A stretch of DNA of 64,000 bases from Rubrobacter xylanophilus (GTDB taxonomy: Bacteria; Actinomycetota; Rubrobacteria; Rubrobacterales; Rubrobacteraceae), in the NCBI RefSeq assembly GCF_007164525.1, contig NZ_AP019791.1, forward strand, positions 1,351,501-1,415,500. Direction: 5' to 3'. Within the stretch, counting starts at the first letter, position 1, and every line of letters begins with the position of its first letter. Below, piece by piece: positions 1 through 64,000 of the stretch. The notes below the pieces were generated by a model. It was not told the origin of the DNA. It saw nothing but the letters and a program-made list of their open reading frames with translations, and searched no databases. The position numbers and the translations under genes were made by a program.

Positions 1-676
1 GGGCGACGGCGCCGGCGATCTGCTCCGGGGTCTGAAGCCGGCGGCGCATCTGGCCGCGGGCCAGCCGCTCGCCGAGGCCCATCTCCTTGTAGCCCTGGAT
101 GATCGGGGTGTCCACCCCGCCCGGGGCGACGGCGACGACCCGTATGCCGTGGGGGGCGAGCTCGAGGGCGGCGGCCTGGGTCATCATCTTCACCGCGCCC
201 TTTGAGGCGTGGTAGCCGATCACGCCGGGAGAGGCGAGGAACGCGTAGACGGAGGCGGTGTTGATGATCACACCGGGGTTCTCCAGGGCGACCATCTTCC
301 TGCCGGCGGCGAGGATGCCGTGGTAGACGCCGTACTGGTTCACCCTGACCACCCGGTCGTAGTGCTCCGGGTCGTGCTCCAGCAGGGGGGCGTAGTGCCC
401 GATGCCGGCGTTGTTGAACATGACGTCCAGCGTCCCGTACTCCTCCACCGCCCGCTCGACGGCGGCCTCCACCTGCTCGAAATCCGAGACGTCCGTCCTC
501 ACGAAGACCGCCTCCCCGCCGGACTCACGAGCCTCCCGGACGACCTCCTCGCCCCTCCGCTCGTCGAGCTCCGCCGCGACAACCCGGGCCCCTTCGCGGA
601 CGAACTTGAGCACGGTGGCCCGGCCTATGCCGCTGCCGGCCCCCGTTATGACCGCGACCTTGCCCTCCAGCATCAT
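1..676 (-). CDS. Short-chain dehydrogenase/reductase (SDR), 3' end cut by window edge
   Basis: About 225 residues of a classical SDR oxidoreductase are visible. The N-terminal Rossmann motif TGAGSGIG follows a MLEGKVAVI strand, NNAG is present at the expected place, and the catalytic pair is YHASK with an upstream serine in NTASVYAF. SDRs oxidise or reduce hydroxyl/keto groups with NAD(P)(H); the substrate cannot be read from sequence. The start is one of two adjacent ATG codons (676 or 673) behind GGGAGG and GGAG. It is the last visible gene of the ybaK-membrane protein-HAD-SDR operon, 33 bp after the HAD gene. The C-terminal substrate-binding part lies outside the window. Confidence 0.9.
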   Translation of the reverse strand, partial: MMLEGKVAVITGAGSGIGRATVLKFVREGARVVAAELDERRGEEVVREARESGGEAVFVRTDVSDFEQVEAAVERAVEEYGTLDVMFNNAGIGHYAPLLEHDPEHYDRVVRVNQYGVYHGILAAGRKMVALENPGVIINTASVYAFLASPGVIGYHASKGAVKMMTQAAALELAPHGIRVVAVAPGGVDTPIIQGYKEMGLGERLARGQMRRRLQTPEQIAGAVA

Positions 677-709
677 CTCCTGCCGACCTCCCGTTCAGAT
701 TCTGCGGCC

Positions 710-1369
710 TCAGCGGCGCCCCGGCCCGGCCAACAGCTCATCCAGCCGTGGATCTGTGAAGTCCTCCACCACCATGAACGCCCCCAGCGCCTCCAGCTTC
801 GAGGGATCGTGGGTGGAGGCCACACCCACGGTCGGGATGCCAGCGGCCACCGCGGCCCGGATGCCGGACGGGGAATCCTCGAAGGCCACCGCCTCCCCCG
901 GGGCGACCCCGAGCAGCCTCAGCGCCCGGCGGTAGGGGGCGGGGTCCGGCTTGCCCGCCCCGGCCTCCTCGGCGAGGACCACCGGATCGAAGCAGCCCTC
1001 AAGCGCGAGCGCCCGGAGGACCGCCAGCGCGTTCTCGCGCGGCGCGTTGGTGACGAGCGCGACCCGGCAACCGCCCTCCCGGGCCCGGCCGACGAACCCC
1101 ACGAGCCCGGGCAGGGGCTCCAGCTCCCCCACCCGGCGGCGGAAATCCTCCTCCTTGGCCTCTATGATCCTCCAACGCTCCTCCTCGGAGAGCTGAGGCA
1201 GAAGCTCGGCGGCGATCTCCGGGTTGAGCCGCCCGCTGATCCTCTCCTGATAGAAGTTCCAGTCCGCGTCGTACCCGTAGGAGGCGAGGATGCCGGCCCA
1301 GGCGGGGTAGTGGACCGAGTCGGTCTCGGCGAGGGTCCCGTCGAGGTCGAAGAGCAGCGCCCGCAACAC
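710..1369 (-). CDS. HAD-superfamily phosphatase/phosphomutase-like hydrolase
   Basis: A 219-residue haloacid dehalogenase protein of the beta-phosphoglucomutase/phosphoglycolate phosphatase subgroup. Motif I is FDLDGTLAETD (nucleophile Asp8, acid/base Asp10), motif II is LVTNAPREN, the motif III lysine is in AGAGKPDPAPY, and motif IV is AFEDSPSGIRAA. The alpha-helical cap lies between motifs I and II. The start is GTG, directly abutting the TAG stop of the upstream membrane-protein gene, which suggests translational coupling. Substrate unknown; members of this subgroup hydrolyse small sugar phosphates or isomerise them. Confidence 0.88.
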   Translation of the reverse strand: MLRALLFDLDGTLAETDSVHYPAWAGILASYGYDADWNFYQERISGRLNPEIAAELLPQLSEEERWRIIEAKEEDFRRRVGELEPLPGLVGFVGRAREGGCRVALVTNAPRENALAVLRALALEGCFDPVVLAEEAGAGKPDPAPYRRALRLLGVAPGEAVAFEDSPSGIRAAVAAGIPTVGVASTHDPSKLEALGAFMVVEDFTDPRLDELLAGPGRR

Positions 1370-1789
1370 CTAGTACCCCCCGTAGAGGACCATGTTGAGC
1401 GCCCGGGTGAGGATGAGCAGGGCCCCCAGATACAGGAGGATGAAGAGGTGCCCCGGTTCGCGGTGCCTGCGCAGCGGGCTGGTCTTGTACTCGGCCATCC
1501 CCAGGATGAGCCCGAGGGCGCACAACCCCCAGATCCAGTAGAACGCGAAGTAGCGGGCGAAGTCTCCCTGATGGGGTTTCAGGGTGGCCCAGAGAAAGGC
1601 GAGGGTCACGAAGGCCGCCAGCGAGAGCGAGGAGACGAAGAACACCCGGTTCTTGTGGCTCCTGCGTCCCCAGGCGAGCCAGCCAAGTACTACGCCACGA
1701 AGGCGGCTTCTTGCACCTCTCGCGACCTCCACGCGGGATATGTTAGCAGCCGCGGCCTCCCCGCAAGGTAAACCGGTTCGCTCAGCCAC
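1370..1789 (-). CDS. Small membrane protein, three predicted TM helices, unknown function
   Basis: A 139-residue protein not recognised as a named family. After a basic N-terminal 45 residues (GARSRLRGVV, GRRSHKN) there are three hydrophobic segments: about 49-70 (FFVSSLSLAAFVTLAFL), 82-99 (FYWIWGLCALGLILGMA) and 113-136 (LFILLYLGALLILTRALNM). The GTG start at 1789 overlaps the ybaK stop by 8 bp; it has only a weak Shine-Dalgarno, so an internal GTG nearer the first helix is possible. It sits between ybaK and the HAD gene in one operon. No catalytic motif is visible. Confidence 0.6.
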   Translation of the reverse strand: MAERTGLPCGEAAAANISRVEVARGARSRLRGVVLGWLAWGRRSHKNRVFFVSSLSLAAFVTLAFLWATLKPHQGDFARYFAFYWIWGLCALGLILGMAEYKTSPLRRHREPGHLFILLYLGALLILTRALNMVLYGGY

Positions 1790-2270
1790 CCTTCACCCGA
1801 GCGACCTTCCCGCCGGTCATCTCGACCAGCTCTCCCGGATGCAGCCCGAAGACGGCGTGGGTGTGCCCGGCGGCAGCCCAGACTTTTCCGTAGCGCATCA
1901 GGTCCTCGTCCACCAGGGCGACCGGCTCCTCGACGTGGCCGAGCGGCGGCACCCCGCCGATGGAGAAGCCGGTTTTCTCCTTGACGAAGGCGGCGTCGGC
2001 CTTCTCCACCGGCTCGCCGAGGAGCTCCCCGACCTGCCGCTCGTCCACCCGGTTGGCCCCGCTGGCGACGACCAGCACCGGCCGTCCCGTGCGGGAGCCC
2101 CGGAAGACGAGGGACTTGACGATCTGTCCGACCTCGCAGCTCAGGGCCTCGGCGGCCTCGGCCGCGCTGCGGGCGGTCTTCTCGAGCTCGACGATCCGGT
2201 GCCTGAAACCCCGGGCCTCGAGCGCCTGACGCACCCGCTCGGGTCCCGGGCCAAGCCTGCCGCGCTGCAA
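1782..2270 (-). CDS. YbaK/EbsC-family aminoacyl-tRNA deacylase
   Basis: A 162-residue YbaK-domain protein. The family folds like the editing domain of bacterial prolyl-tRNA synthetase and removes mischarged amino acids from tRNA. Visible family features are EVGQIVKSLVFRG (substrate-binding lysine region), VVASGANRVD, and the GFSIGGVPPLGH loop with GxxxPxG chemistry. The chosen start is TTG at 2270, 10 nt after AGGAGG. An ATG 8 nt upstream is out of frame. It heads a minus-strand operon and is divergent from the serine hydrolase gene. Confidence 0.85.
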   Translation of the reverse strand: MQRGRLGPGPERVRQALEARGFRHRIVELEKTARSAAEAAEALSCEVGQIVKSLVFRGSRTGRPVLVVASGANRVDERQVGELLGEPVEKADAAFVKEKTGFSIGGVPPLGHVEEPVALVDEDLMRYGKVWAAAGHTHAVFGLHPGELVEMTGGKVARVKGG

Positions 2271-2294
2271 CCTTCCATCCCCTCCTTTTCTTTT

Positions 2295-2346
2295 GAGGTT
2301 ACAACATCGCCCTCTCCACCGCAGGCTCGTGAGACAATGTAACCTC
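2295..2346. promoter_or_regulatory. Widely spaced inverted repeat in divergent intergenic region
   Basis: GAGGTTACA at 2295-2303 is repeated as its exact reverse complement TGTAACCTC at 2338-2346, with 34 bp between. The pair spans most of the 102-bp gap between ybaK (minus) and the serine hydrolase gene (plus). Two half-sites facing each other suggest binding sites for a regulator of one or both genes. No convincing -35/-10 pair was found on either strand, and no regulator is encoded next to it. Confidence 0.35.
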
Positions 2347-2372
2347 TGCGAAACCGGGAAGGAGGCAAGAGA

Positions 2373-3563
2373 GTGCAGGCAGCGGCGAAAGAGGCTATCG
2401 ACGGGGTGCTCCGGGGCGCGGTGGAGCGGGAGAACGGGGTTCCGGGGGTGGTCGCGCTGGCGACCGACCGCCGGGGAGATCTCTACGAGGGAGCCTTTGG
2501 CGTGCGAGAGCTCGGCACGGGGAGGGCGATGACGCCGGAGACCGTGTTCGCCATCTTCTCGTGCACCAAGGCGGTCACGGGGGTCGCGGTGATGCAGCTG
2601 GTGGAGGAGGGTGAGCTCTCTCTCGACGACCCGGCCCGGGAATACGTGCCGGAGCTCGGGGAGGTGCCGGTGCTGGAGGGCTTCGACGCCGCAGGCGAGC
2701 CCCGCCTGAGGCCGGCCCGTGGCGAGATCACGGTCGGGCAGCTCCTGCTGCACACGGCGGGCTTCGGCTACGACCTGTTCAACGAGGACGTCTTCAGGTA
2801 CGGGCAGGCGAAGGGGGTGCCGAGCGTCATCACCGCCAGGATGGACTCGCTGCGCACCCCGCTGCTCTTCGACCCCGGTGAGGGCTGGGAGTACGGCATC
2901 AACATAGACTGGGCGGGCAGGGTGGTCGAGGCGGTGCGCGGCCAGCGGCTGGGCGAGGTCTTCCGGGAGCGCATCTTCGAGCCCCTGGGCATGGAGAGCA
3001 CCGCCTTCACCCTGACGGAGGAGATGCGCCGGCGACGGGCCACCATCCACCAGCGCGGCGAGGACGGCTCACTCTCCCCGCTCCCGGACCTCGAGCTCCC
3101 GCAGGAGCCGGAGCAGCACATGGGGGGACACGGCCTCTATGCCACCGCCGGGGACTACACCCGGTTTATCCGCATGATCCTCAACGACGGGGCCGGGGAG
3201 AACGGGCGGGTGCTGCGCCCGGAGACGGTGGAGTTCATGTCCCGCAACGGGTTGCCCCCGGGGATGAAGATAAAGCCGCTGCCCGGCGTCATGCGACAGT
3301 TCACCAACGACGCCGAGTTCTTTCCGGGCATGCCCAAGTCCTGGGGCTACACCTTCATGATCAACGACGAGGACGCACCGACTGGCCGCCCCGCAGGGTC
3401 GCTCGGTTGGGCGGGGCTCGCCAACCTGTACTACTGGATCGACCGCAAAGGTGGCCTCGGGGGCTTCTGGGCGACCCAGATCTTCCCGTTCGCCGACGAG
3501 GTCTCCTTCCCCGCCTACATGGACTTCGAGGCGGCAGTCTACCGGACGGCGGGCACGGCCTAG
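2373..3563 (+). CDS. Serine hydrolase, class C beta-lactamase/esterase (EstB-like) family
   Basis: A 396-residue penicillin-binding-protein-fold serine hydrolase. The nucleophile motif SxxK is in FAIFSCTKAVTG (about residue 60) and the second-site tyrosine is in WEYGINIDWAG. The family block HGLYATAGDYTRFIRMIL and a C-terminal WAGLANLYYWIDR block resemble EstB-type esterases rather than true beta-lactamases. No signal peptide is evident, so a cytoplasmic esterase or amidase role is likely; substrate unknown. The GTG start at 2373 follows GGAGG by 7 nt. It is one of only two plus-strand genes in the window. Confidence 0.9.
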   Translation: MQAAAKEAIDGVLRGAVERENGVPGVVALATDRRGDLYEGAFGVRELGTGRAMTPETVFAIFSCTKAVTGVAVMQLVEEGELSLDDPAREYVPELGEVPVLEGFDAAGEPRLRPARGEITVGQLLLHTAGFGYDLFNEDVFRYGQAKGVPSVITARMDSLRTPLLFDPGEGWEYGINIDWAGRVVEAVRGQRLGEVFRERIFEPLGMESTAFTLTEEMRRRRATIHQRGEDGSLSPLPDLELPQEPEQHMGGHGLYATAGDYTRFIRMILNDGAGENGRVLRPETVEFMSRNGLPPGMKIKPLPGVMRQFTNDAEFFPGMPKSWGYTFMINDEDAPTGRPAGSLGWAGLANLYYWIDRKGGLGGFWATQIFPFADEVSFPAYMDFEAAVYRTAGTA

Positions 3564-3599
3564 CCCCTCCCACCGCTCCCGGCAGGACGCAGCCCAGGA

Positions 3600-3615
3600 C
3601 CGGACCTCGGTCCGG
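3600..3615. terminator. Short GC hairpin downstream of the serine hydrolase gene
   Basis: CCGGACC at 3600-3606 and GGTCCGG at 3609-3615 form a perfect inverted repeat with a 2-nt centre. It lies 37 bp past the hydrolase stop, in the 184-bp gap before the convergent LarA-like gene. There is no U-tract, so it is only a weak terminator candidate. Confidence 0.35.
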
Positions 3616-3708
3616 CCCCGCCGGCAGGGTGCCGGAGGCGTGCCCCACTCCCCGGTTGAGGCGGGAGGCGCAGAATCCTCCGGCGGCCGACGCGGAGTAG
3701 AGCGGCTA

Positions 3709-3729
3709 CTCCGGCGTTCACGTCCGGAG
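3709..3729. terminator. Hairpin between convergent genes, possible terminator
   Basis: CTCCGG (3709-3714) and CCGGAG (3724-3729) are inverted copies with a 9-nt loop, about 20 bp beyond the stop of the LarA-like gene. The gap 3564-3747 contains nothing else that looks like a gene. No run of T follows on either strand. Confidence 0.35.
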
Positions 3730-3747
3730 CCCCTCTAGAAGGCTGGC

Positions 3748-5325
3748 TCAGCCAACCTCACACATGAACAGGGGCGGGACGTGCATGTAGGTGATCTCGG
3801 GGCTCGACCCGACGGTGTCCTTCGCCATCTCCAGCGCCTCGGCGATGCTGTCCGCCCGCTTCAGTCCCATGCGGGATGCGGCCTCGGGGTCGGCCCCGAC
3901 GACTATGGCGTCGCCCAGGTGGTCGAGGGCGTGGGCCGCCCAGTAGAGGACGGTGAAGGGGTGGGCGCCGTGGTAGGCGTGAGAGTGGCGGTAGAGGGTG
4001 CGGTACCAGGGGTCTCTGGCGTACTGCTCCTCGTAGCGGCGGGCGATCTCGTAGATGTCGTTGGTCTCGGGGAGGACCTGGTTGTAGAGGTCTATGTAGG
4101 AGGGGTGGTGCACCGGGTGGAAGTCCGGGGTCATCGGGTGGGTGCCGATGAGGACCCCGCCCTTTCGCACCAGCGGCCTGCCCCTGTAGAGGTTGAAGAG
4201 GTAGCCGAGGAGCATGTTGTAGACCAGCAGGGGGTTCATGATGGAGTTCACGTTGTAAGGCCCGAGGTAGGGAACCCCGAGGAGCAGCACGTCGGCCTGC
4301 CCCTCCACGTGAACGAGCTGCTGGCGGTGGCAGTTCTCGAGGGTCCTCTCGTGCACCGGCTCGGTGGCCCCGGCCTGGATACTCGTCATGCGGTGCGGGG
4401 CCTTTATGGAGTGGAAGATGCGGTGCGGGATCGCGTTCGGCAGCTTCCTGGTGGCGGCGTGGTTGACCAGGAAGTTGGCCCTGGTGATCGGTCCCCACTC
4501 GTGCTCGGGCTTCTCCATGAAGTCGAAGACGGGCGGGAAGGCCGCGTTGTTGAGCGTCGTCTCGATGTGGAAGACCTTCACGTGCTCCTCGAAGAGGCGC
4601 CCCATCCGCTCCACTGAGGCGTGCAGGGCGGAGTTGTGCGGATCCATCAGGGAGCGGGTGTGCTCGAGGGTCCCGGGGGTGTGGTGGTGGCGGATGGAGG
4701 AGTAGGGCGAGAGGCCGGTGTGCACGGACTTGTGCCCGCCGTCCATGGGGATGTAGTTGATGTTGACGTAGACGAGCAGGTCGCTCTCGACGACCCGGCG
4801 GCTCACGGTGACGTCCTCGCCCTCCTCGGTCTCCCCGAGCTTGACGTTGCCCTCGGGATCCTCGGCGTCGTAGTTGTAGAGCCTGTCCGGGTAGAAGGAG
4901 CGCATGATCCTCTTGCCCAGACAGTGCTCCAGCTCGGCCTCGGTCATCCTGCGGTGCAACCCGAGCGCCGCGATGAGGTGGATGTCCTCGACGCCCCTGG
5001 CATAGGCCTTCTCGAGCACCTTCTCGATGACGAGCTGCCTTATGTCGGGCTTCTGCATCGGCGGCAGGGGCAGCGAGAGATCGTCGAAGGCGATGGTGAG
5101 CTTCATGCCGGGGAAGAGCAGCTCGTGCAGAGGCTCCATCTCCAGCGGCTCCAAGAGCGCCCGCTCTATGGCGACGTTCTCGTCCGGCAGCGGCTCCACC
5201 GGCCCCGGAGCGTAGATGACCCGGGTGCCCTCGGGAAGCCTCTCGTAGTGGAAGCCGTCCCCGGCGTTGAACATCATCGGCGGGCTGTTCCTCTCCAGAT
5301 ACACCGTCTGGCTCGGCCGGCTCAT
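3748..5325 (-). CDS. LarA-like protein (DUF2088, nickel-pincer lactate racemase fold)
   Basis: A 525-residue protein with an N-terminal DUF2088 (LarA-N) domain. Diagnostic segments are AFDDLSLPLPPM (residues 79-90), ALGLHRRMTEAE with His124 and GGHKSVHTG with Lys199. These match the LarA FDD/S loop, catalytic histidine and cofactor-bearing lysine regions. Known LarA enzymes use a covalently bound nickel-pincer nucleotide to move hydride at an alpha-hydroxy acid carbon. At 525 residues it is longer than typical LarA (about 425) and His-rich. No larB/larC/larE cofactor genes are in the window. The start at 5325 was chosen because GGAGGTGAG directly precedes it; the frame stays open about 21 codons further upstream. 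Substrate unknown. Confidence 0.75.
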   Translation of the reverse strand: MSRPSQTVYLERNSPPMMFNAGDGFHYERLPEGTRVIYAPGPVEPLPDENVAIERALLEPLEMEPLHELLFPGMKLTIAFDDLSLPLPPMQKPDIRQLVIEKVLEKAYARGVEDIHLIAALGLHRRMTEAELEHCLGKRIMRSFYPDRLYNYDAEDPEGNVKLGETEEGEDVTVSRRVVESDLLVYVNINYIPMDGGHKSVHTGLSPYSSIRHHHTPGTLEHTRSLMDPHNSALHASVERMGRLFEEHVKVFHIETTLNNAAFPPVFDFMEKPEHEWGPITRANFLVNHAATRKLPNAIPHRIFHSIKAPHRMTSIQAGATEPVHERTLENCHRQQLVHVEGQADVLLLGVPYLGPYNVNSIMNPLLVYNMLLGYLFNLYRGRPLVRKGGVLIGTHPMTPDFHPVHHPSYIDLYNQVLPETNDIYEIARRYEEQYARDPWYRTLYRHSHAYHGAHPFTVLYWAAHALDHLGDAIVVGADPEAASRMGLKRADSIAEALEMAKDTVGSSPEITYMHVPPLFMCEVG

Positions 5326-5446
5326 CTCACCTCCACCTCTTCTCGCGAACGGCCCCATATTCTCCGACATGCCACGGCCCAATGGCAAGTTATCATCGAC
5401 AGATTTAATGCGGCCGGCGTGGCGCGACCGGTGTGCCGGCCCCTCT

Positions 5447-6081
5447 TCAGAGGCGCTTCCGGAGGGCGGCGCGCCAGCTCGCCGAGAGGGCTTCGACCGC
5501 GAGGAGGCGCTGGATCCCCTCCCGGTCTCGCCGGTCGCGGTGCATGAGGCGGTTGGCCTCGGAGACGGTGGCCCACGGCGAGGGCCGTTCCAGGAGCGTC
5601 AGGGCGTCCCCGGCGCCGACCCTCCTCCAGGACCCGCAAACAGAAGCCCGTCATACCGCTCCTCAGGGTGAGGGCGGCGAGGTCTCTCACCCCGAACCTC
5701 CAGGCCGGCTTGTAGCAGGGCTGGCGCGGCTGGCTCACCTGCACCACCGCACCCCCGAGCCGGCAGACGTCCCCGACGCAGACCTCCTCCTCCTCGGTGA
5801 GGCTCCGGGTGGAGAGGTTCTCGCCGAAGGCGGCGGGGCCGATCTCTCTGCCGAGCATCTCCCGCCAGCGTACGTAGTGCTCCGCCGGGCAGACGAGGGC
5901 GGCCTTCTCGGGCCCGCCGTGGTTCTCACGGTCGGCCTGCTCGTCGCCGGCGAAGCCCTCCCACCCGAGCCACACCGCCCCGGTGACGGGCACCTTGAAG
6001 ATCGCGCCTCGAAGCTCTTCTTTTTCCCCCGAGCCGCGACACGCGCCCGAGGTTCACGCCGAGGACGCGGGGAGCCGTCAT
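5447..6081 (-). pseudogene. MOSC-domain (YiiM-like) gene with two apparent +1 frameshifts
   Basis: Three consecutive reading frames together make a normal-length MOSC protein of about 210 residues. Frame 1 starts at ATG 6081 (MTAPRVLGVNLGRVSRL), and its ATGA overlaps the stop of the GAF gene. Frame 2, from about 6026, carries AIFKVPVTGAVW, GDEQADRENHGGPEK, the AFGENLSTRSL loop and the likely molybdenum-cofactor cysteine in QPRQPCYKP. Frame 3, from about 5622, gives VGAGDALTLLERPSPW through a C-terminal ALRKRL and stops at 5447. Removing one G from the GGGGGAAAAA run near 6026 and one G from a GGG near 5622 restores a single frame. MOSC/YiiM proteins are linked to molybdenum-cofactor-dependent detoxification. 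It is a real pseudogene or two sequencing errors; a product from the uncorrected middle frame would start at GTG 5993. Confidence 0.8.
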
Positions 6082-6560
6082 CCGGGCTTCCCGGCGAGCG
6101 CGGCGACCCGGGGGGCCACGATGCGGGAGACCTCCTCCAGGAGCCGCTCGTCCTCTTCTCCGAAGGCCCCGACCTCGTCGCTGTCGACGTCGAACTGGCC
6201 GACGATCCTGCCTGCGTGGCGGATCAGGACGACGATCTCCGAGCGGGTGCTGAGGGAACAGGCCAGGTAGTTCTCGACCTCGCGCACGTCCTCGACGAGC
6301 TGGTTCTCACCCTCGGCGACCGCGGTGCCGCAGACGCCCTCGCCGACCCGGATCCTCGCGTGCGAGGCCGGGGCGCTGCAGGGCCCGAGCACGAGTTCGT
6401 CTCCCTTCAGTAGATAGATGCCGGTCCAGTGCCAGCGCGGGTGCGACCCGTGCAGAAACTCGACCACCCTCTGCAGCACCTCGCGGTCGGGCTCGTCGGA
6501 GACCGCGAGCCGTTGGATCTCCTCGAGAAGCCCCATACGCTTCGTTCCGGCCCCGGGCAT
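6078..6560 (-). CDS. GAF-domain protein, free methionine-(R)-sulfoxide reductase-like
   Basis: A 160-residue single GAF domain resembling fRMsr (YebR/MsrC), which reduces free methionine-R-sulfoxide. Family blocks are WHWTGIYLLKGDELVLGP, RIRVGEGVCGTAVAE, YLACSLSTRSEIVVL and GQFDVDSDEVGAFGEED. Relative to E. coli Cys84/Cys94/Cys118, the last two are kept as Cys77 and Cys101 with identical spacing, but the first is His67. An extra Cys61 (GPCSAP) sits six residues earlier. Either the resolving chemistry differs or the domain senses redox state rather than catalyses. It is third in the globin-MarR-GAF-MOSC operon: 3 bp after the MarR stop and overlapping the MOSC start as ATGA. Confidence 0.82.
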   Translation of the reverse strand: MPGAGTKRMGLLEEIQRLAVSDEPDREVLQRVVEFLHGSHPRWHWTGIYLLKGDELVLGPCSAPASHARIRVGEGVCGTAVAEGENQLVEDVREVENYLACSLSTRSEIVVLIRHAGRIVGQFDVDSDEVGAFGEEDERLLEEVSRIVAPRVAALAGKPG

Positions 6561-6563
6561 CCT

Positions 6564-7169
6564 CTAACCACCTCCCCCCTGTACGTGGAGCTCGTGTTCG
6601 GGACAGTCCACCCTGAGCTCGCGCACGGCGAGCGGGACGTCGAGCAGCGCGCAATGGTGCGGCCTCTCCCGCCCGGGGTGCGCATCGGGGCGAAAAAAAC
6701 GGCAGCTGAGGCACATCCGGGCCCGCACGAGCCCCTCCCGCTGCAGCGAAGCGACGAGGCGCAAGAGCGCCCCGAGCAAAACCTCCTTCTCCTCCCCGCC
6801 GAGCTCCCCGAGGGGTTCCCGCACGGCCCCGGACCAGCCGGAGAGCTCCCCGGCGATGCTCCGGCCGGCCCCGGTGAGCCGCAGCGTGACGTAGCGGCGA
6901 TCCTCCGGCCACTCCTCGCGCACGAGCAGCCCCTTCCTCTGCAGGGCATCCACCGCCCCGCTCGCGGTCGCCGGGGTGAGTCCGAACTCACGGGCGAGCT
7001 CCCCGACCCGTCGCAGCTCGACCGGCCGGTGGAGGAGGTAGACGAGAAAGCGGGCCTGTATCGGGCTCAGGCCCCGCCGTCCGGCCTCCTCGCGCAGCAA
7101 GGCCTCCAGGGCCTGCGAGAGGCGCTCCAGCGCGTCGGCGAGCTTGCTCTCTATCTCATTCCCGCTCAG
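6564..7169 (-). CDS. MarR-family transcriptional regulator with C-terminal Cys/His module
   Basis: About 201 residues. The MarR winged helix-turn-helix is clear: GLSPIQARFLVYLLHR, ELAREFGLTPATASGAVDAL, RKGLLVREEWPEDRRYVTLRL. After the dimerisation helix comes an extra tail with Cys and His in metal-ligand spacing: MCLSCRFF, RERPHHCALLD, LRVDCPEH. No ATG, GTG or TTG lies in frame ahead of the first helix. The best start is CTG at 7169, whose CTGA overlaps the globin stop, behind GGGAAGGGAG. TTG at 7100 would delete helix 1. It lies between the globin and GAF genes and probably regulates its own operon through the palindrome at 7776-7790. Confidence 0.82.
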   Translation of the reverse strand: MSGNEIESKLADALERLSQALEALLREEAGRRGLSPIQARFLVYLLHRPVELRRVGELAREFGLTPATASGAVDALQRKGLLVREEWPEDRRYVTLRLTGAGRSIAGELSGWSGAVREPLGELGGEEKEVLLGALLRLVASLQREGLVRARMCLSCRFFRPDAHPGRERPHHCALLDVPLAVRELRVDCPEHELHVQGGGG

Positions 7170-7756
7170 AAGCTCCCTTCCCTGGCGTACGGCCGGCTCC
7201 AGAGCGTGACGTGCAACACGACCGCCTTGAACCACGCCTGATGCATCTTCTCGACCTCTTCCTCCGGATGTCCCCCGTCCTCCAGGAACCGCCGCACCGT
7301 CGCGGTTATGGGATAGATGAAGGAGATCATGTACCGCAGCGGGATCTCCTCGGGGGCTTCCACCCCGTCGGTGCGGTTCTTCTTCTCCCGCGCGTGCCGG
7401 AGGGCTATCTCGTGCTGGTAGTCGAGCCATTGCTGGTCGTAGGGCCTGCGGCACACGTCCAGCACCCACCGCTTGAACCGCCCCCTGACCCTCTCCAGGT
7501 ACTCCTCTATGGGCCGCCCTTCGCGGTCGCTGAAGTAGTAGACCAGATGCGGATGGTCGGCGACGAACCCGTACCACAGATCCAACACCTCGTCGAGCCG
7601 GCCCTCGAGCACGTCCCCCGCCATCCGCAGATAACGCTCGTCCTCCTCCGTGAAGAGCACCGTCTGCCGCAGAAGATCCAACTCCTCCAGGCTCACCGGG
7701 GAGCGCGCCAGCTCCCGCGCCCCGTAGGCATACCCCGGTATGCCGGCCTCCGCCAT
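7166..7756 (-). CDS. Protoglobin-domain haem protein
   Basis: A 196-residue single-domain protoglobin. The signature is YQHEIALRHAREKKNRTDG followed by IPLRYMISFIYPITATV. The predicted proximal haem ligand is His121, by alignment to the conserved GLRH of archaeal and bacterial protoglobins. Protoglobins bind O2, CO and NO; some act as sensors or NO/peroxynitrite-handling proteins. The start is ATG 7756, about 5 nt after GGGGGTGG; an upstream in-frame start at 7822 would run through the promoter and operator and is rejected. First gene of a four-gene operon with MarR, fRMsr-like GAF and MOSC, which suggests a response to nitrosative or oxidative stress (inference). Confidence 0.88.
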   Translation of the reverse strand: MAEAGIPGYAYGARELARSPVSLEELDLLRQTVLFTEEDERYLRMAGDVLEGRLDEVLDLWYGFVADHPHLVYYFSDREGRPIEEYLERVRGRFKRWVLDVCRRPYDQQWLDYQHEIALRHAREKKNRTDGVEAPEEIPLRYMISFIYPITATVRRFLEDGGHPEEEVEKMHQAWFKAVVLHVTLWSRPYAREGSF

Positions 7757-7775
7757 GCGAACCACCCCCAAATCA

Positions 7776-7790
7776 TTTAGGACTCCTAAA
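7776..7790. promoter_or_regulatory. Palindromic operator TTTAGGA-C-TCCTAAA of the globin operon
   Basis: A perfect 15-bp inverted repeat (7-bp arms, 1-bp centre) covering about -3 to +12 of the predicted transcript and 19 bp upstream of the globin ATG. Position and symmetry are those of a MarR-type repressor site, and the operon encodes a MarR protein, so autoregulation is the simplest reading. Confidence 0.7.
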
Positions 7791-7793
7791 CAC

Positions 7794-7822
7794 ATTATCC
7801 CTTCGCCGGGGCGTGGGGTCAA
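7794..7822 (-). promoter_or_regulatory. Sigma-70-type promoter of the globin-MarR-GAF-MOSC operon
   Basis: On the minus strand TTGACC (7817-7822) is followed by a 17-bp spacer and GATAAT (7794-7799). The predicted start of transcription is near 7787, inside the palindrome. The -35 element overlaps the last codons of the upstream alcohol dehydrogenase gene. Confidence 0.75.
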
Positions 7823-9030
7823 GCGGGGCGGTGGTCGAAGACCACCTTGACGTGCCCGCTGCGGCCGGCGGAGCGGGCGGCGGCTATGGCCTCGCGGTAG
7901 TCAGAGAGGCGGAAGCGGGGTCCGACGAGCCTCTCGAGGCCGAGTTCGGGGGCGATGCGCAGGGCGAGCTCGAAGCTCTTGAGGCGCTCGCCGCGGTGTT
8001 CTTCGGTTCCGTAGGCGTAGGCTCCGGCGAGGGAGACCTCTTTGTGCCAGAGGGCGGAGAGGTCCAGGCAGCTGCGGGTCTTCGGCATTCCGACGAGGAT
8101 CGTCCGGCCTCCGGGCCGGGTGAGGCGGATGGCGTCCTCGATGGTACCGGGGGAACCCACGCAGTCGAGGACGGCGTCGGCCCCGCCGAGCACCACCGGC
8201 TTACCCAGCTCCGGCTTGTGGCGGGTGGCCCCGAGCATGTCCGGGATCCTCTCGTAGAGTTCTTTCGGGGGGATCACCTCGCTTGCCCCCAGCCGCAGCG
8301 CCTCCTCCTGCTGGCGGGGGTGTTTGGCGGCGCACAGGATCCGCCCGGCCTCCGTGAGGGAGCGGAGGGCGGCCACGGTGAGAAGGCCTATGCTCCCCGC
8401 CCCGATCACCAGCACCGTCTCCCGGGGGCCGGGGCGTGTGGCGAGGGCGGCGTGCACCGCGCAGGCCAGCGGCTCGACCACGACCGCCGCCTCGTCCGGA
8501 AGGTCGTCCGGCACCCGGTGGAGCTGGGAGCGGTGGGCCACCAGGGTCCCCTCGCACCATCCACCCCCCGTGTCGCGGCAGAAGCCCGTCTGGATGCCGG
8601 GCGAGACGTCTCCCCGGGTCACGTTCACGCACAGGGCGTGCTCCCCGGCGGCGCAGCGGGCGCAGGGGGGGTCTATGCCCCGGGCGGCACAGCCCAGCGC
8701 GGGTTCCAGCACCACCCGCTCCCCGGCCCGGAATCCCTCCGCGTCCCCGGCGACCACCCCGAAGACCTCGTGGCCCATCACGAAGGGCGGAGAGGTGAGA
8801 GGAGAGAAGTACGGGGAGTTCTCCGCAGAGAGCGTGCCCAGGTCCGAGCCGCAGATCCCCGCGAGCAGCGGCCTGACCCGCACCCATCCCGGGCCCGGCA
8901 GCTCCGGCTCCGGAACCTCCTCCAGCTGCAGCGGGGAGAGGCGGCTCGTGTCCAGGTTGCGCACCCGCTTCGCCCCGACCCGCATCAGCAGGTAGCGTGG
9001 GATGGACTTTCTGTAGACCAGCGCCCGCAT
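7819..9030 (-). CDS. Zinc-dependent medium-chain alcohol dehydrogenase
   Basis: A 403-residue MDR-superfamily dehydrogenase. Catalytic zinc ligands are Cys60 (AGICGSDL) and the His87-Glu88 pair (VMGHEVFG), with the distal glutamate in VVEPLACAVHA. Structural-zinc cysteines are probably Cys114, Cys123, Cys126 and Cys134 (PPCARCAAGEHALC), with the first loop longer than usual. The NAD(P)-binding motif is VIGAGSIGLLTV. It is 3 bp downstream of the acyl reductase-HAD fusion and probably co-transcribed with plsY and that fusion, so a role interconverting long-chain alcohols and aldehydes is plausible but unproven. Substrate unknown. Confidence 0.88.
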   Translation of the reverse strand: MRALVYRKSIPRYLLMRVGAKRVRNLDTSRLSPLQLEEVPEPELPGPGWVRVRPLLAGICGSDLGTLSAENSPYFSPLTSPPFVMGHEVFGVVAGDAEGFRAGERVVLEPALGCAARGIDPPCARCAAGEHALCVNVTRGDVSPGIQTGFCRDTGGGWCEGTLVAHRSQLHRVPDDLPDEAAVVVEPLACAVHAALATRPGPRETVLVIGAGSIGLLTVAALRSLTEAGRILCAAKHPRQQEEALRLGASEVIPPKELYERIPDMLGATRHKPELGKPVVLGGADAVLDCVGSPGTIEDAIRLTRPGGRTILVGMPKTRSCLDLSALWHKEVSLAGAYAYGTEEHRGERLKSFELALRIAPELGLERLVGPRFRLSDYREAIAAARSAGRSGHVKVVFDHRPA

Positions 9031-9033
9031 CCG

Positions 9034-11283
9034 TCAGCCCTGCGGGGAGGCCTTGTCCCAGCGCCGTACCGGCCACCCGCGCTCGCGGGCCGCCCGCTCC
9101 AGCCGGCGGTCCGGGTTCACCGCCACCGGGTTGCCCACCGCCTCCAGCATGGGAAGGTCGGAGATCGAATCGGCGTAGGCGTAGGAGCGGGAGAGGTCTA
9201 TCCCCCGCCGGCGGGCGTAGGAGGCGAGCATCCTCGCCCGGGCCTCCCCCGCCACCGGAGCCCCGGAGAGCTCGCCGGTGTAGACCCCGTCCTCCTCGCG
9301 CAGCCGGGCGCAGAGCACGTCGTCCACCAAGTCTCTGAGGGGATCCAGCAAAAAGTCCAGGGCGCCTGAGAGCAGGATCACGCGGTGTCCCTTGCGCTTG
9401 TGCTCCCGCAGCCTCTCGAGCGCCTCGGGGTGGAGCCGCTCCAGGGTAAAGGCGGCGAAGCTCTCCCGACCCAGCTGCCGGGCGCGCGCCGGTTTCCAGC
9501 CCCGGTAGTTCCTGTAGAAGGCACGGTTGAAGTGGGCCCGGCTGATCTTGTCCAGCCCCCAGTAATAGGGAACGCGCAGCAGGAAGGCCGCGACCCACAG
9601 CGGGCGCAGGAGCGGCGGCAGCTCCCGCAGCCGCAGCCAGGCGTAGTAGGAGACCACGTTCGTCCCGATGAGCGTTCCGTCCACGTCGAAGATCGCGGCC
9701 ACTTCCCCGGGCCGCTCGACCGCCTTCCTGCGGCGTCTGCGTCGGTTGGGGCGGGTCGTGAGCGCGGGCAGGTGGGCGCCGACCAGCCAGCCCTCCCAGT
9801 CCACCTCGGTGATGTCGAAGGGGAACTCCCGGCGGTCCTCTTCCGGCAGCGACCGGAAGAGCTCCGCCGTCCTCCCGGTGGAGAAGACCGACTCTATGGT
9901 CGAGTAGGGGCCGTAGATCCTGCTGTAGTAGAGGCTCATGCGAGCCCGCTTCTCGGCCCGGGCGGCCCGGCCGCGCAGGTCGGCTACCATGTGCCCCTCC
10001 GGCAGCCGGGAGAGGAGCGCCCCAGCCGCCCGGAGCCCGGCCAGCTCGGCCTTCAGGCGGCGCTCCACCGCCCGGCGTCCCGGGAAGCTCCACTCGGCCA
10101 CCGGGATGGGTCGCCCGCCGGCGTCCCGCAGGGGGTTCTCCAGAAAGTATCCCCGCACGTAGCCGTAGAGGTCCCGGTAGCGCAGCGGGTTGCGCTCCCC
10201 GGAGGCCACCTGGAAGACCTCCGGCTGCTCCGGCCGGCGGGCGGCGGCCGCAAGCGTCGCGTTCACCACGTGGTCCACTGGAACCAGATCCACCAGGCTG
10301 TCCGGGTCTCCCGGGAACTCCCGCAACACACCCTTCGCGAAGGCCATGATGATCGGGTCGGCCATCCGGGAGCCCTGGATCCAGCCGGGATAAGGCTCCC
10401 GGTAGCTGCTCTCGATGATCGCCGGGCGCACGATGACGAGCGGTAGCTCCCCCCGCTCCCGCACCACCATCCGCTCGGCGAGCGACTTGGTGAAGGTGTA
10501 GACGTCGTGCCAGCCCAGGGAACGGGCCCTCTCTGTGCCCCGCTCCACCAGCTGCTCCCGCACCCAGGCCCGCCGCAGCTGCTCCACCCGGGCGGCGACC
10601 TCCTCCTCGCTCCCGACGAGCCCGAGCTCCCGCTGCGCCTCGGTCTCGAACCGGCGCACGAGCGCCCGCTCCCGGGAGCTCGCCTCGACCCGCGAGATCT
10701 CCGCGGCGAGCCGCCGCAGCTCCTCCACCGGGTCGAGAGACGTCCCGTCGGGGGTGACGTCCTCCGGAGGCGCCTCCGGCACCAGCCCCCGCCGCACCCC
10801 CGCCACGTAGGCCGTCGAGATGTGCACGAAGGTCGGGCGGCGTTCCCATCCCCGGGCCAGCCGCAAAAGCCCGAGCGTCCCCTCCACGTTCGAGGCCAGC
10901 GCCGCGTCCAGCGGGGCGTCGAAGACCACCGAGGCGGCCGAGTGGATCACCACGTCCACCTCCCGCGAGAGCTCGGCCAGCTCTTCCCGCCCGAGCCCCA
11001 GCGAGGGCGCGTGTACGTCCCCCTCCAGCACCCGCACCCTCTCCCGCACGTACCCCTCGAAGTCCCCGCCGAGCCGTTCGCGCAGCCTGTCGAAGGCCGA
11101 AGAGCCCAGAACATCCCTCCAGAAGCGCTCCTCTGCCCCCTTCTCTCCGGAGGCCCGGACCAGCAGGTAGAGACACCGGATCTCGGGCAGCCCGCGCAGG
11201 ATCTTCTCGACCAGCGCCGTGCCCAGAAAGCCGGTTCCGCCGGTGAGCAGGATGGTCCTGTCCCTGTACGCCTCGCGCAGCAA
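9034..11283 (-). CDS. Fatty acyl-CoA/ACP reductase-like domain fused to HAD-IB hydrolase
   Basis: About 749 residues in two domains. Residues 10-400 form an extended-SDR 'male sterility' (NAD-binding-4) domain as in fatty acyl reductases: LLTGGTGFLG (12-21), VVIHSAASVVFDAPL (111-125), and the catalytic YTFTK (Tyr262, Lys266). Residues 526-749 form a HAD-IB/SerB-like phosphatase: AIFDVDGTLIGTNVV (Asp533, Asp535), VILLSGALDFLLDPL, SYAYADSISDLPMLEAVG. The chosen start is TTG 11283, nine nt after GGAGG at the end of plsY; TTG 11292 is an alternative. It lies between plsY and an alcohol dehydrogenase, so it may reduce acyl chains for an ether, wax or alcohol lipid (inference). Confidence 0.85.
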   Translation of the reverse strand: MLREAYRDRTILLTGGTGFLGTALVEKILRGLPEIRCLYLLVRASGEKGAEERFWRDVLGSSAFDRLRERLGGDFEGYVRERVRVLEGDVHAPSLGLGREELAELSREVDVVIHSAASVVFDAPLDAALASNVEGTLGLLRLARGWERRPTFVHISTAYVAGVRRGLVPEAPPEDVTPDGTSLDPVEELRRLAAEISRVEASSRERALVRRFETEAQRELGLVGSEEEVAARVEQLRRAWVREQLVERGTERARSLGWHDVYTFTKSLAERMVVRERGELPLVIVRPAIIESSYREPYPGWIQGSRMADPIIMAFAKGVLREFPGDPDSLVDLVPVDHVVNATLAAAARRPEQPEVFQVASGERNPLRYRDLYGYVRGYFLENPLRDAGGRPIPVAEWSFPGRRAVERRLKAELAGLRAAGALLSRLPEGHMVADLRGRAARAEKRARMSLYYSRIYGPYSTIESVFSTGRTAELFRSLPEEDRREFPFDITEVDWEGWLVGAHLPALTTRPNRRRRRRKAVERPGEVAAIFDVDGTLIGTNVVSYYAWLRLRELPPLLRPLWVAAFLLRVPYYWGLDKISRAHFNRAFYRNYRGWKPARARQLGRESFAAFTLERLHPEALERLREHKRKGHRVILLSGALDFLLDPLRDLVDDVLCARLREEDGVYTGELSGAPVAGEARARMLASYARRRGIDLSRSYAYADSISDLPMLEAVGNPVAVNPDRRLERAARERGWPVRRWDKASPQG

Positions 11284-11288
11284 TCCCG

Positions 11289-11888
11289 TCAACCTCCCCC
11301 TCCGGACCGGCCGCCGAACTTGCGCTCGGTCCCCCGCAGCAGCGCCCGCGCGTTCTCCCGGTGTCGCCAGAGCACCGCCGCTCCGCCTACCAACGTGTAC
11401 AGCACGTACGGCAGGGGCTGGCCGGTGAGCCAAAACGCAAAGGGGCTGACCACGGTCACAACTATGGCGGCGAGCGAGGTGTAGCGGCTCGCAAGCGCCA
11501 CCACCCACCACAGCGCGAACATCCCGAGCCCCACGGCGGGGACCAGGGCGATGCTGGTCCCCGCCCCGGTCGCCACCCCTTTGCCGCCCTTGAAGCGCAG
11601 GAAGACCGGCCAGCAGTGCCCAACAACCGCCGCCAGCGCCACCGCGGCGAGCACCCACGGCCCCTCGCCGAGCGCCCGGGCGCCGACGACCGGGACTATC
11701 CCCTTGAGCATGTCCCCGAGCATGGTCAGCGCGGCGGCGCCCTTGCCGGCGGCCCGCATCACGTTCGCCGTCCCGATGTTGCCGCTGCCCACCTTGCGCA
11801 CGTCCACCCCGCAGGCCCGACCAACCAGTATCCCGGTCGGCACCGAGCCCAGGAGGTATCCCAGCAAGATGAGCAAAACCTCCAGCAT
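11289..11888 (-). CDS. plsY: Glycerol-3-phosphate acyltransferase PlsY
   Basis: A 199-residue integral membrane acyltransferase that moves an acyl group from acyl-phosphate to glycerol-3-phosphate, the first step of phospholipid synthesis. PlsY motifs: YLLGSVPTGILVGR, GSGNIGTANVMRAAGKGAA (glycine-rich, phosphate binding) and FLRFKGGKGVATGAG. Several hydrophobic helices are spread along the length. ATG 11888 has no Shine-Dalgarno but has a -10-like TATACT ending 7 nt upstream, suggesting a leaderless mRNA. It heads an operon with the acyl reductase-HAD fusion and an alcohol dehydrogenase. Confidence 0.95.
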   Translation of the reverse strand: MLEVLLILLGYLLGSVPTGILVGRACGVDVRKVGSGNIGTANVMRAAGKGAAALTMLGDMLKGIVPVVGARALGEGPWVLAAVALAAVVGHCWPVFLRFKGGKGVATGAGTSIALVPAVGLGMFALWWVVALASRYTSLAAIVVTVVSPFAFWLTGQPLPYVLYTLVGGAAVLWRHRENARALLRGTERKFGGRSGGGG

Positions 11889-11895
11889 GGCGAGA

Positions 11896-11901
11896 AGTAT
11901 A
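11896..11901 (-). promoter_or_regulatory. Candidate -10 box for leaderless plsY mRNA
   Basis: TATACT on the minus strand ends 7 nt before the plsY ATG. The matching -35 (TGTACG with a 17-bp spacer) is weak. No ribosome binding site lies between this box and the start codon. Confidence 0.45.
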
Positions 11902-11930
11902 GCTGGAAGGCCGGACGTCGTACATCGCCC

Positions 11931-13028
11931 CTAGAGCAACCCGCGCCGATGCAGAAGCCAGCTCGCGAACCCGGCGAAAAGCACCTGCGCCCCTACGAAG
12001 ACGGGGAACCCCCACTCGCTCTGTGCACCCGGTATCTCGACGAAGTTCGCACCGTAGATCCCGGAGATCAGGCTCAGAGGCCCGAGGATGGCTGCGAAGA
12101 CTGTGAGCCGGCGTATGCCGAGCTCGCTCCTCTCGTCGCGCCGCATCCGGTACGCCTCGATGGCGCCCTCCACGTAGTCCCGGGTGGCGTCGGCCATGTC
12201 CACAGCCTCCCGCTGGTTGTCCTCCACATCCGAGAGATGCTCGCGCAGCTCCGGCGAGACACGCCCGAGCCGCCGCAGGATCTCCTGCTGGGCCACCGCC
12301 AGACGCCTGAACGCCTGCAGATCCCGCCGCAGGTAGATGAGCCCCTCGAGCGCTGCGACGGAGGCCCGCTCTCTATTGGGATCCAGCGACTCCTCAAGCT
12401 CCTCCGCCGCGCCCGCGACCTCCACGAGCCCCGGCAGGTGCCCGTCCACGAGCGCGTCGAGCGCCTCGTAGACGAGGTGGCGCCCCGGCGTCTCCGGCAG
12501 GTTGCCCTCGCGAATCCGCCCCTCGAGCCTCCCCTCGATCTCAAAGACCGGACCGTCACGCACCGTCACCAGATAGTTCGGGCCGGCAACCAGGTCCACC
12601 TCCACGGCCCGCAGAGAGAGCATCGGACCACGCTCCACTCGTACGGCGAAGGCAGCGACGAAGAGCCGCCTCTGACCGGCCACCGAAAAAACGTCCATCT
12701 TGGGCATTCTCAGGGGCGCCATGCAATCCTCGACGGTCAGGGACGGGAGCCCGAGAACGCCGCGCAGGATCTCCTCCCCCCGCTCACGCGGACGGAGGAG
12801 GTCTACCCAGAGGGCAGCCCGCCGGTCAGCCAGAGCCGCCCCGAGCTCCTCCCGGGAAATCTCCCGCACGGCCCCCTCACGAGTCCGGAGAAGCACCCGG
12901 ACCCGCTCCTCGCCCTCCTCTACTGGAAGCCCGCTGCCCGCGCGCGTCTCCCCACCCGTGGGATCCCACACCCCCAGATGTCCCCGCCGGCGCGGCCTCT
13001 TCCCGACTCGCCGCTCCCTGAAAAACAT
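11931..13028 (-). CDS. CorA-family divalent metal ion transporter (variant motif)
   Basis: About 365 residues: a long cytoplasmic alpha/beta plus helical N-terminal part and two C-terminal TM helices (VFAAILGPLSLISGIYGANF; FVGAQVLFAGFASWLL), the CorA/MRS2 layout. The pore-mouth signature YGMNF is YGANF here, so the canonical GMN triad is GAN. CorA proteins import Mg2+, Co2+ or Ni2+; GxN variants are found in efflux or Zn-type relatives. The start at ATG 13028 was preferred over an upstream GTG because TACAAT ends 7 nt before it, compatible with a leaderless transcript. Confidence 0.85.
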   Translation of the reverse strand: MFFRERRVGKRPRRRGHLGVWDPTGGETRAGSGLPVEEGEERVRVLLRTREGAVREISREELGAALADRRAALWVDLLRPRERGEEILRGVLGLPSLTVEDCMAPLRMPKMDVFSVAGQRRLFVAAFAVRVERGPMLSLRAVEVDLVAGPNYLVTVRDGPVFEIEGRLEGRIREGNLPETPGRHLVYEALDALVDGHLPGLVEVAGAAEELEESLDPNRERASVAALEGLIYLRRDLQAFRRLAVAQQEILRRLGRVSPELREHLSDVEDNQREAVDMADATRDYVEGAIEAYRMRRDERSELGIRRLTVFAAILGPLSLISGIYGANFVEIPGAQSEWGFPVFVGAQVLFAGFASWLLHRRGLL

Positions 13029-13035
13029 GCCTGGG

Positions 13036-13041
13036 ATTGTA
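13036..13041 (-). promoter_or_regulatory. Candidate -10 box for leaderless corA-type mRNA
   Basis: TACAAT on the minus strand, separated by CCCAGGC from ATG 13028. No purine-rich ribosome binding site is present. A possible -35 (TCTTTG, 16-bp spacer) is weak. Confidence 0.4.
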
Positions 13042-13130
13042 CCGGAAAGCCCGCAGCCAAAGACGCCGGAGGCGCGGCCGCCCGACCGCGCCTCGCAACG
13101 CTGCCCGTGAAGTACCCTCACACCCCGGTT

Positions 13131-13736
13131 CTACACCCGGCCCCCGACAAGAACCGAGGCCTTCTCGACCACCCGACGCCCCTGGTAGCGAGCCGCGGCG
13201 AGCTCCTCCTCGGTCGGCCCCTCCTCGCGCCCGGTGCTGCTCGCCCCGTAGGGGTTTCCCCCCGCCCCGAAGATCTCCTGAGCGGTGTACCCGGGCGGCA
13301 CGATCACGGCACCCCAGTGCGCGAACACATTGTAGAGCGTCGCGATGGTCGTCTCCTGCCCGCCGTGCGCGTTCTGCGCGCTGGTGAACGCACTCGCCAC
13401 CTTGTCCGCGAGCTTCCCCTCCGCCCACAGCGGACCCGTCGTGTCGAGAAACTGCTTGAGCTGCGCCGAGACGTTCCCGAACCGCGTCGGCGTCCCGAAG
13501 ACGAACGCGTCCGCCCACTCCAGATCCTCCAGGCTCGCCTCCGGCACGTCCTGCGTCTCGAGCACGTGCTCGTACCAGCCCCGATTGCTCTTTATCGCCT
13601 CCTCAGGCGCCAGCTCCCGTACCTTGCGCAGACGCACCTCGGCTCCGGCTTCCCGCGCCCCCTCCTCGACCGCACGCGCCAGCCGGTAGACGTTGCCCGT
13701 CGCACTGTAGTAGATCACCGCTACCTTGACCGCCAT
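13131..13736 (-). CDS. wrbA: NAD(P)H:quinone oxidoreductase, WrbA type
   Basis: A 201-residue flavodoxin-like protein. The FMN phosphate loop is YYSATGNVYRLARAV, with further FMN-contact blocks FGTPTRFGNVSAQLKQF and SAQNAHGGQETTIATLYN, followed by the long WrbA insertion before GAGGNPYGASS. WrbA reduces quinones by two electrons, protecting against redox cycling. ATG 13736 follows GGGAGGGAACGAAG. It is divergent from a tetR gene, with an operator-like palindrome between them, so TetR control is likely. The 3' end lies about 100 bp upstream of the corA start. Confidence 0.93.
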   Translation of the reverse strand: MAVKVAVIYYSATGNVYRLARAVEEGAREAGAEVRLRKVRELAPEEAIKSNRGWYEHVLETQDVPEASLEDLEWADAFVFGTPTRFGNVSAQLKQFLDTTGPLWAEGKLADKVASAFTSAQNAHGGQETTIATLYNVFAHWGAVIVPPGYTAQEIFGAGGNPYGASSTGREEGPTEEELAAARYQGRRVVEKASVLVGGRV

Positions 13737-13757
13737 CTTCGTTCCCTCCCTTTATGT

Positions 13758-13769
13758 GGACTGGAGTCC
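13758..13769. promoter_or_regulatory. Operator-like palindrome GGACT-GG-AGTCC between wrbA and tetR
   Basis: Perfect 5-bp inverted repeat with a 2-bp centre, immediately upstream of the tetR -35 element and 22 bp from the wrbA ATG. This is a typical place for a TetR-family regulator to control itself and its divergent neighbour. Confidence 0.55.
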
Positions 13770-13770
13770 G

Positions 13771-13799
13771 TTTACGTGCGGAAGTTAACGCGCTAGACT
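13771..13799 (+). promoter_or_regulatory. Promoter of the tetR-family gene
   Basis: TTTACG (13771-13776), 17-bp spacer, TAGACT (13794-13799). The operator palindrome abuts the -35 element. Confidence 0.55.
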
Positions 13800-13820
13800 C
13801 ATGTTGTCAAGGACGAGAAA

Positions 13821-14447
13821 GTGGTGCGGGGTCACGTGCGGAGTCCGGGACCGAGAGGCGAAGAGGCGCTACGGAGAGACGCGGCGCGCAACCGGGAGAG
13901 GATCCTCGCCGCGGCGCGTTCGCTGTTCGCTGAGCGCGGGGTGACGGGGGTGACGATGTCCGAGATAGCCCGGGCCGCCGGGGTCGGGAAGGGGACGCTC
14001 TACCGGCGTTTTCCGAACAAGGGGCTTCTGTGCGAGGCGCTACTCGACGAGCCCACGCGCGCCTTCCAGCGGCGGGTGATGGAGCTCGTCGCGGAGAACG
14101 AGAGCGGGGCGCTGGAGAAACTGGGTCGGTTTTTGGAAGAGATGGTCTTCTTCACCGAGGAGAACCTGGAGCTGCTCTATGGGGGGCAGGAGCCGCTCTG
14201 CGGCTCGGCCAGGGTCGAGCGGTTCTCACACCCGGCCTACGACTGGCAGCGGTGGACCGTGCTGGTGCTGCTCAGGCAGGCCGAGCGGGAAGGTGAGATC
14301 CGGGAGAATCTGGACCTCGAGTACCTGGCGCACGCCCTGCTCGCCCCGCTCGCGGTGGACCTCTACTATTACCAGCGGTACGTGCTCGGGTTCAGCCCGG
14401 AGCGAATAGCCCGCGGGCTACGTGATCTCGCCTCGGAGAGGCTCTAG
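13821..14447 (+). CDS. TetR-family transcriptional regulator
   Basis: A 208-residue regulator. The N-terminal helix-turn-helix is complete: RERILAAARSLFAERG, VTMSEIARAAGVGKGTLYRRF, then NKGLLCEALL. The C-terminal ligand-binding domain (about 75-208) is all-helical and gives no ligand clue. The GTG start at 13821 lies 7 nt after AAGGA. It is divergent from wrbA; its last three bases overlap the trpE stop in a shared CTAG, so transcription converges head-on with the trp/his operon. Confidence 0.9.
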   Translation: MVRGHVRSPGPRGEEALRRDAARNRERILAAARSLFAERGVTGVTMSEIARAAGVGKGTLYRRFPNKGLLCEALLDEPTRAFQRRVMELVAENESGALEKLGRFLEEMVFFTEENLELLYGGQEPLCGSARVERFSHPAYDWQRWTVLVLLRQAEREGEIRENLDLEYLAHALLAPLAVDLYYYQRYVLGFSPERIARGLRDLASERL

Positions 14448-15967
14448 AGCCACATCCGGTGGCTCCGGGCCACCTCCAGCGCCCGGACTATCGCGCGGGC
14501 CTTGTTGCGACTCTCCTCGTATTCCAGCTTCGGCACCGAGTCCGCGACCACCCCACCGCCGGCCTGGAAGTACGCACGGCCGTCCCTGAGCAGGGCCGTG
14601 CGCAAGGTGATGCAGGTATCGAGCCTTCCGTCCACCCCGTAGTAACCCGTAGCCCCGGCGTAGGGCCCGCGGCGGGTGGGCTCGAGTTCGTCGATGATCT
14701 CCATAGCGCGCACCTTCGGGGCTCCGGAGACCGTCCCGGCGGGAAAAGCGGCGGCCAGGGCGTCGAGCGCCGTGAGGTTCCCGCGCAGATCTCCCTCCAC
14801 CGTGGAGACTATGTGCATCACGTGCGAGTAGCGCTCTATCTCCATGAAGCTCGTGACCTCCACGCTGCTGACCTCGCAGACCCGCCCCAGATCGTTGCGC
14901 CCGAGGTCCACGAGCATCACGTGCTCGGCTCTCTCTTTGGCGTCGGCGAGCAGCTCCTCGGCCAGCGCCGCGTCCTCCTCCGGACTCTCCCCCCGCCGCC
15001 GGGTTCCGGCGATGGGGCGGGTCATGACCCGCCGTCCCTCGACCCTGACCAGCGGCTCTGGCGAGGCCCCGACCAGCGCCAGATCCCCGAACTTCAGGTA
15101 CGTCATGTAGGGGGAGGGGTTCACCGTACGCAGGCCGCGGTAGAGCAGGAGCGGGTCAAGATCCCCCACCTCCGCCACGAAGCGCTGGGAGGGCACCACC
15201 TGGAAGGCGTCCCCGGCCCGGATGTACTCCTTGGCCCGCTCCACCGCCTCCTCGTAGGCCCCGCGGGTGAAGTTGGAGGAGATCCTAAGCTCACCCGGCG
15301 GCCCGGAGGAGAGGTTTCCGCGGCCGAGCGGGACCGCGAGCCTCTCCGCCACCCGACGGATGTCGTCGGCGGCCCGGCGGTAGGCGGCGGCGAACCCCTC
15401 GCCCTCCACGTCGCGCAGCCGGGAGGCGTCCACCAGCGAGACCACGAGCACCTTGTGCCTGAGATGGTCGAAGACCACGAGCGTATCGGTGACGGCGAAG
15501 TACGCCTCGGGAACGCCGAGGTCGTCCGGCGGGGCGTCCGGCAGACGCTCCAGGTAGCGCACCGCATCGTAGGCGAAGTAGCCCACCGCCCCCCCGACGA
15601 AGGCCGGCAGGTGCGGCAGCGGGGCGACGCTCTTTCTGCCGACGATGCGCGCGAGTCCCCGGAAGGGATCCTCCGCCGGGACCTCCCGGACCCCGTCGGC
15701 GTCCACCACGGTGTAGACCCCGCCGCGGTAGGAGAGGGTCCGCTTGGGATCGAAGCCCAGAAAAGAGTAGCGTCCGAAGCGCTCGGCGGCCTCCGCGCTC
15801 TCCAGCAGGAAGACGTGCTCCTCGCCAGCGAAACGGAGCACCGCCGAGATCGGGGTCTCGAGATCTCCGATGAACTCCGCGTACACCGGGACCACGTCGT
15901 GGCCGCGGGCGAGCCTGCGGGCCTCGCTCAGCGAGGGGACGAGCTCCAAACTAGCGGTGCCTGTCAC
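14444..15967 (-). CDS. trpE: Anthranilate synthase component I
   Basis: A 507-residue TrpE, which makes anthranilate from chorismate with ammonia supplied by a TrpG subunit (not in the window). The N-terminal regulatory domain has the tryptophan-feedback element FLLESAE. The chorismate-binding domain carries [55 protein letters not shown] and [12 protein letters not shown]. The GTG start overlaps hisIE by 17 bp. It is the last gene of the rplM-rpsI-glmM-DUF429-hisF-hisIE-trpE run, so part of tryptophan and histidine synthesis is transcribed together. Confidence 0.96.
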
Positions 15968-16586
15968 GCAGAACCCTCGCCACCTCTTCGGTCCCCACGC
16001 CGCGCTCCTCCAGCAGCACCAAAAGGTGGTAGAGGAGGTCGGCCGCCTCCTCGGCCACCCGCTCGTCGCGGAGCGCGGCCACGACCACCTCGACCGCTTC
16101 CTCGCCGACCTTCTGGGCCACGTGCCCCGTCCCCTGCGAGATGAGGCTCGCCGTGTAGGAGCCCTCGGGCATCTGCCGGTGGCGGGCGGCGATCGTGCCG
16201 GCCAGGCGCTCGATCATCGCCCCGATCCCGACCGACTCCCCGGTTCCCGCCGGAGAGATTCCCACGCCCTCCCCGGCGAGCGTGGCGAAGAAGCAGGTCC
16301 GCTCGCCGGTGTGGCAGGCGGGACCGCGCGGCTCCACCAGGTAGAGCAGGGCGTCCCCGTCACAGTCCAGGCGCACCTCGAGCACCCTCTGGGTGTTGCC
16401 GCTGGTCTCCCCCTTGCGCCAGAGCTCCTCCCGGGAGCGGGAGTAGTAGTGGGCCTCGCCGGTCGCGAGCGTCCTCTCGAGAGCCTCGCGGTTCGCGTAG
16501 GCCATCATGAGCACCGCGCCATCCTCCGCATCCTGTACCACCACGGGGACCAGCCCCCGCTCGTCGAACCGCACCCGCTCGGTCAC
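15951..16586 (-). CDS. hisIE: Bifunctional phosphoribosyl-AMP cyclohydrolase / phosphoribosyl-ATP pyrophosphatase
   Basis: About 211 residues in two domains for histidine steps 2 and 3. The N-terminal HisI cyclohydrolase (about 1-115) has [17 protein letters not shown], metal ligands in [13 protein letters not shown] and [13 protein letters not shown]. The C-terminal HisE pyrophosphatase (about 120-211) has [21 protein letters not shown] and [15 protein letters not shown]. The start at GTG 16586 gives a 4-bp GTGA overlap with the hisF stop; GTG 16592 is two codons further upstream. The fused HisIE form is common in enterobacteria, while many actinobacteria keep the two genes separate. Confidence 0.93.
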
Positions 16587-17338
16587 GCCCACCGTACCGG
16601 CACCCCCGCCTCTGCCATCCGCCGCTTCACCTCCGCTATGGTGTACTGTTCGAAGTGGAAGATGCTCGCCGCGAGCACCGCCCCGGCGCCGGCCCTCACG
16701 GCGGCGACCATGTGGTCCGGATGCCCGGCCCCTCCGGAGGCCACGATGGGGAGGACGGTCCGCTCGGCGACGGCCGAGATCAGGTCGAGGTCATAGCCCG
16801 TCTCGGTGCCGTCGGCGTCCATGCTGTTGAGGACGATCTCCCCCGCCCCCCGGCGCTCGCCCTCGGCGAGCCACTGGAGGGCGTCGAGCCCGGTGTTGAC
16901 CCGTCCGCCGTTGAGATACACCTCCCACCCCGCACCGCCTCCCCGGCGCTTGACGTCCACGCTCAACACCACGCACTGGCTCCCGAAGCGCTCCGCCCCC
17001 TCGCTGATGAGGTCGGGGTTCTTTACGGCGGCGGTGTTGATGGAGACCTTGTCCGCCCCGGCCCGGAGCATCGCCCGCATGTCCTCCACGCTCCTCACCC
17101 CCCCACCCACGGTGTAGGGGACGAAGACCTCCTCGGCGGCGCGCCGGGCCAGCTCCACGGCGGTCCCGCGGCGCTCGTGGGAGGCGGTGATGTCGTAGAA
17201 GACGATCTCGTCGGCCCCCTCGCGGTCGTAGAGGGCGGCGAGCTCCACAGGGTCGCCGGCGTCGCGCAGATCCTTGAAGCGTGTTCCCTTGACCACCCGG
17301 CCCCGGTCCACGTCCAAACACGGGATGATCCTGACCAG
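16583..17338 (-). CDS. hisF: Imidazole glycerol phosphate synthase subunit HisF (possible CTG start)
   Basis: A (beta-alpha)8 cyclase that joins PRFAR with HisH-derived ammonia. Catalytic Asp11 is in [15 protein letters not shown] and Asp130 in VLSVDVKRR. Phosphate-binding loops are [25 protein letters not shown] and [12 protein letters not shown]. In frame ahead of RIIPCLD there is no ATG, GTG or TTG. The first conventional codon, TTG 17317, would remove the first beta strand. CTG 17338 gives the expected MVRIIPCLD and about 251 residues, so it is used here. The hisH partner is not in the window. Confidence 0.9.
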
Positions 17339-17348
17339 AAGCCCCGTC

Positions 17349-18194
17349 TCAGACGTAGGGGATCCCCTCCTCCCGGCAGCCGGCAGCCACGAGCGAGTAC
17401 AGCTCCCTCCCGGCGGGGAGCATGACCGCCCCCTCTCTCCCGGAGCCGACCACCATCGACCCGTCCCGGCCCCGCCAGTGGCGGTGTACGGTGTAGGCGG
17501 CGAGGGTGGCCTCCACCAGCCCCACGATCCTGTCCAGCTCGGCGTGCGAGAGCTGCGGGGTGACCTCCAGCCGGGAGAGGTCCACGTTCTCCTCGGAGCC
17601 GAGATCGTCGGTGAGACCGCCGGTCCTGAGCCGCAGCCCGGGCGTGTCCCAAAGAATGGAGATCGCCTCGCGCAGAGCGGCTGCCCGGCCCTCCTTGTTG
17701 CCCTTCCGGTAGCGAAACTCCGGGGCCTCCTTGATCCGCCGGTCCAGCCCGCCGTTTCTCTCCCCGGAACGCTCCAGCGCGAGCACCCGCAGTGCCGCCG
17801 CGGAGTTCACCTCCACCGCCCAGCGCCCCTCCTGGCCGGGCAGCGGGTAATCGGTGTACTCCACCCCGACCCGCTGCAGCTCGGCCAGGAGCTCCTCGGC
17901 GAACGGCCGTCCCTTGAACATCCGGCGGCTGGCCGAGTACGCCGGGAGCGAGACGCGCGCGAGCACCCTCTCTATGCTGCGGGTCCCTCGCTCGTTGGGA
18001 ACGGCGAGCGGGGCGTCCACGCCGACGAGGATCCCCTCCTCGGCGTGCTCCGCCACGGCCCCGGCTATCTGTCGGGCGTCCTCGGGGAAGGAGTTGGAGA
18101 TGAGCCCGCCGCGCCCGTCGAGCACCACCAGGCAGGAGGGTTTCTTCCCGGCCTCTCCCGGCCGCCAGGCCGGTGCACAACCGGCGAACCTCAC
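17349..18194 (-). CDS. DUF429-domain protein, predicted nuclease-like
   Basis: A 281-residue protein matching DUF429. Visible family blocks are a starting [59 protein letters not shown] and [11 protein letters not shown]. The conserved acidic and basic residues in these blocks have suggested an RNase H-like or nuclease fold for the family, but function is not established. The GTG start overlaps the glmM stop by 4 bp (GTGA). Its position between glmM and hisF gives no metabolic clue. Confidence 0.75.
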
Positions 18195-19516
18195 CTCCCC
18201 GCCTCCTCCGAGACCGCTCCGGCCACCTTCTCACACACCCTGCGGCACACCTCCTCGTCCTCGTGCTCAACCATGACCCGCACCACCGGCTCGGTGCCGC
18301 TCGGCCGCAACAGGATCCTCCCTCTCTCCCCGAGCTCCTTCCGGGCGGCCTCCACCGCCCGCTCCACCGGCTCCGCGGCGGCGACCTCCCCGGCCGGCCG
18401 CTCGACCGCCACGTTGATGAGCACCTGCGGGTATACCTCCATCACCCCGGCGAGCTCCGAGAGGCTGCGCCCGGTACGGGCCATCACGTCGAGCAGCGCG
18501 AGCGCGGTGACGAGCCCGTCGCCCGTGGTCGCGTGCTCCGCCACGATGACGTGCCCGGATTGCTCGCCCCCCACCGCGGCCCCCGTGCGGCGCATCGCCT
18601 CGGCCACGTGCCGGTCGCCGACCGGGGTGACCTGACAGGGGATACCGAGACGCTCCATCGCCTTGAAGAACCCCAGGTTGCTCATCACGGTCACCACCAC
18701 CCCGCCACCGAGCAGCCCACGCTCTCTGAGGTCGCGGGCGAGGATGGCGATGATCTGGTCCCCGTCGACTACCCTCCCCCGCTCATCCAGCGCGAGCACC
18801 CGGTCGGCGTCCCCGTCGAAGGCGAAGGCCACGTCACAGCCCCTCGCATCCAGCCGGTCTATGTGGGTGGAGCCGCAGCCCTCGTTTATGTTGGTGCCGT
18901 CGGGGGCGTCACCGACCACGGCGAGCCGAACCCCGAGCTCCCGGAAGACGCGGGGGGCCACCGCGCAAGCGGCGCCGTTCGCACAGTCCAGGAGCACCCG
19001 GAGCCCGGAGACCTCCGGCCTGAGCCTCTCGAGCACGGCACCGGCGTACGTCCCGGCCGCGTCCTCCAGTTCCTCCACAACCCCCACCCCCCCGGCCACC
19101 GGCCGCTCCGGAAAAGGCTCGCCGGCCAGCCGCTCCAGCTCCCGCTCGACCTCCTCCGGCAGCTTGCGCCCCTCGCCGGAGAGGAACTTGATCCCGTTGT
19201 CCGGGTAGGGATTGTGGGAGGCGCTCACCACCCCGGCCGCCGAGGCCCCCAGACGCGCCGCCAGCGCCGCAGCCCCGGGCGTCGGCAAAACCCCCAGGTC
19301 CAGCGCCCGAGCGCCGCCGCTGGCCACCCCCGCCGCCAGCGCGCAGGACAGCATTCCCCCGGAGAGCCGGGTGTCCCGACCGATGACCACCGTCCCACCG
19401 AAACGTCGGGCGGCGGCCAGCCCCAACCGGAGGGCGTCCTCGGGCAACAGCCCGCGGTTGGCCACCCCCCGCACCCCGTCGGTGCCGAAAGACAGCTCTC
19501 TCCGTTTGGGCTCCAA
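18191..19516 (-). CDS. glmM: Phosphoglucosamine mutase
   Basis: A 441-residue alpha-D-phosphohexomutase converting glucosamine-6-P to glucosamine-1-P for peptidoglycan precursors. Features: SFGTDGVRGVAN start, phosphoserine loop VVSASHNPYPDNGIKF, metal loop AFDGDADRVLALDE, sugar-binding GGEQSGHVIV, and the phosphate-binding C-terminal RPSGTEPVVRVMVE. TTG start at 19516, 5 nt after GGAGG. It lies 69 bp after rpsI; the rplM-rpsI-glmM order is also seen in other Gram-positive genomes. Confidence 0.96.
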   Translation of the reverse strand: MEPKRRELSFGTDGVRGVANRGLLPEDALRLGLAAARRFGGTVVIGRDTRLSGGMLSCALAAGVASGGARALDLGVLPTPGAAALAARLGASAAGVVSASHNPYPDNGIKFLSGEGRKLPEEVERELERLAGEPFPERPVAGGVGVVEELEDAAGTYAGAVLERLRPEVSGLRVLLDCANGAACAVAPRVFRELGVRLAVVGDAPDGTNINEGCGSTHIDRLDARGCDVAFAFDGDADRVLALDERGRVVDGDQIIAILARDLRERGLLGGGVVVTVMSNLGFFKAMERLGIPCQVTPVGDRHVAEAMRRTGAAVGGEQSGHVIVAEHATTGDGLVTALALLDVMARTGRSLSELAGVMEVYPQVLINVAVERPAGEVAAAEPVERAVEAARKELGERGRILLRPSGTEPVVRVMVEHEDEEVCRRVCEKVAGAVSEEAGR

Positions 19517-19585
19517 TCAGTCCTCCCGCGCGGCAGAACCCGCGTCCCACGCCGGAGGGGATACGGGCTCCTCTCCGAAAGACCG

Positions 19586-19978
19586 CTAGCGCTTGGAGAA
19601 CTGCGGGCGCTTGCGGGCCTTCTTCAGGCCGTACTTCTTGCGCTCCACGGCCCGGGCGTCGCGGGTGAGCAGGCCGGCGGCCTTCAGCTCGCCCCTCGCC
19701 TCCGGGGACTCCTCGGCCAGCGCCCGGGCTATGCCGTGCCGCAGCGCCTCGGCCTGCCCGGTGGGGCCCCCGCCCTCTATCTTGGCCACCACGTCGTAGC
19801 GGCCCGCAGCCTCAAGAAGCTCCAGCGGGGCGCGCACCGCCCGCTGGTGGGTCACCCGGGGGAAGTACTCCTCCAGCGGCCGATCGTTCACCGTGATCTT
19901 CCCGTCGCCCGGCAGGATCCTCACCCGGGCCACGGAGGTCTTGCGGCGTCCGGTTCCCGTGTACAGCGTCTGTGCCAT
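19586..19978 (-). CDS. rpsI: 30S ribosomal protein S9
   Basis: 130 residues. [16 protein letters not shown] near the start, an [14 protein letters not shown] block, [20 protein letters not shown], and the basic C-terminal tail [12 protein letters not shown] that reaches the P-site tRNA. Start ATG 19978, just after the rplM stop; a longer upstream open frame is overlap with rplM and was rejected. Second gene of the rplM operon. Confidence 0.97.
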
Positions 19979-19980
19979 CT

Positions 19981-20412
19981 CTACCTCACCTCGTACGGCT
20001 CGGGGGTCTGTCCGGCGTGCGGGTGCTCGGGACCCGCGTAGATCTTGAGCTTCCTGAGCTGCCGGCGGGCCAGGCGGGTCTTGGGCATCATGCCGCGCAC
20101 GGCCTGGCGCAGGATCTCCTCGGGCTTCTTCTGGAGCATCTGCTGGTAGCTCCGCTCCCGCAGCCCGCCGGGGTATCCGGTGTGCCAGCGGTAGACCTTC
20201 TGCTCGGCCTTGCGCCCGCTGACCTCCACCTTCTCGGCGTTGACGACCACCACGAAATCCCCCACGTCCACGTGCGGGGTGTACTGCGGCTTGTTCTTGC
20301 CGCGCAGCAGCCGGGAGATCTCGGCCGCCAGCCGCCCGAGGGTCTTGCCCTCGGCGTCTATTACATACCACTTTCTCTCGACCTCTTTAGGCCGCGCCAT
20401 GTAGCTCTTCAA
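19981..20412 (-). CDS. rplM: 50S ribosomal protein L13
   Basis: 143 residues. The N-terminus [20 protein letters not shown] fits the family if TTG 20412 is used, with GGAGG 5 nt upstream; ATG 20400 would remove four conserved residues. Other blocks are [46 protein letters not shown] and [16 protein letters not shown]. First gene of a new transcription unit with its own promoter. Confidence 0.97.
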
Positions 20413-20465
20413 CGTGCCCTCCGGGGTTGCTCACAAAGCCCTGCAGAACCTCAAAAGCGCGTCAA

Positions 20466-20494
20466 ATAGTAGCACAACCTCACAACCCGGTCAC
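20466..20494 (-). promoter_or_regulatory. Candidate promoter of the rplM-rpsI-glmM operon
   Basis: On the minus strand GTGACC (20489-20494), 17-bp spacer, TACTAT (20466-20471). The -35 lies inside the last codons of the upstream methyltransferase gene. The leader to the rplM TTG would be about 50 nt. Confidence 0.5.
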
Positions 20495-21118
20495 CCGCGC
20501 CACGGAGAAACCATCGAGCCGCTCGCGCAGGATGGGGACTATGGTGGCCTCGAGCCGTCGGTCGCGGGCGAGCATCTGGTTGAAGCGGTGCACGGCGCGG
20601 GCGGCCTCGTCGCGGGGCTCGAGCACGTCACCGCCGCGGATGAGGTTGTCCGCCAGGATGAGCGTCCCGGGGCGGGAGAGCCGCAGGGAGAGCTCCAGAT
20701 ACTCGGGGTAGCCCCGCTTGTCCGCGTCGATGAACACGGCGTCGAAGGGTCCCTCGCCGAGCCGGATCATGCCGGAGAGCAGCTCGCGGGCCTCACCGAC
20801 CCGCACCTCCACCTTCCCGCCGAGCCCGGCGCGCTCGACGTTCCTGCGGGCCACGCCGGCGTGCCGCTCGTCGATCTCCAGCGAGACGAGGAAACCGTCT
20901 TCGGGGAGGGCGCGGGCGAGGTGTATGGCGCTGTAGCCCCCGAGCGTCCCGATCTCCAGAACCCTCCGGGCCCCGGCGAGGGCGACGAGGATCTGGAGGA
21001 TCCTACCCTGGTTGGGGGAGATCTGGATCTCGGGCAACCCGGCCTTCCGGGACTCCTCGAGCGCCGCCTCTAGCGCGGGGTCCGGCGGCACGAAAAGTTC
21101 TTCTATGTATCCCTCCAC
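20480..21118 (-). CDS. SAM-dependent O-methyltransferase, catechol-O-methyltransferase-like family
   Basis: About 212 residues of a class I Rossmann methyltransferase in the O-methyltransferase family 3 group. The SAM-binding loop is VLEIGTLGGYSAIHLARAL, the acidic ribose contact is VSLEIDERHAG, and the metal/substrate block is FDAVFIDADKRGYPEYLEL followed by LILADNLIRGGDV. Known relatives methylate catechols or caffeoyl-CoA with a divalent metal; the substrate here is unknown. GTG 21118 is the likely start, only 5 bp after the truA stop with AGGAGG just ahead. It is inserted between truA and rplM, which are neighbours in B. subtilis. Confidence 0.87.
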   Translation of the reverse strand: MEGYIEELFVPPDPALEAALEESRKAGLPEIQISPNQGRILQILVALAGARRVLEIGTLGGYSAIHLARALPEDGFLVSLEIDERHAGVARRNVERAGLGGKVEVRVGEARELLSGMIRLGEGPFDAVFIDADKRGYPEYLELSLRLSRPGTLILADNLIRGGDVLEPRDEAARAVHRFNQMLARDRRLEATIVPILRERLDGFSVARVTGL

Positions 21119-21123
21119 CCTCC

Positions 21124-21897
21124 TCAGAAGCCCGGCGTCCACAGCATCTCCTCTACCTCCTCGACGGCGTAGCGCACCCGCACGAGCGTGAGGCCCCGGG
21201 CCGGAGCGGTGGGACCTCCCTCGGCGCGATGGGCTCCTTTCAACAACTTCTCGAAGGATGCCAGATCCCTCCGCCCCCGCGCCACCTCGAGCATGGTCCC
21301 CACGAGAGCCCGGACCATGTTGTACAGGAAGGCGTCCGCCGTGATCCTGTAGACGAGCAGATCCCCCCTCCTCTCCCACCGCGACTCGCTCACGAGGCGC
21401 TCGAAGTGCACGTGGTGGCTCTTGGCCGGGGTGAAGGCCCGGAAGTCGTGGGCGCCCAGGACGAGCGCGGCGGCCTCCCGGAGGAGCCCGAAGTCCGGCC
21501 TCCACCCCACGTGCACCGCCCGGTGGCGGAGCAGCGGGGACCTGACGGGGGCGTTCAGGATCCGGTACTCGTAGCTGCGGCTCACCGCGTCCCGCCGGGC
21601 GTCGAAGCCCACGGGAGCGCGCACGCACCGGCGCAGGGCGACGTCCTCCGGCAACACGGCGCTCGCCTTGTACGCGATTGCCTCCGGAGAAAGCCCGGTC
21701 TTTGCCTCGAAGGAGACCACCTGCCCGCTCGCGTGCACCCCGGCGTCCGTGCGTCCCGCGGCGGTCAGCCGCACCGGCTGGCGCAGCACGGTGCGGAGCG
21801 CCCGGGAGAGCTCCTCCTCGACCGTCCTCTCGCCCGGCTGTCGGGCCCAGCCGGAGAAGCCCGTCCCGTCGTACTCCACGAGCCCGGCGAACCTCAC
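21124..21897 (-). CDS. truA: tRNA pseudouridine(38-40) synthase TruA
   Basis: 257 residues. It isomerises uridines 38-40 in the anticodon arm. The catalytic aspartate is in TAAGRTDAGVHASGQV; other TruA blocks are VEYDGTGFSGWARQP, FDARRDAVSRSYEYRI, HDFRAFTPAKSH and DAFLYNMVRALVGTMLEVARG. GTG start overlapping the ecfT stop by 4 bp (GTGA), so it is coupled to the ECF transporter genes as in Firmicutes. Confidence 0.96.
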   Translation of the reverse strand: MRFAGLVEYDGTGFSGWARQPGERTVEEELSRALRTVLRQPVRLTAAGRTDAGVHASGQVVSFEAKTGLSPEAIAYKASAVLPEDVALRRCVRAPVGFDARRDAVSRSYEYRILNAPVRSPLLRHRAVHVGWRPDFGLLREAAALVLGAHDFRAFTPAKSHHVHFERLVSESRWERRGDLLVYRITADAFLYNMVRALVGTMLEVARGRRDLASFEKLLKGAHRAEGGPTAPARGLTLVRVRYAVEEVEEMLWTPGF

Positions 21898-22691
21898 AGC
21901 GCCACCGCACCCCCCAGCACGATAACCACCACCGCGAGCGCCGCGCCGTCGCGCGGCCCGAAGCGCAGCTCCCGGTAGCGGGTCCTGCCCTCTCCCCCCC
22001 GGTAGCCCCGGCTCTCCATCGCCTCGGCCAGCTCGTCGGCCCGCCGGAAGGCCCCCACGACGAGCGGAACCAGCACCGGGAGCACCGCCCGCAGTCGGCC
22101 CGCGGCACCGCCCTCCGAGAAGTCCGCCCCGCGGGCGGCCTGGGCGCGCATGATCTTCTGCGCCTCCTCGTCGAGGGTGGGGATGAAGCGCAACGCGATG
22201 GTCATCATCATGGCCATCTCGTGGACCGGAAAGCGCAGCCGCCGCAGGGGCGAGAGGAGATCCTCCAGCGCATCGGCCAGCGCCACCGGCGAGGTGGTGG
22301 CGGTGACGAGCGCCGCCGAGGAGACGAGCAACGCTATCCTGAGCGCCAGAAAGACCCCCATCCTGACGCCCCCCTGGTGCACCTCGAGCGGCCCCCAGCC
22401 GAACAGCAGCGGCCCCTCACGCGAGAAGAGCACCTGGAAGAGCGCGGTGAGCGCGACGATGAAGAGAACCGGCCGCAGGAGCCGGCCGAAGGCGGCGGGG
22501 GGCACCCGGCTCGCGGCGGCGGCTCCGGCAACCGCCGCCAGGACCAGCGCCATCCCTGCCATCGAGTCCACCAGGAAGAGCCCGACGACCAGCATCGCGG
22601 CGGCGAGCAGCTTGGCCCGCGGGTCGAGGGCGTGCAGCGGCGAGGAGGCCGGGTGGAACTGACCGATGCTCCCACCGCCGGCGATCATCAT
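21894..22691 (-). CDS. ecfT: Energy-coupling factor transporter transmembrane subunit EcfT
   Basis: About 265 residues. Several hydrophobic helices occupy the N-terminal two thirds. The cytoplasmic coupling helices carry the two alanine-arginine-glycine-type signatures, AQAARGADF and AMESRGYRGG, that contact the ATPases. EcfT joins two ATPases to interchangeable S-components for vitamin or metal uptake; no S-component is encoded in the window. ATG 22691 forms an ATGA overlap with the ecfA2 stop. Confidence 0.92.
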   Translation of the reverse strand: MMIAGGGSIGQFHPASSPLHALDPRAKLLAAAMLVVGLFLVDSMAGMALVLAAVAGAAAASRVPPAAFGRLLRPVLFIVALTALFQVLFSREGPLLFGWGPLEVHQGGVRMGVFLALRIALLVSSAALVTATTSPVALADALEDLLSPLRRLRFPVHEMAMMMTIALRFIPTLDEEAQKIMRAQAARGADFSEGGAAGRLRAVLPVLVPLVVGAFRRADELAEAMESRGYRGGEGRTRYRELRFGPRDGAALAVVVIVLGGAVAL

Positions 22692-23506
22692 CCCCCCGCG
22701 AGCAGGCCGCGCAGTACCCGGCAGGCGTCCTCCAGCCGCACCGGACGCCCCAACCGCGGGTACTCGCGCCGCACGGCACGCACCACCCGCACCGCCGCGG
22801 GCGCGGCCTCCGGGTGGGCGTAGAACACCTCCTCCGGCAACCCGCAGGCCACCACCCTCCCCGACTCCAGCAGGCACACCCGGTCGGCGACCTCCGCCAC
22901 CTCGTCCAGGTCGTGCGAGATGAAGACGACCGAAGATCCCTTGCGACGCACACCCAGCACCGCCTCCAGCAGCTCCGCGCGGGTCGCCGGGTCCAGCCCG
23001 GCGGTGGGCTCGTCGAGGACCAGGACCTCCGGCTCCATCGCCAGCACCCCGGCTATGGCCACCCGGCGCTTCTCCCCGCCGGAGAGAGCGTGCGGTGAGC
23101 GGCCGGCCAGGTGCGCGGCCCCGAACAGCTCCAGCGCGCGGCGCACCCGCCGCCGCACCTCCTCCTCCGGGAGCCCCATCCGGCGCGGGGCGAAGGCCAC
23201 GTCCTCCTCGACGGTCGACGCGAACAGGGCCGCCTCCGGGAACTGGAAGACCAGCCCCACCCTCCGGCGCAGCTCCGGACGCCGCATTTCGCGCGCGTCC
23301 CGCCCGTCCACCAGCACCCGCCCGGAGGTGGGCTCGAGGAGGAGGTTCATGTGCTGAGCGAGGGTGCTCTTGCCGGAGCCCGTGCCGCCGACGATCCCGA
23401 GAACCTCCCCCGGTTCGACTACGAGTGAGACACCCCGCAGCGCCTCCACCTCCCGCGGCGTACCGGGGGCGTAGACGTGCCGGACGTCCCACAGCTCCAG
23501 CCTCAC
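22688..23506 (-). CDS. ecfA2: Energy-coupling factor transporter ATP-binding subunit EcfA2
   Basis: 272 residues of an ABC ATPase. Walker A GIVGGTGSGKSTLAQ, Q-loop VGLVFQFPEAALF, signature HALSGGEKRRVAIAG, Walker B VLVLDEPTAGLD and H-loop FISHDLDEV. The FQFPE Q-loop is typical of EcfA2-type rather than importer ATPases. GTG 23506 overlaps the ecfA1 stop (GTGA). The C-terminal stretch past about residue 220 is the ECF-specific extension. Partner of EcfA1 and EcfT on either side. Confidence 0.92.
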   Translation of the reverse strand: MRLELWDVRHVYAPGTPREVEALRGVSLVVEPGEVLGIVGGTGSGKSTLAQHMNLLLEPTSGRVLVDGRDAREMRRPELRRRVGLVFQFPEAALFASTVEEDVAFAPRRMGLPEEEVRRRVRRALELFGAAHLAGRSPHALSGGEKRRVAIAGVLAMEPEVLVLDEPTAGLDPATRAELLEAVLGVRRKGSSVVFISHDLDEVAEVADRVCLLESGRVVACGLPEEVFYAHPEAAPAAVRVVRAVRREYPRLGRPVRLEDACRVLRGLLAGG

Positions 23507-24351
23507 CGGCTCCGCTCCCCCACCCGCGAGAGGACTTCGGCGGCCAGCTCCTCGGGCGTGACGCAAACCGGCAAACCGAGCTCCCGGGCCATCCGCAAGA
23601 GCGGCGGGAGCACGAGCCGGTTCTCCCGCAGCAGGGCCTCGTCGGCGAAGAGCCGCTCCGGGGGGAGATCCGCCACGAGACGACCGCCGTTCAGGACCAT
23701 CACCCGGTCGGCCCACATCAGCTCCTCCAGATAGTGGGTGACGTGCAATACGGTCTTCGAACCCCGCAGCCGCCGCAGCCGCTCCAGCACCTCCCGGCGT
23801 CCCGGAGCGTCCAGCATGGAGGTGGGCTCGTCGAGGGCCAGGATCTCCGGTTCCACCACCAGCACCCCGGCCAGGGCCACCCGCTGCTTCTCCCCGCCGG
23901 AGAGGGTGTGGACCTCGCGGCGCTCGCAGCCCTCGAGCCCCACCCACCTCAGGGCCTCCCGCACCCGGATCTTCATCTCCTCCCGCGGCACGCCCAGGTT
24001 CTCCAGGCCGAAGGCCACGTCGTCCTCCACGAACGGAGCCACGAGACCGTTGTCCGGGTTCTGGAAGAGCATGCCCACCCGCCGGCGCACCTCACGGGGC
24101 CTGGTGGAAGGGTCGCATCCGGCCACCAGCAGCCGCCCGGAGGACGGCCGCAGGAGGCCGTTCAGGAGCCGGATAAGGGTGGACTTCCCCCCGCCGTTCG
24201 GACCCACGACCCCAACGTACTCCCCCCGTCCCACAGCAAAGGACAGTCCACGAAGGGCGGGCTGCTCCGCACCGGGGTAGGAGAAGCACACCCTCTCCGC
24301 GAGAATGGCGAGGGGCCCGCCCGGGCGGGCCCCCCTCTCCTCCGCAGGCAC
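23503..24351 (-). CDS. ecfA1: Energy-coupling factor transporter ATP-binding subunit EcfA1
   Basis: Up to 282 residues of an ABC ATPase. VCFSYPGAEQPALRGLSF start, Walker A GVVGPNGGGKSTLIRL, Q-loop LFQNPDNGLVAPFVEDD (the FQNPD form typical of EcfA1), signature HTLSGGEKQRVALAG, Walker B ILALDEPTSMLD, H-loop VTHYLEEL. GTG 24351 lacks a good ribosome binding site and places a 22-bp GC palindrome inside the first 15 codons; an internal GTG at the ERVCF position is an alternative start. It lies 27 bp downstream of rplQ. Confidence 0.9.
   Translation of the reverse strand: MPAEERGARPGGPLAILAERVCFSYPGAEQPALRGLSFAVGRGEYVGVVGPNGGGKSTLIRLLNGLLRPSSGRLLVAGCDPSTRPREVRRRVGMLFQNPDNGLVAPFVEDDVAFGLENLGVPREEMKIRVREALRWVGLEGCERREVHTLSGGEKQRVALAGVLVVEPEILALDEPTSMLDAPGRREVLERLRRLRGSKTVLHVTHYLEELMWADRVMVLNGGRLVADLPPERLFADEALLRENRLVLPPLLRMARELGLPVCVTPEELAAEVLSRVGERSR
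24312..24333. other. Perfect 22-bp GC palindrome between rplQ and the ecf genes
   Basis: GGGGCCCGCCC (24312-24322) followed directly by its reverse complement. In RNA it would be a strong hairpin 46 nt past the rplQ stop and inside the 5' end of ecfA1. There is no U-tract. It may damp transcription from the ribosomal operon into ecfA1, or limit ecfA1 translation. Confidence 0.5.
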
Positions 24352-24378
24352 CTGTTGTCCGGCGCGGCCCCCTACCGG

Positions 24379-24744
24379 CTACTCCACCCGGTGGTTGACC
24401 AGCTCCAGGTACACCTGCTCGGCGCCGTCGCCCTGCCGGGGGCCCAGCTTCAGGATTCTGGTGTACCCCGAGTTGCGGTCGTCGAGGTCCGGAGCCACCT
24501 CTTCGAAGAGGTGGCGGACCACCCGCTTGTCCTTCAGGATCTTCACCGCCTGCCGGCGGGCGTGCAGATCGTCCCGCTTGGCGGTGTTGATCAGGCGGTC
24601 CACCACGCCCCGGACCTCCTTGGCCTTGGCCTCGGTGGTCTTTATCCGGCCGTGCTGTATGAGCTGCCCCGCCATCGTGCCCAGCAGCAGCTTGCGGTGG
24701 GCGGCGTCGCGACCGAGCTTGCGTCCCCTCTTGGCATGCCTCAT
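24379..24744 (-). CDS. rplQ: 50S ribosomal protein L17
   Basis: 121 residues. MRHAKRGRKLGRDAAHRKLL start, IKTTEAKAKEVRGVVDRLI block, and a C-terminal GYTRILKLGPRQGDGAEQVYLEL. ATG overlaps the rpoA stop as ATGA. Last ribosomal protein gene of the superoperon. Confidence 0.97.
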   Translation of the reverse strand: MRHAKRGRKLGRDAAHRKLLLGTMAGQLIQHGRIKTTEAKAKEVRGVVDRLINTAKRDDLHARRQAVKILKDKRVVRHLFEEVAPDLDDRNSGYTRILKLGPRQGDGAEQVYLELVNHRVE

Positions 24745-25685
24745 TCCCTACCACTCTCCAGGGTGTAGCCGTACTCTTCCAGCTTCGAGCGAATCTCGTC
24801 CACGCTCTTCATGCCGAGGTTGCGGATGTTCATCAGCTCCTCCTCGGTCATCGTGGCGAGCTGCCCGATGGTGTCCACCCCCTCGCGCTTGAGGCAGTTG
24901 TAGGACCGGACGGTGAGCTCCAGATCCTCTATCGGGCGCTCGTCGGTGATGACCGGGCGGCCGCCGCCGCGCCCCGGCTCCTCGGGGGCAGCCGCCCCCT
25001 GATACCCTTCGGCGAAGAGCCCGAAGAAGTCTATGAGCTTCCGGGAGGCCTCCCGGAGCGCCTCCCGCGGGCTGAGCCGCCCGTCGGTGAAGACCTCCAG
25101 GGTGAGGGCGTCGAGGTCCACCCGCGCGCCGGCCCGGGTCTCGGAGACCCGATACTGCACCTTCTCCACCGGCGAGAAGAGCGAGTCGACGGCTATGACC
25201 CCGATCGGGTCGGCGTCGCTCTTGTTCTGCTCGGCGGGGACGTAGCCCTGCCCGCGCTCGACGGTGAGGGTCATGTCCAGGTGACCGCCCTCGGAGAGGC
25301 TGGCGATGTAGGCGTCGGGGTTTACCACCTCCACGTCCGCCTTCAGCTCGATGTCCGAGCCCCGCACCTCTCCCGGGCCGTCCTTGGAGATCTGCAGCTC
25401 TATCGGCTCCTCGCGCTCCAGGCGGAACTTGAGCTGCTTCACGTTGAGGATGATGTCCACCACGTCCTCGCGCACGCCCTCGATGGTCGAGAACTCGTGC
25501 TGGACGCCCTCGATCCTGAGCTTGGTCACCGCCGCCCCGGGTAGCCCGGAGAGCATCACCCGCCGCAGCGCGTTGCCCAAAGTGTGCCCCAGACCCCGCG
25601 GGAGCGGCTCGGCGACGAAGATGCCGTGCCTCTCGTCTTCCTCCTCCACCCTGAAACGGGGGGGTGCCACATCCAACATCATCAA
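24741..25685 (-). CDS. rpoA: RNA polymerase subunit alpha
   Basis: 314 residues. N-terminal assembly domain: FVAEPLPRGLGHTLGNALRR, GAAVTKLRIEGVQHEFSTIEG, VEVVNPDAYIASLSE. Linker at about 232-248 with EEPGRGGGRP. C-terminal domain with the DNA/UP-element and activator surface VRSYNCLKREGVDTIGQLA and NIRNLGMKSVDEI. Three consecutive ATG codons form the start; 25685 is given, 25679 is possible. It sits between rpsD and rplQ, as in classic alpha operons. Confidence 0.97.
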   Translation of the reverse strand: MMMLDVAPPRFRVEEEDERHGIFVAEPLPRGLGHTLGNALRRVMLSGLPGAAVTKLRIEGVQHEFSTIEGVREDVVDIILNVKQLKFRLEREEPIELQISKDGPGEVRGSDIELKADVEVVNPDAYIASLSEGGHLDMTLTVERGQGYVPAEQNKSDADPIGVIAVDSLFSPVEKVQYRVSETRAGARVDLDALTLEVFTDGRLSPREALREASRKLIDFFGLFAEGYQGAAAPEEPGRGGGRPVITDERPIEDLELTVRSYNCLKREGVDTIGQLATMTEEELMNIRNLGMKSVDEIRSKLEEYGYTLESGRE

Positions 25686-25722
25686 CCTACCACCTGCTCG
25701 ATCTCTGATAACCCGTCTCTTT

Positions 25723-26325
25723 TTACCGGCTGTAGAACTCGATGATCAGCTGCTCCTCGACGGGAGCGTCGATCTCGTCCCGGCTCGGAGCATGCAGCAC
25801 CCGGCCGGTGAAGTTCTCGTGGTCGGCCTCCAGCCACGCCGGGACGGCCACGACCTGCTCCACGGCGTCCTGTATCGGCTGCAGCCGCCGGCTCTTCTCG
25901 CGCACCGTGATCACATCACCCGGCTTGAGCGTCGCCGAGGGGATGTTGTGCTTGCGGCCGTTGAGCAGGAAGTGCCCGTGCACCACCAGCTGCCGCGCCT
26001 GCGGGCGGCTCGTGGCGAAGCCCATCCGGTAGACCACGTTGTCCATCCTGAGCTCCATGAGCCGCAGCAGGTTCTCGCCGGAGACCCCCGGCTGGCGAAT
26101 CGCCTCCTCATAAGCCCTCCGAAACTGCTTCTCGGAGACGCCGTAGTACCAGCGGGCCTTCTGCTTCTCCATCAGCCGGATGCCGTATTCCGTCTGCCGC
26201 TGGCGGTCGCGGCCGTGCTCGCCCGGCGGGTAGGGCTTCCGCTCCAGCGGGTTCTTGCGCATACTGGAGAGCATCACCCCGGCCCGCCGGTCGCGCCGGC
26301 CCCTGGGTCCCGTGTAACGTGCCAC
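25723..26325 (-). CDS. rpsD: 30S ribosomal protein S4 (zinc-free form)
   Basis: 200 residues. The S4 RNA-binding motif is LMELRMDNVVYRMGFATS followed by QARQLVVHGHFLLNGRK. The N-terminus MARYTGPRGRRDRRAG lacks the four zinc-binding cysteines of C+ S4. GTG 26325 has GGGAG close by and AGGAGG further upstream. S4 is an assembly initiator and in some bacteria represses its own alpha operon; no such element was identified in the 56-nt gap upstream. Confidence 0.97.
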   Translation of the reverse strand: MARYTGPRGRRDRRAGVMLSSMRKNPLERKPYPPGEHGRDRQRQTEYGIRLMEKQKARWYYGVSEKQFRRAYEEAIRQPGVSGENLLRLMELRMDNVVYRMGFATSRPQARQLVVHGHFLLNGRKHNIPSATLKPGDVITVREKSRRLQPIQDAVEQVVAVPAWLEADHENFTGRVLHAPSRDEIDAPVEEQLIIEFYSR

Positions 26326-26381
26326 TTCTCCCTGATACCTCCTGAAAATACCTCTCTCGGTGTGTAAAGCGGTCCTCTGCT

Positions 26382-26789
26382 CTAGCCCCGGCGCCGCTTG
26401 GGCGGCCTGCAGCCGTTGTGCGGCTGTCCGGTGACGTCCTTTATGGAGAGGACCTCTATGCCCATCGCCTGGAAGGTCCTAGCCGCCATGTCGCGGCCCG
26501 AGCCGTGCCCCTTGACCTGGATGTCCACCCGCTTGACGCCGTGCTCCATGGCCTTGTTGGCCGCGCTCTCGGCGGTCATCTGGGCGGCGTACGGGGTGCT
26601 CTTGCGGCTCCCCTTGAAGCCCATCGAACCCGCGGACTCCCAGGCTATGACGTTGCCCTCCTGGTCGGTCACCGAGATGATGGTGTTGTTGAAGGAGCTC
26701 TTTATGTGCACCACGGCGGTGGAGATGTTCTTCCGGACCCTCCGCCGCGACCTGCTGCCCCTGCTCCGCTGCTGACGCTGCCTGCCCAT
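26382..26789 (-). CDS. rpsK: 30S ribosomal protein S11
   Basis: 135 residues. [55 protein letters not shown], and the C-terminal [13 protein letters not shown]. The N-terminus is a very basic [16 protein letters not shown]. It abuts rpsM with no gap. Confidence 0.97.
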
Positions 26790-27158
26790 CTACTTCTTCC
26801 TCCCGCCTATGGCCGGACGCGGCCCCTTGCGCTGCCGGGCGTTGGTCTTGGTCCGCTGCCCGCGCACCGGCAGACCCCGCCGGTGCCGGATGCCCCGGTA
26901 GCAGCCGATGTCCATGAGCCGCCTTATGTTCTGGTTGACCTCCCGCTTGAGGTCGCCCTCAACCTTCAGGTTCTCGTCGATGTAGCGCCTCAGGGCCGCT
27001 ATCTCACCCTCGGCGAGGTCCCGGACCCTGGTGTCCGGATCGACGCCGGTCTCCCGGACGACGCGGCGGGCCGTCGAGCGACCGATGCCGTAGATGTAGG
27101 TGAGGGCCACCTCGATGCGCTTCTCCCTGGGCAGGTCTACGCCGGCTATCCTCGCCAC
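26790..27158 (-). CDS. rpsM: 30S ribosomal protein S13
   Basis: 122 residues. [33 protein letters not shown] helix-hairpin, [20 protein letters not shown] and the tail [16 protein letters not shown] that contacts tRNA. Precedes rpsK directly; 6 bp after rpmJ. Confidence 0.97.
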
Positions 27159-27164
27159 GACAGC

Positions 27165-27278
27165 CTACCCCTGCCTCTGCTTGTGCCGCGGGTTGGAGCA
27201 GATCACCCGCACCACGCCGCGGCGCCGGATGACCCTGCAGCGCTCGCAGATGGGCTTGACGCTCGCTCTCACCTTCAT
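27165..27278 (-). CDS. rpmJ: 50S ribosomal protein L36
   Basis: 37 residues. [20 protein letters not shown], with zinc ligands Cys11, Cys14, Cys27 and His32 (ICSNPRHKQ). Start ATG 27278, 18 bp after infA. This is the zinc-binding form of L36. Gene order infA-rpmJ-rpsM-rpsK is the standard one. Confidence 0.96.
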
Positions 27279-27296
27279 AACGCTCCCTCTCCTCTC

Positions 27297-27518
27297 CTAG
27301 CTCCTGTACCTGTAGGTGATGCGTCCCCGGCTCAGATCGTAGGGTGAAAGCTCCACCTTCACCCGATCTCCAGGCAGGATCCGGATGTAGTTCATACGCA
27401 TCTTGCCCGAGATGTGCGCCAGCACGTTGTGCCCGTTGTCGAGCTCCACCCTGAACTGGGTGTTGGGCAGTGCCTCGGTCACGGTGCCTTCGACCTCTAT
27501 GACGTCTTCTTTAGCCAA
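27297..27518 (-). CDS. infA: Translation initiation factor IF-1
   Basis: 73 residues, one S1-like OB fold: [61 protein letters not shown]. It binds the 30S A site during initiation. The start codon is TTG 27518 ([11 protein letters not shown]), with AGAGGAGG upstream. There is a 63-nt AT-richer gap after map, so it may have its own promoter. Confidence 0.96.
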
Positions 27519-27577
27519 GGACCTCCTCTTTCATCAGGAATACACGACCTTCGGGACGGCCGAAGCCAAACGGGTAT

Positions 27578-27583
27578 ATTATC
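27578..27583 (-). promoter_or_regulatory. Possible internal promoter -10 ahead of infA
   Basis: GATAAT on the minus strand straddles the end of map, in the only AT-rich stretch of this operon section. The -35 at 17 bp (TTTGGG) is poor. It is followed by a small CTTCGG/CCGAAG hairpin in the 63-nt map-infA gap. Confidence 0.3.
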
Positions 27584-28361
27584 ATGCCGAGGCCGCCTCC
27601 CCCAAACCCTCGTCCTCCAGGGTGAGCACCCAGGGCCCCTCCTCGGTCACGGCCACGGTGTGCTCGAAGTGGGCGGCGAGCGAGCCGTCGGCGGTATAGA
27701 TGGACCAGCCGTCGCGCTCGTCCATGCGAATCTCGTGGGTGCCGAGCGTGATCATGGGCTCTATGGCAAAGGTCATGCCGGGGAGCAGGCGGGGTCCGGT
27801 ACCGGGCCGGCCGTAGTTGGGGATCTGGGGGTCCTCATGCATCCTGCGGCCCACCCCGTGGGAGACGAGATCCCTCACCACCCCATAGCCCTCGGGCTCG
27901 GCGACGGACTGGATGGCGTGCCCGATATCCCCGAGCCGCCGTCCCACGCGGACCTGCGGTATGGCGGCCTCCAGGCAGCGCCGGGTCACATCCAGCAGCC
28001 TCCGGGCCTCCTCGGAGACCTCTCCCACCGGCACGGTCGTGGCGCTGTCGGTGACGAAGCCCTCGAAGCGGACCCCCACGTCCAGCGAGATGATGTCCCC
28101 CTCCCTCAGCCGGTAGGAGCCGGGGATGCCGTGCACGATCATCGAGTTGGGCGAGGCGCAGATGGAGGCCGGGAAGCCCTGGTAGCCCTTGAACTCCGGC
28201 TTGCCCCCGGAGGAGTAGATGAACTCCTCGGCGAGCGCGTCCAGCTCGCGGGTGCTCACACCGGGACGCGCGTTCTCGGCGAGCAGGCGCAGGCAGGCGG
28301 CGGTGATCCTGCCACCCTCCCGCATGGCCTCCAGCTCCGCCCTGCTCTTCCGGACGATCAA
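27582..28361 (-). CDS. map: Methionine aminopeptidase, type I
   Basis: 259 residues. It removes N-terminal methionine. Metal ligands are in DVGVRFEGFVTDSATTVPVG (two Asp), GHGVG-type SHGVGRRMHEDP (His), FAIEPMI (Glu) and HFEHTVAVTEEG (Glu). The substrate histidine is in NSMIVHGIP. TTG start overlapping the adk stop by 4 bp. The secY-adk-map-infA order is that of Firmicutes and actinobacteria. Confidence 0.96.
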   Translation of the reverse strand: MIVRKSRAELEAMREGGRITAACLRLLAENARPGVSTRELDALAEEFIYSSGGKPEFKGYQGFPASICASPNSMIVHGIPGSYRLREGDIISLDVGVRFEGFVTDSATTVPVGEVSEEARRLLDVTRRCLEAAIPQVRVGRRLGDIGHAIQSVAEPEGYGVVRDLVSHGVGRRMHEDPQIPNYGRPGTGPRLLPGMTFAIEPMITLGTHEIRMDERDGWSIYTADGSLAAHFEHTVAVTEEGPWVLTLEDEGLGEAASA

Positions 28362-28984
28362 GCCCCCACCCCCAGCACCCGCAGCAGCTCCCCGGTTACC
28401 TCCTCTATGCTGCGGGTGGCGTCCACGGTCACCAAAAGCCCCCGCTCGGCGTAATAGTCCTTCAGGGGTTCGGTCTGCTCGTGGTAGAGCCTGAGCCGGC
28501 GTCGGATCGCCTCCTCCGTGTCGTCCTTGCGCTGGACGAAGGGGCCGGGGTCGTCCGGCGGCGGGGGATCGTGCTCGACGTGGTAGATCCGGCCGGTCGC
28601 TTCGCTCTGGCGCCGCCCGGAGAGCCGCCGGACCAGCACCTCGTCGGGTGCCTCCAGCGCCACCACCCTGTCCAGGCTCACGCCGAGCTCCTCGAGCGCC
28701 TCGTCCAGGGCCCGGGCCTGCGCCTCGGTGCGCGGGAAGCCGTCCAGGATCCAGGACTCAGCCTCCCGCAGGTGGGGCTTGGCCATCTCCACGATGATCT
28801 CGTCGGGCACCAGCTCGCCACGGTCGTTGTACTCCTGCACTTTCCTGCCCAGCTCCGTGCCGGCCTTGATCTCGGCGCGCACCAGGTCCCCGGTAGAGAT
28901 GTGCCTGGCCCCCGTCCTCTCGGAGAGCCGGGCCGCCTGCGTACCCTTGCCCGCCCCCTGCGGGCCCAGAAGGATGATTCTCAT
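28358..28984 (-). CDS. adk: Adenylate kinase
   Basis: 208 residues, long form. P-loop LLGPQGAGKGTQAARL, AMP-binding HISTGDLVRAEIKAG and WILDGFPRTEAQARALD, LID domain GRRQSEATGRIYHVEHD to FVQRKDDTEEAIRRRL. The LID has no zinc cysteines. ATG 28984 overlaps the secY stop by 4 bp. Confidence 0.96.
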   Translation of the reverse strand: MRIILLGPQGAGKGTQAARLSERTGARHISTGDLVRAEIKAGTELGRKVQEYNDRGELVPDEIIVEMAKPHLREAESWILDGFPRTEAQARALDEALEELGVSLDRVVALEAPDEVLVRRLSGRRQSEATGRIYHVEHDPPPPDDPGPFVQRKDDTEEAIRRRLRLYHEQTEPLKDYYAERGLLVTVDATRSIEEVTGELLRVLGVGA

Positions 28985-30267
28985 CGGTACTGCCTTCTGA
29001 GGAAGCCCTCGTAGTTGCGCATCATCAGCTGGCTCTCCAGCTGGCGCACCGTATCCAGCGAGACGCCCACCACGATCAGCATCGAGGTGCCGCCCAGATA
29101 GATCGAGTTGGGCAGGTTCAGCGCACCCGTGATCAGGTACGGCAGCACGGCGATCACCGCCAGGAAGATCGCACCGAAGAGCGTGATCCTGGTGAGCACG
29201 CTGTTGAGGTAGAGCGCCGTGGGCTGTCCCGGACGGATGCCGGGGATGTACCCGCCGCTCTTCTTCAGGTTGTCGGCGTGCTCTATCGGGTTGAACTGCA
29301 CCGCCGTGTAGAAGTAGGTGAACATGATGATCAGCAGCGCGTACAGGAGCAAATAGGGCACGCTCGGCGGGGCGAAGACCTGCGCCAGCCTGAACAGCCA
29401 GGAGTCCTGGTTCCCCCCGGCAGCGAACTGGGTGATGACCACCGGGAAGATCAGCAGCGAAGAGGCGAAGATGATCGGGATGACCCCCGCCATGTTCACC
29501 TTCAACGGCAGGTAAGTGGTCCCGCCCTGGCTCATCCTGCGCCCCACCTGCCGCTTGGCGTAGGTGATCGGGATCCGACGCTGCCCCTCGTTCACGAACA
29601 CGATGGCCGCGACGATCATCACCGCGATGATGGCCAGGATGACCATCGTGAGCACGTTACCGTCCTCGATAAGGGTGCGCACCGCGTTCGGGGCCTGCGA
29701 GAGTATGGAGGCGGTGATGATCAGCGAGATGCCGTTGCCGAGCCCCCGCTGCGTGATCAGCTCCCCGAACCACATGGTGACCATCACGCCCGTGGTGAGG
29801 GTGACCACCACTAAAAACAGGTCCAGCGCCCCGGCCCCCGCGAGCACCGGCCCGAACTGCCCGGAACGCAAGAACAGCACCATCGCCACCGACTGGATGA
29901 ACGCCAGAGCCAGCGTGAAGACCCGGGTGTACTGGGTGATCTTCTGCTGCCCCACCTCCCCCTCACGGGCCAGCTCCTGCAGCCGGGGGATGGCGACGGT
30001 CATCAGCTGCATCACGATCGCGGCCGTGATGTAGGGCATGATCCCCAGCGCGAAGACCGAGAGGTTGTTGAACGCCCCCCCGGTGAACACCCCGAAGAGC
30101 CCGGTTATGGCGTTCTGGTCCAGCCCCCCGGCCGCCAAAACCTCCCGGTTTATCCCGGGGAGCGGCACGAAGGCGCCCGCCCTGTAGGCAGCGAGCATGG
30201 CCGCGGTGAAGAAGAGCTTCTGCCGAAGCTCCGGGACCTTCCAGGCGTTCGCAAGGGAGCCCAACAT
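28981..30267 (-). CDS. secY: Protein translocase subunit SecY
   Basis: 428 residues with ten hydrophobic segments. Signature FVPLPGINREVL near the start, plug region after about residue 60, loop NEGQRRIPITYAKRQVGRR, and the C-terminal loop KKSGGYIPGIRPGQPT, which carries conserved SecA/ribosome-contact arginines. SecE, its partner, is encoded at 54083-54346. It is 17 bp downstream of rplO. Confidence 0.97.
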   Translation of the reverse strand: MLGSLANAWKVPELRQKLFFTAAMLAAYRAGAFVPLPGINREVLAAGGLDQNAITGLFGVFTGGAFNNLSVFALGIMPYITAAIVMQLMTVAIPRLQELAREGEVGQQKITQYTRVFTLALAFIQSVAMVLFLRSGQFGPVLAGAGALDLFLVVVTLTTGVMVTMWFGELITQRGLGNGISLIITASILSQAPNAVRTLIEDGNVLTMVILAIIAVMIVAAIVFVNEGQRRIPITYAKRQVGRRMSQGGTTYLPLKVNMAGVIPIIFASSLLIFPVVITQFAAGGNQDSWLFRLAQVFAPPSVPYLLLYALLIIMFTYFYTAVQFNPIEHADNLKKSGGYIPGIRPGQPTALYLNSVLTRITLFGAIFLAVIAVLPYLITGALNLPNSIYLGGTSMLIVVGVSLDTVRQLESQLMMRNYEGFLRRQYR

Positions 30268-30284
30268 CCTCTTATCTACCTCTC

Positions 30285-30743
30285 CTAGAGCACCTCGACG
30301 CGGCCGCCCGCCGCCTCTATCTTCTCTCTGGCGGTCCGGGAGAAGGCGTGCGCCCTGACGGTCACCGGACGGTCTATCTCCCCGTCGCCCAGGATCTTCA
30401 CCAGGGTGTCCGCCTTCTTCCTGATGAGCCCGGCCGCCCGAAGCTCATCGAGGCCTATGGTATCACCTTCCACGGCGGCCAACTCCCCGACGTTCACCGG
30501 ATCGTAGACCTTGGGGTGCGCCGGGGTGTGCCTGCCACGGGCCTCGCCCTTCAGGCGCGGCAGCCGCCGCTGCAGCGGCATCTGGCCACCCTCGTAGGTC
30601 GTGTAGGCCTTCGTCCCCGAGCGGGCCTTGGCCCCCTTCTGCCCCCGCCCGGAGGTCTTGCCGTAGCCCGACCCCTCGCCGCGGCCGACCCGCTTGCGGG
30701 CCCTCCGCGAGCCCGGGGGCGGGGAGAGCTCGTTCAGCCGCAT
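30285..30743 (-). CDS. rplO: 50S ribosomal protein L15
   Basis: 152 residues. N-terminal glycine/arginine-rich RKRVGRGEGSGYGKTSGRGQ that threads into 23S rRNA, GGQMPLQRRLPRLKG, and C-terminal VTVRAHAFSRTAREKIEAAGG. Shares one base with the rpmD stop. Confidence 0.97.
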   Translation of the reverse strand: MRLNELSPPPGSRRARKRVGRGEGSGYGKTSGRGQKGAKARSGTKAYTTYEGGQMPLQRRLPRLKGEARGRHTPAHPKVYDPVNVGELAAVEGDTIGLDELRAAGLIRKKADTLVKILGDGEIDRPVTVRAHAFSRTAREKIEAAGGRVEVL

Positions 30744-30928
30744 CAGTCCTCCACCTCCTCGACCCGTACCAGGTGCCGGACCTTCGCGATCATGCCCCGG
30801 ATCTGGGGGGTGTCCTCGTGCACCCGCGAGTCCCGGATCCGGCGCAGGCCCAGCGCCCGCACCGTCCGCTTGTGCTTCTCTATCGCTCCTATGGTGCTCC
30901 TCACCTGCGTCACCTTCAGCGGGCTCAT
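30743..30928 (-). CDS. rpmD: 50S ribosomal protein L30
   Basis: 61 residues. [57 protein letters not shown] overlaps the rpsE stop by 4 bp. Single-domain bacterial length. Confidence 0.96.
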
Positions 30929-31527
30929 AGCCGGACCTTCACCCCCCTGACCTGCTCGATCTGGGCCTTGGTGCGCAGCTGCTTCAGGCCGTCCTCGGTC
31001 GCCCGCACCAGGTTGACCGGCGTCGTCGAGCCGAGCGCCTTGGTCAGGACGTCCTTGATCCCCGCGAGCTCCAGCACCGCGCGGACCCCGCCGCCGGCGA
31101 TCACGCCGGTACCCTCCGAGGCCGGCTTCAGCAGCACCCGCGAGCTCTCGTACTCCCCGATCACCTCGTGCGGGATGGTCGTGTTGCGCATCGGAACGTC
31201 GAACATCGCGTGCCGCGCCTTCTCCTGCCCCTTGGCGATCGCGGCGGGAACCGTGTTCGCCTTGCCGAGGCCGACCCCGACCCTGCCCTGGCCGTCGCCG
31301 ACGACCACCAAGGCGCTGAAGTTCAGCCGCCGGCCGCCCTTCTTCACCTTGGCCACCCGCCGGATCTGGACGACCCGGTCCTGGATCTCGGAGCCGCCGT
31401 CGCGCTCGCCGGGCCTGGCCCCGCGGGCGTCCCGCTCCCGGGTGGTGGTGCCGCCACCCCGGGGGTTGCCCCCGGTCGCCCCGGAGGGACCCTGCCCCCT
31501 GGCCTGGCTCGTTCTCGGTCGTCCCAA
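30925..31527 (-). CDS. rpsE: 30S ribosomal protein S5 with extended basic/Gly-rich N-terminus
   Basis: 200 residues. The core begins at about residue 50 ([20 protein letters not shown]) with [40 protein letters not shown] and [17 protein letters not shown]. The first 48 residues are low-complexity Gly/Arg/Thr-rich ([15 protein letters not shown]) and longer than in E. coli S5. The start TTG 31527 lies 8 nt after AGGAGG; longer open frame upstream overlaps rplR and was rejected. Confidence 0.95.
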
Positions 31528-31544
31528 AAGACTGCCCTCCTGTC

Positions 31545-31904
31545 TCAGAACTCCAGCCCGCCGGCCCGCGCGCCCTCCGCGAGCGCGGCCACCCGGCCGT
31601 GGTACTTGTAACCGCCCCGGTCGAAGACCACCCGCTCTATGCCGGCCTCCCGGGCCCGGGAGGCGATCAGCTCTCCCACCTTGCGGGCGGCCTCCACCCG
31701 GCTCTCGGCCTCCCCCACCTCGCGGGAGTCCGCTGCGGCCAGGGTGTGGCCGGCTATGTCGTCTATGATCTGGGCGTAGATGTGTACGTTCGAGCGGTAC
31801 ACCGACAGCCGCGGCCGCTCCGGCGTGCCGAAGATCTTCCGCCGCACCCGCCGGTGCCGCTTCTCCCTCTGTGTCCGTTTGCGCGTGACCCTGGTCTGTG
31901 TCAC
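31545..31904 (-). CDS. rplR: 50S ribosomal protein L18
   Basis: 119 residues. [80 protein letters not shown]18 carries 5S rRNA into the large subunit. Between rplF and rpsE with 15-17 bp gaps. Confidence 0.97.
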
Positions 31905-31919
31905 CTAAAACCTCCTGCG

Positions 31920-32453
31920 CTAACCGGCCTTGCCGACCTTGCGCCGGATCTGCTCGCCCTCGTAGCGGATGCCCTTGCCCTTGTACGGCTCGGGCGGCCG
32001 CACCCGACGGATCTCCGCCGCCATCTGGCCGACCTGCTGCTTGTCTATGCCGCGCACCACGATGGTGGTGGGGTTGGGAACCTCCAGCTGGATCCCCTCG
32101 CGCGGCTCGACGGTGACCGGGTGCGAGTAGCCCACCTGCAGCACCACGTTCTGTCCCTGCAGCTGGGCCCTGTAACCCACGCCCGAGATCTGCAGCGTCT
32201 TCGCGAAGCCCTCGGTCACCCCGACGACCGCGTTGTTCAAGAGAGAGCGGGTGAGGCCGTGCATCGCCCGGTGCTGGGGGGCGTCGGAGGACCGCTCCAC
32301 GAAGAGCTTCCCATCCTCCTCCCGCACGCTGACCCCCCGGCCCACCGGCACGGTCAGCTCGCCCTTCGGCCCCCGCACCTTCACGCTGCGGGCCGAGATC
32401 TCCACGCTCACCCCGCCCGGGACCTCGACCGGCGCCCTTCCGATACGCGACAT
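31920..32453 (-). CDS. rplF: 50S ribosomal protein L6
   Basis: 177 residues. Two repeated L6 folds: [19 protein letters not shown] and [16 protein letters not shown] in the first, [19 protein letters not shown] in the second, and the signature [20 protein letters not shown] near the C-terminus. Confidence 0.97.
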
Positions 32454-32464
32454 ACCAAGCCCTC

Positions 32465-32863
32465 CTAGTAGACGAAGCAGAGGACCTCGCCACCCACGCC
32501 CTTGCGCCGGGCCTCGTGGTCGGTGAGTATCCCCTGCGAGGTCGAGAGGATCGCGACCCCGAGCCCGTCGAGCACCCGCGGGATGTCCTTCTGCTTGCGG
32601 TACACCCGCCGGCCCGGGCGGCTCATACGCCTCAGCCCGGTGATCGCCCTCTCGCCGTCGGGTCCGTACTTCAGCTCGATGACTATCCTCTGCTGCGGCC
32701 CGCTCCCGCGCACGGCGTAGTCCCTGACGTAGCCCTCCTCCTTGAGGATGCGGGCGATCTCCACCTTCATCTTGGAGTGTGGGATCTCCACCCGCTCGTG
32801 CCGGGCCATCACCGCGTTGCGGATGCGGGTCAGCATGTCCGCTATAGGATCGTTAACCGCCAT
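32465..32863 (-). CDS. rpsH: 30S ribosomal protein S8
   Basis: 132 residues. [79 protein letters not shown]. In E. coli S8 represses the spc operon by binding mRNA near rplE; no such site was looked for beyond inspection. Confidence 0.97.
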
Positions 32864-32870
32864 GACCAGC

Positions 32871-33056
32871 CTACCAACTCGCTTTCTTTACGCCAGGAAT
32901 CTTCCCCTCGTGCGCCAGCTCGCGCAGGCAGATGCGACACAGCCCGAACTTGCGGTAGTAGGCGCGCGCCCGCCCGCACCGCTGGCAGCGGTTGTACTCC
33001 CGCGTCCGGTACTTCTGCTTTTTCTGCTGCTTTGCGATGAGCGCTTTTCTAGGCAT
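32871..33056 (-). CDS. rpsN: 30S ribosomal protein S14, zinc type
   Basis: 61 residues, the short type Z (zinc) form. [40 protein letters not shown] and [15 protein letters not shown]. Four cysteines (CxxC-x12-CxxC) hold zinc. Between rplE and rpsH. Confidence 0.97.
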
Positions 33057-33070
33057 CTCTCCTATCCTCT

Positions 33071-33613
33071 TCAGTTGCTCCGGAAGGGCATCCCCAGAAG
33101 CCGCAGCAGCTCCCGGGCCTCCTCATCGGTCTCCGCAGTGGTCACGATGGCGATGTCCATCCCCCGCACGGAGTCCACCGAGTCGTAAGAGATCTCCGGG
33201 AAGATCAGCTGCTCCCTCACCCCGAGCGCGTAGTTGCCACGCCCGTCGAAGGAGTTCGGGCTCACCCCCCGGAAGTCCCTCACCCGCGGCAACGCCACGG
33301 AGATGAGGCGGTCCAGAAACTCCCACATCCTCTCACCGCGCAGCGTGACCCGCGCCCCAACAGGCATGCCCTCCCGGATCTTGAACCCGGCGACGCTCTT
33401 ACGCGCCCGCCGGACCTGCGGCTTCTGGCCCGTGATCCGGGCCAGATCCTCCATCGCCCCGTCGAGCTTGCGGCTGTCCTGCGCCGCCTCCCCGACGCCC
33501 ATGTTGACCACGATCTTCTCCAGGGTGGGGATGCGCATCGGGTTGTCTATCCCGAACCTCTCCTTGAGAGCCGGGGCGACCTCCTGCCTGTACTTGTCCT
33601 TCAACCTAGCCAT
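33071..33613 (-). CDS. rplE: 50S ribosomal protein L5
   Basis: 180 residues. [79 protein letters not shown]. Binds 5S rRNA and P-site tRNA. The start overlaps the rplX stop by 8 bp. Confidence 0.97.
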
Positions 33614-33923
33614 CGATGTCCTTCCCGGAACGCTTGGCCACCCGAACCTTCTGGCCCGACTCCGTGAACCTGTAGCCCACCCGGGTGGGCTCCCCGGTGT
33701 TCGGGTCCACCAGCATGACGTTGGAGATGTGTATGGGCGCGTCGAAGCGGTAGAGCCCGTCCGGGTTCTGCTGGCTGGGGCGGGCGTGGCGGGTGCGGGT
33801 GTTCACCCCCTTCACCACCACCCGGTTCTCCCGGGGGAGCACCCGTTCGACCTCGCCCCGCTTGCCCTTCTCCCTGCCGGAGATCACCACGACGGTGTCA
33901 CCGCGCTTTATCTTCGCAGCCAC
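33606..33923 (-). CDS. rplX: 50S ribosomal protein L24
   Basis: 105 residues. KOW motif [20 protein letters not shown], then [20 protein letters not shown] and [23 protein letters not shown] 33923 follows GGAGG by 9 nt and lies 1 bp past the rplN stop; upstream in-frame sequence is overlap with rplN. Confidence 0.96.
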
Positions 33924-33924
33924 G

Positions 33925-34296
33925 CTACAACACCTCCGGTGCCAGCGAGATGATCCTGGTGTAGCCTTTCTCCCGGAGCTCGCGGGCGACCGGCCCGAAG
34001 ATGCGGGTCCCACGCGGGGAGCCGTCGCTGTTTATGAGCACCCCGGCGTTCTCCCCGAACCGGATGTACGAGCCGTCGTCCCGGCGGGTCTCCTTCTTGG
34101 TCCGCACCACCACGGCCCGCACCACGTCGCCCTTCTTGACCGCGCCCCCCGGCGTGGCCTCCTTGACCGAGGCCACGATGACGTCCCCTATCCCGGCGCT
34201 GCGGCGCTTGCTGCCGCCGAGCACCCGGATGCAGAGGAGGCTGCGGGCTCCGGAGTTGTCCGCGACCTTTAACCTCGTCTCCTGCTGGATCATCAT
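33925..34296 (-). CDS. rplN: 50S ribosomal protein L14
   Basis: 123 residues. [80 protein letters not shown]. The first of two ATG codons (34296) gives ATGA with the rpsQ stop; the second gives the usual family N-terminus. Confidence 0.97.
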
Positions 34297-34709
34297 TCAG
34301 CCCTCGATATGATGCTCGCCAGCCGCCACCGCTTGCGCCTGGACAGCGGCCGGGTCTCTATGATCCTCACGGTGTCCCCCACGCGGGCCTCGTTGCGCTC
34401 GTCGTGCACCAGGAACTTCTTGGAGCGCCGGATGCGCTTCTTGTACATCGGGTGCTCCTTGAGCGTCTCCACCGAGACGGTGACGGTCTTGTCGGCCGCA
34501 TCGGAGACGACGAGGCCGACGCGCTCCTTCCGCCTGCCGCGTCCGGTATCCTTCTGGATCTGTCCGACGTCCCGGTCGAAGGCCGGCCCCCGCCGGGCCG
34601 ACTCGCCGAGATCGCCGGCGACCTCGCTCTCCGGAAGATCCCCGGTGTCGGCGAGCGCCTCGGCCCGCTCCTCGGGCTCTGCGTTTCTGTTGCGCTCTTC
34701 CTCGCTCAC
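34293..34709 (-). CDS. rpsQ: 30S ribosomal protein S17 with ~58-residue acidic N-terminal extension
   Basis: 138 residues, against 80-90 for typical S17. The core begins near residue 59: [60 protein letters not shown]. The first 58 residues are acidic and probably disordered ([34 protein letters not shown]). The GTG start overlaps the rpmC stop by 4 bp (GTGA), which supports the long form rather than an internal start. Confidence 0.93.
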
Positions 34710-34915
34710 CTGCTACTCTCCTGCCTCTTCTGGTTCAGAACCGTAAGGAGCCGCGCGATGTTCCTGCGCACCTCCCTGAGCTGTCCGGTGTTCTCGAGCT
34801 GTCCGGTGGCGTGCTGGAAGCGGAGGTTGAACAGCTCGCGCCGCGTCTCGGCGAGCCTGCGCTCTATCTCCTCCACGTCCAGCTCCCGGAGCTCGCGGGT
34901 CTTCAGCCGGACCAT
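34706..34915 (-). CDS. rpmC: 50S ribosomal protein L29
   Basis: 69 residues, two helices: [60 protein letters not shown] 34915 shares one base with the rplP stop (TGATG). Located at the tunnel exit near L23, where trigger factor and SRP dock. Confidence 0.96.
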
Positions 34916-35331
34916 CAGCCACCACCTCCCCGCACCAGAAAGCGGGTCTTTATGGGCAGCTTCTGCGCGGCGAGCCGCATGGCCTCGCGGGCCAGCTCCT
35001 CGCCGACCCCGCTCATCTCGAACATGACCCGCCCGGGCTTGACCACCGCCACGTACTCCTCGGGGCTGCCCTTCCCGCTGCCCATCCGGGTTTCGGCGGG
35101 CTTCTTGGTCACCGGCTTGTGCGGGAAGATGTTGATCCACACCTTCCCCCCGCGCCGGATCTTGCGGGTCATGGCGATACGGGCGGCCTCTATCTGCCGG
35201 TTGGTGATCCAGGCCGGCTCCAGCGCCTGCAGCCCGTACTCGCCGAACTGCACCTCCGTGCCGCCCTTGGCCCGCCCCTTCATCCGCCCCCGCTGGGGCT
35301 TGCGCCACTTGAGCTTCCTGGGTACCAGCAT
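34915..35331 (-). CDS. rplP: 50S ribosomal protein L16
   Basis: 138 residues. [80 protein letters not shown] (with the arginine often hydroxylated in other bacteria). Three bp after rpsC. Confidence 0.97.
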
Positions 35332-35334
35332 CTC

Positions 35335-35991
35335 CTACCTCTCCTCGTCGGTGTGGATGCCGTGGTTGATCCAGACCTTCACCCCGATCTGGCCCATCTG
35401 GGTGTTGGCCTCCTTGAACCCGTAATCTATGTCGGCATCGAGGGTGTGCAGCGGTACCTTGCCCTCGGAGACGGTCTCCGAACGGCTCATCTCGATCCCG
35501 CCGAGCCTGCCAGAGCACTGGATCCTGGCGCCCACGGCCCCGCTGCGCATGGCGCTGGTGAGCGCCCGCTTCATCGTCCGGCGGAAGGCCGCCCGCCCCT
35601 CGAGCTGCTCGGCGATGGACTCGGCGACCAGCTTGGCGTTGAGCTCGGGCCGCGAGACCTCCCGCACGTTGACCTGCACCTTCTTGCTGGTGAGCCGCTC
35701 CAGATCCCGCCGCAGAGCGTCCACCTCGCTGCCGCCCTTCCCGATGACGATGCCCGGACGGGCGGTGTGGATGTCCACCACCACCTCGCCCTGTTCGGCC
35801 GCCTTCTTTATCTCGATCTCGGCTATCCCGGCCCGGGCGAGCTTCTTCTCTATGTGCTCCCGGATCCTGAGATCCTCGCCCAGAAGCTCGGCGAAGTCCC
35901 TCTCCGAGTACCACTGGCTCTTGAAATCTACCTTCTCGCCCCTGCGCCTGACGCCGAGCCTGAAGCCCTCCGGGTGTACCTTCTGCCCCAT
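35335..35991 (-). CDS. rpsC: 30S ribosomal protein S3
   Basis: 218 residues. [22 protein letters not shown] domain with the [20 protein letters not shown] loop, C-terminal domain [20 protein letters not shown] and [20 protein letters not shown]. Forms the mRNA entry helicase with S4 and S5. Confidence 0.97.
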
Positions 35992-35993
35992 CG

Positions 35994-36377
35994 CTACTCC
36001 TCTTCCTCCTCGCTTCCGGGCGTGTCCACCGCACCGCCGACGGCGACGCCCTCCGGGGCGCCGAGCCGGAGGGTGATGTGGCTGGTGCGCTTGCGGATCA
36101 TCGTCGCCCGGCCCAGCGCCCGGGGACGGTAGCGCTTGATGGTCGGCCCCTCGTCCACCCGGACCTCCTCGACGAAGAGCAGCTCCGGGTCGGCGTCGTG
36201 GTTGTTCTCCGCGTTGGCCGCCGCGCTCTTGAGCACGTCGCCGAGGATTCTGGCCGCCCGCTTGTTGGTGAACCGCAGGATGGAGGCGGCCTCCGGGTAG
36301 CTCTTGCCCCGGATCTGGTCGGCGACGAGGCGCGCCTTGCGCGGGGAGATCCTGACGTATTTCGCCACTGCCCTCAT
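35994..36377 (-). CDS. rplV: 50S ribosomal protein L22 with acidic C-terminal tail
   Basis: 127 residues. [40 protein letters not shown], tunnel beta-hairpin [20 protein letters not shown], and an acidic end GSEEEEE beyond the usual fold. ATG 36377 lies next to GAGGAG; GTG 36368, 9 nt after AGGAG, is an equally good start. Confidence 0.95.
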
Positions 36378-36382
36378 CTCCT

Positions 36383-36664
36383 CTAGCGCCTCCTCGCGGT
36401 GCGGTCGTCCTTCTTGTGCGACCTGAAGGTGCGGGTCGGCGCGAACTCCCCGAGCCGGTGGCCCACCATGCTCTCGGTGATGTAGACCGGCACGTGCTTG
36501 CGCCCGTCGTGCACCGCGATGGTGTGGCCCACCATCTCTGGGTATATCACGCTGGCCCGGCTCCAGGTCTTGATCATCCGCTTCTCGTTCTTCTCGTTCA
36601 TCTCGAGGATGCGCCGCATGAGCTTCTCCTCGACGAACGGCTCCTTCTTCGAGGAACGCGTCAC
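36383..36664 (-). CDS. rpsS: 30S ribosomal protein S19
   Basis: 93 residues. [77 protein letters not shown]. Partner of S13 in the 30S head. Abuts rplB. Confidence 0.97.
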
Positions 36665-37504
<840 letters not shown>

Positions 37505-37505
37505 C

Positions 37506-37793
37506 CTAGACCCCCTCGAACAGCTCGATCCTGTCGCCCTCGGCCAGCTTCACCACGGCCTTCTTCCAGGTCGAGGTGCGGCCGCGGGTGAAGCCCTGGC
37601 GCTTGGGCTTGCTCTTGACGTTCACCGTGTTCACCTTCTTCACCTTCACGTCGAAGGCCTCCTCGACGGCCTTCTTGATCTGGTTCTTGTTCGCCCGCCG
37701 GTCGACCTCGAAGGTGTACTGCCCCTCGTTCTCTATGAGGTTGTAGCTCTTCTCCGAGATGACCGGCCGGATTATGATCTGATGCGGGTCCAT
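37506..37793 (-). CDS. rplW: 50S ribosomal protein L23
   Basis: 95 residues. [60 protein letters not shown]. Docking site for trigger factor at the tunnel exit. Single-bp gaps to rplD and rplB. Confidence 0.97.
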
Positions 37794-37794
37794 C

Positions 37795-38430
37795 TCAGCC
37801 CTCCTCCCGGCCAGCGGTGAGCCTGCCGTAGGCCGCGCGCGAGAAGACGACCTCCCGGGCCCGCAGCAGCTCGTAGACCCCGTAGCCGAACGGCTCCACC
37901 ACCGTGACCTCGGGCAGGTTCCTGAAGGAGAGCGCGGCCTCGCGCTCCTCGCGGGTGAGGACCAGCAGCACCGGTCCCTCGACCCCCATCTGCCCGAGCA
38001 GCTCCTTGGCCCGCTTGGTGGAGGGCCGCTCGAAGTCCAGGGCGTCGAGCACGTAGAGCATGCCCTCGGCGGCCTTGGCCGAGAGCGCCCCGTCGAAGGC
38101 CGCCCGCGCCTCCTTGCGGTTTATTTTCTTCCCGTAGCGGGGCCCCTTGGGCTTCGGACCGCCCCAGGTGCCGCCGCCGTAGCGGATCGGGGACTTTATG
38201 TCCCCCGCCCGGGCCCGGCCCGTCCCCTTCTGCCGGTAGAGCTTGGCCCCCGAGCCGGCCACCTCGCTGCGCCCCCGGGTGGAGGCGGTCCAGCGCCGGC
38301 GGGCCTCAAGCTCGGCGACCACGGCCCGGTGTATGACGTGCTCCTTGGGCTCCGTCTCGAACCGGGGCCCTTTGAGCTCCATCTCGGACCTCCGGCCGGT
38401 GCGGGCGTCGAAGACCTGTGCCTGAGCCAT
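37795..38430 (-). CDS. rplD: 50S ribosomal protein L4
   Basis: 211 residues. N-terminal [18 protein letters not shown], extended tunnel loop [20 protein letters not shown] and [20 protein letters not shown], and C-terminal [22 protein letters not shown] 38430 is preferred; GTG 38439, three codons upstream, overlaps the rplC stop. In E. coli L4 represses the S10 operon; the tuf-rpsJ gap here is only 7 bp, so no long S10 leader exists. Confidence 0.96.
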
Positions 38431-38431
38431 C

Positions 38432-39049
38432 CTACTCACCCGCCTTCCGGACCTTCACGATGGCGTTCCTGCCGCCGGGCACGCCACCGCGCACCCAGAG
38501 CTCGTTCCTCTCCGCGTCAACGCGCACGACCTCCAGGTTGCGTACGGTGACGGAGCGGTCGCCCATATGCCCCGGCATCCGCTGCCCCTTGAAGATCCTG
38601 GACGGGTCCGCCGAGGCCCCCACGGAACCGGGCTGCCGGATGTTGTGGGAGCCGTGGGTGACAGGCCCCCGCCCGAAGCCGTGGCGCTTGACGGTGCCCT
38701 GGAAGCCGCGTCCCTTGGACCGGGCGCTCACGTGCACCCGGTCGCCCGGCTCGAAGGCGTCGGCCCCGATGGTCTGGCCGACCTCCCCGCTCACCCCGCG
38801 CAGCTCCCGCAGGTAGCGGCGGGGCGGGGTGTCCAGCTTGGCGAAGATCCCGGCGTGCGGGCGGTTCACCCGGCCGGACTTCACGGCACCGAAGCCGACC
38901 TGCACCGCCTCGTAGCCGTCCCTCTCGGGCGTCCTTACGGCGGTGATGACGTTCGGCTCAACCTCGAGCACCGTGACGCCGACCACCGTCCCGTCGTCCT
39001 GGAAGGCCTGCGTCATGTACTTTTTCCGCGCGAATACTGCCGTTGCCAT
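38432..39049 (-). CDS. rplC: 50S ribosomal protein L3
   Basis: 205 residues. [60 protein letters not shown] (loop towards the peptidyl-transferase centre), [23 protein letters not shown] 39049, 4 bp after rpsJ. Confidence 0.97.
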
Positions 39050-39053
39050 AGCC

Positions 39054-39365
39054 CTACGTAGCCTTTATCTCGATGTTCACCCCCGCCGGCAGGTCCAGCC
39101 GCTGCAGCGAGTCGACCGTCCGCGGCGTGGGCTGCTGGATGTCTATCAGCCGCTTGTGCGTGTTGAGCTGGAAGTGCTCCCGGGAGTCCTTGTCCTTGAA
39201 GGGTCCCCGGATGACCGTGTAACGGCTGCGCTTGGTGGGGAGCGGAACGGGGCCGAAGACGAAGGCCCCGGTCCGCTCCGCCGTCTCCACGATCGACCTG
39301 GCCGTCTTGTCTATGACCTCGTGATCGTAGGCCTTGAGCTTGATCCTTATCTTCGATACGGCCAT
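39054..39365 (-). CDS. rpsJ: 30S ribosomal protein S10 / NusE
   Basis: 103 residues. [60 protein letters not shown]. Also acts as NusE in antitermination. Only 7 bp separate it from tuf, so the str and S10 gene blocks form one transcription unit here. Confidence 0.97.
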
Positions 39366-39367
39366 GA

Positions 39368-40576
39368 TCCAGCTACTCTATTATCTGGGTGACGACACCG
39401 GCGCCGACCGTCCGGCCACCCTCCCTTATGGCGAAGTTGAGCCCCTCGTCCATCGCTATCGGAGAGATCAACTGCACCTCCATGACCGTGTTGTCACCAG
39501 GCATCACCATCTCCACTCCCTCCTCAAGGAAGATCTCCCCAGTGACATCGGTCGTCCTGAAGTAGAACTGCGGCCGGTAGTGGCTGAAAAACGGCGTGTG
39601 CCGGCCACCCTCCTCCTTGCTGAGTACATACACCTCAGCCTTGAACCGCGTGTGAGGGGTGATCGTCCCAGGAGCAGCCAATACCTGCCCCCGCTCTATC
39701 TCATCCCGCTTTATCCCCCTCAGCAAAACTCCTATGTTGTCACCAGCCTGCGCCTCCTGCATGCTCTTGTTGAACATCTCTATGCCGGTGACAACCGTCT
39801 TGCGCGTCGGCCTTATCCCTACTATCTCCACCTCTTCGTTGAGGTGCAGCTTGCCCTGCTCAACTCTGCCCGTCGCTACCGTACCCCGGCCCTGGATGCT
39901 GAACACATCCTCAACCGCCAGCAGAAACGGCTTGTCTACATCCCGCTTGGGCTCAGGGATGTACTCGTCAAGCGCCTCAAGCAGCTTGAGGATCGACTGC
40001 TCCCCAAGCTCCCCTTCGTCACCCTCCAGCGCCTTCAGCGCCGATCCAACTACAACCGGTACCTCATCCCCAGGAAACTCGTACTCCGAGAGAAGTTCCC
40101 TCACCTCCATCTCAACAAGCTCCAAAAGCTCCGGATCGTCCACCATGTCCGCCTTGTTGAGATACACAACGATGTAGGGAACCCCTACCTGCCGCGCAAG
40201 AAGTATGTGCTCCCGCGTCTGCGGCATCGGCCCATCCGCAGCAGAGACCACCAGTATCGCCCCGTCCATCTGCGCAGCCCCCGTGATCATGTTCTTCACG
40301 TAGTCCGCATGACCCGGGCAGTCCACGTGCGCGTAGTGGCGCCTCTCGGTGGCGTACTCCTGGTGGCTGGTCGCTATCGTGATCCCCCGCTGCCGCTCCT
40401 CAGGGGCGTTGTCTATCTGCTCGAAGGCCACCTCCTTGTTGGCCGGATCATCCGGCACGTGCTTGGCCAAAACCTTCGTTATCGCCGCCGTCAAGGTCGT
40501 CTTGCCGTGGTCCACGTGCCCTATGGTCCCCACGTTTATGTGCGGCTTGGTCCTCTCAAATACCCCTTTGGCCATC
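39368..40576. repeat. 1.2-kb direct repeat, copy 1 (tuf gene)
   Basis: Matches 54682-55890 at a constant offset of 15314 bp. I found four base differences by eye, all synonymous. Identity begins 5 bp beyond the stop codon and ends 1 bp before the start codon, so the repeat is limited to the coding region. This is typical of duplicate tuf genes kept alike by gene conversion. Confidence 0.9.
39373..40575 (-). CDS. tuf: Elongation factor Tu, copy 1
   Basis: 400 residues. It delivers aminoacyl-tRNA to the ribosome. P-loop [17 protein letters not shown], switch [19 protein letters not shown], guanine specificity [14 protein letters not shown], then the two beta-barrel domains. The protein is identical to copy 2 at 54687-55889 and the DNA is nearly so. 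About 28 percent of the codons in a 106-codon sample end in A or T, whereas adjacent fusA is almost entirely GC-ending. It follows fusA by 18 bp and precedes rpsJ by 7 bp, as in str operons. Confidence 0.98.
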
Positions 40577-40593
40577 TCTTCCTCTACCTCCTT

Positions 40594-42741
40594 TTACCTC
40601 TCGGCTATCTGCTCCGCGATGCTCTGCGGCACCTCGGCGTAGTGGTCGAACTGCATGGTGAAGGTGGCCCGACCCTGCGTCCGGCTGCGCAGCGAGGTGG
40701 CGTACCCGAACATCTCGGCCAGCGGGACCATCGCCCGGATCACCTGGCTGTTGCCCCGCGAGTCCATGCCCTGGATCTGGCCGCGCCGCGAGGAGAGGTC
40801 GCCCATCACATCGCCCATGAACTCCTCGGGCACGGTGACCTCGACGGCCATGATGGGCTCGAGCAGCACGGGCTGGGCCCGCTTGAGCGCCTCCTTGGCA
40901 GCCATGCTCCCCGCGATCTGGAAGGCCATCTCCGAGGAGTCGACCTCGTGGTAGGAGCCGTCCACCAGCTCCACCTTGACGTCGACCACCGGATACCCGG
41001 CGAGCACGCCGCTCTCCAGCGCCTCCCGGATGCCCTTGTCGACCGCCGGGATGTACTCCCGCGGGATGACCCCGCCGACGATCCTGTCCTCGAACTCGTA
41101 GCCGCCCTCGTGCGGCTCCATGTTGATGATGGCGTGCCCGTACTGGCCGCGGCCGCCGGTCTGCCTGACGAACCGGCCCTCCACGCCCTCGACCCGCCGC
41201 CGGATGGTCTCCCGGTAGGCCACCTGCGGCTTGCCGATGTTGGCGTCGACCTTGAACTCCCGCGTGAGCCTGTCCAGGATGATCTCGAGGTGCAGCTCGC
41301 CCATCCCGGCGATGACGGTCTGGCCGGTCTCCTCGTCGGTGCGCACCCGGAAGGTGGGATCCTCCTCGGCGAGCCGCTGCAGGGCCTGGCTGAGCTTCTC
41401 CTGGTCGGCCTTGGTTTTGGGCTCGATGGCCTGGTCGATGACCGGCTCGGGGAAGACCATCTGCTCGAGCACGATGGGCTCGGGGTCGTCCACCGCCACG
41501 AGCGTGTCGCCGGTGCTGGTGTTGGAGAGCCCCACCGCCGCCACGAGCTCGCCGGCGTATACCTCGTCCCGCTGCTCGCGGGTGTTGGCGTGCATCTGCA
41601 AGAGCCGCCCCACCCGCTCACGCACCCCCTTGGTGGTGTTCATGACGTAGGAGCCGGCCTTGAGCGTCCCGGAATACACCCGGATGTAGGTGAGCTTCCC
41701 CACGTGCGGGTCGGCCTGCACCTTGAAGGCCAGCGCCGCGAGCGGCGCCTCCTCGTCGGCCTCCCGTACGGCGTCCTCACCGTCGAGGGTCTTCCCCCTG
41801 ACCGGCGGTACGTCCAGCGGGCTGGGCAGGTAGTCTATTACGCCGTCCAGCAGCGGCTGGATGCCCTTGTTCTTGAACGCCGAGCCGACGAAGACCGGTG
41901 TTATCTGAAGCTCCAGCGTGGCCTTGCGCAGGGCAGCCCGGATCTTGTCCGGCTCCACCTCCTCGCCCTCGAGGTAGGCGACCATGACCTCCTCGTCGTA
42001 CTCGGCCGCCGCCTCGATGAGCTTCTCCCGGTACTCCTCGGCCCGCTCCCTGAGCTCCTCAGGTATCTCGGTCTCGTCCCACTCCGCACCGAGGTCGTCC
42101 TTGTAGATGATCGCCTTCATCTCCACGAGATCCACGATCCCCACGAAGTCCGCCTCGGCCCCGATGGGTAGCTGTACCGGAACAGGGTTCGCCCCAAGCC
42201 GCTGCCGCATCGTCTCGACCGCGTGGTAGAAGTCCGCCCCGATCCGGTCCATCTTGTTGACGAACGCTATCCGCGGTACGTGATACTTGTCCGCCTGCCG
42301 CCACACCGTCTCCGACTGCGGCTCTACCCCGGCAACCGAATCGAACAGCGCAATGGCCCCGTCCAATACCCGCAGGCTGCGCTCCACCTCCACAGTGAAG
42401 TCCACGTGTCCGGGCGTGTCTATGATGTTTATCCGGTACTGTTCGGGGATCCGGCTGTGCCGCCCCTCCTGGGAGTCCTTTTTGCCGTTTTTGGCGGCCC
42501 CTTCTATACCGCCCCAGAAGACGGTGGTTGCGGCGGAGGTGATGGTGATGCCGCGTTCGCGCTCCTGGGCCATCCAGTCCATGACGGCGTTACCGTCGTG
42601 GACCTCGCCCAGCTTGTGGGTGAGGCCGGTATAGAGCAGGATACGCTCGGTCGTCGTGGTCTTACCCGCGTCTATGTGCGCCATGATCCCGATGTTCCGG
42701 ACCCGGCGCAGCGGGGTCTTCTTCGCTACCTGTACTGCCAT
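40594..42741 (-). CDS. fusA: Elongation factor G
   Basis: 715 residues. It drives ribosomal translocation. G-domain motifs: [20 protein letters not shown], switch region [49 protein letters not shown]. Domain IV tip region [20 protein letters not shown] and domain [19 protein letters not shown]. Codon usage is almost purely GC-ending. Between rpsG and tuf. Confidence 0.98.
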
Positions 42742-42751
42742 ATGCTACCCG

Positions 42752-43222
42752 TCACCACCTGTAGTGTGCGAACGCCCGGTTGGCCTCGGCCATCCGGTGG
42801 GTTTCCTCCTTCTTCCTGATGCTCGCGCCGATGTTGTCCTTGGCGTCGAGGATCTCGCCCGCGAGCCGGTGTCCCATGGTCTTCTCCCGGCGTGCGCGGG
42901 CGAAGTTCACGAGCCAGCGGAGGGCCAGCGTGTTGGCCCGGCGCGGCGGAACCTCCACGGGCACCTGGTAGGTCGCGCCCCCGACCCTGCGGGAGCGAAC
43001 CTCCAGGCGCGGCTTGATGTTGTCCAGCGCCTGGCTGAGCACCGTGACCGGGTTGTCGCCGGTCCGCTCCTCGACCATGGAGAGGGCGTTGTAGACGATC
43101 TTCTCCGCCTTGCTCTTCTTCCCGTCCTTCATCACCTTGTTGATGAGCTGCTGCACCAGCACGCTCCCGTAGACGGGATCCGGCGGTATCTCTCTCTTGG
43201 GTGGCGCTCCTCGCCTCGGCAT
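42752..43222 (-). CDS. rpsG: 30S ribosomal protein S7
   Basis: 156 residues. [78 protein letters not shown]. In E. coli S7 represses the str operon by binding the rpsL-rpsG spacer; here that spacer is only 14 bp. Confidence 0.97.
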
Positions 43223-43236
43223 CCCTCTCTATCCTC

Positions 43237-43605
43237 CTAAGACTTCTTGGTCCCGTACTTGGAGCGGCCCTGCTTGCGGCCCTCGACGCCCAGCGCATCC
43301 AGAGCCCCCCTGACGACCTTGTAGCGCACCCCCGGCAGGTCCTTCACGCGCCCGCCGCGTACCAGCACGACGGAGTGCTCCTGCAGGTTGTGCCCCTCGC
43401 CGGGGACGTAGGCGGTCACCTCATGCCCGTTGGTCAGACGAACCCTCGCTATCTTGCGCAGTGCGGAGTTGGGTTTCTTCGGCGTCGTCGTGGAGACGCG
43501 CGTACATACCCCCCGCCGCTGCGGACAGCCCTGCAGCGCCGGGGTGGCCGTCTTCTTCGTCTGCCGCTTCCGCTCCTTGCGCACGAGTTGGTTCGTCGTG
43601 GGCAT
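43237..43605 (-). CDS. rpsL: 30S ribosomal protein S12
   Basis: 122 residues. [20 protein letters not shown], decoding loop [20 protein letters not shown] with the streptomycin-relevant lysine intact, and [23 protein letters not shown] 43605 follows GAGGAGGAAGG. First gene of the long ribosomal superoperon, about 105 nt downstream of the start site predicted from its promoter. Confidence 0.97.
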
Positions 43606-43718
43606 AGCCGGGCCTTCCTCCTCTACTCTCTTGACAGGGGGCTTACAGCAAAAAGTCGCGCATCACGGCGCGAGACGCCACCCCAAAGCGGGTGGGCTGC
43701 CTGCGGCCGCGACGCGTT

Positions 43719-43747
43719 ATTGTATGGCCGCAAAACGGCTATGTCAA
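43719..43747 (-). promoter_or_regulatory. Strong promoter of the rpsL superoperon
   Basis: On the minus strand TTGACA (43742-43747), 17-bp spacer, TACAAT (43719-43724), a near-consensus sigma-70 promoter. The roughly 105-nt leader contains a small hairpin (CCACCCC/GGGTGG, around 43680-43697). The rest of the 200-bp gap 43606-43805 holds only this promoter and the rpoC terminator. Confidence 0.85.
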
Positions 43748-43759
43748 GCGCGAAGAGAA

Positions 43760-43793
43760 GGGCTGGGGCGCCAAAGTTTTGGCGCCCCAGCCC
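43760..43793 (-). terminator. Terminator hairpin after rpoC
   Basis: A 16-bp perfect inverted repeat (GGGCTGGGGCGCCAAA and its complement, 2-nt centre) lies 12 bp past the rpoC stop. On the minus strand it is followed by TTCTCTTCG, a modest T-rich tail. It separates rpoBC transcription from the rpsL promoter 13 bp further on. Confidence 0.8.
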
Positions 43794-43805
43794 TCGGGCA
43801 GATCA

Positions 43806-47693
<3,888 letters not shown>

Positions 47694-47696
47694 GCT

Positions 47697-50600
47697 CTAC
47701 ATACCCCCTCTGGAGAAGGTGTCCGGTGTGTCGTCCAGGTTGCCCGTGGGCTCCTCGCGGCTGATGTTGATGCCCAGAGCCCTGGCCGCCTCGTCCCAGT
47801 CTCGCCGCTCCTGGTCCTCCTCGGAGACGGCCTCCACATCGTAGATGGGCTTGACCGAGAGCCCGAGCGACTGCATCTCCTTGAGCAGGACCTTGAAGCT
47901 GGCCGGCACGCTGGGGGAGGGGATGTTCTCCCCCTTGACTATCGCCTCGTAGCTCTTGACGCGCCCTATCCTGTCGTCGCTCTTTATGGTCAGGAGCTCC
48001 TGCAGGGTGTGCGCCGCGCCGTAGGCCTCGAGCGCCCACACCTCCATCTCGCCGAACCGCTGGCCGCCGAACTGGGCCTTGCCGCCCAGGGGCTGCTGCG
48101 TGACCAGCGAGTACGGGCCCGTGGAGCGGGCGTGGATCTTGTCGTCCACCAGGTGCAGCAGCTTGAGGATGTACATGTAGCCGACGGTGATCTTGCTCTC
48201 GAACGGCTCGCCGGTACGCCCGTCGTAGAGCGTGACCTTGCCGCCGCCGCTCATCCCGACCTCGGAGGCCCCGTTGCGGCGCACCTTGTCTATGGCCTCG
48301 TTGATGTCCCCGACCGTCGCGCCGGAGAAGACCGGCGTGGAGACGAAGACCGGCTCCCCACCGTTCTCCCCGAGGCCCTTGCTCGCGGCCCACCCGAGGT
48401 GGGTCTCGAGGATCTGGCCGATGTTCATCCGGCTCGGAACCCCTAGCGGCGAGAGTATGACGTCCACCGGCGTGCCGTCCTCCATGAACGGCATGTCCTC
48501 CTCGGGCACGATCTTGGAGATCACACCCTTGTTCCCGTGCCGCCCGGCGAGCTTGTCGCCCTCGGCGATCTTGCGCTTGGTCGCCACGAAGACGCGCACC
48601 ATCTCGTTGACCCCGGGCGGAAGGTCGTCCCCGGCCTCGCGGCTGAAGCGCTTGACGTCGATGACGACCCCGCCCTCGCCGTGCGGCACCTTGAGCGAGG
48701 AGTCCTTTACCTCGCGCGCCTTCTCGCCGAAGATCGCGCGCAAAAGCTTCTCCTCCGGCGTGGGCTCGCTCTCGCCCTTGGGCGTGACCTTGCCCACCAG
48801 CACGTCCCCGGAGCTGACCTCGGCGCCGATGCGGATGATGCCGTCGGCGTCCAGGTTCATGAGCACGTCGTCGGAGGCGTGCGGGATGTCCCGGGTTATC
48901 TCCTCGGGCCCGAGCTTGGTGTCACGGGCCTGCACCTCGTACTCCTCGATGTGGATGGAGGTGAGCACGTCCTCCTTGACGAGCCGCTCGGAGATGATGA
49001 TGGCGTCCTCGAAGTTGTACCCCTCCCACGGCATGAAAGCCACGAGCAGGTTCTTCCCGAGCGCCAGCTCGCCCTGGTCGGTCGAGGAGCCGTCGGCGAG
49101 CACGGTCCCCGCCTGGACCTCCTCTCCCTCCCTCACCAGCGGCCGCTGGTTCACGCAGGTGCCCTGGTTGGAGCGGGCGAACTTCCTGAGGGCGTACTCG
49201 TCGAGCCCGCCGTCCTCCCGCCGTACGACGATCCTGTTGGCCGTCACCCGCTCGACGGTCCCGGCGTTGCGGGCGAGCAGCACGTCGCCCGTGTCGGTCG
49301 CCGCCCGGAACTCCATCCCGGTCCCCACGTACGGCGCCTCGCTCCTCAGGAGCGGCACCGCCTGGCGCTGCATGTTGGCCCCCATGAGCGCCCGGTTGGC
49401 GTCGTCGTGCTCCAGGAAGGGGATGAGGGAGGTGGCCACCGAGACGGTCTGCACCGGGGAGACGTCCATGTAGTCCACCTCCTCCGGCGAGACGGTGGTC
49501 ACGTCCCCGCCGCGGCTGCGCGCCAGCACGGTCTCCGCCGTGATCCGACCCGTCTCCAGATCCACCGGCGTGTTGGCCTGCGCGATGGTGTACTCCTCCT
49601 CCTCGTCGGCGGAGAGGTACTCTATCCTGTCGGTGACCCGCCCGTCCTCGACCTTTCTGTAGGGAGTCTGCACGAAGCCGTACTCGTCCACCGTCGCGAA
49701 GGTCGAGAGCTGGCCGATGAGCCCGATGTTCGGCCCCTCGGGCGTCTCTATCGGACACATCCGCCCGTAGTGTGTCGGGTGCACGTCGCGCACCTCGATC
49801 GGGGCACGCTCCCGGGAGAGCCCGCCCGCCCCCATCGCGTTGAGCCGCCGCCGGTGCGAGAGCCCGGCCAAAGTGTTGGTCTGGTCCATGAACTGCGAGA
49901 GCTGCGAGGAGCCGAAGAACTCCTTGATCGCGCTGGCCACCGGCTTGGTGTTGACCACGGTCTGCGGCGTGATGGACTCCTCGTCCTGGGTGGTCATCCG
50001 CTCCCTCACCACCCGCTCCATCCGGTACATGCCGATCCGGAACGCCTCGCGCACCAGCTCGCCCACGGTCCTGAGACGCCGGTTGCCGAAGTGCTCGTAC
50101 TCGTCGAGCTTGTGCCGGATCCTCTCGTAGTTGATGCGCCCGAACTCTTCCTCCTCGGCCACCTCCTCGGCGATGCCGAGAAGCCGCTTGAGAAGCCCCT
50201 CGATGTCCTCGAGGGTGAGGGTGTGCACGTCGCGCGGAACATTCAGCTTGAGCTTCTTGTTGACCTTGTAACGCCCCACCTCAGAGAGGTCGTAGCGCTT
50301 GGGATCGAAGAAGAGCCCGTCCACGAGGTTCTGCGCGTTCTCCAGATTGACCGGCTCCCCGGGCCGCTGCCGCCGGAAGACCTCCAGCAGGGCATCCTCC
50401 CGGGAAGTGGTGTCGTCACGCTCCAGGGTGTTGCGGATCAGCCACGAATCCCCGAAGCGCGCGAGGATCTCCTCCGGACCACCGAAGCCCAGCGCCTTCA
50501 ACAGCACCGTGACCGGGAGCTTCCTCTTGCGGTCGATCCTGACGGAGACATACCCCTTGGTCTCCACCTCGAACTCCAGCCATGAGCCCCGGTGCGGCAT

Positions 50601-51074
50601 CAGGCTCGCCGTCAGGACCTGCTTGCTAGGATCCTTGGGCTCCATAACGTACGCCCCGGGCGAGCGGACGAGCTGGGTGACCACCACCCGCTCGGTCCCG
50701 TTTATGATGAAGGTCCCCCAGTCGGTCATGAGCGGGAAATCGCCCATGAACACGTCCTGCTCCCGGACCTCGCCCGTCTCCTTGATGATGAACCTGACCC
50801 TCACGAACAGAGGAGCGGCGTAGGTCTTGTCCTTGGACATGCACTCCTCTATCGAGACCGGCGGCTCCTCGAAACGGTGCTCGCCGAACTCCACCGCATA
50901 CGAACCGGAGTAATCCTCTATGGGAGATATGTCCTCCAGCGTCCGCCGGATGCCCTCGTCCATGAACTTCTGGAAGGAGCTGAGCTGGATCTGTATGAGG
51001 TTGGGCAGCTGGTCATCAGCGGACTGCAGACGGGCGTAGGAGTGCCTCTTTCGGCGCACGATAGGGGTTACCAA
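47697..51074 (-). CDS. rpoB: RNA polymerase subunit beta (Asn at E. coli Ser531 position)
   Basis: About 1125 residues from TTG 51074, which has GGAGG 10 nt upstream; the frame continues open for 16 more codons but without a binding site. Catalytic blocks include [34 protein letters not shown] and [18 protein letters not shown]. Rifampicin cluster I reads [18 protein letters not shown] then [12 protein letters not shown]. His526 is kept (His407 here) but Ser531 is Asn (Asn412, codon 49839-49841), and Asn518 and Pro520 are Thr. The gene has its own promoter behind a hairpin that follows rplL. Confidence 0.97.
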
Positions 51075-51128
51075 ATTCGCTCTCCTCCAGCTTGAATCGT
51101 TGAAGAACGGCCGAACACGCAAACAGGT

Positions 51129-51157
51129 ATCTTACCCTCTGCCCCGGAACACGTCAA
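51129..51157 (-). promoter_or_regulatory. Promoter of rpoB-rpoC
   Basis: On the minus strand TTGACG (51152-51157), 17-bp spacer, TAAGAT (51129-51134). It lies between the rplL hairpin and the rpoB start, giving a leader of about 50 nt. It would let rpoBC be expressed independently of rplJL. Confidence 0.75.
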
Positions 51158-51202
51158 GGAAAACCGCGAGGGCAAAAACGGAACATCGTCATATCGAAAG
51201 CT

Positions 51203-51238
51203 TGTGGGCGGTGTCTCCCCGGGGAGACACCGCCCACA
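51203..51238 (-). terminator. Large perfect hairpin between rplL and rpoB (terminator/attenuator)
   Basis: An 18-bp arm (TGTGGGCGGTGTCTCCCC) is followed immediately by its exact complement, 33 bp after the rplL stop. On the minus strand AAGCTTTCGATAT follows. It sits at the place of the E. coli rplL-rpoB attenuator. With the independent rpoB promoter just downstream, it probably ends most rplJL transcripts. Confidence 0.75.
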
Positions 51239-51271
51239 GTGTAGCACGTTCGGGCAGGGAGGGCTACAAGG

Positions 51272-51658
51272 CTACTTCAGCTCGACGGTGGCCCCGGCCT
51301 CCTCCAGCTTGGCCTTGAGCGCCTCGGCCTCCTCCTTGGGCAGGCCCTCCTTGACCGGGTTGGGGGCCTCGTCCACCAGCGCCTTGGCCTCCTTGAGCCC
51401 CAGACCGGTGGCGGCGCGAACCTCCTTGATGACCTGTATCTTCTTCGCCCCCGCGTCCTGCAGGATGACGTCGAACTCGGTCTTCTCCTCCTCGGCCGCC
51501 GCGGCCTCGGCTCCGGCGGCGCCGGCCGCGGCGGGGGCGGCGGCGACGGCGGTGGCCGAGACCCCGAAGCGCTCCTCGAGCGCCTTCACCAGCTCCGAGA
51601 GCTCGAGAACGGTCATGTTCTCGATAGCCTCTATCAGTTCTTCCTTCGACAGCGCCAT
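51272..51658 (-). CDS. rplL: 50S ribosomal protein L7/L12
   Basis: 128 residues. N-terminal dimerisation domain [20 protein letters not shown], Ala/Gly/Glu-rich hinge ([20 protein letters not shown]), C-terminal factor-binding domain with [20 protein letters not shown] and [20 protein letters not shown]. It recruits EF-Tu, EF-G and IF2. Directly follows rplJ. Confidence 0.97.
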
Positions 51659-51687
51659 CTCTCTCTATCCTCCTGCTTTTCTCTTCT

Positions 51688-52203
51688 TTACGCCTGCTTC
51701 TGTTCGGCGATCTGACCGAGGGCCACGACGAGCCCCTGGATCGTATTGTTCAGCACGCTCACCAGCCCGGAGATCGGGGCCGCCATCCCGCCGACCACCT
51801 GGGCGATCAGCTGGTCGCGGCCGGGCAGCTTGGAGAGCGCCTCGACCTCCCGCTCGTTGAGCACCCGGCTGCCCTCCAGCAGCCCCCCCTTCAGCCGGAA
51901 GGTCTCGATCTGGTCCGCGTACTCGGCCATGATCTTGGCAGCGGCAACCGGATCCCGGGAGAAGGCCAACGCCGTCGGCCCCACCAGAAACTCCGTCAGG
52001 CTCGGAAGCCCGGCCTCCTCGGCGGCTCGCAGCGTGAGCGTGTTCTTCGCCACCACGAAGTCCACGCCCGCCTCCCGGCTGCGACGCCTGAGCTCGGTGC
52101 TCTGGGCCACGTCCATCCCCTGGTAGTCCACGAGGACCACCGAGTTCTCCCGCAGCTTCCCGGCCAGCTCCTCTATGATCTGCGCCTTCTGCTCTCGCTT
52201 CAC
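51688..52203 (-). CDS. rplJ: 50S ribosomal protein L10
   Basis: 171 residues. VKREQKAQIIEELAGKLREN, VVLVDYQGMDVAQSTELRRR, FVVAKNTLTLRAAEEAGL, and the C-terminal helix NNTIQGLVVALGQIAEQK that binds L7/L12 dimers. GTG 52203 follows GGAGGAG by 7 nt; the longer open frame upstream is the leader RNA. Its own leader carries alternative hairpins suggesting L10-L12 autoregulation. Confidence 0.96.
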   Translation of the reverse strand: MKREQKAQIIEELAGKLRENSVVLVDYQGMDVAQSTELRRRSREAGVDFVVAKNTLTLRAAEEAGLPSLTEFLVGPTALAFSRDPVAAAKIMAEYADQIETFRLKGGLLEGSRVLNEREVEALSKLPGRDQLIAQVVGGMAAPISGLVSVLNNTIQGLVVALGQIAEQKQA

Positions 52204-52359
52204 TCTGGCTCCTCCACATCGAAAGCCCCGGGGCCGCAGAGGGCTCCCGGGGCTTTCCGGCTCTCTCCTCTCTGCGGCCTCGGCCGGGGGCATCACGCCT
52301 TTAAACCCTTGCGGTCCCGGCTGTCTTCGGCCTTCGCTCTTCTCTTTTCCTCAGGTCCG
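52204..52359 (-). ncRNA. L10 (rplJL) leader with two mutually exclusive hairpins
   Basis: About 156 nt from the predicted start to rplJ. Hairpin A pairs 52270-52279 with 52232-52241 (10 bp, GGCCGCAGAG arm). Hairpin B pairs 52246-52257 with 52221-52232 (12 bp, GAAAGCCCCGGG arm). One arm of A lies in the loop of B, so the two compete or form a pseudoknot. Hairpin B ends 17 nt before the rplJ GTG, next to the ribosome binding site. Position and layout fit the known L10-leader class, where L10-L12 binding represses rplJL. Confidence 0.65.
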
Positions 52360-52365
52360 GGCGAG

Positions 52366-52394
52366 ATATTACTCCCTCTCCACCGAGGGGTCAA
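52366..52394 (-). promoter_or_regulatory. Promoter of rplJ-rplL inside the 3' end of rplA
   Basis: On the minus strand TTGACC (52389-52394), 17-bp spacer, TAATAT (52366-52371). The -10 includes the rplA stop codon. It separates L11-L1 from L10-L12 expression, as in E. coli. Confidence 0.75.
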
Positions 52395-53061
52395 CCTTCA
52401 CCGAAGGTCCCATGGTGGTGGTGAACGTCACGGACTTGATGTAGCGCCCCTTCACCGCCGCCGGACGGGCCCGTACCAGCTCCTCGCGCAGCGCGAAGTA
52501 GTTCTCCAGCAGGTCGTCCACGTCGAAGGACTTCTTACCCAGCACGGTGTGGATGATCCCGTAGCGGTCCACCCGGTACTCCACCTTGCCCCGCTTTATC
52601 TCCTCCACGGCCCGGCCGACGTCCATCGTCACCGTCCCGCTCTTCGGGTTCGGCATCAGACCGCGGGGGCCCAGTATCGGCCCCAGCCGCCCCACGATGC
52701 TCATCTGGTCCGGGGTGGCCACCGCCACGTCGAAGTCCATGAAGCCCTCGTTCTGGATCCGGGCCGCCAGCTCCTCAGAGCCGATCACGTCGGCCCCAGC
52801 CTCCTCGGCCTCCCGGGCCTTCTCGCCCACCGCGAAGACGGCCACCCGCCGGGTCTTGCCCGTGCCGTTGGGGAGCATCAGGGTGCCGCGCACCATCTGG
52901 TCCGCCCGGCGCGGGTCCACGTTGAGGTGGACGTGGGCCTCCACCGTCTCGTCGAAGCGGGCGCCGTCCAGCTCCTTCAGCAGCTCCAGCGCCTCCCGCG
53001 GGGAGTACAGCCTGTCCCGCTCGACCTTCGCCCTCTGCTCCAGAAGCCTCTTGCCAGCCAT
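52369..53061 (-). CDS. rplA: 50S ribosomal protein L1
   Basis: 230 residues. [40 protein letters not shown]-type block [52 protein letters not shown], and [20 protein letters not shown] 53061 is preferred over the adjacent GTG 53064 for ribosome-binding-site spacing; it overlaps the rplK stop. Forms the L1 stalk. Confidence 0.96.
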
Positions 53062-53498
53062 CACTGCTCCACCTTTATGCCCATGCTCCGCGCCGTGCCC
53101 TCGATGATCTTCACCGCCGCCTCCACGTCCGCGGCGTTGAGGTCCGGCATCTTCGTCCTGGCTATCTCCTCCACCTGCGCCCGGCTGACCCGACCCGCCG
53201 CGCTGCGGTTCGGCTCGCCGCTGCCCTTCTCGACCCCGGCGGCCTGCTTGAGCAAAAACGCCGCGGGCGGCGTCTTGGTGATGAACGAGAACGAGCGGTC
53301 CTCGTAGACCGTGATCTCCACCGGGATCAGCTGCCCCATCCTGTCCCGGGTGGCGTCGTTGAACTGCCGGACGAACTCCCCGATGTTCACCTGGGCCTGA
53401 CCCAGCGCCGGCCCCACCGGGGGCGCCGGGTTGGCCTGCCCGCCAGGTATCTGGAGCTTCAGCTTGCGCACGACGCGCTTTCCGCGCCCTCTACCCAT
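53061..53498 (-). CDS. rplK: 50S ribosomal protein L11
   Basis: 145 residues. [20 protein letters not shown] (proline-rich thiostrepton-site domain), [40 protein letters not shown], and the C-terminal [17 protein letters not shown]. Overlaps rplA. Confidence 0.97.
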
Positions 53499-53537
53499 AC
53501 AAGAACACCTCTCCTCTTCCGCGCTCGGTTGTACGAC

Positions 53538-54068
53538 CTACAGTTTGGCTACCTGGTTGAAGGAGAGCTCCACCGGCGTCTCGCGGCCGAAGATGGAGAC
53601 GAGCACCTTCACCTTGGACTGGTCCACGTTTATGTCCGAGATGGTGCCGGTGAAGTCCGAGAGCGGCCCGGCCACCACCCGCACCGTCTCGCCGATGTCG
53701 AAGTCCACGGTGGCCTTGACCTTCTCCCGCTTCTCCGGCTCCTCGGGGTGCAGCAAACGCTCCACCTCGGCCCGCGAGAGCGGCGTGGGCTTGTCGCCCG
53801 AACCGACGATCTGGGTGACCCCGGGGGTCTGCCGAATCACCCGCCAGGTGTCGTCGTTCATCTCCACGTTCACCAGGATGTAGCCCGGGAACTGGCGGTG
53901 GGTCGTCGGGACCTTCTTGCCGTTCTTTATCTCGATGACCTGCTCGGTGGGGATCCTGATCTCCCCGAAATACCGCTGCAGACCGAGCGACTCGATCCGC
54001 CGCTCCAGCGTCGCACGGACCTTGTTCTCGTGCCCCGAGTACGTGTTGACTACATACCACTTCTTCAC
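53538..54068 (-). CDS. nusG: Transcription termination/antitermination protein NusG
   Basis: 176 residues. NGN domain: KKWYVVNTYSGHENKVRATL, HRQFPGYILVNVEMNDDTWR, RQTPGVTQIVGSGDKPTPLS. KOW domain: GETVRVVAGPLSDFTGTISD and KVLVSIFGRETPVELSFNQV. No extra actinobacterial insertion is seen. GTG start at 54068, 14 bp after secE. Confidence 0.97.
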   Translation of the reverse strand: MKKWYVVNTYSGHENKVRATLERRIESLGLQRYFGEIRIPTEQVIEIKNGKKVPTTHRQFPGYILVNVEMNDDTWRVIRQTPGVTQIVGSGDKPTPLSRAEVERLLHPEEPEKREKVKATVDFDIGETVRVVAGPLSDFTGTISDINVDQSKVKVLVSIFGRETPVELSFNQVAKL

Positions 54069-54082
54069 GCCAAACCAGCTCC

Positions 54083-54346
54083 CTACAGGAAGATCAAACG
54101 CGCCAGGCTCTGAAACAGGAAATCCCAGGCGGCGATGTAGGCCGTGAGCACCAGCACGATGATCAGAACCACCGCCGTGCTCTGCTGCAGCTGCTCCCGG
54201 TTCGGCCAGGTGACCCGCCCGAGCTCCGCCCGCACCTCGCGGACGAACCGCTTCGCCCCGGCAAGCCGACCCTGCTGCTGCGCCTTCCTGCCCGAGTTCT
54301 TCTTGCCGGCCCCGCGCGTGGCCGTCGAACCCCGTCTCTTAGCCAT
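54083..54346 (-). CDS. secE: Protein translocase subunit SecE
   Basis: 87 residues. Basic Gly/Ser-rich N-terminus (RRGSTATRGAGKKNSGRKAQ), amphipathic FVREVRAELGRVTWPNREQL, then a single TM helix TAVVLIIVLVLTAYIAAWDF. Clamp for SecY. ATG 54346; it follows the tRNA-Trp gene by 30 bp. Confidence 0.95.
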   Translation of the reverse strand: MAKRRGSTATRGAGKKNSGRKAQQQGRLAGAKRFVREVRAELGRVTWPNREQLQQSTAVVLIIVLVLTAYIAAWDFLFQSLARLIFL

Positions 54347-54376
54347 CCTCGCCTCGCCCGATCCTCTCATCCAGAG

Positions 54377-54449
54377 CAGGGCAGGAGGGACTCGAACCCC
54401 CGACCTGCGGTTTTGGAGACCGCTGCTCTACCAACTGAGCTACTGCCCT
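54377..54449 (-). tRNA. tRNA-Trp (CCA)
   Basis: 73 nt cloverleaf. Acceptor AGGGCAG/CTGCCCT with discriminator G, D arm GCTC-GAGC, anticodon loop CTCCAAA (anticodon CCA), T arm with GGTTCGAGTCC. No CCA encoded. Lies between rpmG and secE, the same place as in mycobacteria. Confidence 0.97.
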
Positions 54450-54460
54450 TCGCCGTCCCG

Positions 54461-54610
54461 CTACCTGGTCTCCCGGTGGGCCGTGTGCCTCCGGCACCAC
54501 GGGCAGAACTTCCGTAGCTGCAGACGGTCCGGAGTGTTGCGCCGGTTCTTCCGGGTGTGGTAGTTCCGGCGCCTGCACTCCTCACAAGCCAGCGTCACTA
54601 ATTGTCGCAC
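54461..54610 (-). CDS. rpmG: 50S ribosomal protein L33
   Basis: 49 residues. [49 protein letters not shown]. Zinc-binding form with two CxxC pairs (CEEC, CPWC). GTG 54610 lies 6 nt after GGAGG; the internal GTG 54598 is less likely. The 76-bp gap to tuf upstream has no clear terminator. Confidence 0.95.
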
Positions 54611-54681
54611 AACTTTCCTCCAAACCAAAACCACAGGGGCGAGAAACCATCTCCCAAGGCCCCGCCCCCGCCGATCGATCT

Positions 54682-55890
54682 TCCAGCTACTCTATTATCT
54701 GGGTGACGACACCGGCACCGACCGTCCGGCCACCCTCCCTTATGGCGAAGTTGAGCCCCTCGTCCATCGCTATCGGAGAGATCAACTGCACCTCCATGAC
54801 CGTGTTGTCACCAGGCATCACCATCTCCACTCCCTCCTCAAGGAAGATCTCCCCAGTGACATCAGTCGTCCTGAAGTAGAACTGCGGCCGGTAGTGGCTG
54901 AAAAACGGCGTGTGCCGGCCACCCTCCTCCTTGCTGAGTACATACACCTCAGCCTTGAACCGCGTGTGAGGGGTGATCGTCCCAGGAGCAGCCAATACCT
55001 GCCCCCGCTCTATCTCATCCCGCTTTATCCCCCTCAGCAAAACTCCTATGTTGTCACCAGCCTGCGCCTCCTGCATGCTCTTGTTGAACATCTCTATGCC
55101 GGTGACAACCGTCTTGCGCGTCGGCCTTATCCCTACTATCTCCACCTCTTCGTTGAGGTGCAGCTTGCCCTGCTCAACTCTGCCCGTCGCTACCGTACCC
55201 CGGCCCTGGATGCTGAACACATCCTCAACCGCCAGCAGAAACGGCTTGTCTACATCCCGCTTGGGCTCAGGGATGTACTCGTCAAGCGCCTCAAGCAGCT
55301 TGAGGATCGACTGCTCCCCAAGCTCCCCTTCGTCACCCTCCAGCGCCTTCAGCGCCGATCCAACTACAACCGGTACCTCATCCCCAGGAAACTCGTACTC
55401 CGAGAGAAGTTCCCTCACCTCCATCTCAACAAGCTCCAAAAGCTCCGGATCGTCCACCATGTCCGCCTTGTTGAGATACACAACGATGTAGGGAACCCCT
55501 ACCTGCCGCGCAAGAAGTATGTGCTCCCGCGTCTGCGGCATCGGCCCATCCGCAGCAGAGACCACCAGTATCGCCCCGTCCATCTGCGCAGCCCCCGTGA
55601 TCATGTTCTTCACGTAGTCCGCATGACCCGGGCAGTCCACGTGCGCGTAGTGGCGCCTCTCGGTGGCGTACTCCTGGTGGCTGGTCGCTATCGTGATCCC
55701 CCGCTGCCGCTCCTCAGGGGCGTTGTCTATCTGCTCGAAGGCCACCTCCTTGTTGGCCGGATCGTCCGGCACGTGCTTGGCCAAAACCTTCGTTATCGCC
55801 GCCGTCAAGGTCGTCTTGCCGTGGTCCACATGCCCTATGGTCCCCACGTTTATGTGCGGCTTGGTCCTCTCAAATACCCCTTTGGCCATC
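54682..55890. repeat. 1.2-kb direct repeat, copy 2 (tuf gene)
   Basis: Second copy of the repeat at 39368-40576. Differences seen lie near positions 54717, 54864, 55764 and 55830 and do not change the protein. Flanks are unrelated to those of copy 1. Confidence 0.9.
54687..55889 (-). CDS. tuf: Elongation factor Tu, copy 2
   Basis: 400 residues, identical in sequence to copy 1 (GTP-binding [22 protein letters not shown]). It lies between tRNA-Met and rpmG, the position of tufB in the E. coli thrU-tyrU-glyT-thrT-tufB operon. AAAGGA lies 9 nt before the ATG. Its expression probably comes from the tRNA promoters upstream, because no clear promoter was seen in the 69-bp gap after tRNA-Met. Like copy 1 it has unusually many A/T-ending codons for this genome. 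Confidence 0.98.
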
Positions 55891-55958
55891 CTCAGCGTCC
55901 TTTCTCTTTGCTACCCGCACAACCCTCTCCGTTCCAGTGAGGTTCAGGCCACAATAAG

Positions 55959-56032
55959 TAGCGGTGGCAGGACTCGAACCTGCGACACGCGGATTATGAT
56001 TCCGCTGCTCTAACCAACTGAGCTACACCGCC
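55959..56032 (-). tRNA. tRNA-Met (CAU), elongator type
   Basis: 74 nt. Acceptor GGCGGTG/CACCGCT with a G-U first pair and discriminator A, anticodon loop ATCATAA (CAU), T arm GGTTCGAGTCC. It closely resembles the actinobacterial elongator Met tRNA of the thrT-metT locus. No CCA encoded. A tRNA-Ile2 precursor is less likely. Confidence 0.93.
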
Positions 56033-56060
56033 ACGTTTTCCGCGGGACCTTCGGCCCCAG

Positions 56061-56133
56061 AGCCCCCGACCGGACTTGAACCGGTGACCTCTTCCTTACC
56101 ATGGAAGCGCTCTGCCGACTGAGCTACAGGGGC
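56061..56133 (-). tRNA. tRNA-Thr (GGU)
   Basis: 73 nt. Acceptor GCCCCTG/CGGGGGC, discriminator T, anticodon loop ATGGTAA (GGU), T arm GGTTCAAGTCC. Between tRNA-Tyr and tRNA-Met. Confidence 0.96.
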
Positions 56134-56147
56134 GTATTCGGTTTGGG

Positions 56148-56230
56148 TGGGGGCGGGAGGATTCGAACCTCCGTAGGCGTAAGCCGGCAGATTTACAGTC
56201 TGCTCCCTTTGGCCGCTCGGGCACACCCCC
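56148..56230 (-). tRNA. tRNA-Tyr (GUA)
   Basis: 83 nt class II tRNA. Acceptor GGGGGTG/CGCCCCC, discriminator A, anticodon loop CTGTAAA (GUA), long variable arm, T arm GGTTCGAATCC. 14 bp before tRNA-Thr(GGU). Confidence 0.96.
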
Positions 56231-56271
56231 GGCCGCACTCACGGCTTCTTGCGCCGCGTAGCGCGCGGAAT

Positions 56272-56299
56272 ATGGTAGCAAACCGCAACGAGTTTTCAA
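56272..56299 (-). promoter_or_regulatory. Internal promoter for tRNA-Tyr-Thr-Met-tuf
   Basis: On the minus strand TTGAAA (56294-56299), 16-bp spacer, TACCAT (56272-56277), followed by a very GC-rich start region (CGCGCGCTACGCGGCGC). A GC-rich discriminator is a hallmark of stringently controlled stable-RNA promoters. It lies in the 85-bp gap between tRNA-Thr(UGU) and tRNA-Tyr. Confidence 0.55.
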
Positions 56300-56315
56300 C
56301 GCGCAGCCCCGAGAG

Positions 56316-56387
56316 AGCCCGGGAAGGGATTCGAACCCCCGACCTGCCGCTTACAAGGCGGCTGCTCTGCCGCTGAGCTACCCGGGC
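56316..56387 (-). tRNA. tRNA-Thr (UGU)
   Basis: 72 nt. Acceptor GCCCGGG/CCCGGGC, discriminator T, anticodon loop CTTGTAA (UGU), T arm GGTTCGAATCC. First tRNA of the tRNA-tuf operon, the place of thrU in E. coli. Confidence 0.96.
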
Positions 56388-56399
56388 GCTCAACGGAGG

Positions 56400-56405
56400 A
56401 GTATA
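56400..56405 (-). promoter_or_regulatory. Candidate -10 of the tRNA-tuf operon
   Basis: TATACT on the minus strand ends 12 bp before the 5' end of tRNA-Thr(UGU), just after the stop of the yacP-like gene. The -35 region (CGTCGG at 17 bp) is poor, so an activator or read-through may contribute. Confidence 0.45.
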
Positions 56406-56407
56406 TC

Positions 56408-56914
56408 TCAGTCTTCGTGTGCCCGACGCCGGATCTCTTCGAGCCTCCGCAACGTCTCGGGGGAGAGCCGGTCGGCGACCTTGGAGCGCAGCGACCTCTC
56501 GGGGGTGCGCACGACGGCGGGAAGCTCGTCGAGAAGGGCCTGGAACTCCCTGGGCGTGGCCCTTCGCGCACCGCGGGCCAGCACGGTGCGCTGGAGAGCG
56601 AAATCCCCGCTGTAGACGGTGGCGCCCCCCCCGAGCCGGGATAGGAGGCGCTCTATCACGTCGTCGGCGGACTGCCCGCGGGCGCTGAAGACGAGGCGCA
56701 CCACGCCCCCCGCCCGGATCTCCTCGCGCTCGGGTTCTGGACTACCGTGGGCGTCGAAGACGACGATGACGCGCCGGCCGGTCCACCCGGCGGCCTTGAG
56801 GGCGTCGTTTACGAGCCGCTCCCGGGACTCGTCGAGCCCGCCGGTGGCGGCGGTCCGGTAGCGCTCGAGCGCCCCTATGAGGTTGTAGCCGTCCAGGATC
56901 AGGTAGTCTGCCAT
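56408..56914 (-). CDS. YacP/Rae1-like NYN-domain ribonuclease
   Basis: 168 residues, PIN-like NYN fold. Acidic active-site positions are in ADYLILDGYNLIGAL, VIVVFDAHGSPEPE, GQSADDVIERLL and TVYSGDFALQRTVL. The B. subtilis homologue Rae1 cleaves mRNA on the ribosome. ATG 56914 overlaps the rlmB stop by 16 bp, as in the B. subtilis rlmB-yacP pair. The following genes are tRNAs rather than sigH. Confidence 0.85.
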   Translation of the reverse strand: MADYLILDGYNLIGALERYRTAATGGLDESRERLVNDALKAAGWTGRRVIVVFDAHGSPEPEREEIRAGGVVRLVFSARGQSADDVIERLLSRLGGGATVYSGDFALQRTVLARGARRATPREFQALLDELPAVVRTPERSLRSKVADRLSPETLRRLEEIRRRAHED

Positions 56915-57606
56915 CCCCGCTGCCTCCGGGACTCGTAGAGCAGGACGGCCGCGGCGACCGAGACGTTGAGCGAGGAGACCGCCCCGAGCATGGGGATGGA
57001 GAGAGCGCCGTCGCACCCCTCGCGCACGAGCCGGCGCACCCCCCGCCCCTCGCTTCCGAGCACGACGGCGACGGGACCGGAGAGGTCCACCTCAGCGTAG
57101 GTCTCTCCCCCGGGCTCGGCGGCGTACACCCACAGCCCGGCCTCCTTCATCCGGTCCACGGCCCGGCGGAGGTTGGTGACCCGGGCCACCGGGACGTGCT
57201 CGCTGGCCCCCGCGCTGGCCTTGACCGCCGCCGGCGTGACGCCCGCCGCCCGGTCTTTCGGGATCACGACCCCGCTGGCCCCGGCTCCATCGGCGACCCG
57301 CAAGATGGCGCCGAGGTTCCGAGGGTCGGTCACCCCGTCGAGGACGACGACCATGGCGTCCCTCTCCGCGAGCACTTCCTCCAGGGCGGCGTAGGGGTAG
57401 GGTCCGACGCGGGCGGCCACGCCCTGATGTGCACCCCCGCCGACCAACCGGGCGACCCTGCTCCGCGGCACCCGGCGCAACGCGACCCCGCGCTCCTTCG
57501 CCAGGCGCTCAACCTCCCGGTTGCCGGTGGCGTCGAGGATCTCGTGGACCTTCCGGCGGCCGCGGAGGGCCTCGACGACGGGCCGCACCCCGTAGATGAC
57601 GTCCAC
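56899..57606 (-). CDS. rlmB: 23S rRNA (guanosine-2'-O)-methyltransferase RlmB family (SpoU/TrmH)
   Basis: 235 residues. N-terminal substrate-binding domain (DVIYGVRPVVEALRGRRKVH), then the knotted SPOUT domain: LDGVTDPRNLGAILRVADGA, VVLGSEGRGVRRLVREGCDG, SIPMLGAVSSLNVSVAAAVL. RlmB methylates G2251 in E. coli; assignment to that exact site is by family. GTG 57606, 6 bp after cysS. Confidence 0.92.
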   Translation of the reverse strand: MDVIYGVRPVVEALRGRRKVHEILDATGNREVERLAKERGVALRRVPRSRVARLVGGGAHQGVAARVGPYPYAALEEVLAERDAMVVVLDGVTDPRNLGAILRVADGAGASGVVIPKDRAAGVTPAAVKASAGASEHVPVARVTNLRRAVDRMKEAGLWVYAAEPGGETYAEVDLSGPVAVVLGSEGRGVRRLVREGCDGALSIPMLGAVSSLNVSVAAAVLLYESRRQRGWQTT

Positions 57607-57612
57607 GGACCG

Positions 57613-59025
57613 CTAGCGGCGGCTCAGAACGGGCCCGGAGGCGGTGTCCTCTATGGCCCAGCCCTCCCGCAGAAGCTCCTCGCGCAGCCGGTCGGCCTCC
57701 GGCCACTCCCTCCGGCGGCGGGAGTGCTCCCGCCGGGCCACCCTCCGGAGTACCGTCTCCGGCGGCTCGCCGGTGTGGCGGATGCGGACCCCGTCCACCT
57801 CCGAGATCCGCTCCCCGCCGGCTTCAAAGCCGAGAACGCCGAGGATCTCCCGCATCGCCTCCTTCAGGGAGGCGAACTCCCCGGCGGAGGCGGGCCGTGA
57901 GGAGACCTCGCGCCCCGCCCCGCCCGCGGCGTCGAAGAGGGCCGCTATGGCCTCGGGGGTGTTGAAGTCCTCCCGCATGGCCGCATCGAAGCGCTCTCGC
58001 AGCTCCTCCGCGAGCCGATCGGAGAGCGGCGAGGAGGTCTCGGAGCGGGAGATCTCGCGGTAGAGCCTCAGCAGACGCTCGCAGGAGCGGCGTTTCTCCT
58101 CAAGGATCTCGTCCGAGTAGTCTATGGGCTGGGAGTAGTGGCTCTGCAAGAGCCACATCCTTATGGCGTCCCGGCCGTGCCGGAGGGTTGCTTCCTTGGC
58201 GTCCACCACGTTGCCGACGCTCTTGGCCATCTTCTCCTCGGCCATACGGACCATGCCGTGGTGGGCCCAGGCCCGGACGAAGGTCCTCTCCGGATGCGCT
58301 CCGCAACTCTGGGCCAGCTCGTTCTCGTGGTGCGGGAAGCGGATGTCGGAGCCTCCGCCGTGGATGTCCGCCCCCTCGGGCAGGTGCTTCTCGACCATCG
58401 CCGAGCACTCGATGTGCCACCCCGGCCGCCCGGGTCCCCAGGGGCTCTCCCAGGAGGGCTCACCGGGCTTGGAGGCCTTCCATAGCGTGAAGTCCAGCGG
58501 GTTGCGCTTGTAGCCCGTCTGGCCCTTCTCGGTGACCTTCATCTCTTCGAGCCGCTGCTTGCTCAGGGCGCCGTACCTGGGGAAGGTCTCCACCGCGTAG
58601 TAGACGTCCCCGTTCGGGGCCGGGTAGGCGTGCCCCCGCCGGATGAGCTCCTGGATCAGCGAGATCATCTCCGGGATATGCTCGGTGGCCCGCGGCTCGA
58701 CGTCGGGCATCCCGATGCCCAGGAGCCGCAGCCGCTCGTGGAAGGAGTCGGTGTAGCGGCGGACGATCTCCTTCCAGGAGACGCCCTCCTGGTTGGCCCG
58801 GTTTATGATCTTGTCGTCTATGTCGGTTATGTTCCAGACGAACTTGACCCGGTAGCCGCAACTGCGCATATACCGGACCGCCACGTCCCAGAACAGATGC
58901 CCCCGCACGTTGCCGATGTGTATGTGGTTGTAGACGGTAGGCCCGCACACGTAGATGCCGACCCGACCGCTCTCACCGACCTCCACAAGGCCGCCGCTCA
59001 GGCTGTCCCGCACCTTTACGCTCAT
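57613..59025 (-). CDS. cysS: Cysteinyl-tRNA synthetase
   Basis: 470 residues, class I. Zinc/cysteine pocket begins at IYVCGPTVYNHIHIGNVRGH (HIGH-like HIHIGN), WHIECSAMVEKHLPEGADIH, GGGSDIRFPHHENELAQSCG, KMSKS variant EEKMAKSVGNVVDAKE. ATG overlaps the gltX stop as ATGA. Neighbour of gltX as in B. subtilis, but without the intervening cysE. Confidence 0.97.
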   Translation of the reverse strand: MSVKVRDSLSGGLVEVGESGRVGIYVCGPTVYNHIHIGNVRGHLFWDVAVRYMRSCGYRVKFVWNITDIDDKIINRANQEGVSWKEIVRRYTDSFHERLRLLGIGMPDVEPRATEHIPEMISLIQELIRRGHAYPAPNGDVYYAVETFPRYGALSKQRLEEMKVTEKGQTGYKRNPLDFTLWKASKPGEPSWESPWGPGRPGWHIECSAMVEKHLPEGADIHGGGSDIRFPHHENELAQSCGAHPERTFVRAWAHHGMVRMAEEKMAKSVGNVVDAKEATLRHGRDAIRMWLLQSHYSQPIDYSDEILEEKRRSCERLLRLYREISRSETSSPLSDRLAEELRERFDAAMREDFNTPEAIAALFDAAGGAGREVSSRPASAGEFASLKEAMREILGVLGFEAGGERISEVDGVRIRHTGEPPETVLRRVARREHSRRRREWPEADRLREELLREGWAIEDTASGPVLSRR

Positions 59026-60314
59026 GCTCTAAGTCTAGCCTCCCTGGCCCGCTCCATCCGCCTCCGGGCCTCCTCGGGGCCCAGCAAGACAATGATATAT
59101 TCCAACCGGGGACCGCGATCCTCCCCGGTGAGGGCAACCCTGAGCGGGTGGAGCACCTCCCGCGCCCCCATTCCGTGCTCTTTGGCCCACCGGCGCAGCG
59201 CGGAGAGAAACTCCCGGGCTTCTTCGAGCCCCTCCGGCCAGCGGCCCTCCAGCAGCCGGCAGGCGGCGGCGAGCGCACCTGCTGACCCCTCAGGGAGGCG
59301 CCCGGCCACCTCGCCGGGATCCACGGGGCCGAGGAGACGACCGAGCAGGCGGGGAGCGTCGGAGAGAAGACGCATCTCCTCCCGCACGGCCTCCACCGCG
59401 ACCTCCTCCCGGCCCGGCGGCAGGGGCGTCTCCAGGAAGGGCTGCATGAGCCGCGCGAGCTGGCGGGCTGGGAGCCGCCGGAGGTGCCGGGCGTTGAAGT
59501 GCAGAAGGCGCTCCGGGTCGAAGCGGGCCGGGCTCGCCCCGAGCCGTGAGGGGTCCCACTCGGCGACGAGCTCCGCAAGCCCGGCAAACTCCTCACGTCC
59601 TGCGGGGTGTGTCCAGCCCAGCAACGCGAGGTAGTTCAGGACGGCCTCCGGGAGGTAGCCCTCCTCCCGGAGCTCGCGTACGCTACGGGCTCCGTGGCGC
59701 TTGGAGAGCTTTCTCCCGTCGGGGCCGAGGATCAGGCCCAGGTGCAGAAAGCGCGGCTCCGGGGCACCAAGTGCCCGGTACAGGAACACCTGCCGGCCGG
59801 TGTTGGGCAGGTGCTCCTCGCCCCGGATGACGTGGGTTATCTCCATGTGGACGTCGTCGACCACGGCGGCGAAGTTGTAGGCGGGCATCCCGTCGGACTT
59901 GAGGATCACGAAGTCCCGGATCTTCCCGAAGCGCACCTCCCCGCGCAGCTCGTCCCGAAACCTCCCGCTCCGCTGCGGCGGGCGGAAGTACAGCGCTCTC
60001 CTTCCGGCTTCGTCCTCCGCCTCGTAGGCCAGCCCGCCCTCCTTCAGGCGCCGGGCGGCCCCGGCGTAGAGCTCCCTCCGATCGCTCTGCCGGTGGGGGC
60101 CCTCGTCGAAGTCCAGCCCGAGCCAGCGGAGGTCCTTGAGGATGCGCTCCTCGTACTCCCTGCGGCTGCGCTCCCGGTCGGTGTCCTCGATCCTGAGGAG
60201 GAGCCGCCCGCCGTGGTGGCGGGCGAAGAGGTAGTTGAAGAGCGCCGTGCGGGCCCCCCCGAGGTGCAAATCCCCGGTCGGCGAGGGGGCGAAGCGGACC
60301 CGGACGTCAGCCAC
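59022..60314 (-). CDS. gltX: Glutamyl-tRNA synthetase
   Basis: 430 residues, class I. VRFAPSPTGDLHLGGARTAL (HIGH motif as HLGG), LLLRIEDTDRERSRREYEER, YNFAAVVDDVHMEITHVIRG, GPDGRKLSKRHGARSV (KMSKS as KLSKR). The C-terminal anticodon-binding part is on the short side for GluRS. It probably also charges tRNA-Gln in organisms with GatCAB, which cannot be tested here. GTG 60314 overlaps ispF. Confidence 0.95.
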   Translation of the reverse strand: MADVRVRFAPSPTGDLHLGGARTALFNYLFARHHGGRLLLRIEDTDRERSRREYEERILKDLRWLGLDFDEGPHRQSDRRELYAGAARRLKEGGLAYEAEDEAGRRALYFRPPQRSGRFRDELRGEVRFGKIRDFVILKSDGMPAYNFAAVVDDVHMEITHVIRGEEHLPNTGRQVFLYRALGAPEPRFLHLGLILGPDGRKLSKRHGARSVRELREEGYLPEAVLNYLALLGWTHPAGREEFAGLAELVAEWDPSRLGASPARFDPERLLHFNARHLRRLPARQLARLMQPFLETPLPPGREEVAVEAVREEMRLLSDAPRLLGRLLGPVDPGEVAGRLPEGSAGALAAACRLLEGRWPEGLEEAREFLSALRRWAKEHGMGAREVLHPLRVALTGEDRGPRLEYIIVLLGPEEARRRMERAREARLRA

Positions 60315-60804
60315 CCCCGATCCTCTCGAGCAGGCACACCGCCTGCGCCGCTATCCCCTCCCCGCGTCCGGTGAAGCCAAGCCGCTCGCTCGTAGTGCCC
60401 CGGACGCTCACCCGGGACGGCTCCACCCCGAGGGCAGCGGCGAGGTTCTCGCGCATCTTCTCGCGGTACTCACGGATCTTGGGCCGCTCACAGATCACCA
60501 CGACATCCACGTTGACGACCGCCCAATCCCCGCCGACGATCCGGCGCGCCTCGCCCAGCAGCTGCAGGGAGTCCGCACCCCGGTAGCGTTCATCGGTGTC
60601 CGGGAAGTAGTGGCCGATGTCCTCGAGTCCCGCGGCTCCAAGCAGCGCGTCGGTGACCGCGTGGGCCAGCACGTCGGCGTCGGAGTGGCCCCGGAGCCCG
60701 CGCTCCGAGGGGATCCGGACCCCGCCGAGCACCAGCTCCCGGCCCTCAACGGGGTCGGCGAAGGCGTGGACGTCGATCCCCAGCCCCACGCGATAGTCCC
60801 CCAC
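60307..60804 (-). CDS. ispF: 2-C-methyl-D-erythritol 2,4-cyclodiphosphate synthase
   Basis: 165 residues. Zinc ligands in GLGIDVHAF and LRGHSDADVLAHAVTDALLG, IGHYFPDTDERYRGADSL, and VSVRGTTSERLGFTGRGEGI. Step 5 of the non-mevalonate isoprenoid pathway. GTG 60804 lies 7 bp after ispD. Confidence 0.97.
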   Translation of the reverse strand: MGDYRVGLGIDVHAFADPVEGRELVLGGVRIPSERGLRGHSDADVLAHAVTDALLGAAGLEDIGHYFPDTDERYRGADSLQLLGEARRIVGGDWAVVNVDVVVICERPKIREYREKMRENLAAALGVEPSRVSVRGTTSERLGFTGRGEGIAAQAVCLLERIGGG

Positions 60805-60811
60805 GGCGCCC

Positions 60812-61507
60812 TCAGGGACGAGATCCGCTCTGCTCGCGGGCGGCCAGGATCGCCTCGGCCAGGATCAGGTCCTCGGGGGTGGTCAGCTTTATGTTGGTCC
60901 TCTCACCGGGGACCAGCCGCACCTCCCCACCGGCCCGCTCCACCAGCGAGGCGTCGTCGGTGGCCTCGCACAGCACCTCCTCGGGCGCGGAGAAGACCTG
61001 GCGCAGCACCCCCAGCCGGAAGGCCTGGGGAGTCTGAGCGGCCCGGAGGCTGGAACGGTCGAGTGTCTTGAGGACACGGCCGTCCTCCGCGACCTTTACG
61101 GTGTCCGAGACGGGGACCACCGGGATCGCACCTTCGGCCCCCTGCTCGACCGCCCGCACTACCCGGCCGACCAGCTGTGGCGTCACCAGGCAGCGGGAGC
61201 CGTCGTGGATCATGCAGACCGTCCCGTCCTCCTCCCGGCAGAGGAGGAGACCGTTCCTCGCCGAGAGGGCCCGGGTCTCGCCCGGACCGGCGCAGCCGGC
61301 GAGCTTGTCTATGCCCGATGCGGAGGCCAGGGCCCGGATCCTCTCGGCCTCCCCCACGGCGTAGATCCGCTCCACCTCCGGAGCCTCCTGGAAGGCGCGC
61401 AGGGTGTAGTAGAGCGCCGGACGGCCCAGGATCTCGATGAACTGCTTCGGCCGCCCCATCCGGGTCCCCATACCCCCGGCCAGAATCAGCGCCACCGCGC
61501 CGGACAA
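60812..61507 (-). CDS. ispD: 2-C-methyl-D-erythritol 4-phosphate cytidylyltransferase (divergent)
   Basis: 231 residues of an IspD/TarI-type nucleotidyltransferase. CTP loop LILAGGMGTRMGRPKQF, VCMIHDGSRCLVTPQLVGR, AIPVVPVSDTVKV, SSLRAAQTPQAFRL, TDDASLVERAGGEVRLVPG, NIKLTTPEDLILAEA. Typical IspD has LAAGxGxRM and VHDxARP; GG in the loop and SRC in place of ARP resemble TarI-like enzymes. Adjacency to ispF favours the isoprenoid role. TTG start 61507, 9 nt after GAGG. Confidence 0.85.
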   Translation of the reverse strand: MSGAVALILAGGMGTRMGRPKQFIEILGRPALYYTLRAFQEAPEVERIYAVGEAERIRALASASGIDKLAGCAGPGETRALSARNGLLLCREEDGTVCMIHDGSRCLVTPQLVGRVVRAVEQGAEGAIPVVPVSDTVKVAEDGRVLKTLDRSSLRAAQTPQAFRLGVLRQVFSAPEEVLCEATDDASLVERAGGEVRLVPGERTNIKLTTPEDLILAEAILAAREQSGSRP

Positions 61508-61509
61508 GG

Positions 61510-62595
61510 CTACGGCACCTCGCCGTTGGTCTCCAGGGCACGCCGCCGCTCCAGCCCCCGGTGGATCGCCCGGGCCCGAGCCTGCCCGACCCCCTCCACC
61601 TCGTCCAGATCGGCCTCCGAGGCCTCCAGCAGCCCCTCCAACGAACCGAACTCCTTGATCAGGTTCTCCGCCACCTTGCGGGGCAGCCGTGGAACCTGGG
61701 CCAGCTGCCGGTAACCCCGCGGCTTGAGCAGGAAGTCCTCCGTCTGACCCACCGAGCCGTAGCCGAGCAGCTCGGTGATCACCACCGGGTCGGAGAGCTC
61801 CTCCGGGGAGAGCCGGGAGAGGCGCTTTCTGACCTCCTTGACGTCCACGCCCTCGTGTACGTAGTCCTTGAGGAGCGCGTCGTACTGCTCCGGCACCCGG
61901 TAGAAGGCCTCCTCCAGCTGCATCTCCACCAGACGCCCTTCGCTTCCCAGTTCCCGCACGTAGGCCTCTATCTCCTCGGCGATCCGCACCGAGTACTCGA
62001 AGGTGCTGATCGCCGCCACCACCTCACGCAGCGAGACGGCCCCGTCGTACTCGTGGACGGTGAGGATGCGAGCCTCCTCCCGCAGCCGCCGGGTGAACTT
62101 GTCCAGGGTAGCCAGGGCGGAGTTGGCCTTGTTGAGGACCACCCCGATGTCCTCCAGCACGTGCGGTCCGTAGGGTCCCTGGTAGAGGGTGACCACCCGG
62201 CGCCGCTCGGAGACGGCGATCACCAGGTCCCCGGTCTGCTTGGCGGTGCGGTTGGCCGCGCGGTGGCGCATCCCGGTCTCCCGCGACTCCAGGTTGGGGT
62301 CCGGGTTGAGCTGTACGTTGGCGTAGTGGATCGTCGAGATGTCCGGAGAGACCACGATCGCCCCGTCCATCTTCGCCAGCTCGTAGAGCCGCATGGGGGC
62401 GAACTCTATCTCGATCTTCATCCCGCCCGAGATGAGCCCGAGCCGCTCCAGCTTCTCGGGGCTGGAGATTACGATGAGGGCCCCGTTGTGGGCCCTTATG
62501 ATGTTCTCTATGCCCTCCCGAAGCTCGGTGCCGGGAGCCACGAGCTCCAGCGCCCGGCTGAGCTCCTCGGGAAGTTTTCTCCTGGCAGGACTCAC
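61510..62595 (-). CDS. disA: DNA integrity scanning protein DisA, diadenylate cyclase
   Basis: 361 residues. The N-terminal DAC domain makes c-di-AMP from ATP: KMDGAIVVSPDISTIHYANV (DGA motif) and ESRETGMRHRAANRTAKQTG (RHR motif). Middle helical domain from about 145, C-terminal helix-hairpin-helix DNA-binding block VAENLIKEFGSLEGLLEASE. GTG 62595 overlaps the radA stop (GTGA), so the branched-DNA repair factor RadA and DisA are translationally coupled. Confidence 0.96.
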   Translation of the reverse strand: MSPARRKLPEELSRALELVAPGTELREGIENIIRAHNGALIVISSPEKLERLGLISGGMKIEIEFAPMRLYELAKMDGAIVVSPDISTIHYANVQLNPDPNLESRETGMRHRAANRTAKQTGDLVIAVSERRRVVTLYQGPYGPHVLEDIGVVLNKANSALATLDKFTRRLREEARILTVHEYDGAVSLREVVAAISTFEYSVRIAEEIEAYVRELGSEGRLVEMQLEEAFYRVPEQYDALLKDYVHEGVDVKEVRKRLSRLSPEELSDPVVITELLGYGSVGQTEDFLLKPRGYRQLAQVPRLPRKVAENLIKEFGSLEGLLEASEADLDEVEGVGQARARAIHRGLERRRALETNGEVP

Positions 62596-63980
62596 AGCAA
62601 CGCCACCGCCACGGCCTCTTCGAGCGTCCTCACCTCTACCACGTTGACCCCTCTTCTGGACTCGGCCCCATCGTCCGTCGGGCCACCGGAGGAACCTTCC
62701 GGCATTATTATACGATCGAAGCCGAGCTTGATCAGTTCGCGCAGCCTGCGCTCCGTCCCGGGCACGAACCGCACGTCCCCCGTGAGGCCGACCTCCCCGA
62801 AGCAGGCGGTGCCGCGCTCCAGCGGCCTGTCCCTCAGTGCGGAGGCTATGGCGAGCGCGGCCCCGAGATCGGCCGCCGGCTCCTCGACCCGCACCCCGCC
62901 GGTCACGTTGACGTAGACGTCCTGGGAGCCGAGCGCGAGCCCGGCCCGGCGCGAGAGCACCGCGCACAGCATGTTGATCCGCCCGCCGTCGACCCCTCGG
63001 GCCACCCGGCGCGGGACGGCCAGCGGGCTCGGAGCCACCAGGCTCTCTATCTCCACGAGCATCGGGCGCGTCCCCTCCAGCAGACACACGGTGGCCACGC
63101 CCGGCGGCACCTCGGCCTCGCGGCGGGAGAGGAAGAACGCCGAAGGATCCTCCACCTCCTCCATCCCGCGGGAGGTCATCTCGAAGACCCCCACCTCGTT
63201 GGTCGAGCCAAAGCGGTTCTTGAGCGCCCGCAGGATGCGGAAGGCCTGGAACCTGTCCCCCTCGAACTGGAGCACGGTGTCCACCATGTGCTCGAGCACC
63301 CGCGGCCCGGCGATGGCCCCCTCCTTGGTGACGTGGCCGACGAGCACGACGGCTATCCCCTCGGCCTTCGCCAGCCGCATCAGGCGAGCGGCACACTCCC
63401 GCACCTGCCCCACACCCCCTGGAGCCCCGGCGAGCTCCGGCGAGTAGAGCGTCTGGATGGAGTCCACGACCACCACCTCAGGCCGCTCGCGCAGGATGGT
63501 GGCCCCTATGACGTCCACGTCGGTCTCCGCGAGCACCCCGAAGCCGGAGCCCGCGACCCCGAGCCGGCGGGCGCTCATGGCGACCTGCCGCGGCGATTCC
63601 TCACCGCTCACCATCAGACACCGGTCCCCGAGGTGCCCCATGACCTGCAGGAGCAGCGTGCTCTTGCCCACCCCGGGCTCTCCGCCCACCAGCACGAGCG
63701 AGCCCGGTACGAGCCCGCCGCCCAGGATGCGGTCGAGCTCTCCGATCCCGGTGCCCATCCGCCCCTCGGCCTCCCCGCCGACCTCGTCCAGCCTGAGGGT
63801 CTTCCCGGCGGAGGCCCGGGAGCCGCCCCCCCGGGCCCGGGCCGCGAAACCCGCAGCCTTCCTCTCGCCGCGCACCTCCTCGACGAAGGTGCTCCACGCC
63901 CCGCAGTCCGGGCAGCGCCCGAGCCACTTGGGTTCTTCGTGCCCGCAGTTGGAGCACACGTATACGGTCTTCGCAGCCAC
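62592..63980 (-). CDS. radA: DNA repair protein RadA
   Basis: 462 residues. Zinc finger YVCSNCGHEEPKWLGRCPDC, Walker A LVGGEPGVGKSTLLLQ, Walker B VVVVDSIQTLYSPEL, RadA-specific KNRFG in RALKNRFGSTNEVGVFEM, C-terminal Lon-like domain GSQDVYVNVTGGVRVEEP. A RecA-like helicase in recombination branch migration. GTG 63980 has no ribosome binding site, but TACAAT ends 6 nt upstream, suggesting a leaderless mRNA. Confidence 0.96.
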   Translation of the reverse strand: MAAKTVYVCSNCGHEEPKWLGRCPDCGAWSTFVEEVRGERKAAGFAARARGGGSRASAGKTLRLDEVGGEAEGRMGTGIGELDRILGGGLVPGSLVLVGGEPGVGKSTLLLQVMGHLGDRCLMVSGEESPRQVAMSARRLGVAGSGFGVLAETDVDVIGATILRERPEVVVVDSIQTLYSPELAGAPGGVGQVRECAARLMRLAKAEGIAVVLVGHVTKEGAIAGPRVLEHMVDTVLQFEGDRFQAFRILRALKNRFGSTNEVGVFEMTSRGMEEVEDPSAFFLSRREAEVPPGVATVCLLEGTRPMLVEIESLVAPSPLAVPRRVARGVDGGRINMLCAVLSRRAGLALGSQDVYVNVTGGVRVEEPAADLGAALAIASALRDRPLERGTACFGEVGLTGDVRFVPGTERRLRELIKLGFDRIIMPEGSSGGPTDDGAESRRGVNVVEVRTLEEAVAVALL

Positions 63981-63986
63981 GGTCTA

Positions 63987-63992
63987 ATTGTA
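63987..63992 (-). promoter_or_regulatory. Candidate -10 box for leaderless radA mRNA
   Basis: TACAAT on the minus strand followed by TAGACC and the radA GTG. The -35 region would lie beyond the window edge and cannot be seen. Confidence 0.4.
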
Positions 63993-64000
63993 CGGGATGA

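Follow-up and report, generated by a model that had tools for sequence, protein, structure and literature searches.

A conserved protoglobin–MarR gene pair in Rubrobacter xylanophilus, probably a stress module with a dedicated Cys4-tailed regulator

The gene cluster in Rubrobacter xylanophilus

The window analysed here, a stretch of 64,000 nucleotides from a single-contig 3.02 Mb Rubrobacteraceae genome (Rubrobacter xylanophilus), carries genes for a protoglobin, a MarR regulator, a GAF protein and a MOSC protein, all four on the minus strand. The cluster has a Zn-alcohol dehydrogenase gene (9030-7819) on one side and the gene of a protein with a lactate-racemase domain (5319-3748) on the other. 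An earlier note on this DNA had described a tightly packed operon for a haem gas-binding protein, a MarR regulator with an extra Cys/His tail, a relative of free methionine sulfoxide reductase (fRMsr) and a MOSC protein, and all four genes were located by profile or structure matches (Table 1). The packing proved as described at two junctions, where the CTG start of marR overlaps the globin stop (CTGA, also found in G014, a genome of the same genus, and in G026 and G027, from another Rubrobacteraceae genus) and the GAF stop overlaps the MOSC start (ATGA, at about 6080), but the MarR and GAF genes do not overlap and are separated by a 3-bp gap. The start of the cluster at 5447 holds only when the broken MOSC gene is counted to its end. 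The promoter and operator mentioned in the same note were both recovered: TTGACC-17-GATAAT was the only good promoter found in the 4 kb scanned, and the perfect palindrome TTTAGGANTCCTAAA lies directly after it, with TTTAGGAGTCCTAAA starting 3 bp past the -10 hexamer, over the expected transcription start.

Table 1. Features of the globin–marR locus, given in positions of the window
Feature	Positions	Strand	Basis
Sigma-70-like promoter TTGACC-17-GATAAT	7794..7822	-	10/12 matches; top-scoring of 3 hits over 4 kb; shuffle mean 0.0
Operator TTTAGGAGTCCTAAA	7776..7790	.	Cross-phylum conservation; sole genome site with ≤2 mismatches
Protoglobin, 196 aa	7166..7756	-	PF11563 match; alignment to 2veb
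MarR repressor with C-terminal Cys4 tail	6564..7169	-	CTG start; MarR domain match
Four-cysteine tail within MarR (putative Zn or Fe-S site)	6588..6731	-	Four invariant Cys
GAF protein, type II fRMsr-like, 160 aa	6078..6560	-	fRMsr structure alignments; local addition
MOSC (YiiM-like) gene with two frameshifts	5447..6080	-	Comparison with intact relatives; probable pseudogene

The globin, for which haem and gas binding are predicted, matched the protoglobin profile PF11563 over the whole domain (E 7.8e-39; 133.6 bits against a cut-off of 25) and the M. acetivorans protoglobin 2veb with 258 bits. Alignment to 2veb and 19 relatives indicated that the proximal His121 was kept, together with Trp61, Tyr62 and Phe94. 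The regulator has a MarR winged-helix domain (PF12802, 51.6 bits) and a C-terminal tail with the pattern C-x2-C-x16-C-x15-C. No match to this tail was found in Pfam or in the solved structures of the PDB, and no NCBIfam MarR model scored above its cut-off. In an AlphaFold model built from 25 relatives, the MarR body was confident and the tail moderate (pLDDT 50-76), and the four cysteines form a putative metal (Zn or Fe-S) site. We propose the Cys4-tailed MarR proteins as a subfamily, with the tail as a candidate for a new kind of sensor domain.

The GAF protein aligned with the fRMsr structures 1vhm, 4mmn, 3mmh, 3rfb and 1f5m (E 3e-23 to 7e-16), in agreement with the relationship suggested earlier. 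Its Cys77 and Cys101 align with Cys60 and Cys84 of TafRMsr, the two essential cysteines thus being kept in the type II pattern, and a type I enzyme was excluded, as His67 is found where type I has its third Cys. The MOSC gene is also present, but its frame is shifted twice by deletions of 2 and 5 bases compared with the intact copies in G014, G026, G027 and G038, and no full-length open MOSC reading frame was found in this genome, although the invariant Cys of the Moco site is present in the surviving frame (QPRQPCYK). Because the neighbouring genes align to G014 in full-length single frames without such breaks, the MOSC gene is probably a real pseudogene; for the same reason, and because one of the deletions is of 5 bp, a general problem of sequencing quality is unlikely to be behind the frameshifts.

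The first proposal, that the whole four-gene cluster is a functional unit, accords with the order globin-marR-GAF-MOSC, with an intact MOSC gene, in G026 and G027. It is very improbable, given that the MOSC gene is frameshifted in the window and that the GAF gene was found in three Rubrobacteraceae genomes only, being absent from G014, G015, G038 and the loci of other phyla; on this ground, the fRMsr gene was also rejected as a conserved partner. The core is the protoglobin with the Cys4-tailed MarR, and the GAF and MOSC genes are local additions.

The region from about 7740 to 6700-6600 of the window was 96-99% identical to G026 and G027, whereas the flanking dehydrogenase showed an identity of about 90% to G014, from the same genus, but of just about 50% to G026, and the flanking lactate-racemase gene was closest to G014. 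Since the block matches another genus while its flanks follow G014, these identities indicate a recent exchange of the globin–marR block between genera. In R. taiwanensis (L070, 5001-5690), a partial globin gene and a frameshifted MarR gene represent a decaying copy of the module, and a second, intact and distant protoglobin is encoded elsewhere (G015:C30) without MarR.

Conservation of the pair and its operator

A globin-based scan of genome contigs gave 66 loci from many phyla, in 44 of which a MarR homologue was encoded nearby on the same strand. Because loci selected in this way are biased towards the globin, the linkage was retested from the MarR side in 296 actinobacterial genomes, of which 15 had the MarR tail, 14 had a protoglobin and 12 had both. 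As a result, a protoglobin was found in 12/15 of the genomes with the tail compared with 2/281 of the others (Fisher p = 5e-17), and the two genes were adjacent in every one of the 12 genomes having both. In Chloroflexota, a glutaredoxin-like gene is often present between globin and marR, and in Bacteroidota, this place is taken by a DUF2024 gene and a gene for a Rof-like protein. Individual metagenome bins among the genomes may carry a wrong taxon name. The neighbourhood is thus conserved with respect to the globin and MarR genes, and not as the unit of four families that the earlier note had envisaged. The four tail cysteines were invariant in all 44 homologues with a readable tail, in the pattern C-x2-C-x(7-17)-C-x(about 15)-C, and were also present in 12 plasmid homologues; besides them, just eight MarR positions were invariant in the alignment A1, the cysteines being kept more strictly than the remainder of the protein.

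The linkage and the shared operator extend over at least ten phyla, and the operator lies at the protoglobin/MarR operons just past the -10 box; in most of the loci listed, it immediately follows a TTGACA-TATAAT promoter, and it often falls inside ATTATTTAGGAGTCCTAAATAAT. In 577 kb of related loci, we found 33 operator sites with ≤2 mismatches where a Markov model predicts 0.67, and such a site was present at 27 of the 44 loci with MarR compared with 1 of the 22 without it (p = 5e-6). The other 17 MarR loci had no site at this threshold; contigs are truncated in some cases, and a number of loci from Bacteroidota seem to be different. Furthermore, 12 plasmid homologue loci were chosen by MarR alone and searched at a threshold of ≤3 mismatches, and 10 of them had a site. 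At nine, the operator immediately preceded marR or the cluster to which marR belongs, and these span Thermus cytochrome P460, Nostoc tpx/marR and thioredoxin-MOSC, Spirosoma DUF2024, sphingomonads, rhizobia and Deinococcus; the single site of Hymenobacter volaticus, with 3 mismatches, lies 2.4 kb downstream and may be due to chance. The operator was accordingly observed also at MarR genes or operons without a nearby protoglobin (Thermus P460, Nostoc, Sphingopyxis, rhizobia and Deinococcus).

As a plain genome-wide marker, the operator was rejected: family-wide counts of the 13-mer with 1 mismatch were near those of a backward-pattern control, so that the evidence for it is positional. No second site with ≤2 mismatches was found in the 3.02 Mb genome of R. 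xylanophilus. A large regulon in this genome was therefore rejected, and the repressor seems to control the globin–marR operon only. Autorepression by MarR is strongly implied by the position of the operator over the promoter. The sequences themselves show the pairing and linkage of the two genes, the presence and placement of the operator and the invariance of the Cys4.

Two protoglobin genes located 4.9 kb apart in a Pirellulaceae bin (L022, 4906-10486) each have an identical operator of their own, and in a member of Leptolyngbyaceae (L048, 268-4746), a MOSC gene and a protoglobin gene, each with the operator, are followed by a further globin gene and one for a Dps-like protein. In the open-access literature, no account was found of the regulator, of the operator TTTAGGANTCCTAAA, of DUF2024 with protoglobin or of MarR with protoglobin. 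Within this literature, the globin–marR module is undescribed so far, and its novelty is provisional.

Partner genes and the predicted response

The genes accompanying the regulator or the globin differ among hosts. In Thermus, a cytochrome P460 gene is in an operon with the Cys4-MarR gene; at the T. thermophilus HB27 pTT27 locus (L103, 3502-4543), which is a tractable laboratory system, the operator of this operon lies 10 bp before the P460 start. Thiol peroxidase and thioredoxin are the partners in Nostoc and sphingomonads, and catalase, TlpA, MOSC and truncated haemoglobin are those in Pararhizobium; elsewhere, protoglobin also occurs next to catalase together with a hexameric haem protein of the tyrosine-coordinated type. 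No denitrification genes were seen clustered with the module at the loci examined. Proteins of about 240-255 aa with no Pfam match adjoin the Cys4-MarR at L109 (4669-5385), L110 (4799-5542) and L107 (3331-4098), with rhizobia, Deinococcus and Spirosoma as hosts.

Because the partners include P460, thiol peroxidase, thioredoxin, glutaredoxin, catalase and MOSC, they together point to reactive nitrogen or oxygen species. The earlier proposal, that the operon senses and handles NO or reactive oxygen, is consistent with this redox or nitrosative theme, but the sensed chemical is not singled out by the partners; with catalase and thiol peroxidase among them, it may be peroxide or some other oxidant instead of NO.

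A more specific signal, namely hydroxylamine or N-hydroxylated bases together with NO, would match the handling of N-oxide species by each of P460, protoglobin and MOSC. In line with it are the presence of cytochrome P460 in the Thermus MarR operon, the reduction of hydroxylaminopurine by YiiM (PMC5818509, PMC3831636) and the recurrence of MOSC genes next to MarR or to its operator in three additional groups, with YiiM-like genes having the operator in cyanobacteria (about 28 bp upstream of the leptolyngbyacean MOSC gene, and before the thioredoxin gene upstream of the Nostoc one) and lying near MarR in rhizobia and, among Bacteroidota, in Hymenobacter. We consider this specific signal quite improbable, as the thiol peroxidase and thioredoxin partners in sphingomonads and Nostoc suggest peroxide, and MOSC, which most loci lack, is a broken gene in R. 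xylanophilus.

Taken together, we favour, with a probability of roughly 0.6, a two-gene stress module in which the protoglobin would be controlled by a dedicated, autoregulating MarR with a redox or nitrosative signal sensed by its Cys4, and the pair probably functions in defence against nitric oxide or oxidants. Without stress, a MarR dimer would be bound to TTTAGGANTCCTAAA over the transcription start, blocking its own operon. The Cys4 tail would coordinate metal, either as zinc or as an iron-sulphur cluster, or form redox-active thiols, and once it is oxidised or nitrosylated, the repressor would release the DNA, allowing the protoglobin to scavenge NO, peroxynitrite or O2-derived species. 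Host-dependent helpers under the same operator would be glutaredoxin, thiol peroxidase, cytochrome P460 and MOSC N-hydroxyl reductase, and the helper in this genome would be the fRMsr-like GAF protein. For this scheme, we infer the chemical that is sensed, the metal in the tail and the reaction and substrate of the globin.

Most MarR proteins bind small ligands, and the solved structures nearest to the modelled MarR were those of MarR proteins, including the haem sensor PefR at rank 36. These points would suit a tail that is structural zinc only, with a small ligand (phenolic, flavin or haem-related) in the MarR pocket and a globin for oxygen supply or an oxygenase-like reaction instead of detoxification, as would the unsettled physiology of protoglobins, for which a role in CO metabolism has also been proposed (PMC3820574). 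Such an arrangement is unlikely in our view, because the four cysteines are kept more strictly than other residues and thiol-redox or haem proteins recur as partners in different phyla, and we therefore prefer redox or nitrosative sensing by the tail.

More broadly, the regulators may constitute a cross-phylum MarR family that senses nitrosative or oxidative stress by a C-terminal Cys4 metal or Fe-S site and acts, through the near-universal operator TAGGANTCCTA, on a small, exchangeable regulon of interchangeable protoglobin, P460 (haem N-oxide enzymes), thiol peroxidases and MOSC. We offer this tentatively, at somewhat below even odds; if true, it would give protoglobins a physiological role. 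Protoglobins are well studied as proteins and engineering scaffolds, but their cellular role is unsettled, and the dedicated repressor with one conserved operator makes this role directly testable, because the agent that inactivates the repressor would be the signal that the globin answers. As the operator also precedes P460, thiol peroxidase and MOSC genes, it further provides a handle on several poorly understood stress genes in many phyla.

Relation to known systems

One-component redox regulators of the MarR family include OhrR, MgrA and HypR, with which the present regulator shares the winged-helix fold, a palindromic operator over the promoter and the layout of an autoregulated operon. 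It differs from them in that its cysteines are in a separate C-terminal Cys4 tail and that the operator TTTAGGANTCCTAAA has no match in the literature searched. The GAF protein resembles the type II fRMsr of Thermoplasma acidophilum (PDB 4mmn; PMC6211008) in having both essential cysteines and a His at the position of the third, type I cysteine, whereas it is only 160 aa long and linked to a globin operon, with its activity being predicted. With regard to the YiiM MOSC proteins (PDB 5yhh, 1o65), the intact relatives from the same operon align over the full length and have the invariant Cys in QPR-x-PC, but they score 154.5 bits against the cut-off of 294 for the NCBIfam 6-hydroxyaminopurine reductase model, and the copy in the window is frameshifted. 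Finally, the protoglobins of M. acetivorans and Aeropyrum pernix (PF11563; PDB 2veb, 7ute) are similar to the present globin in the full-length single-domain match, the proximal His and the distal Trp-Tyr pair. These have been studied as isolated proteins, that of M. acetivorans having peroxynitrite isomerase and nitrite reductase activity (PMC4020757), whereas the protoglobin gene described here is predicted to be under a dedicated MarR repressor.
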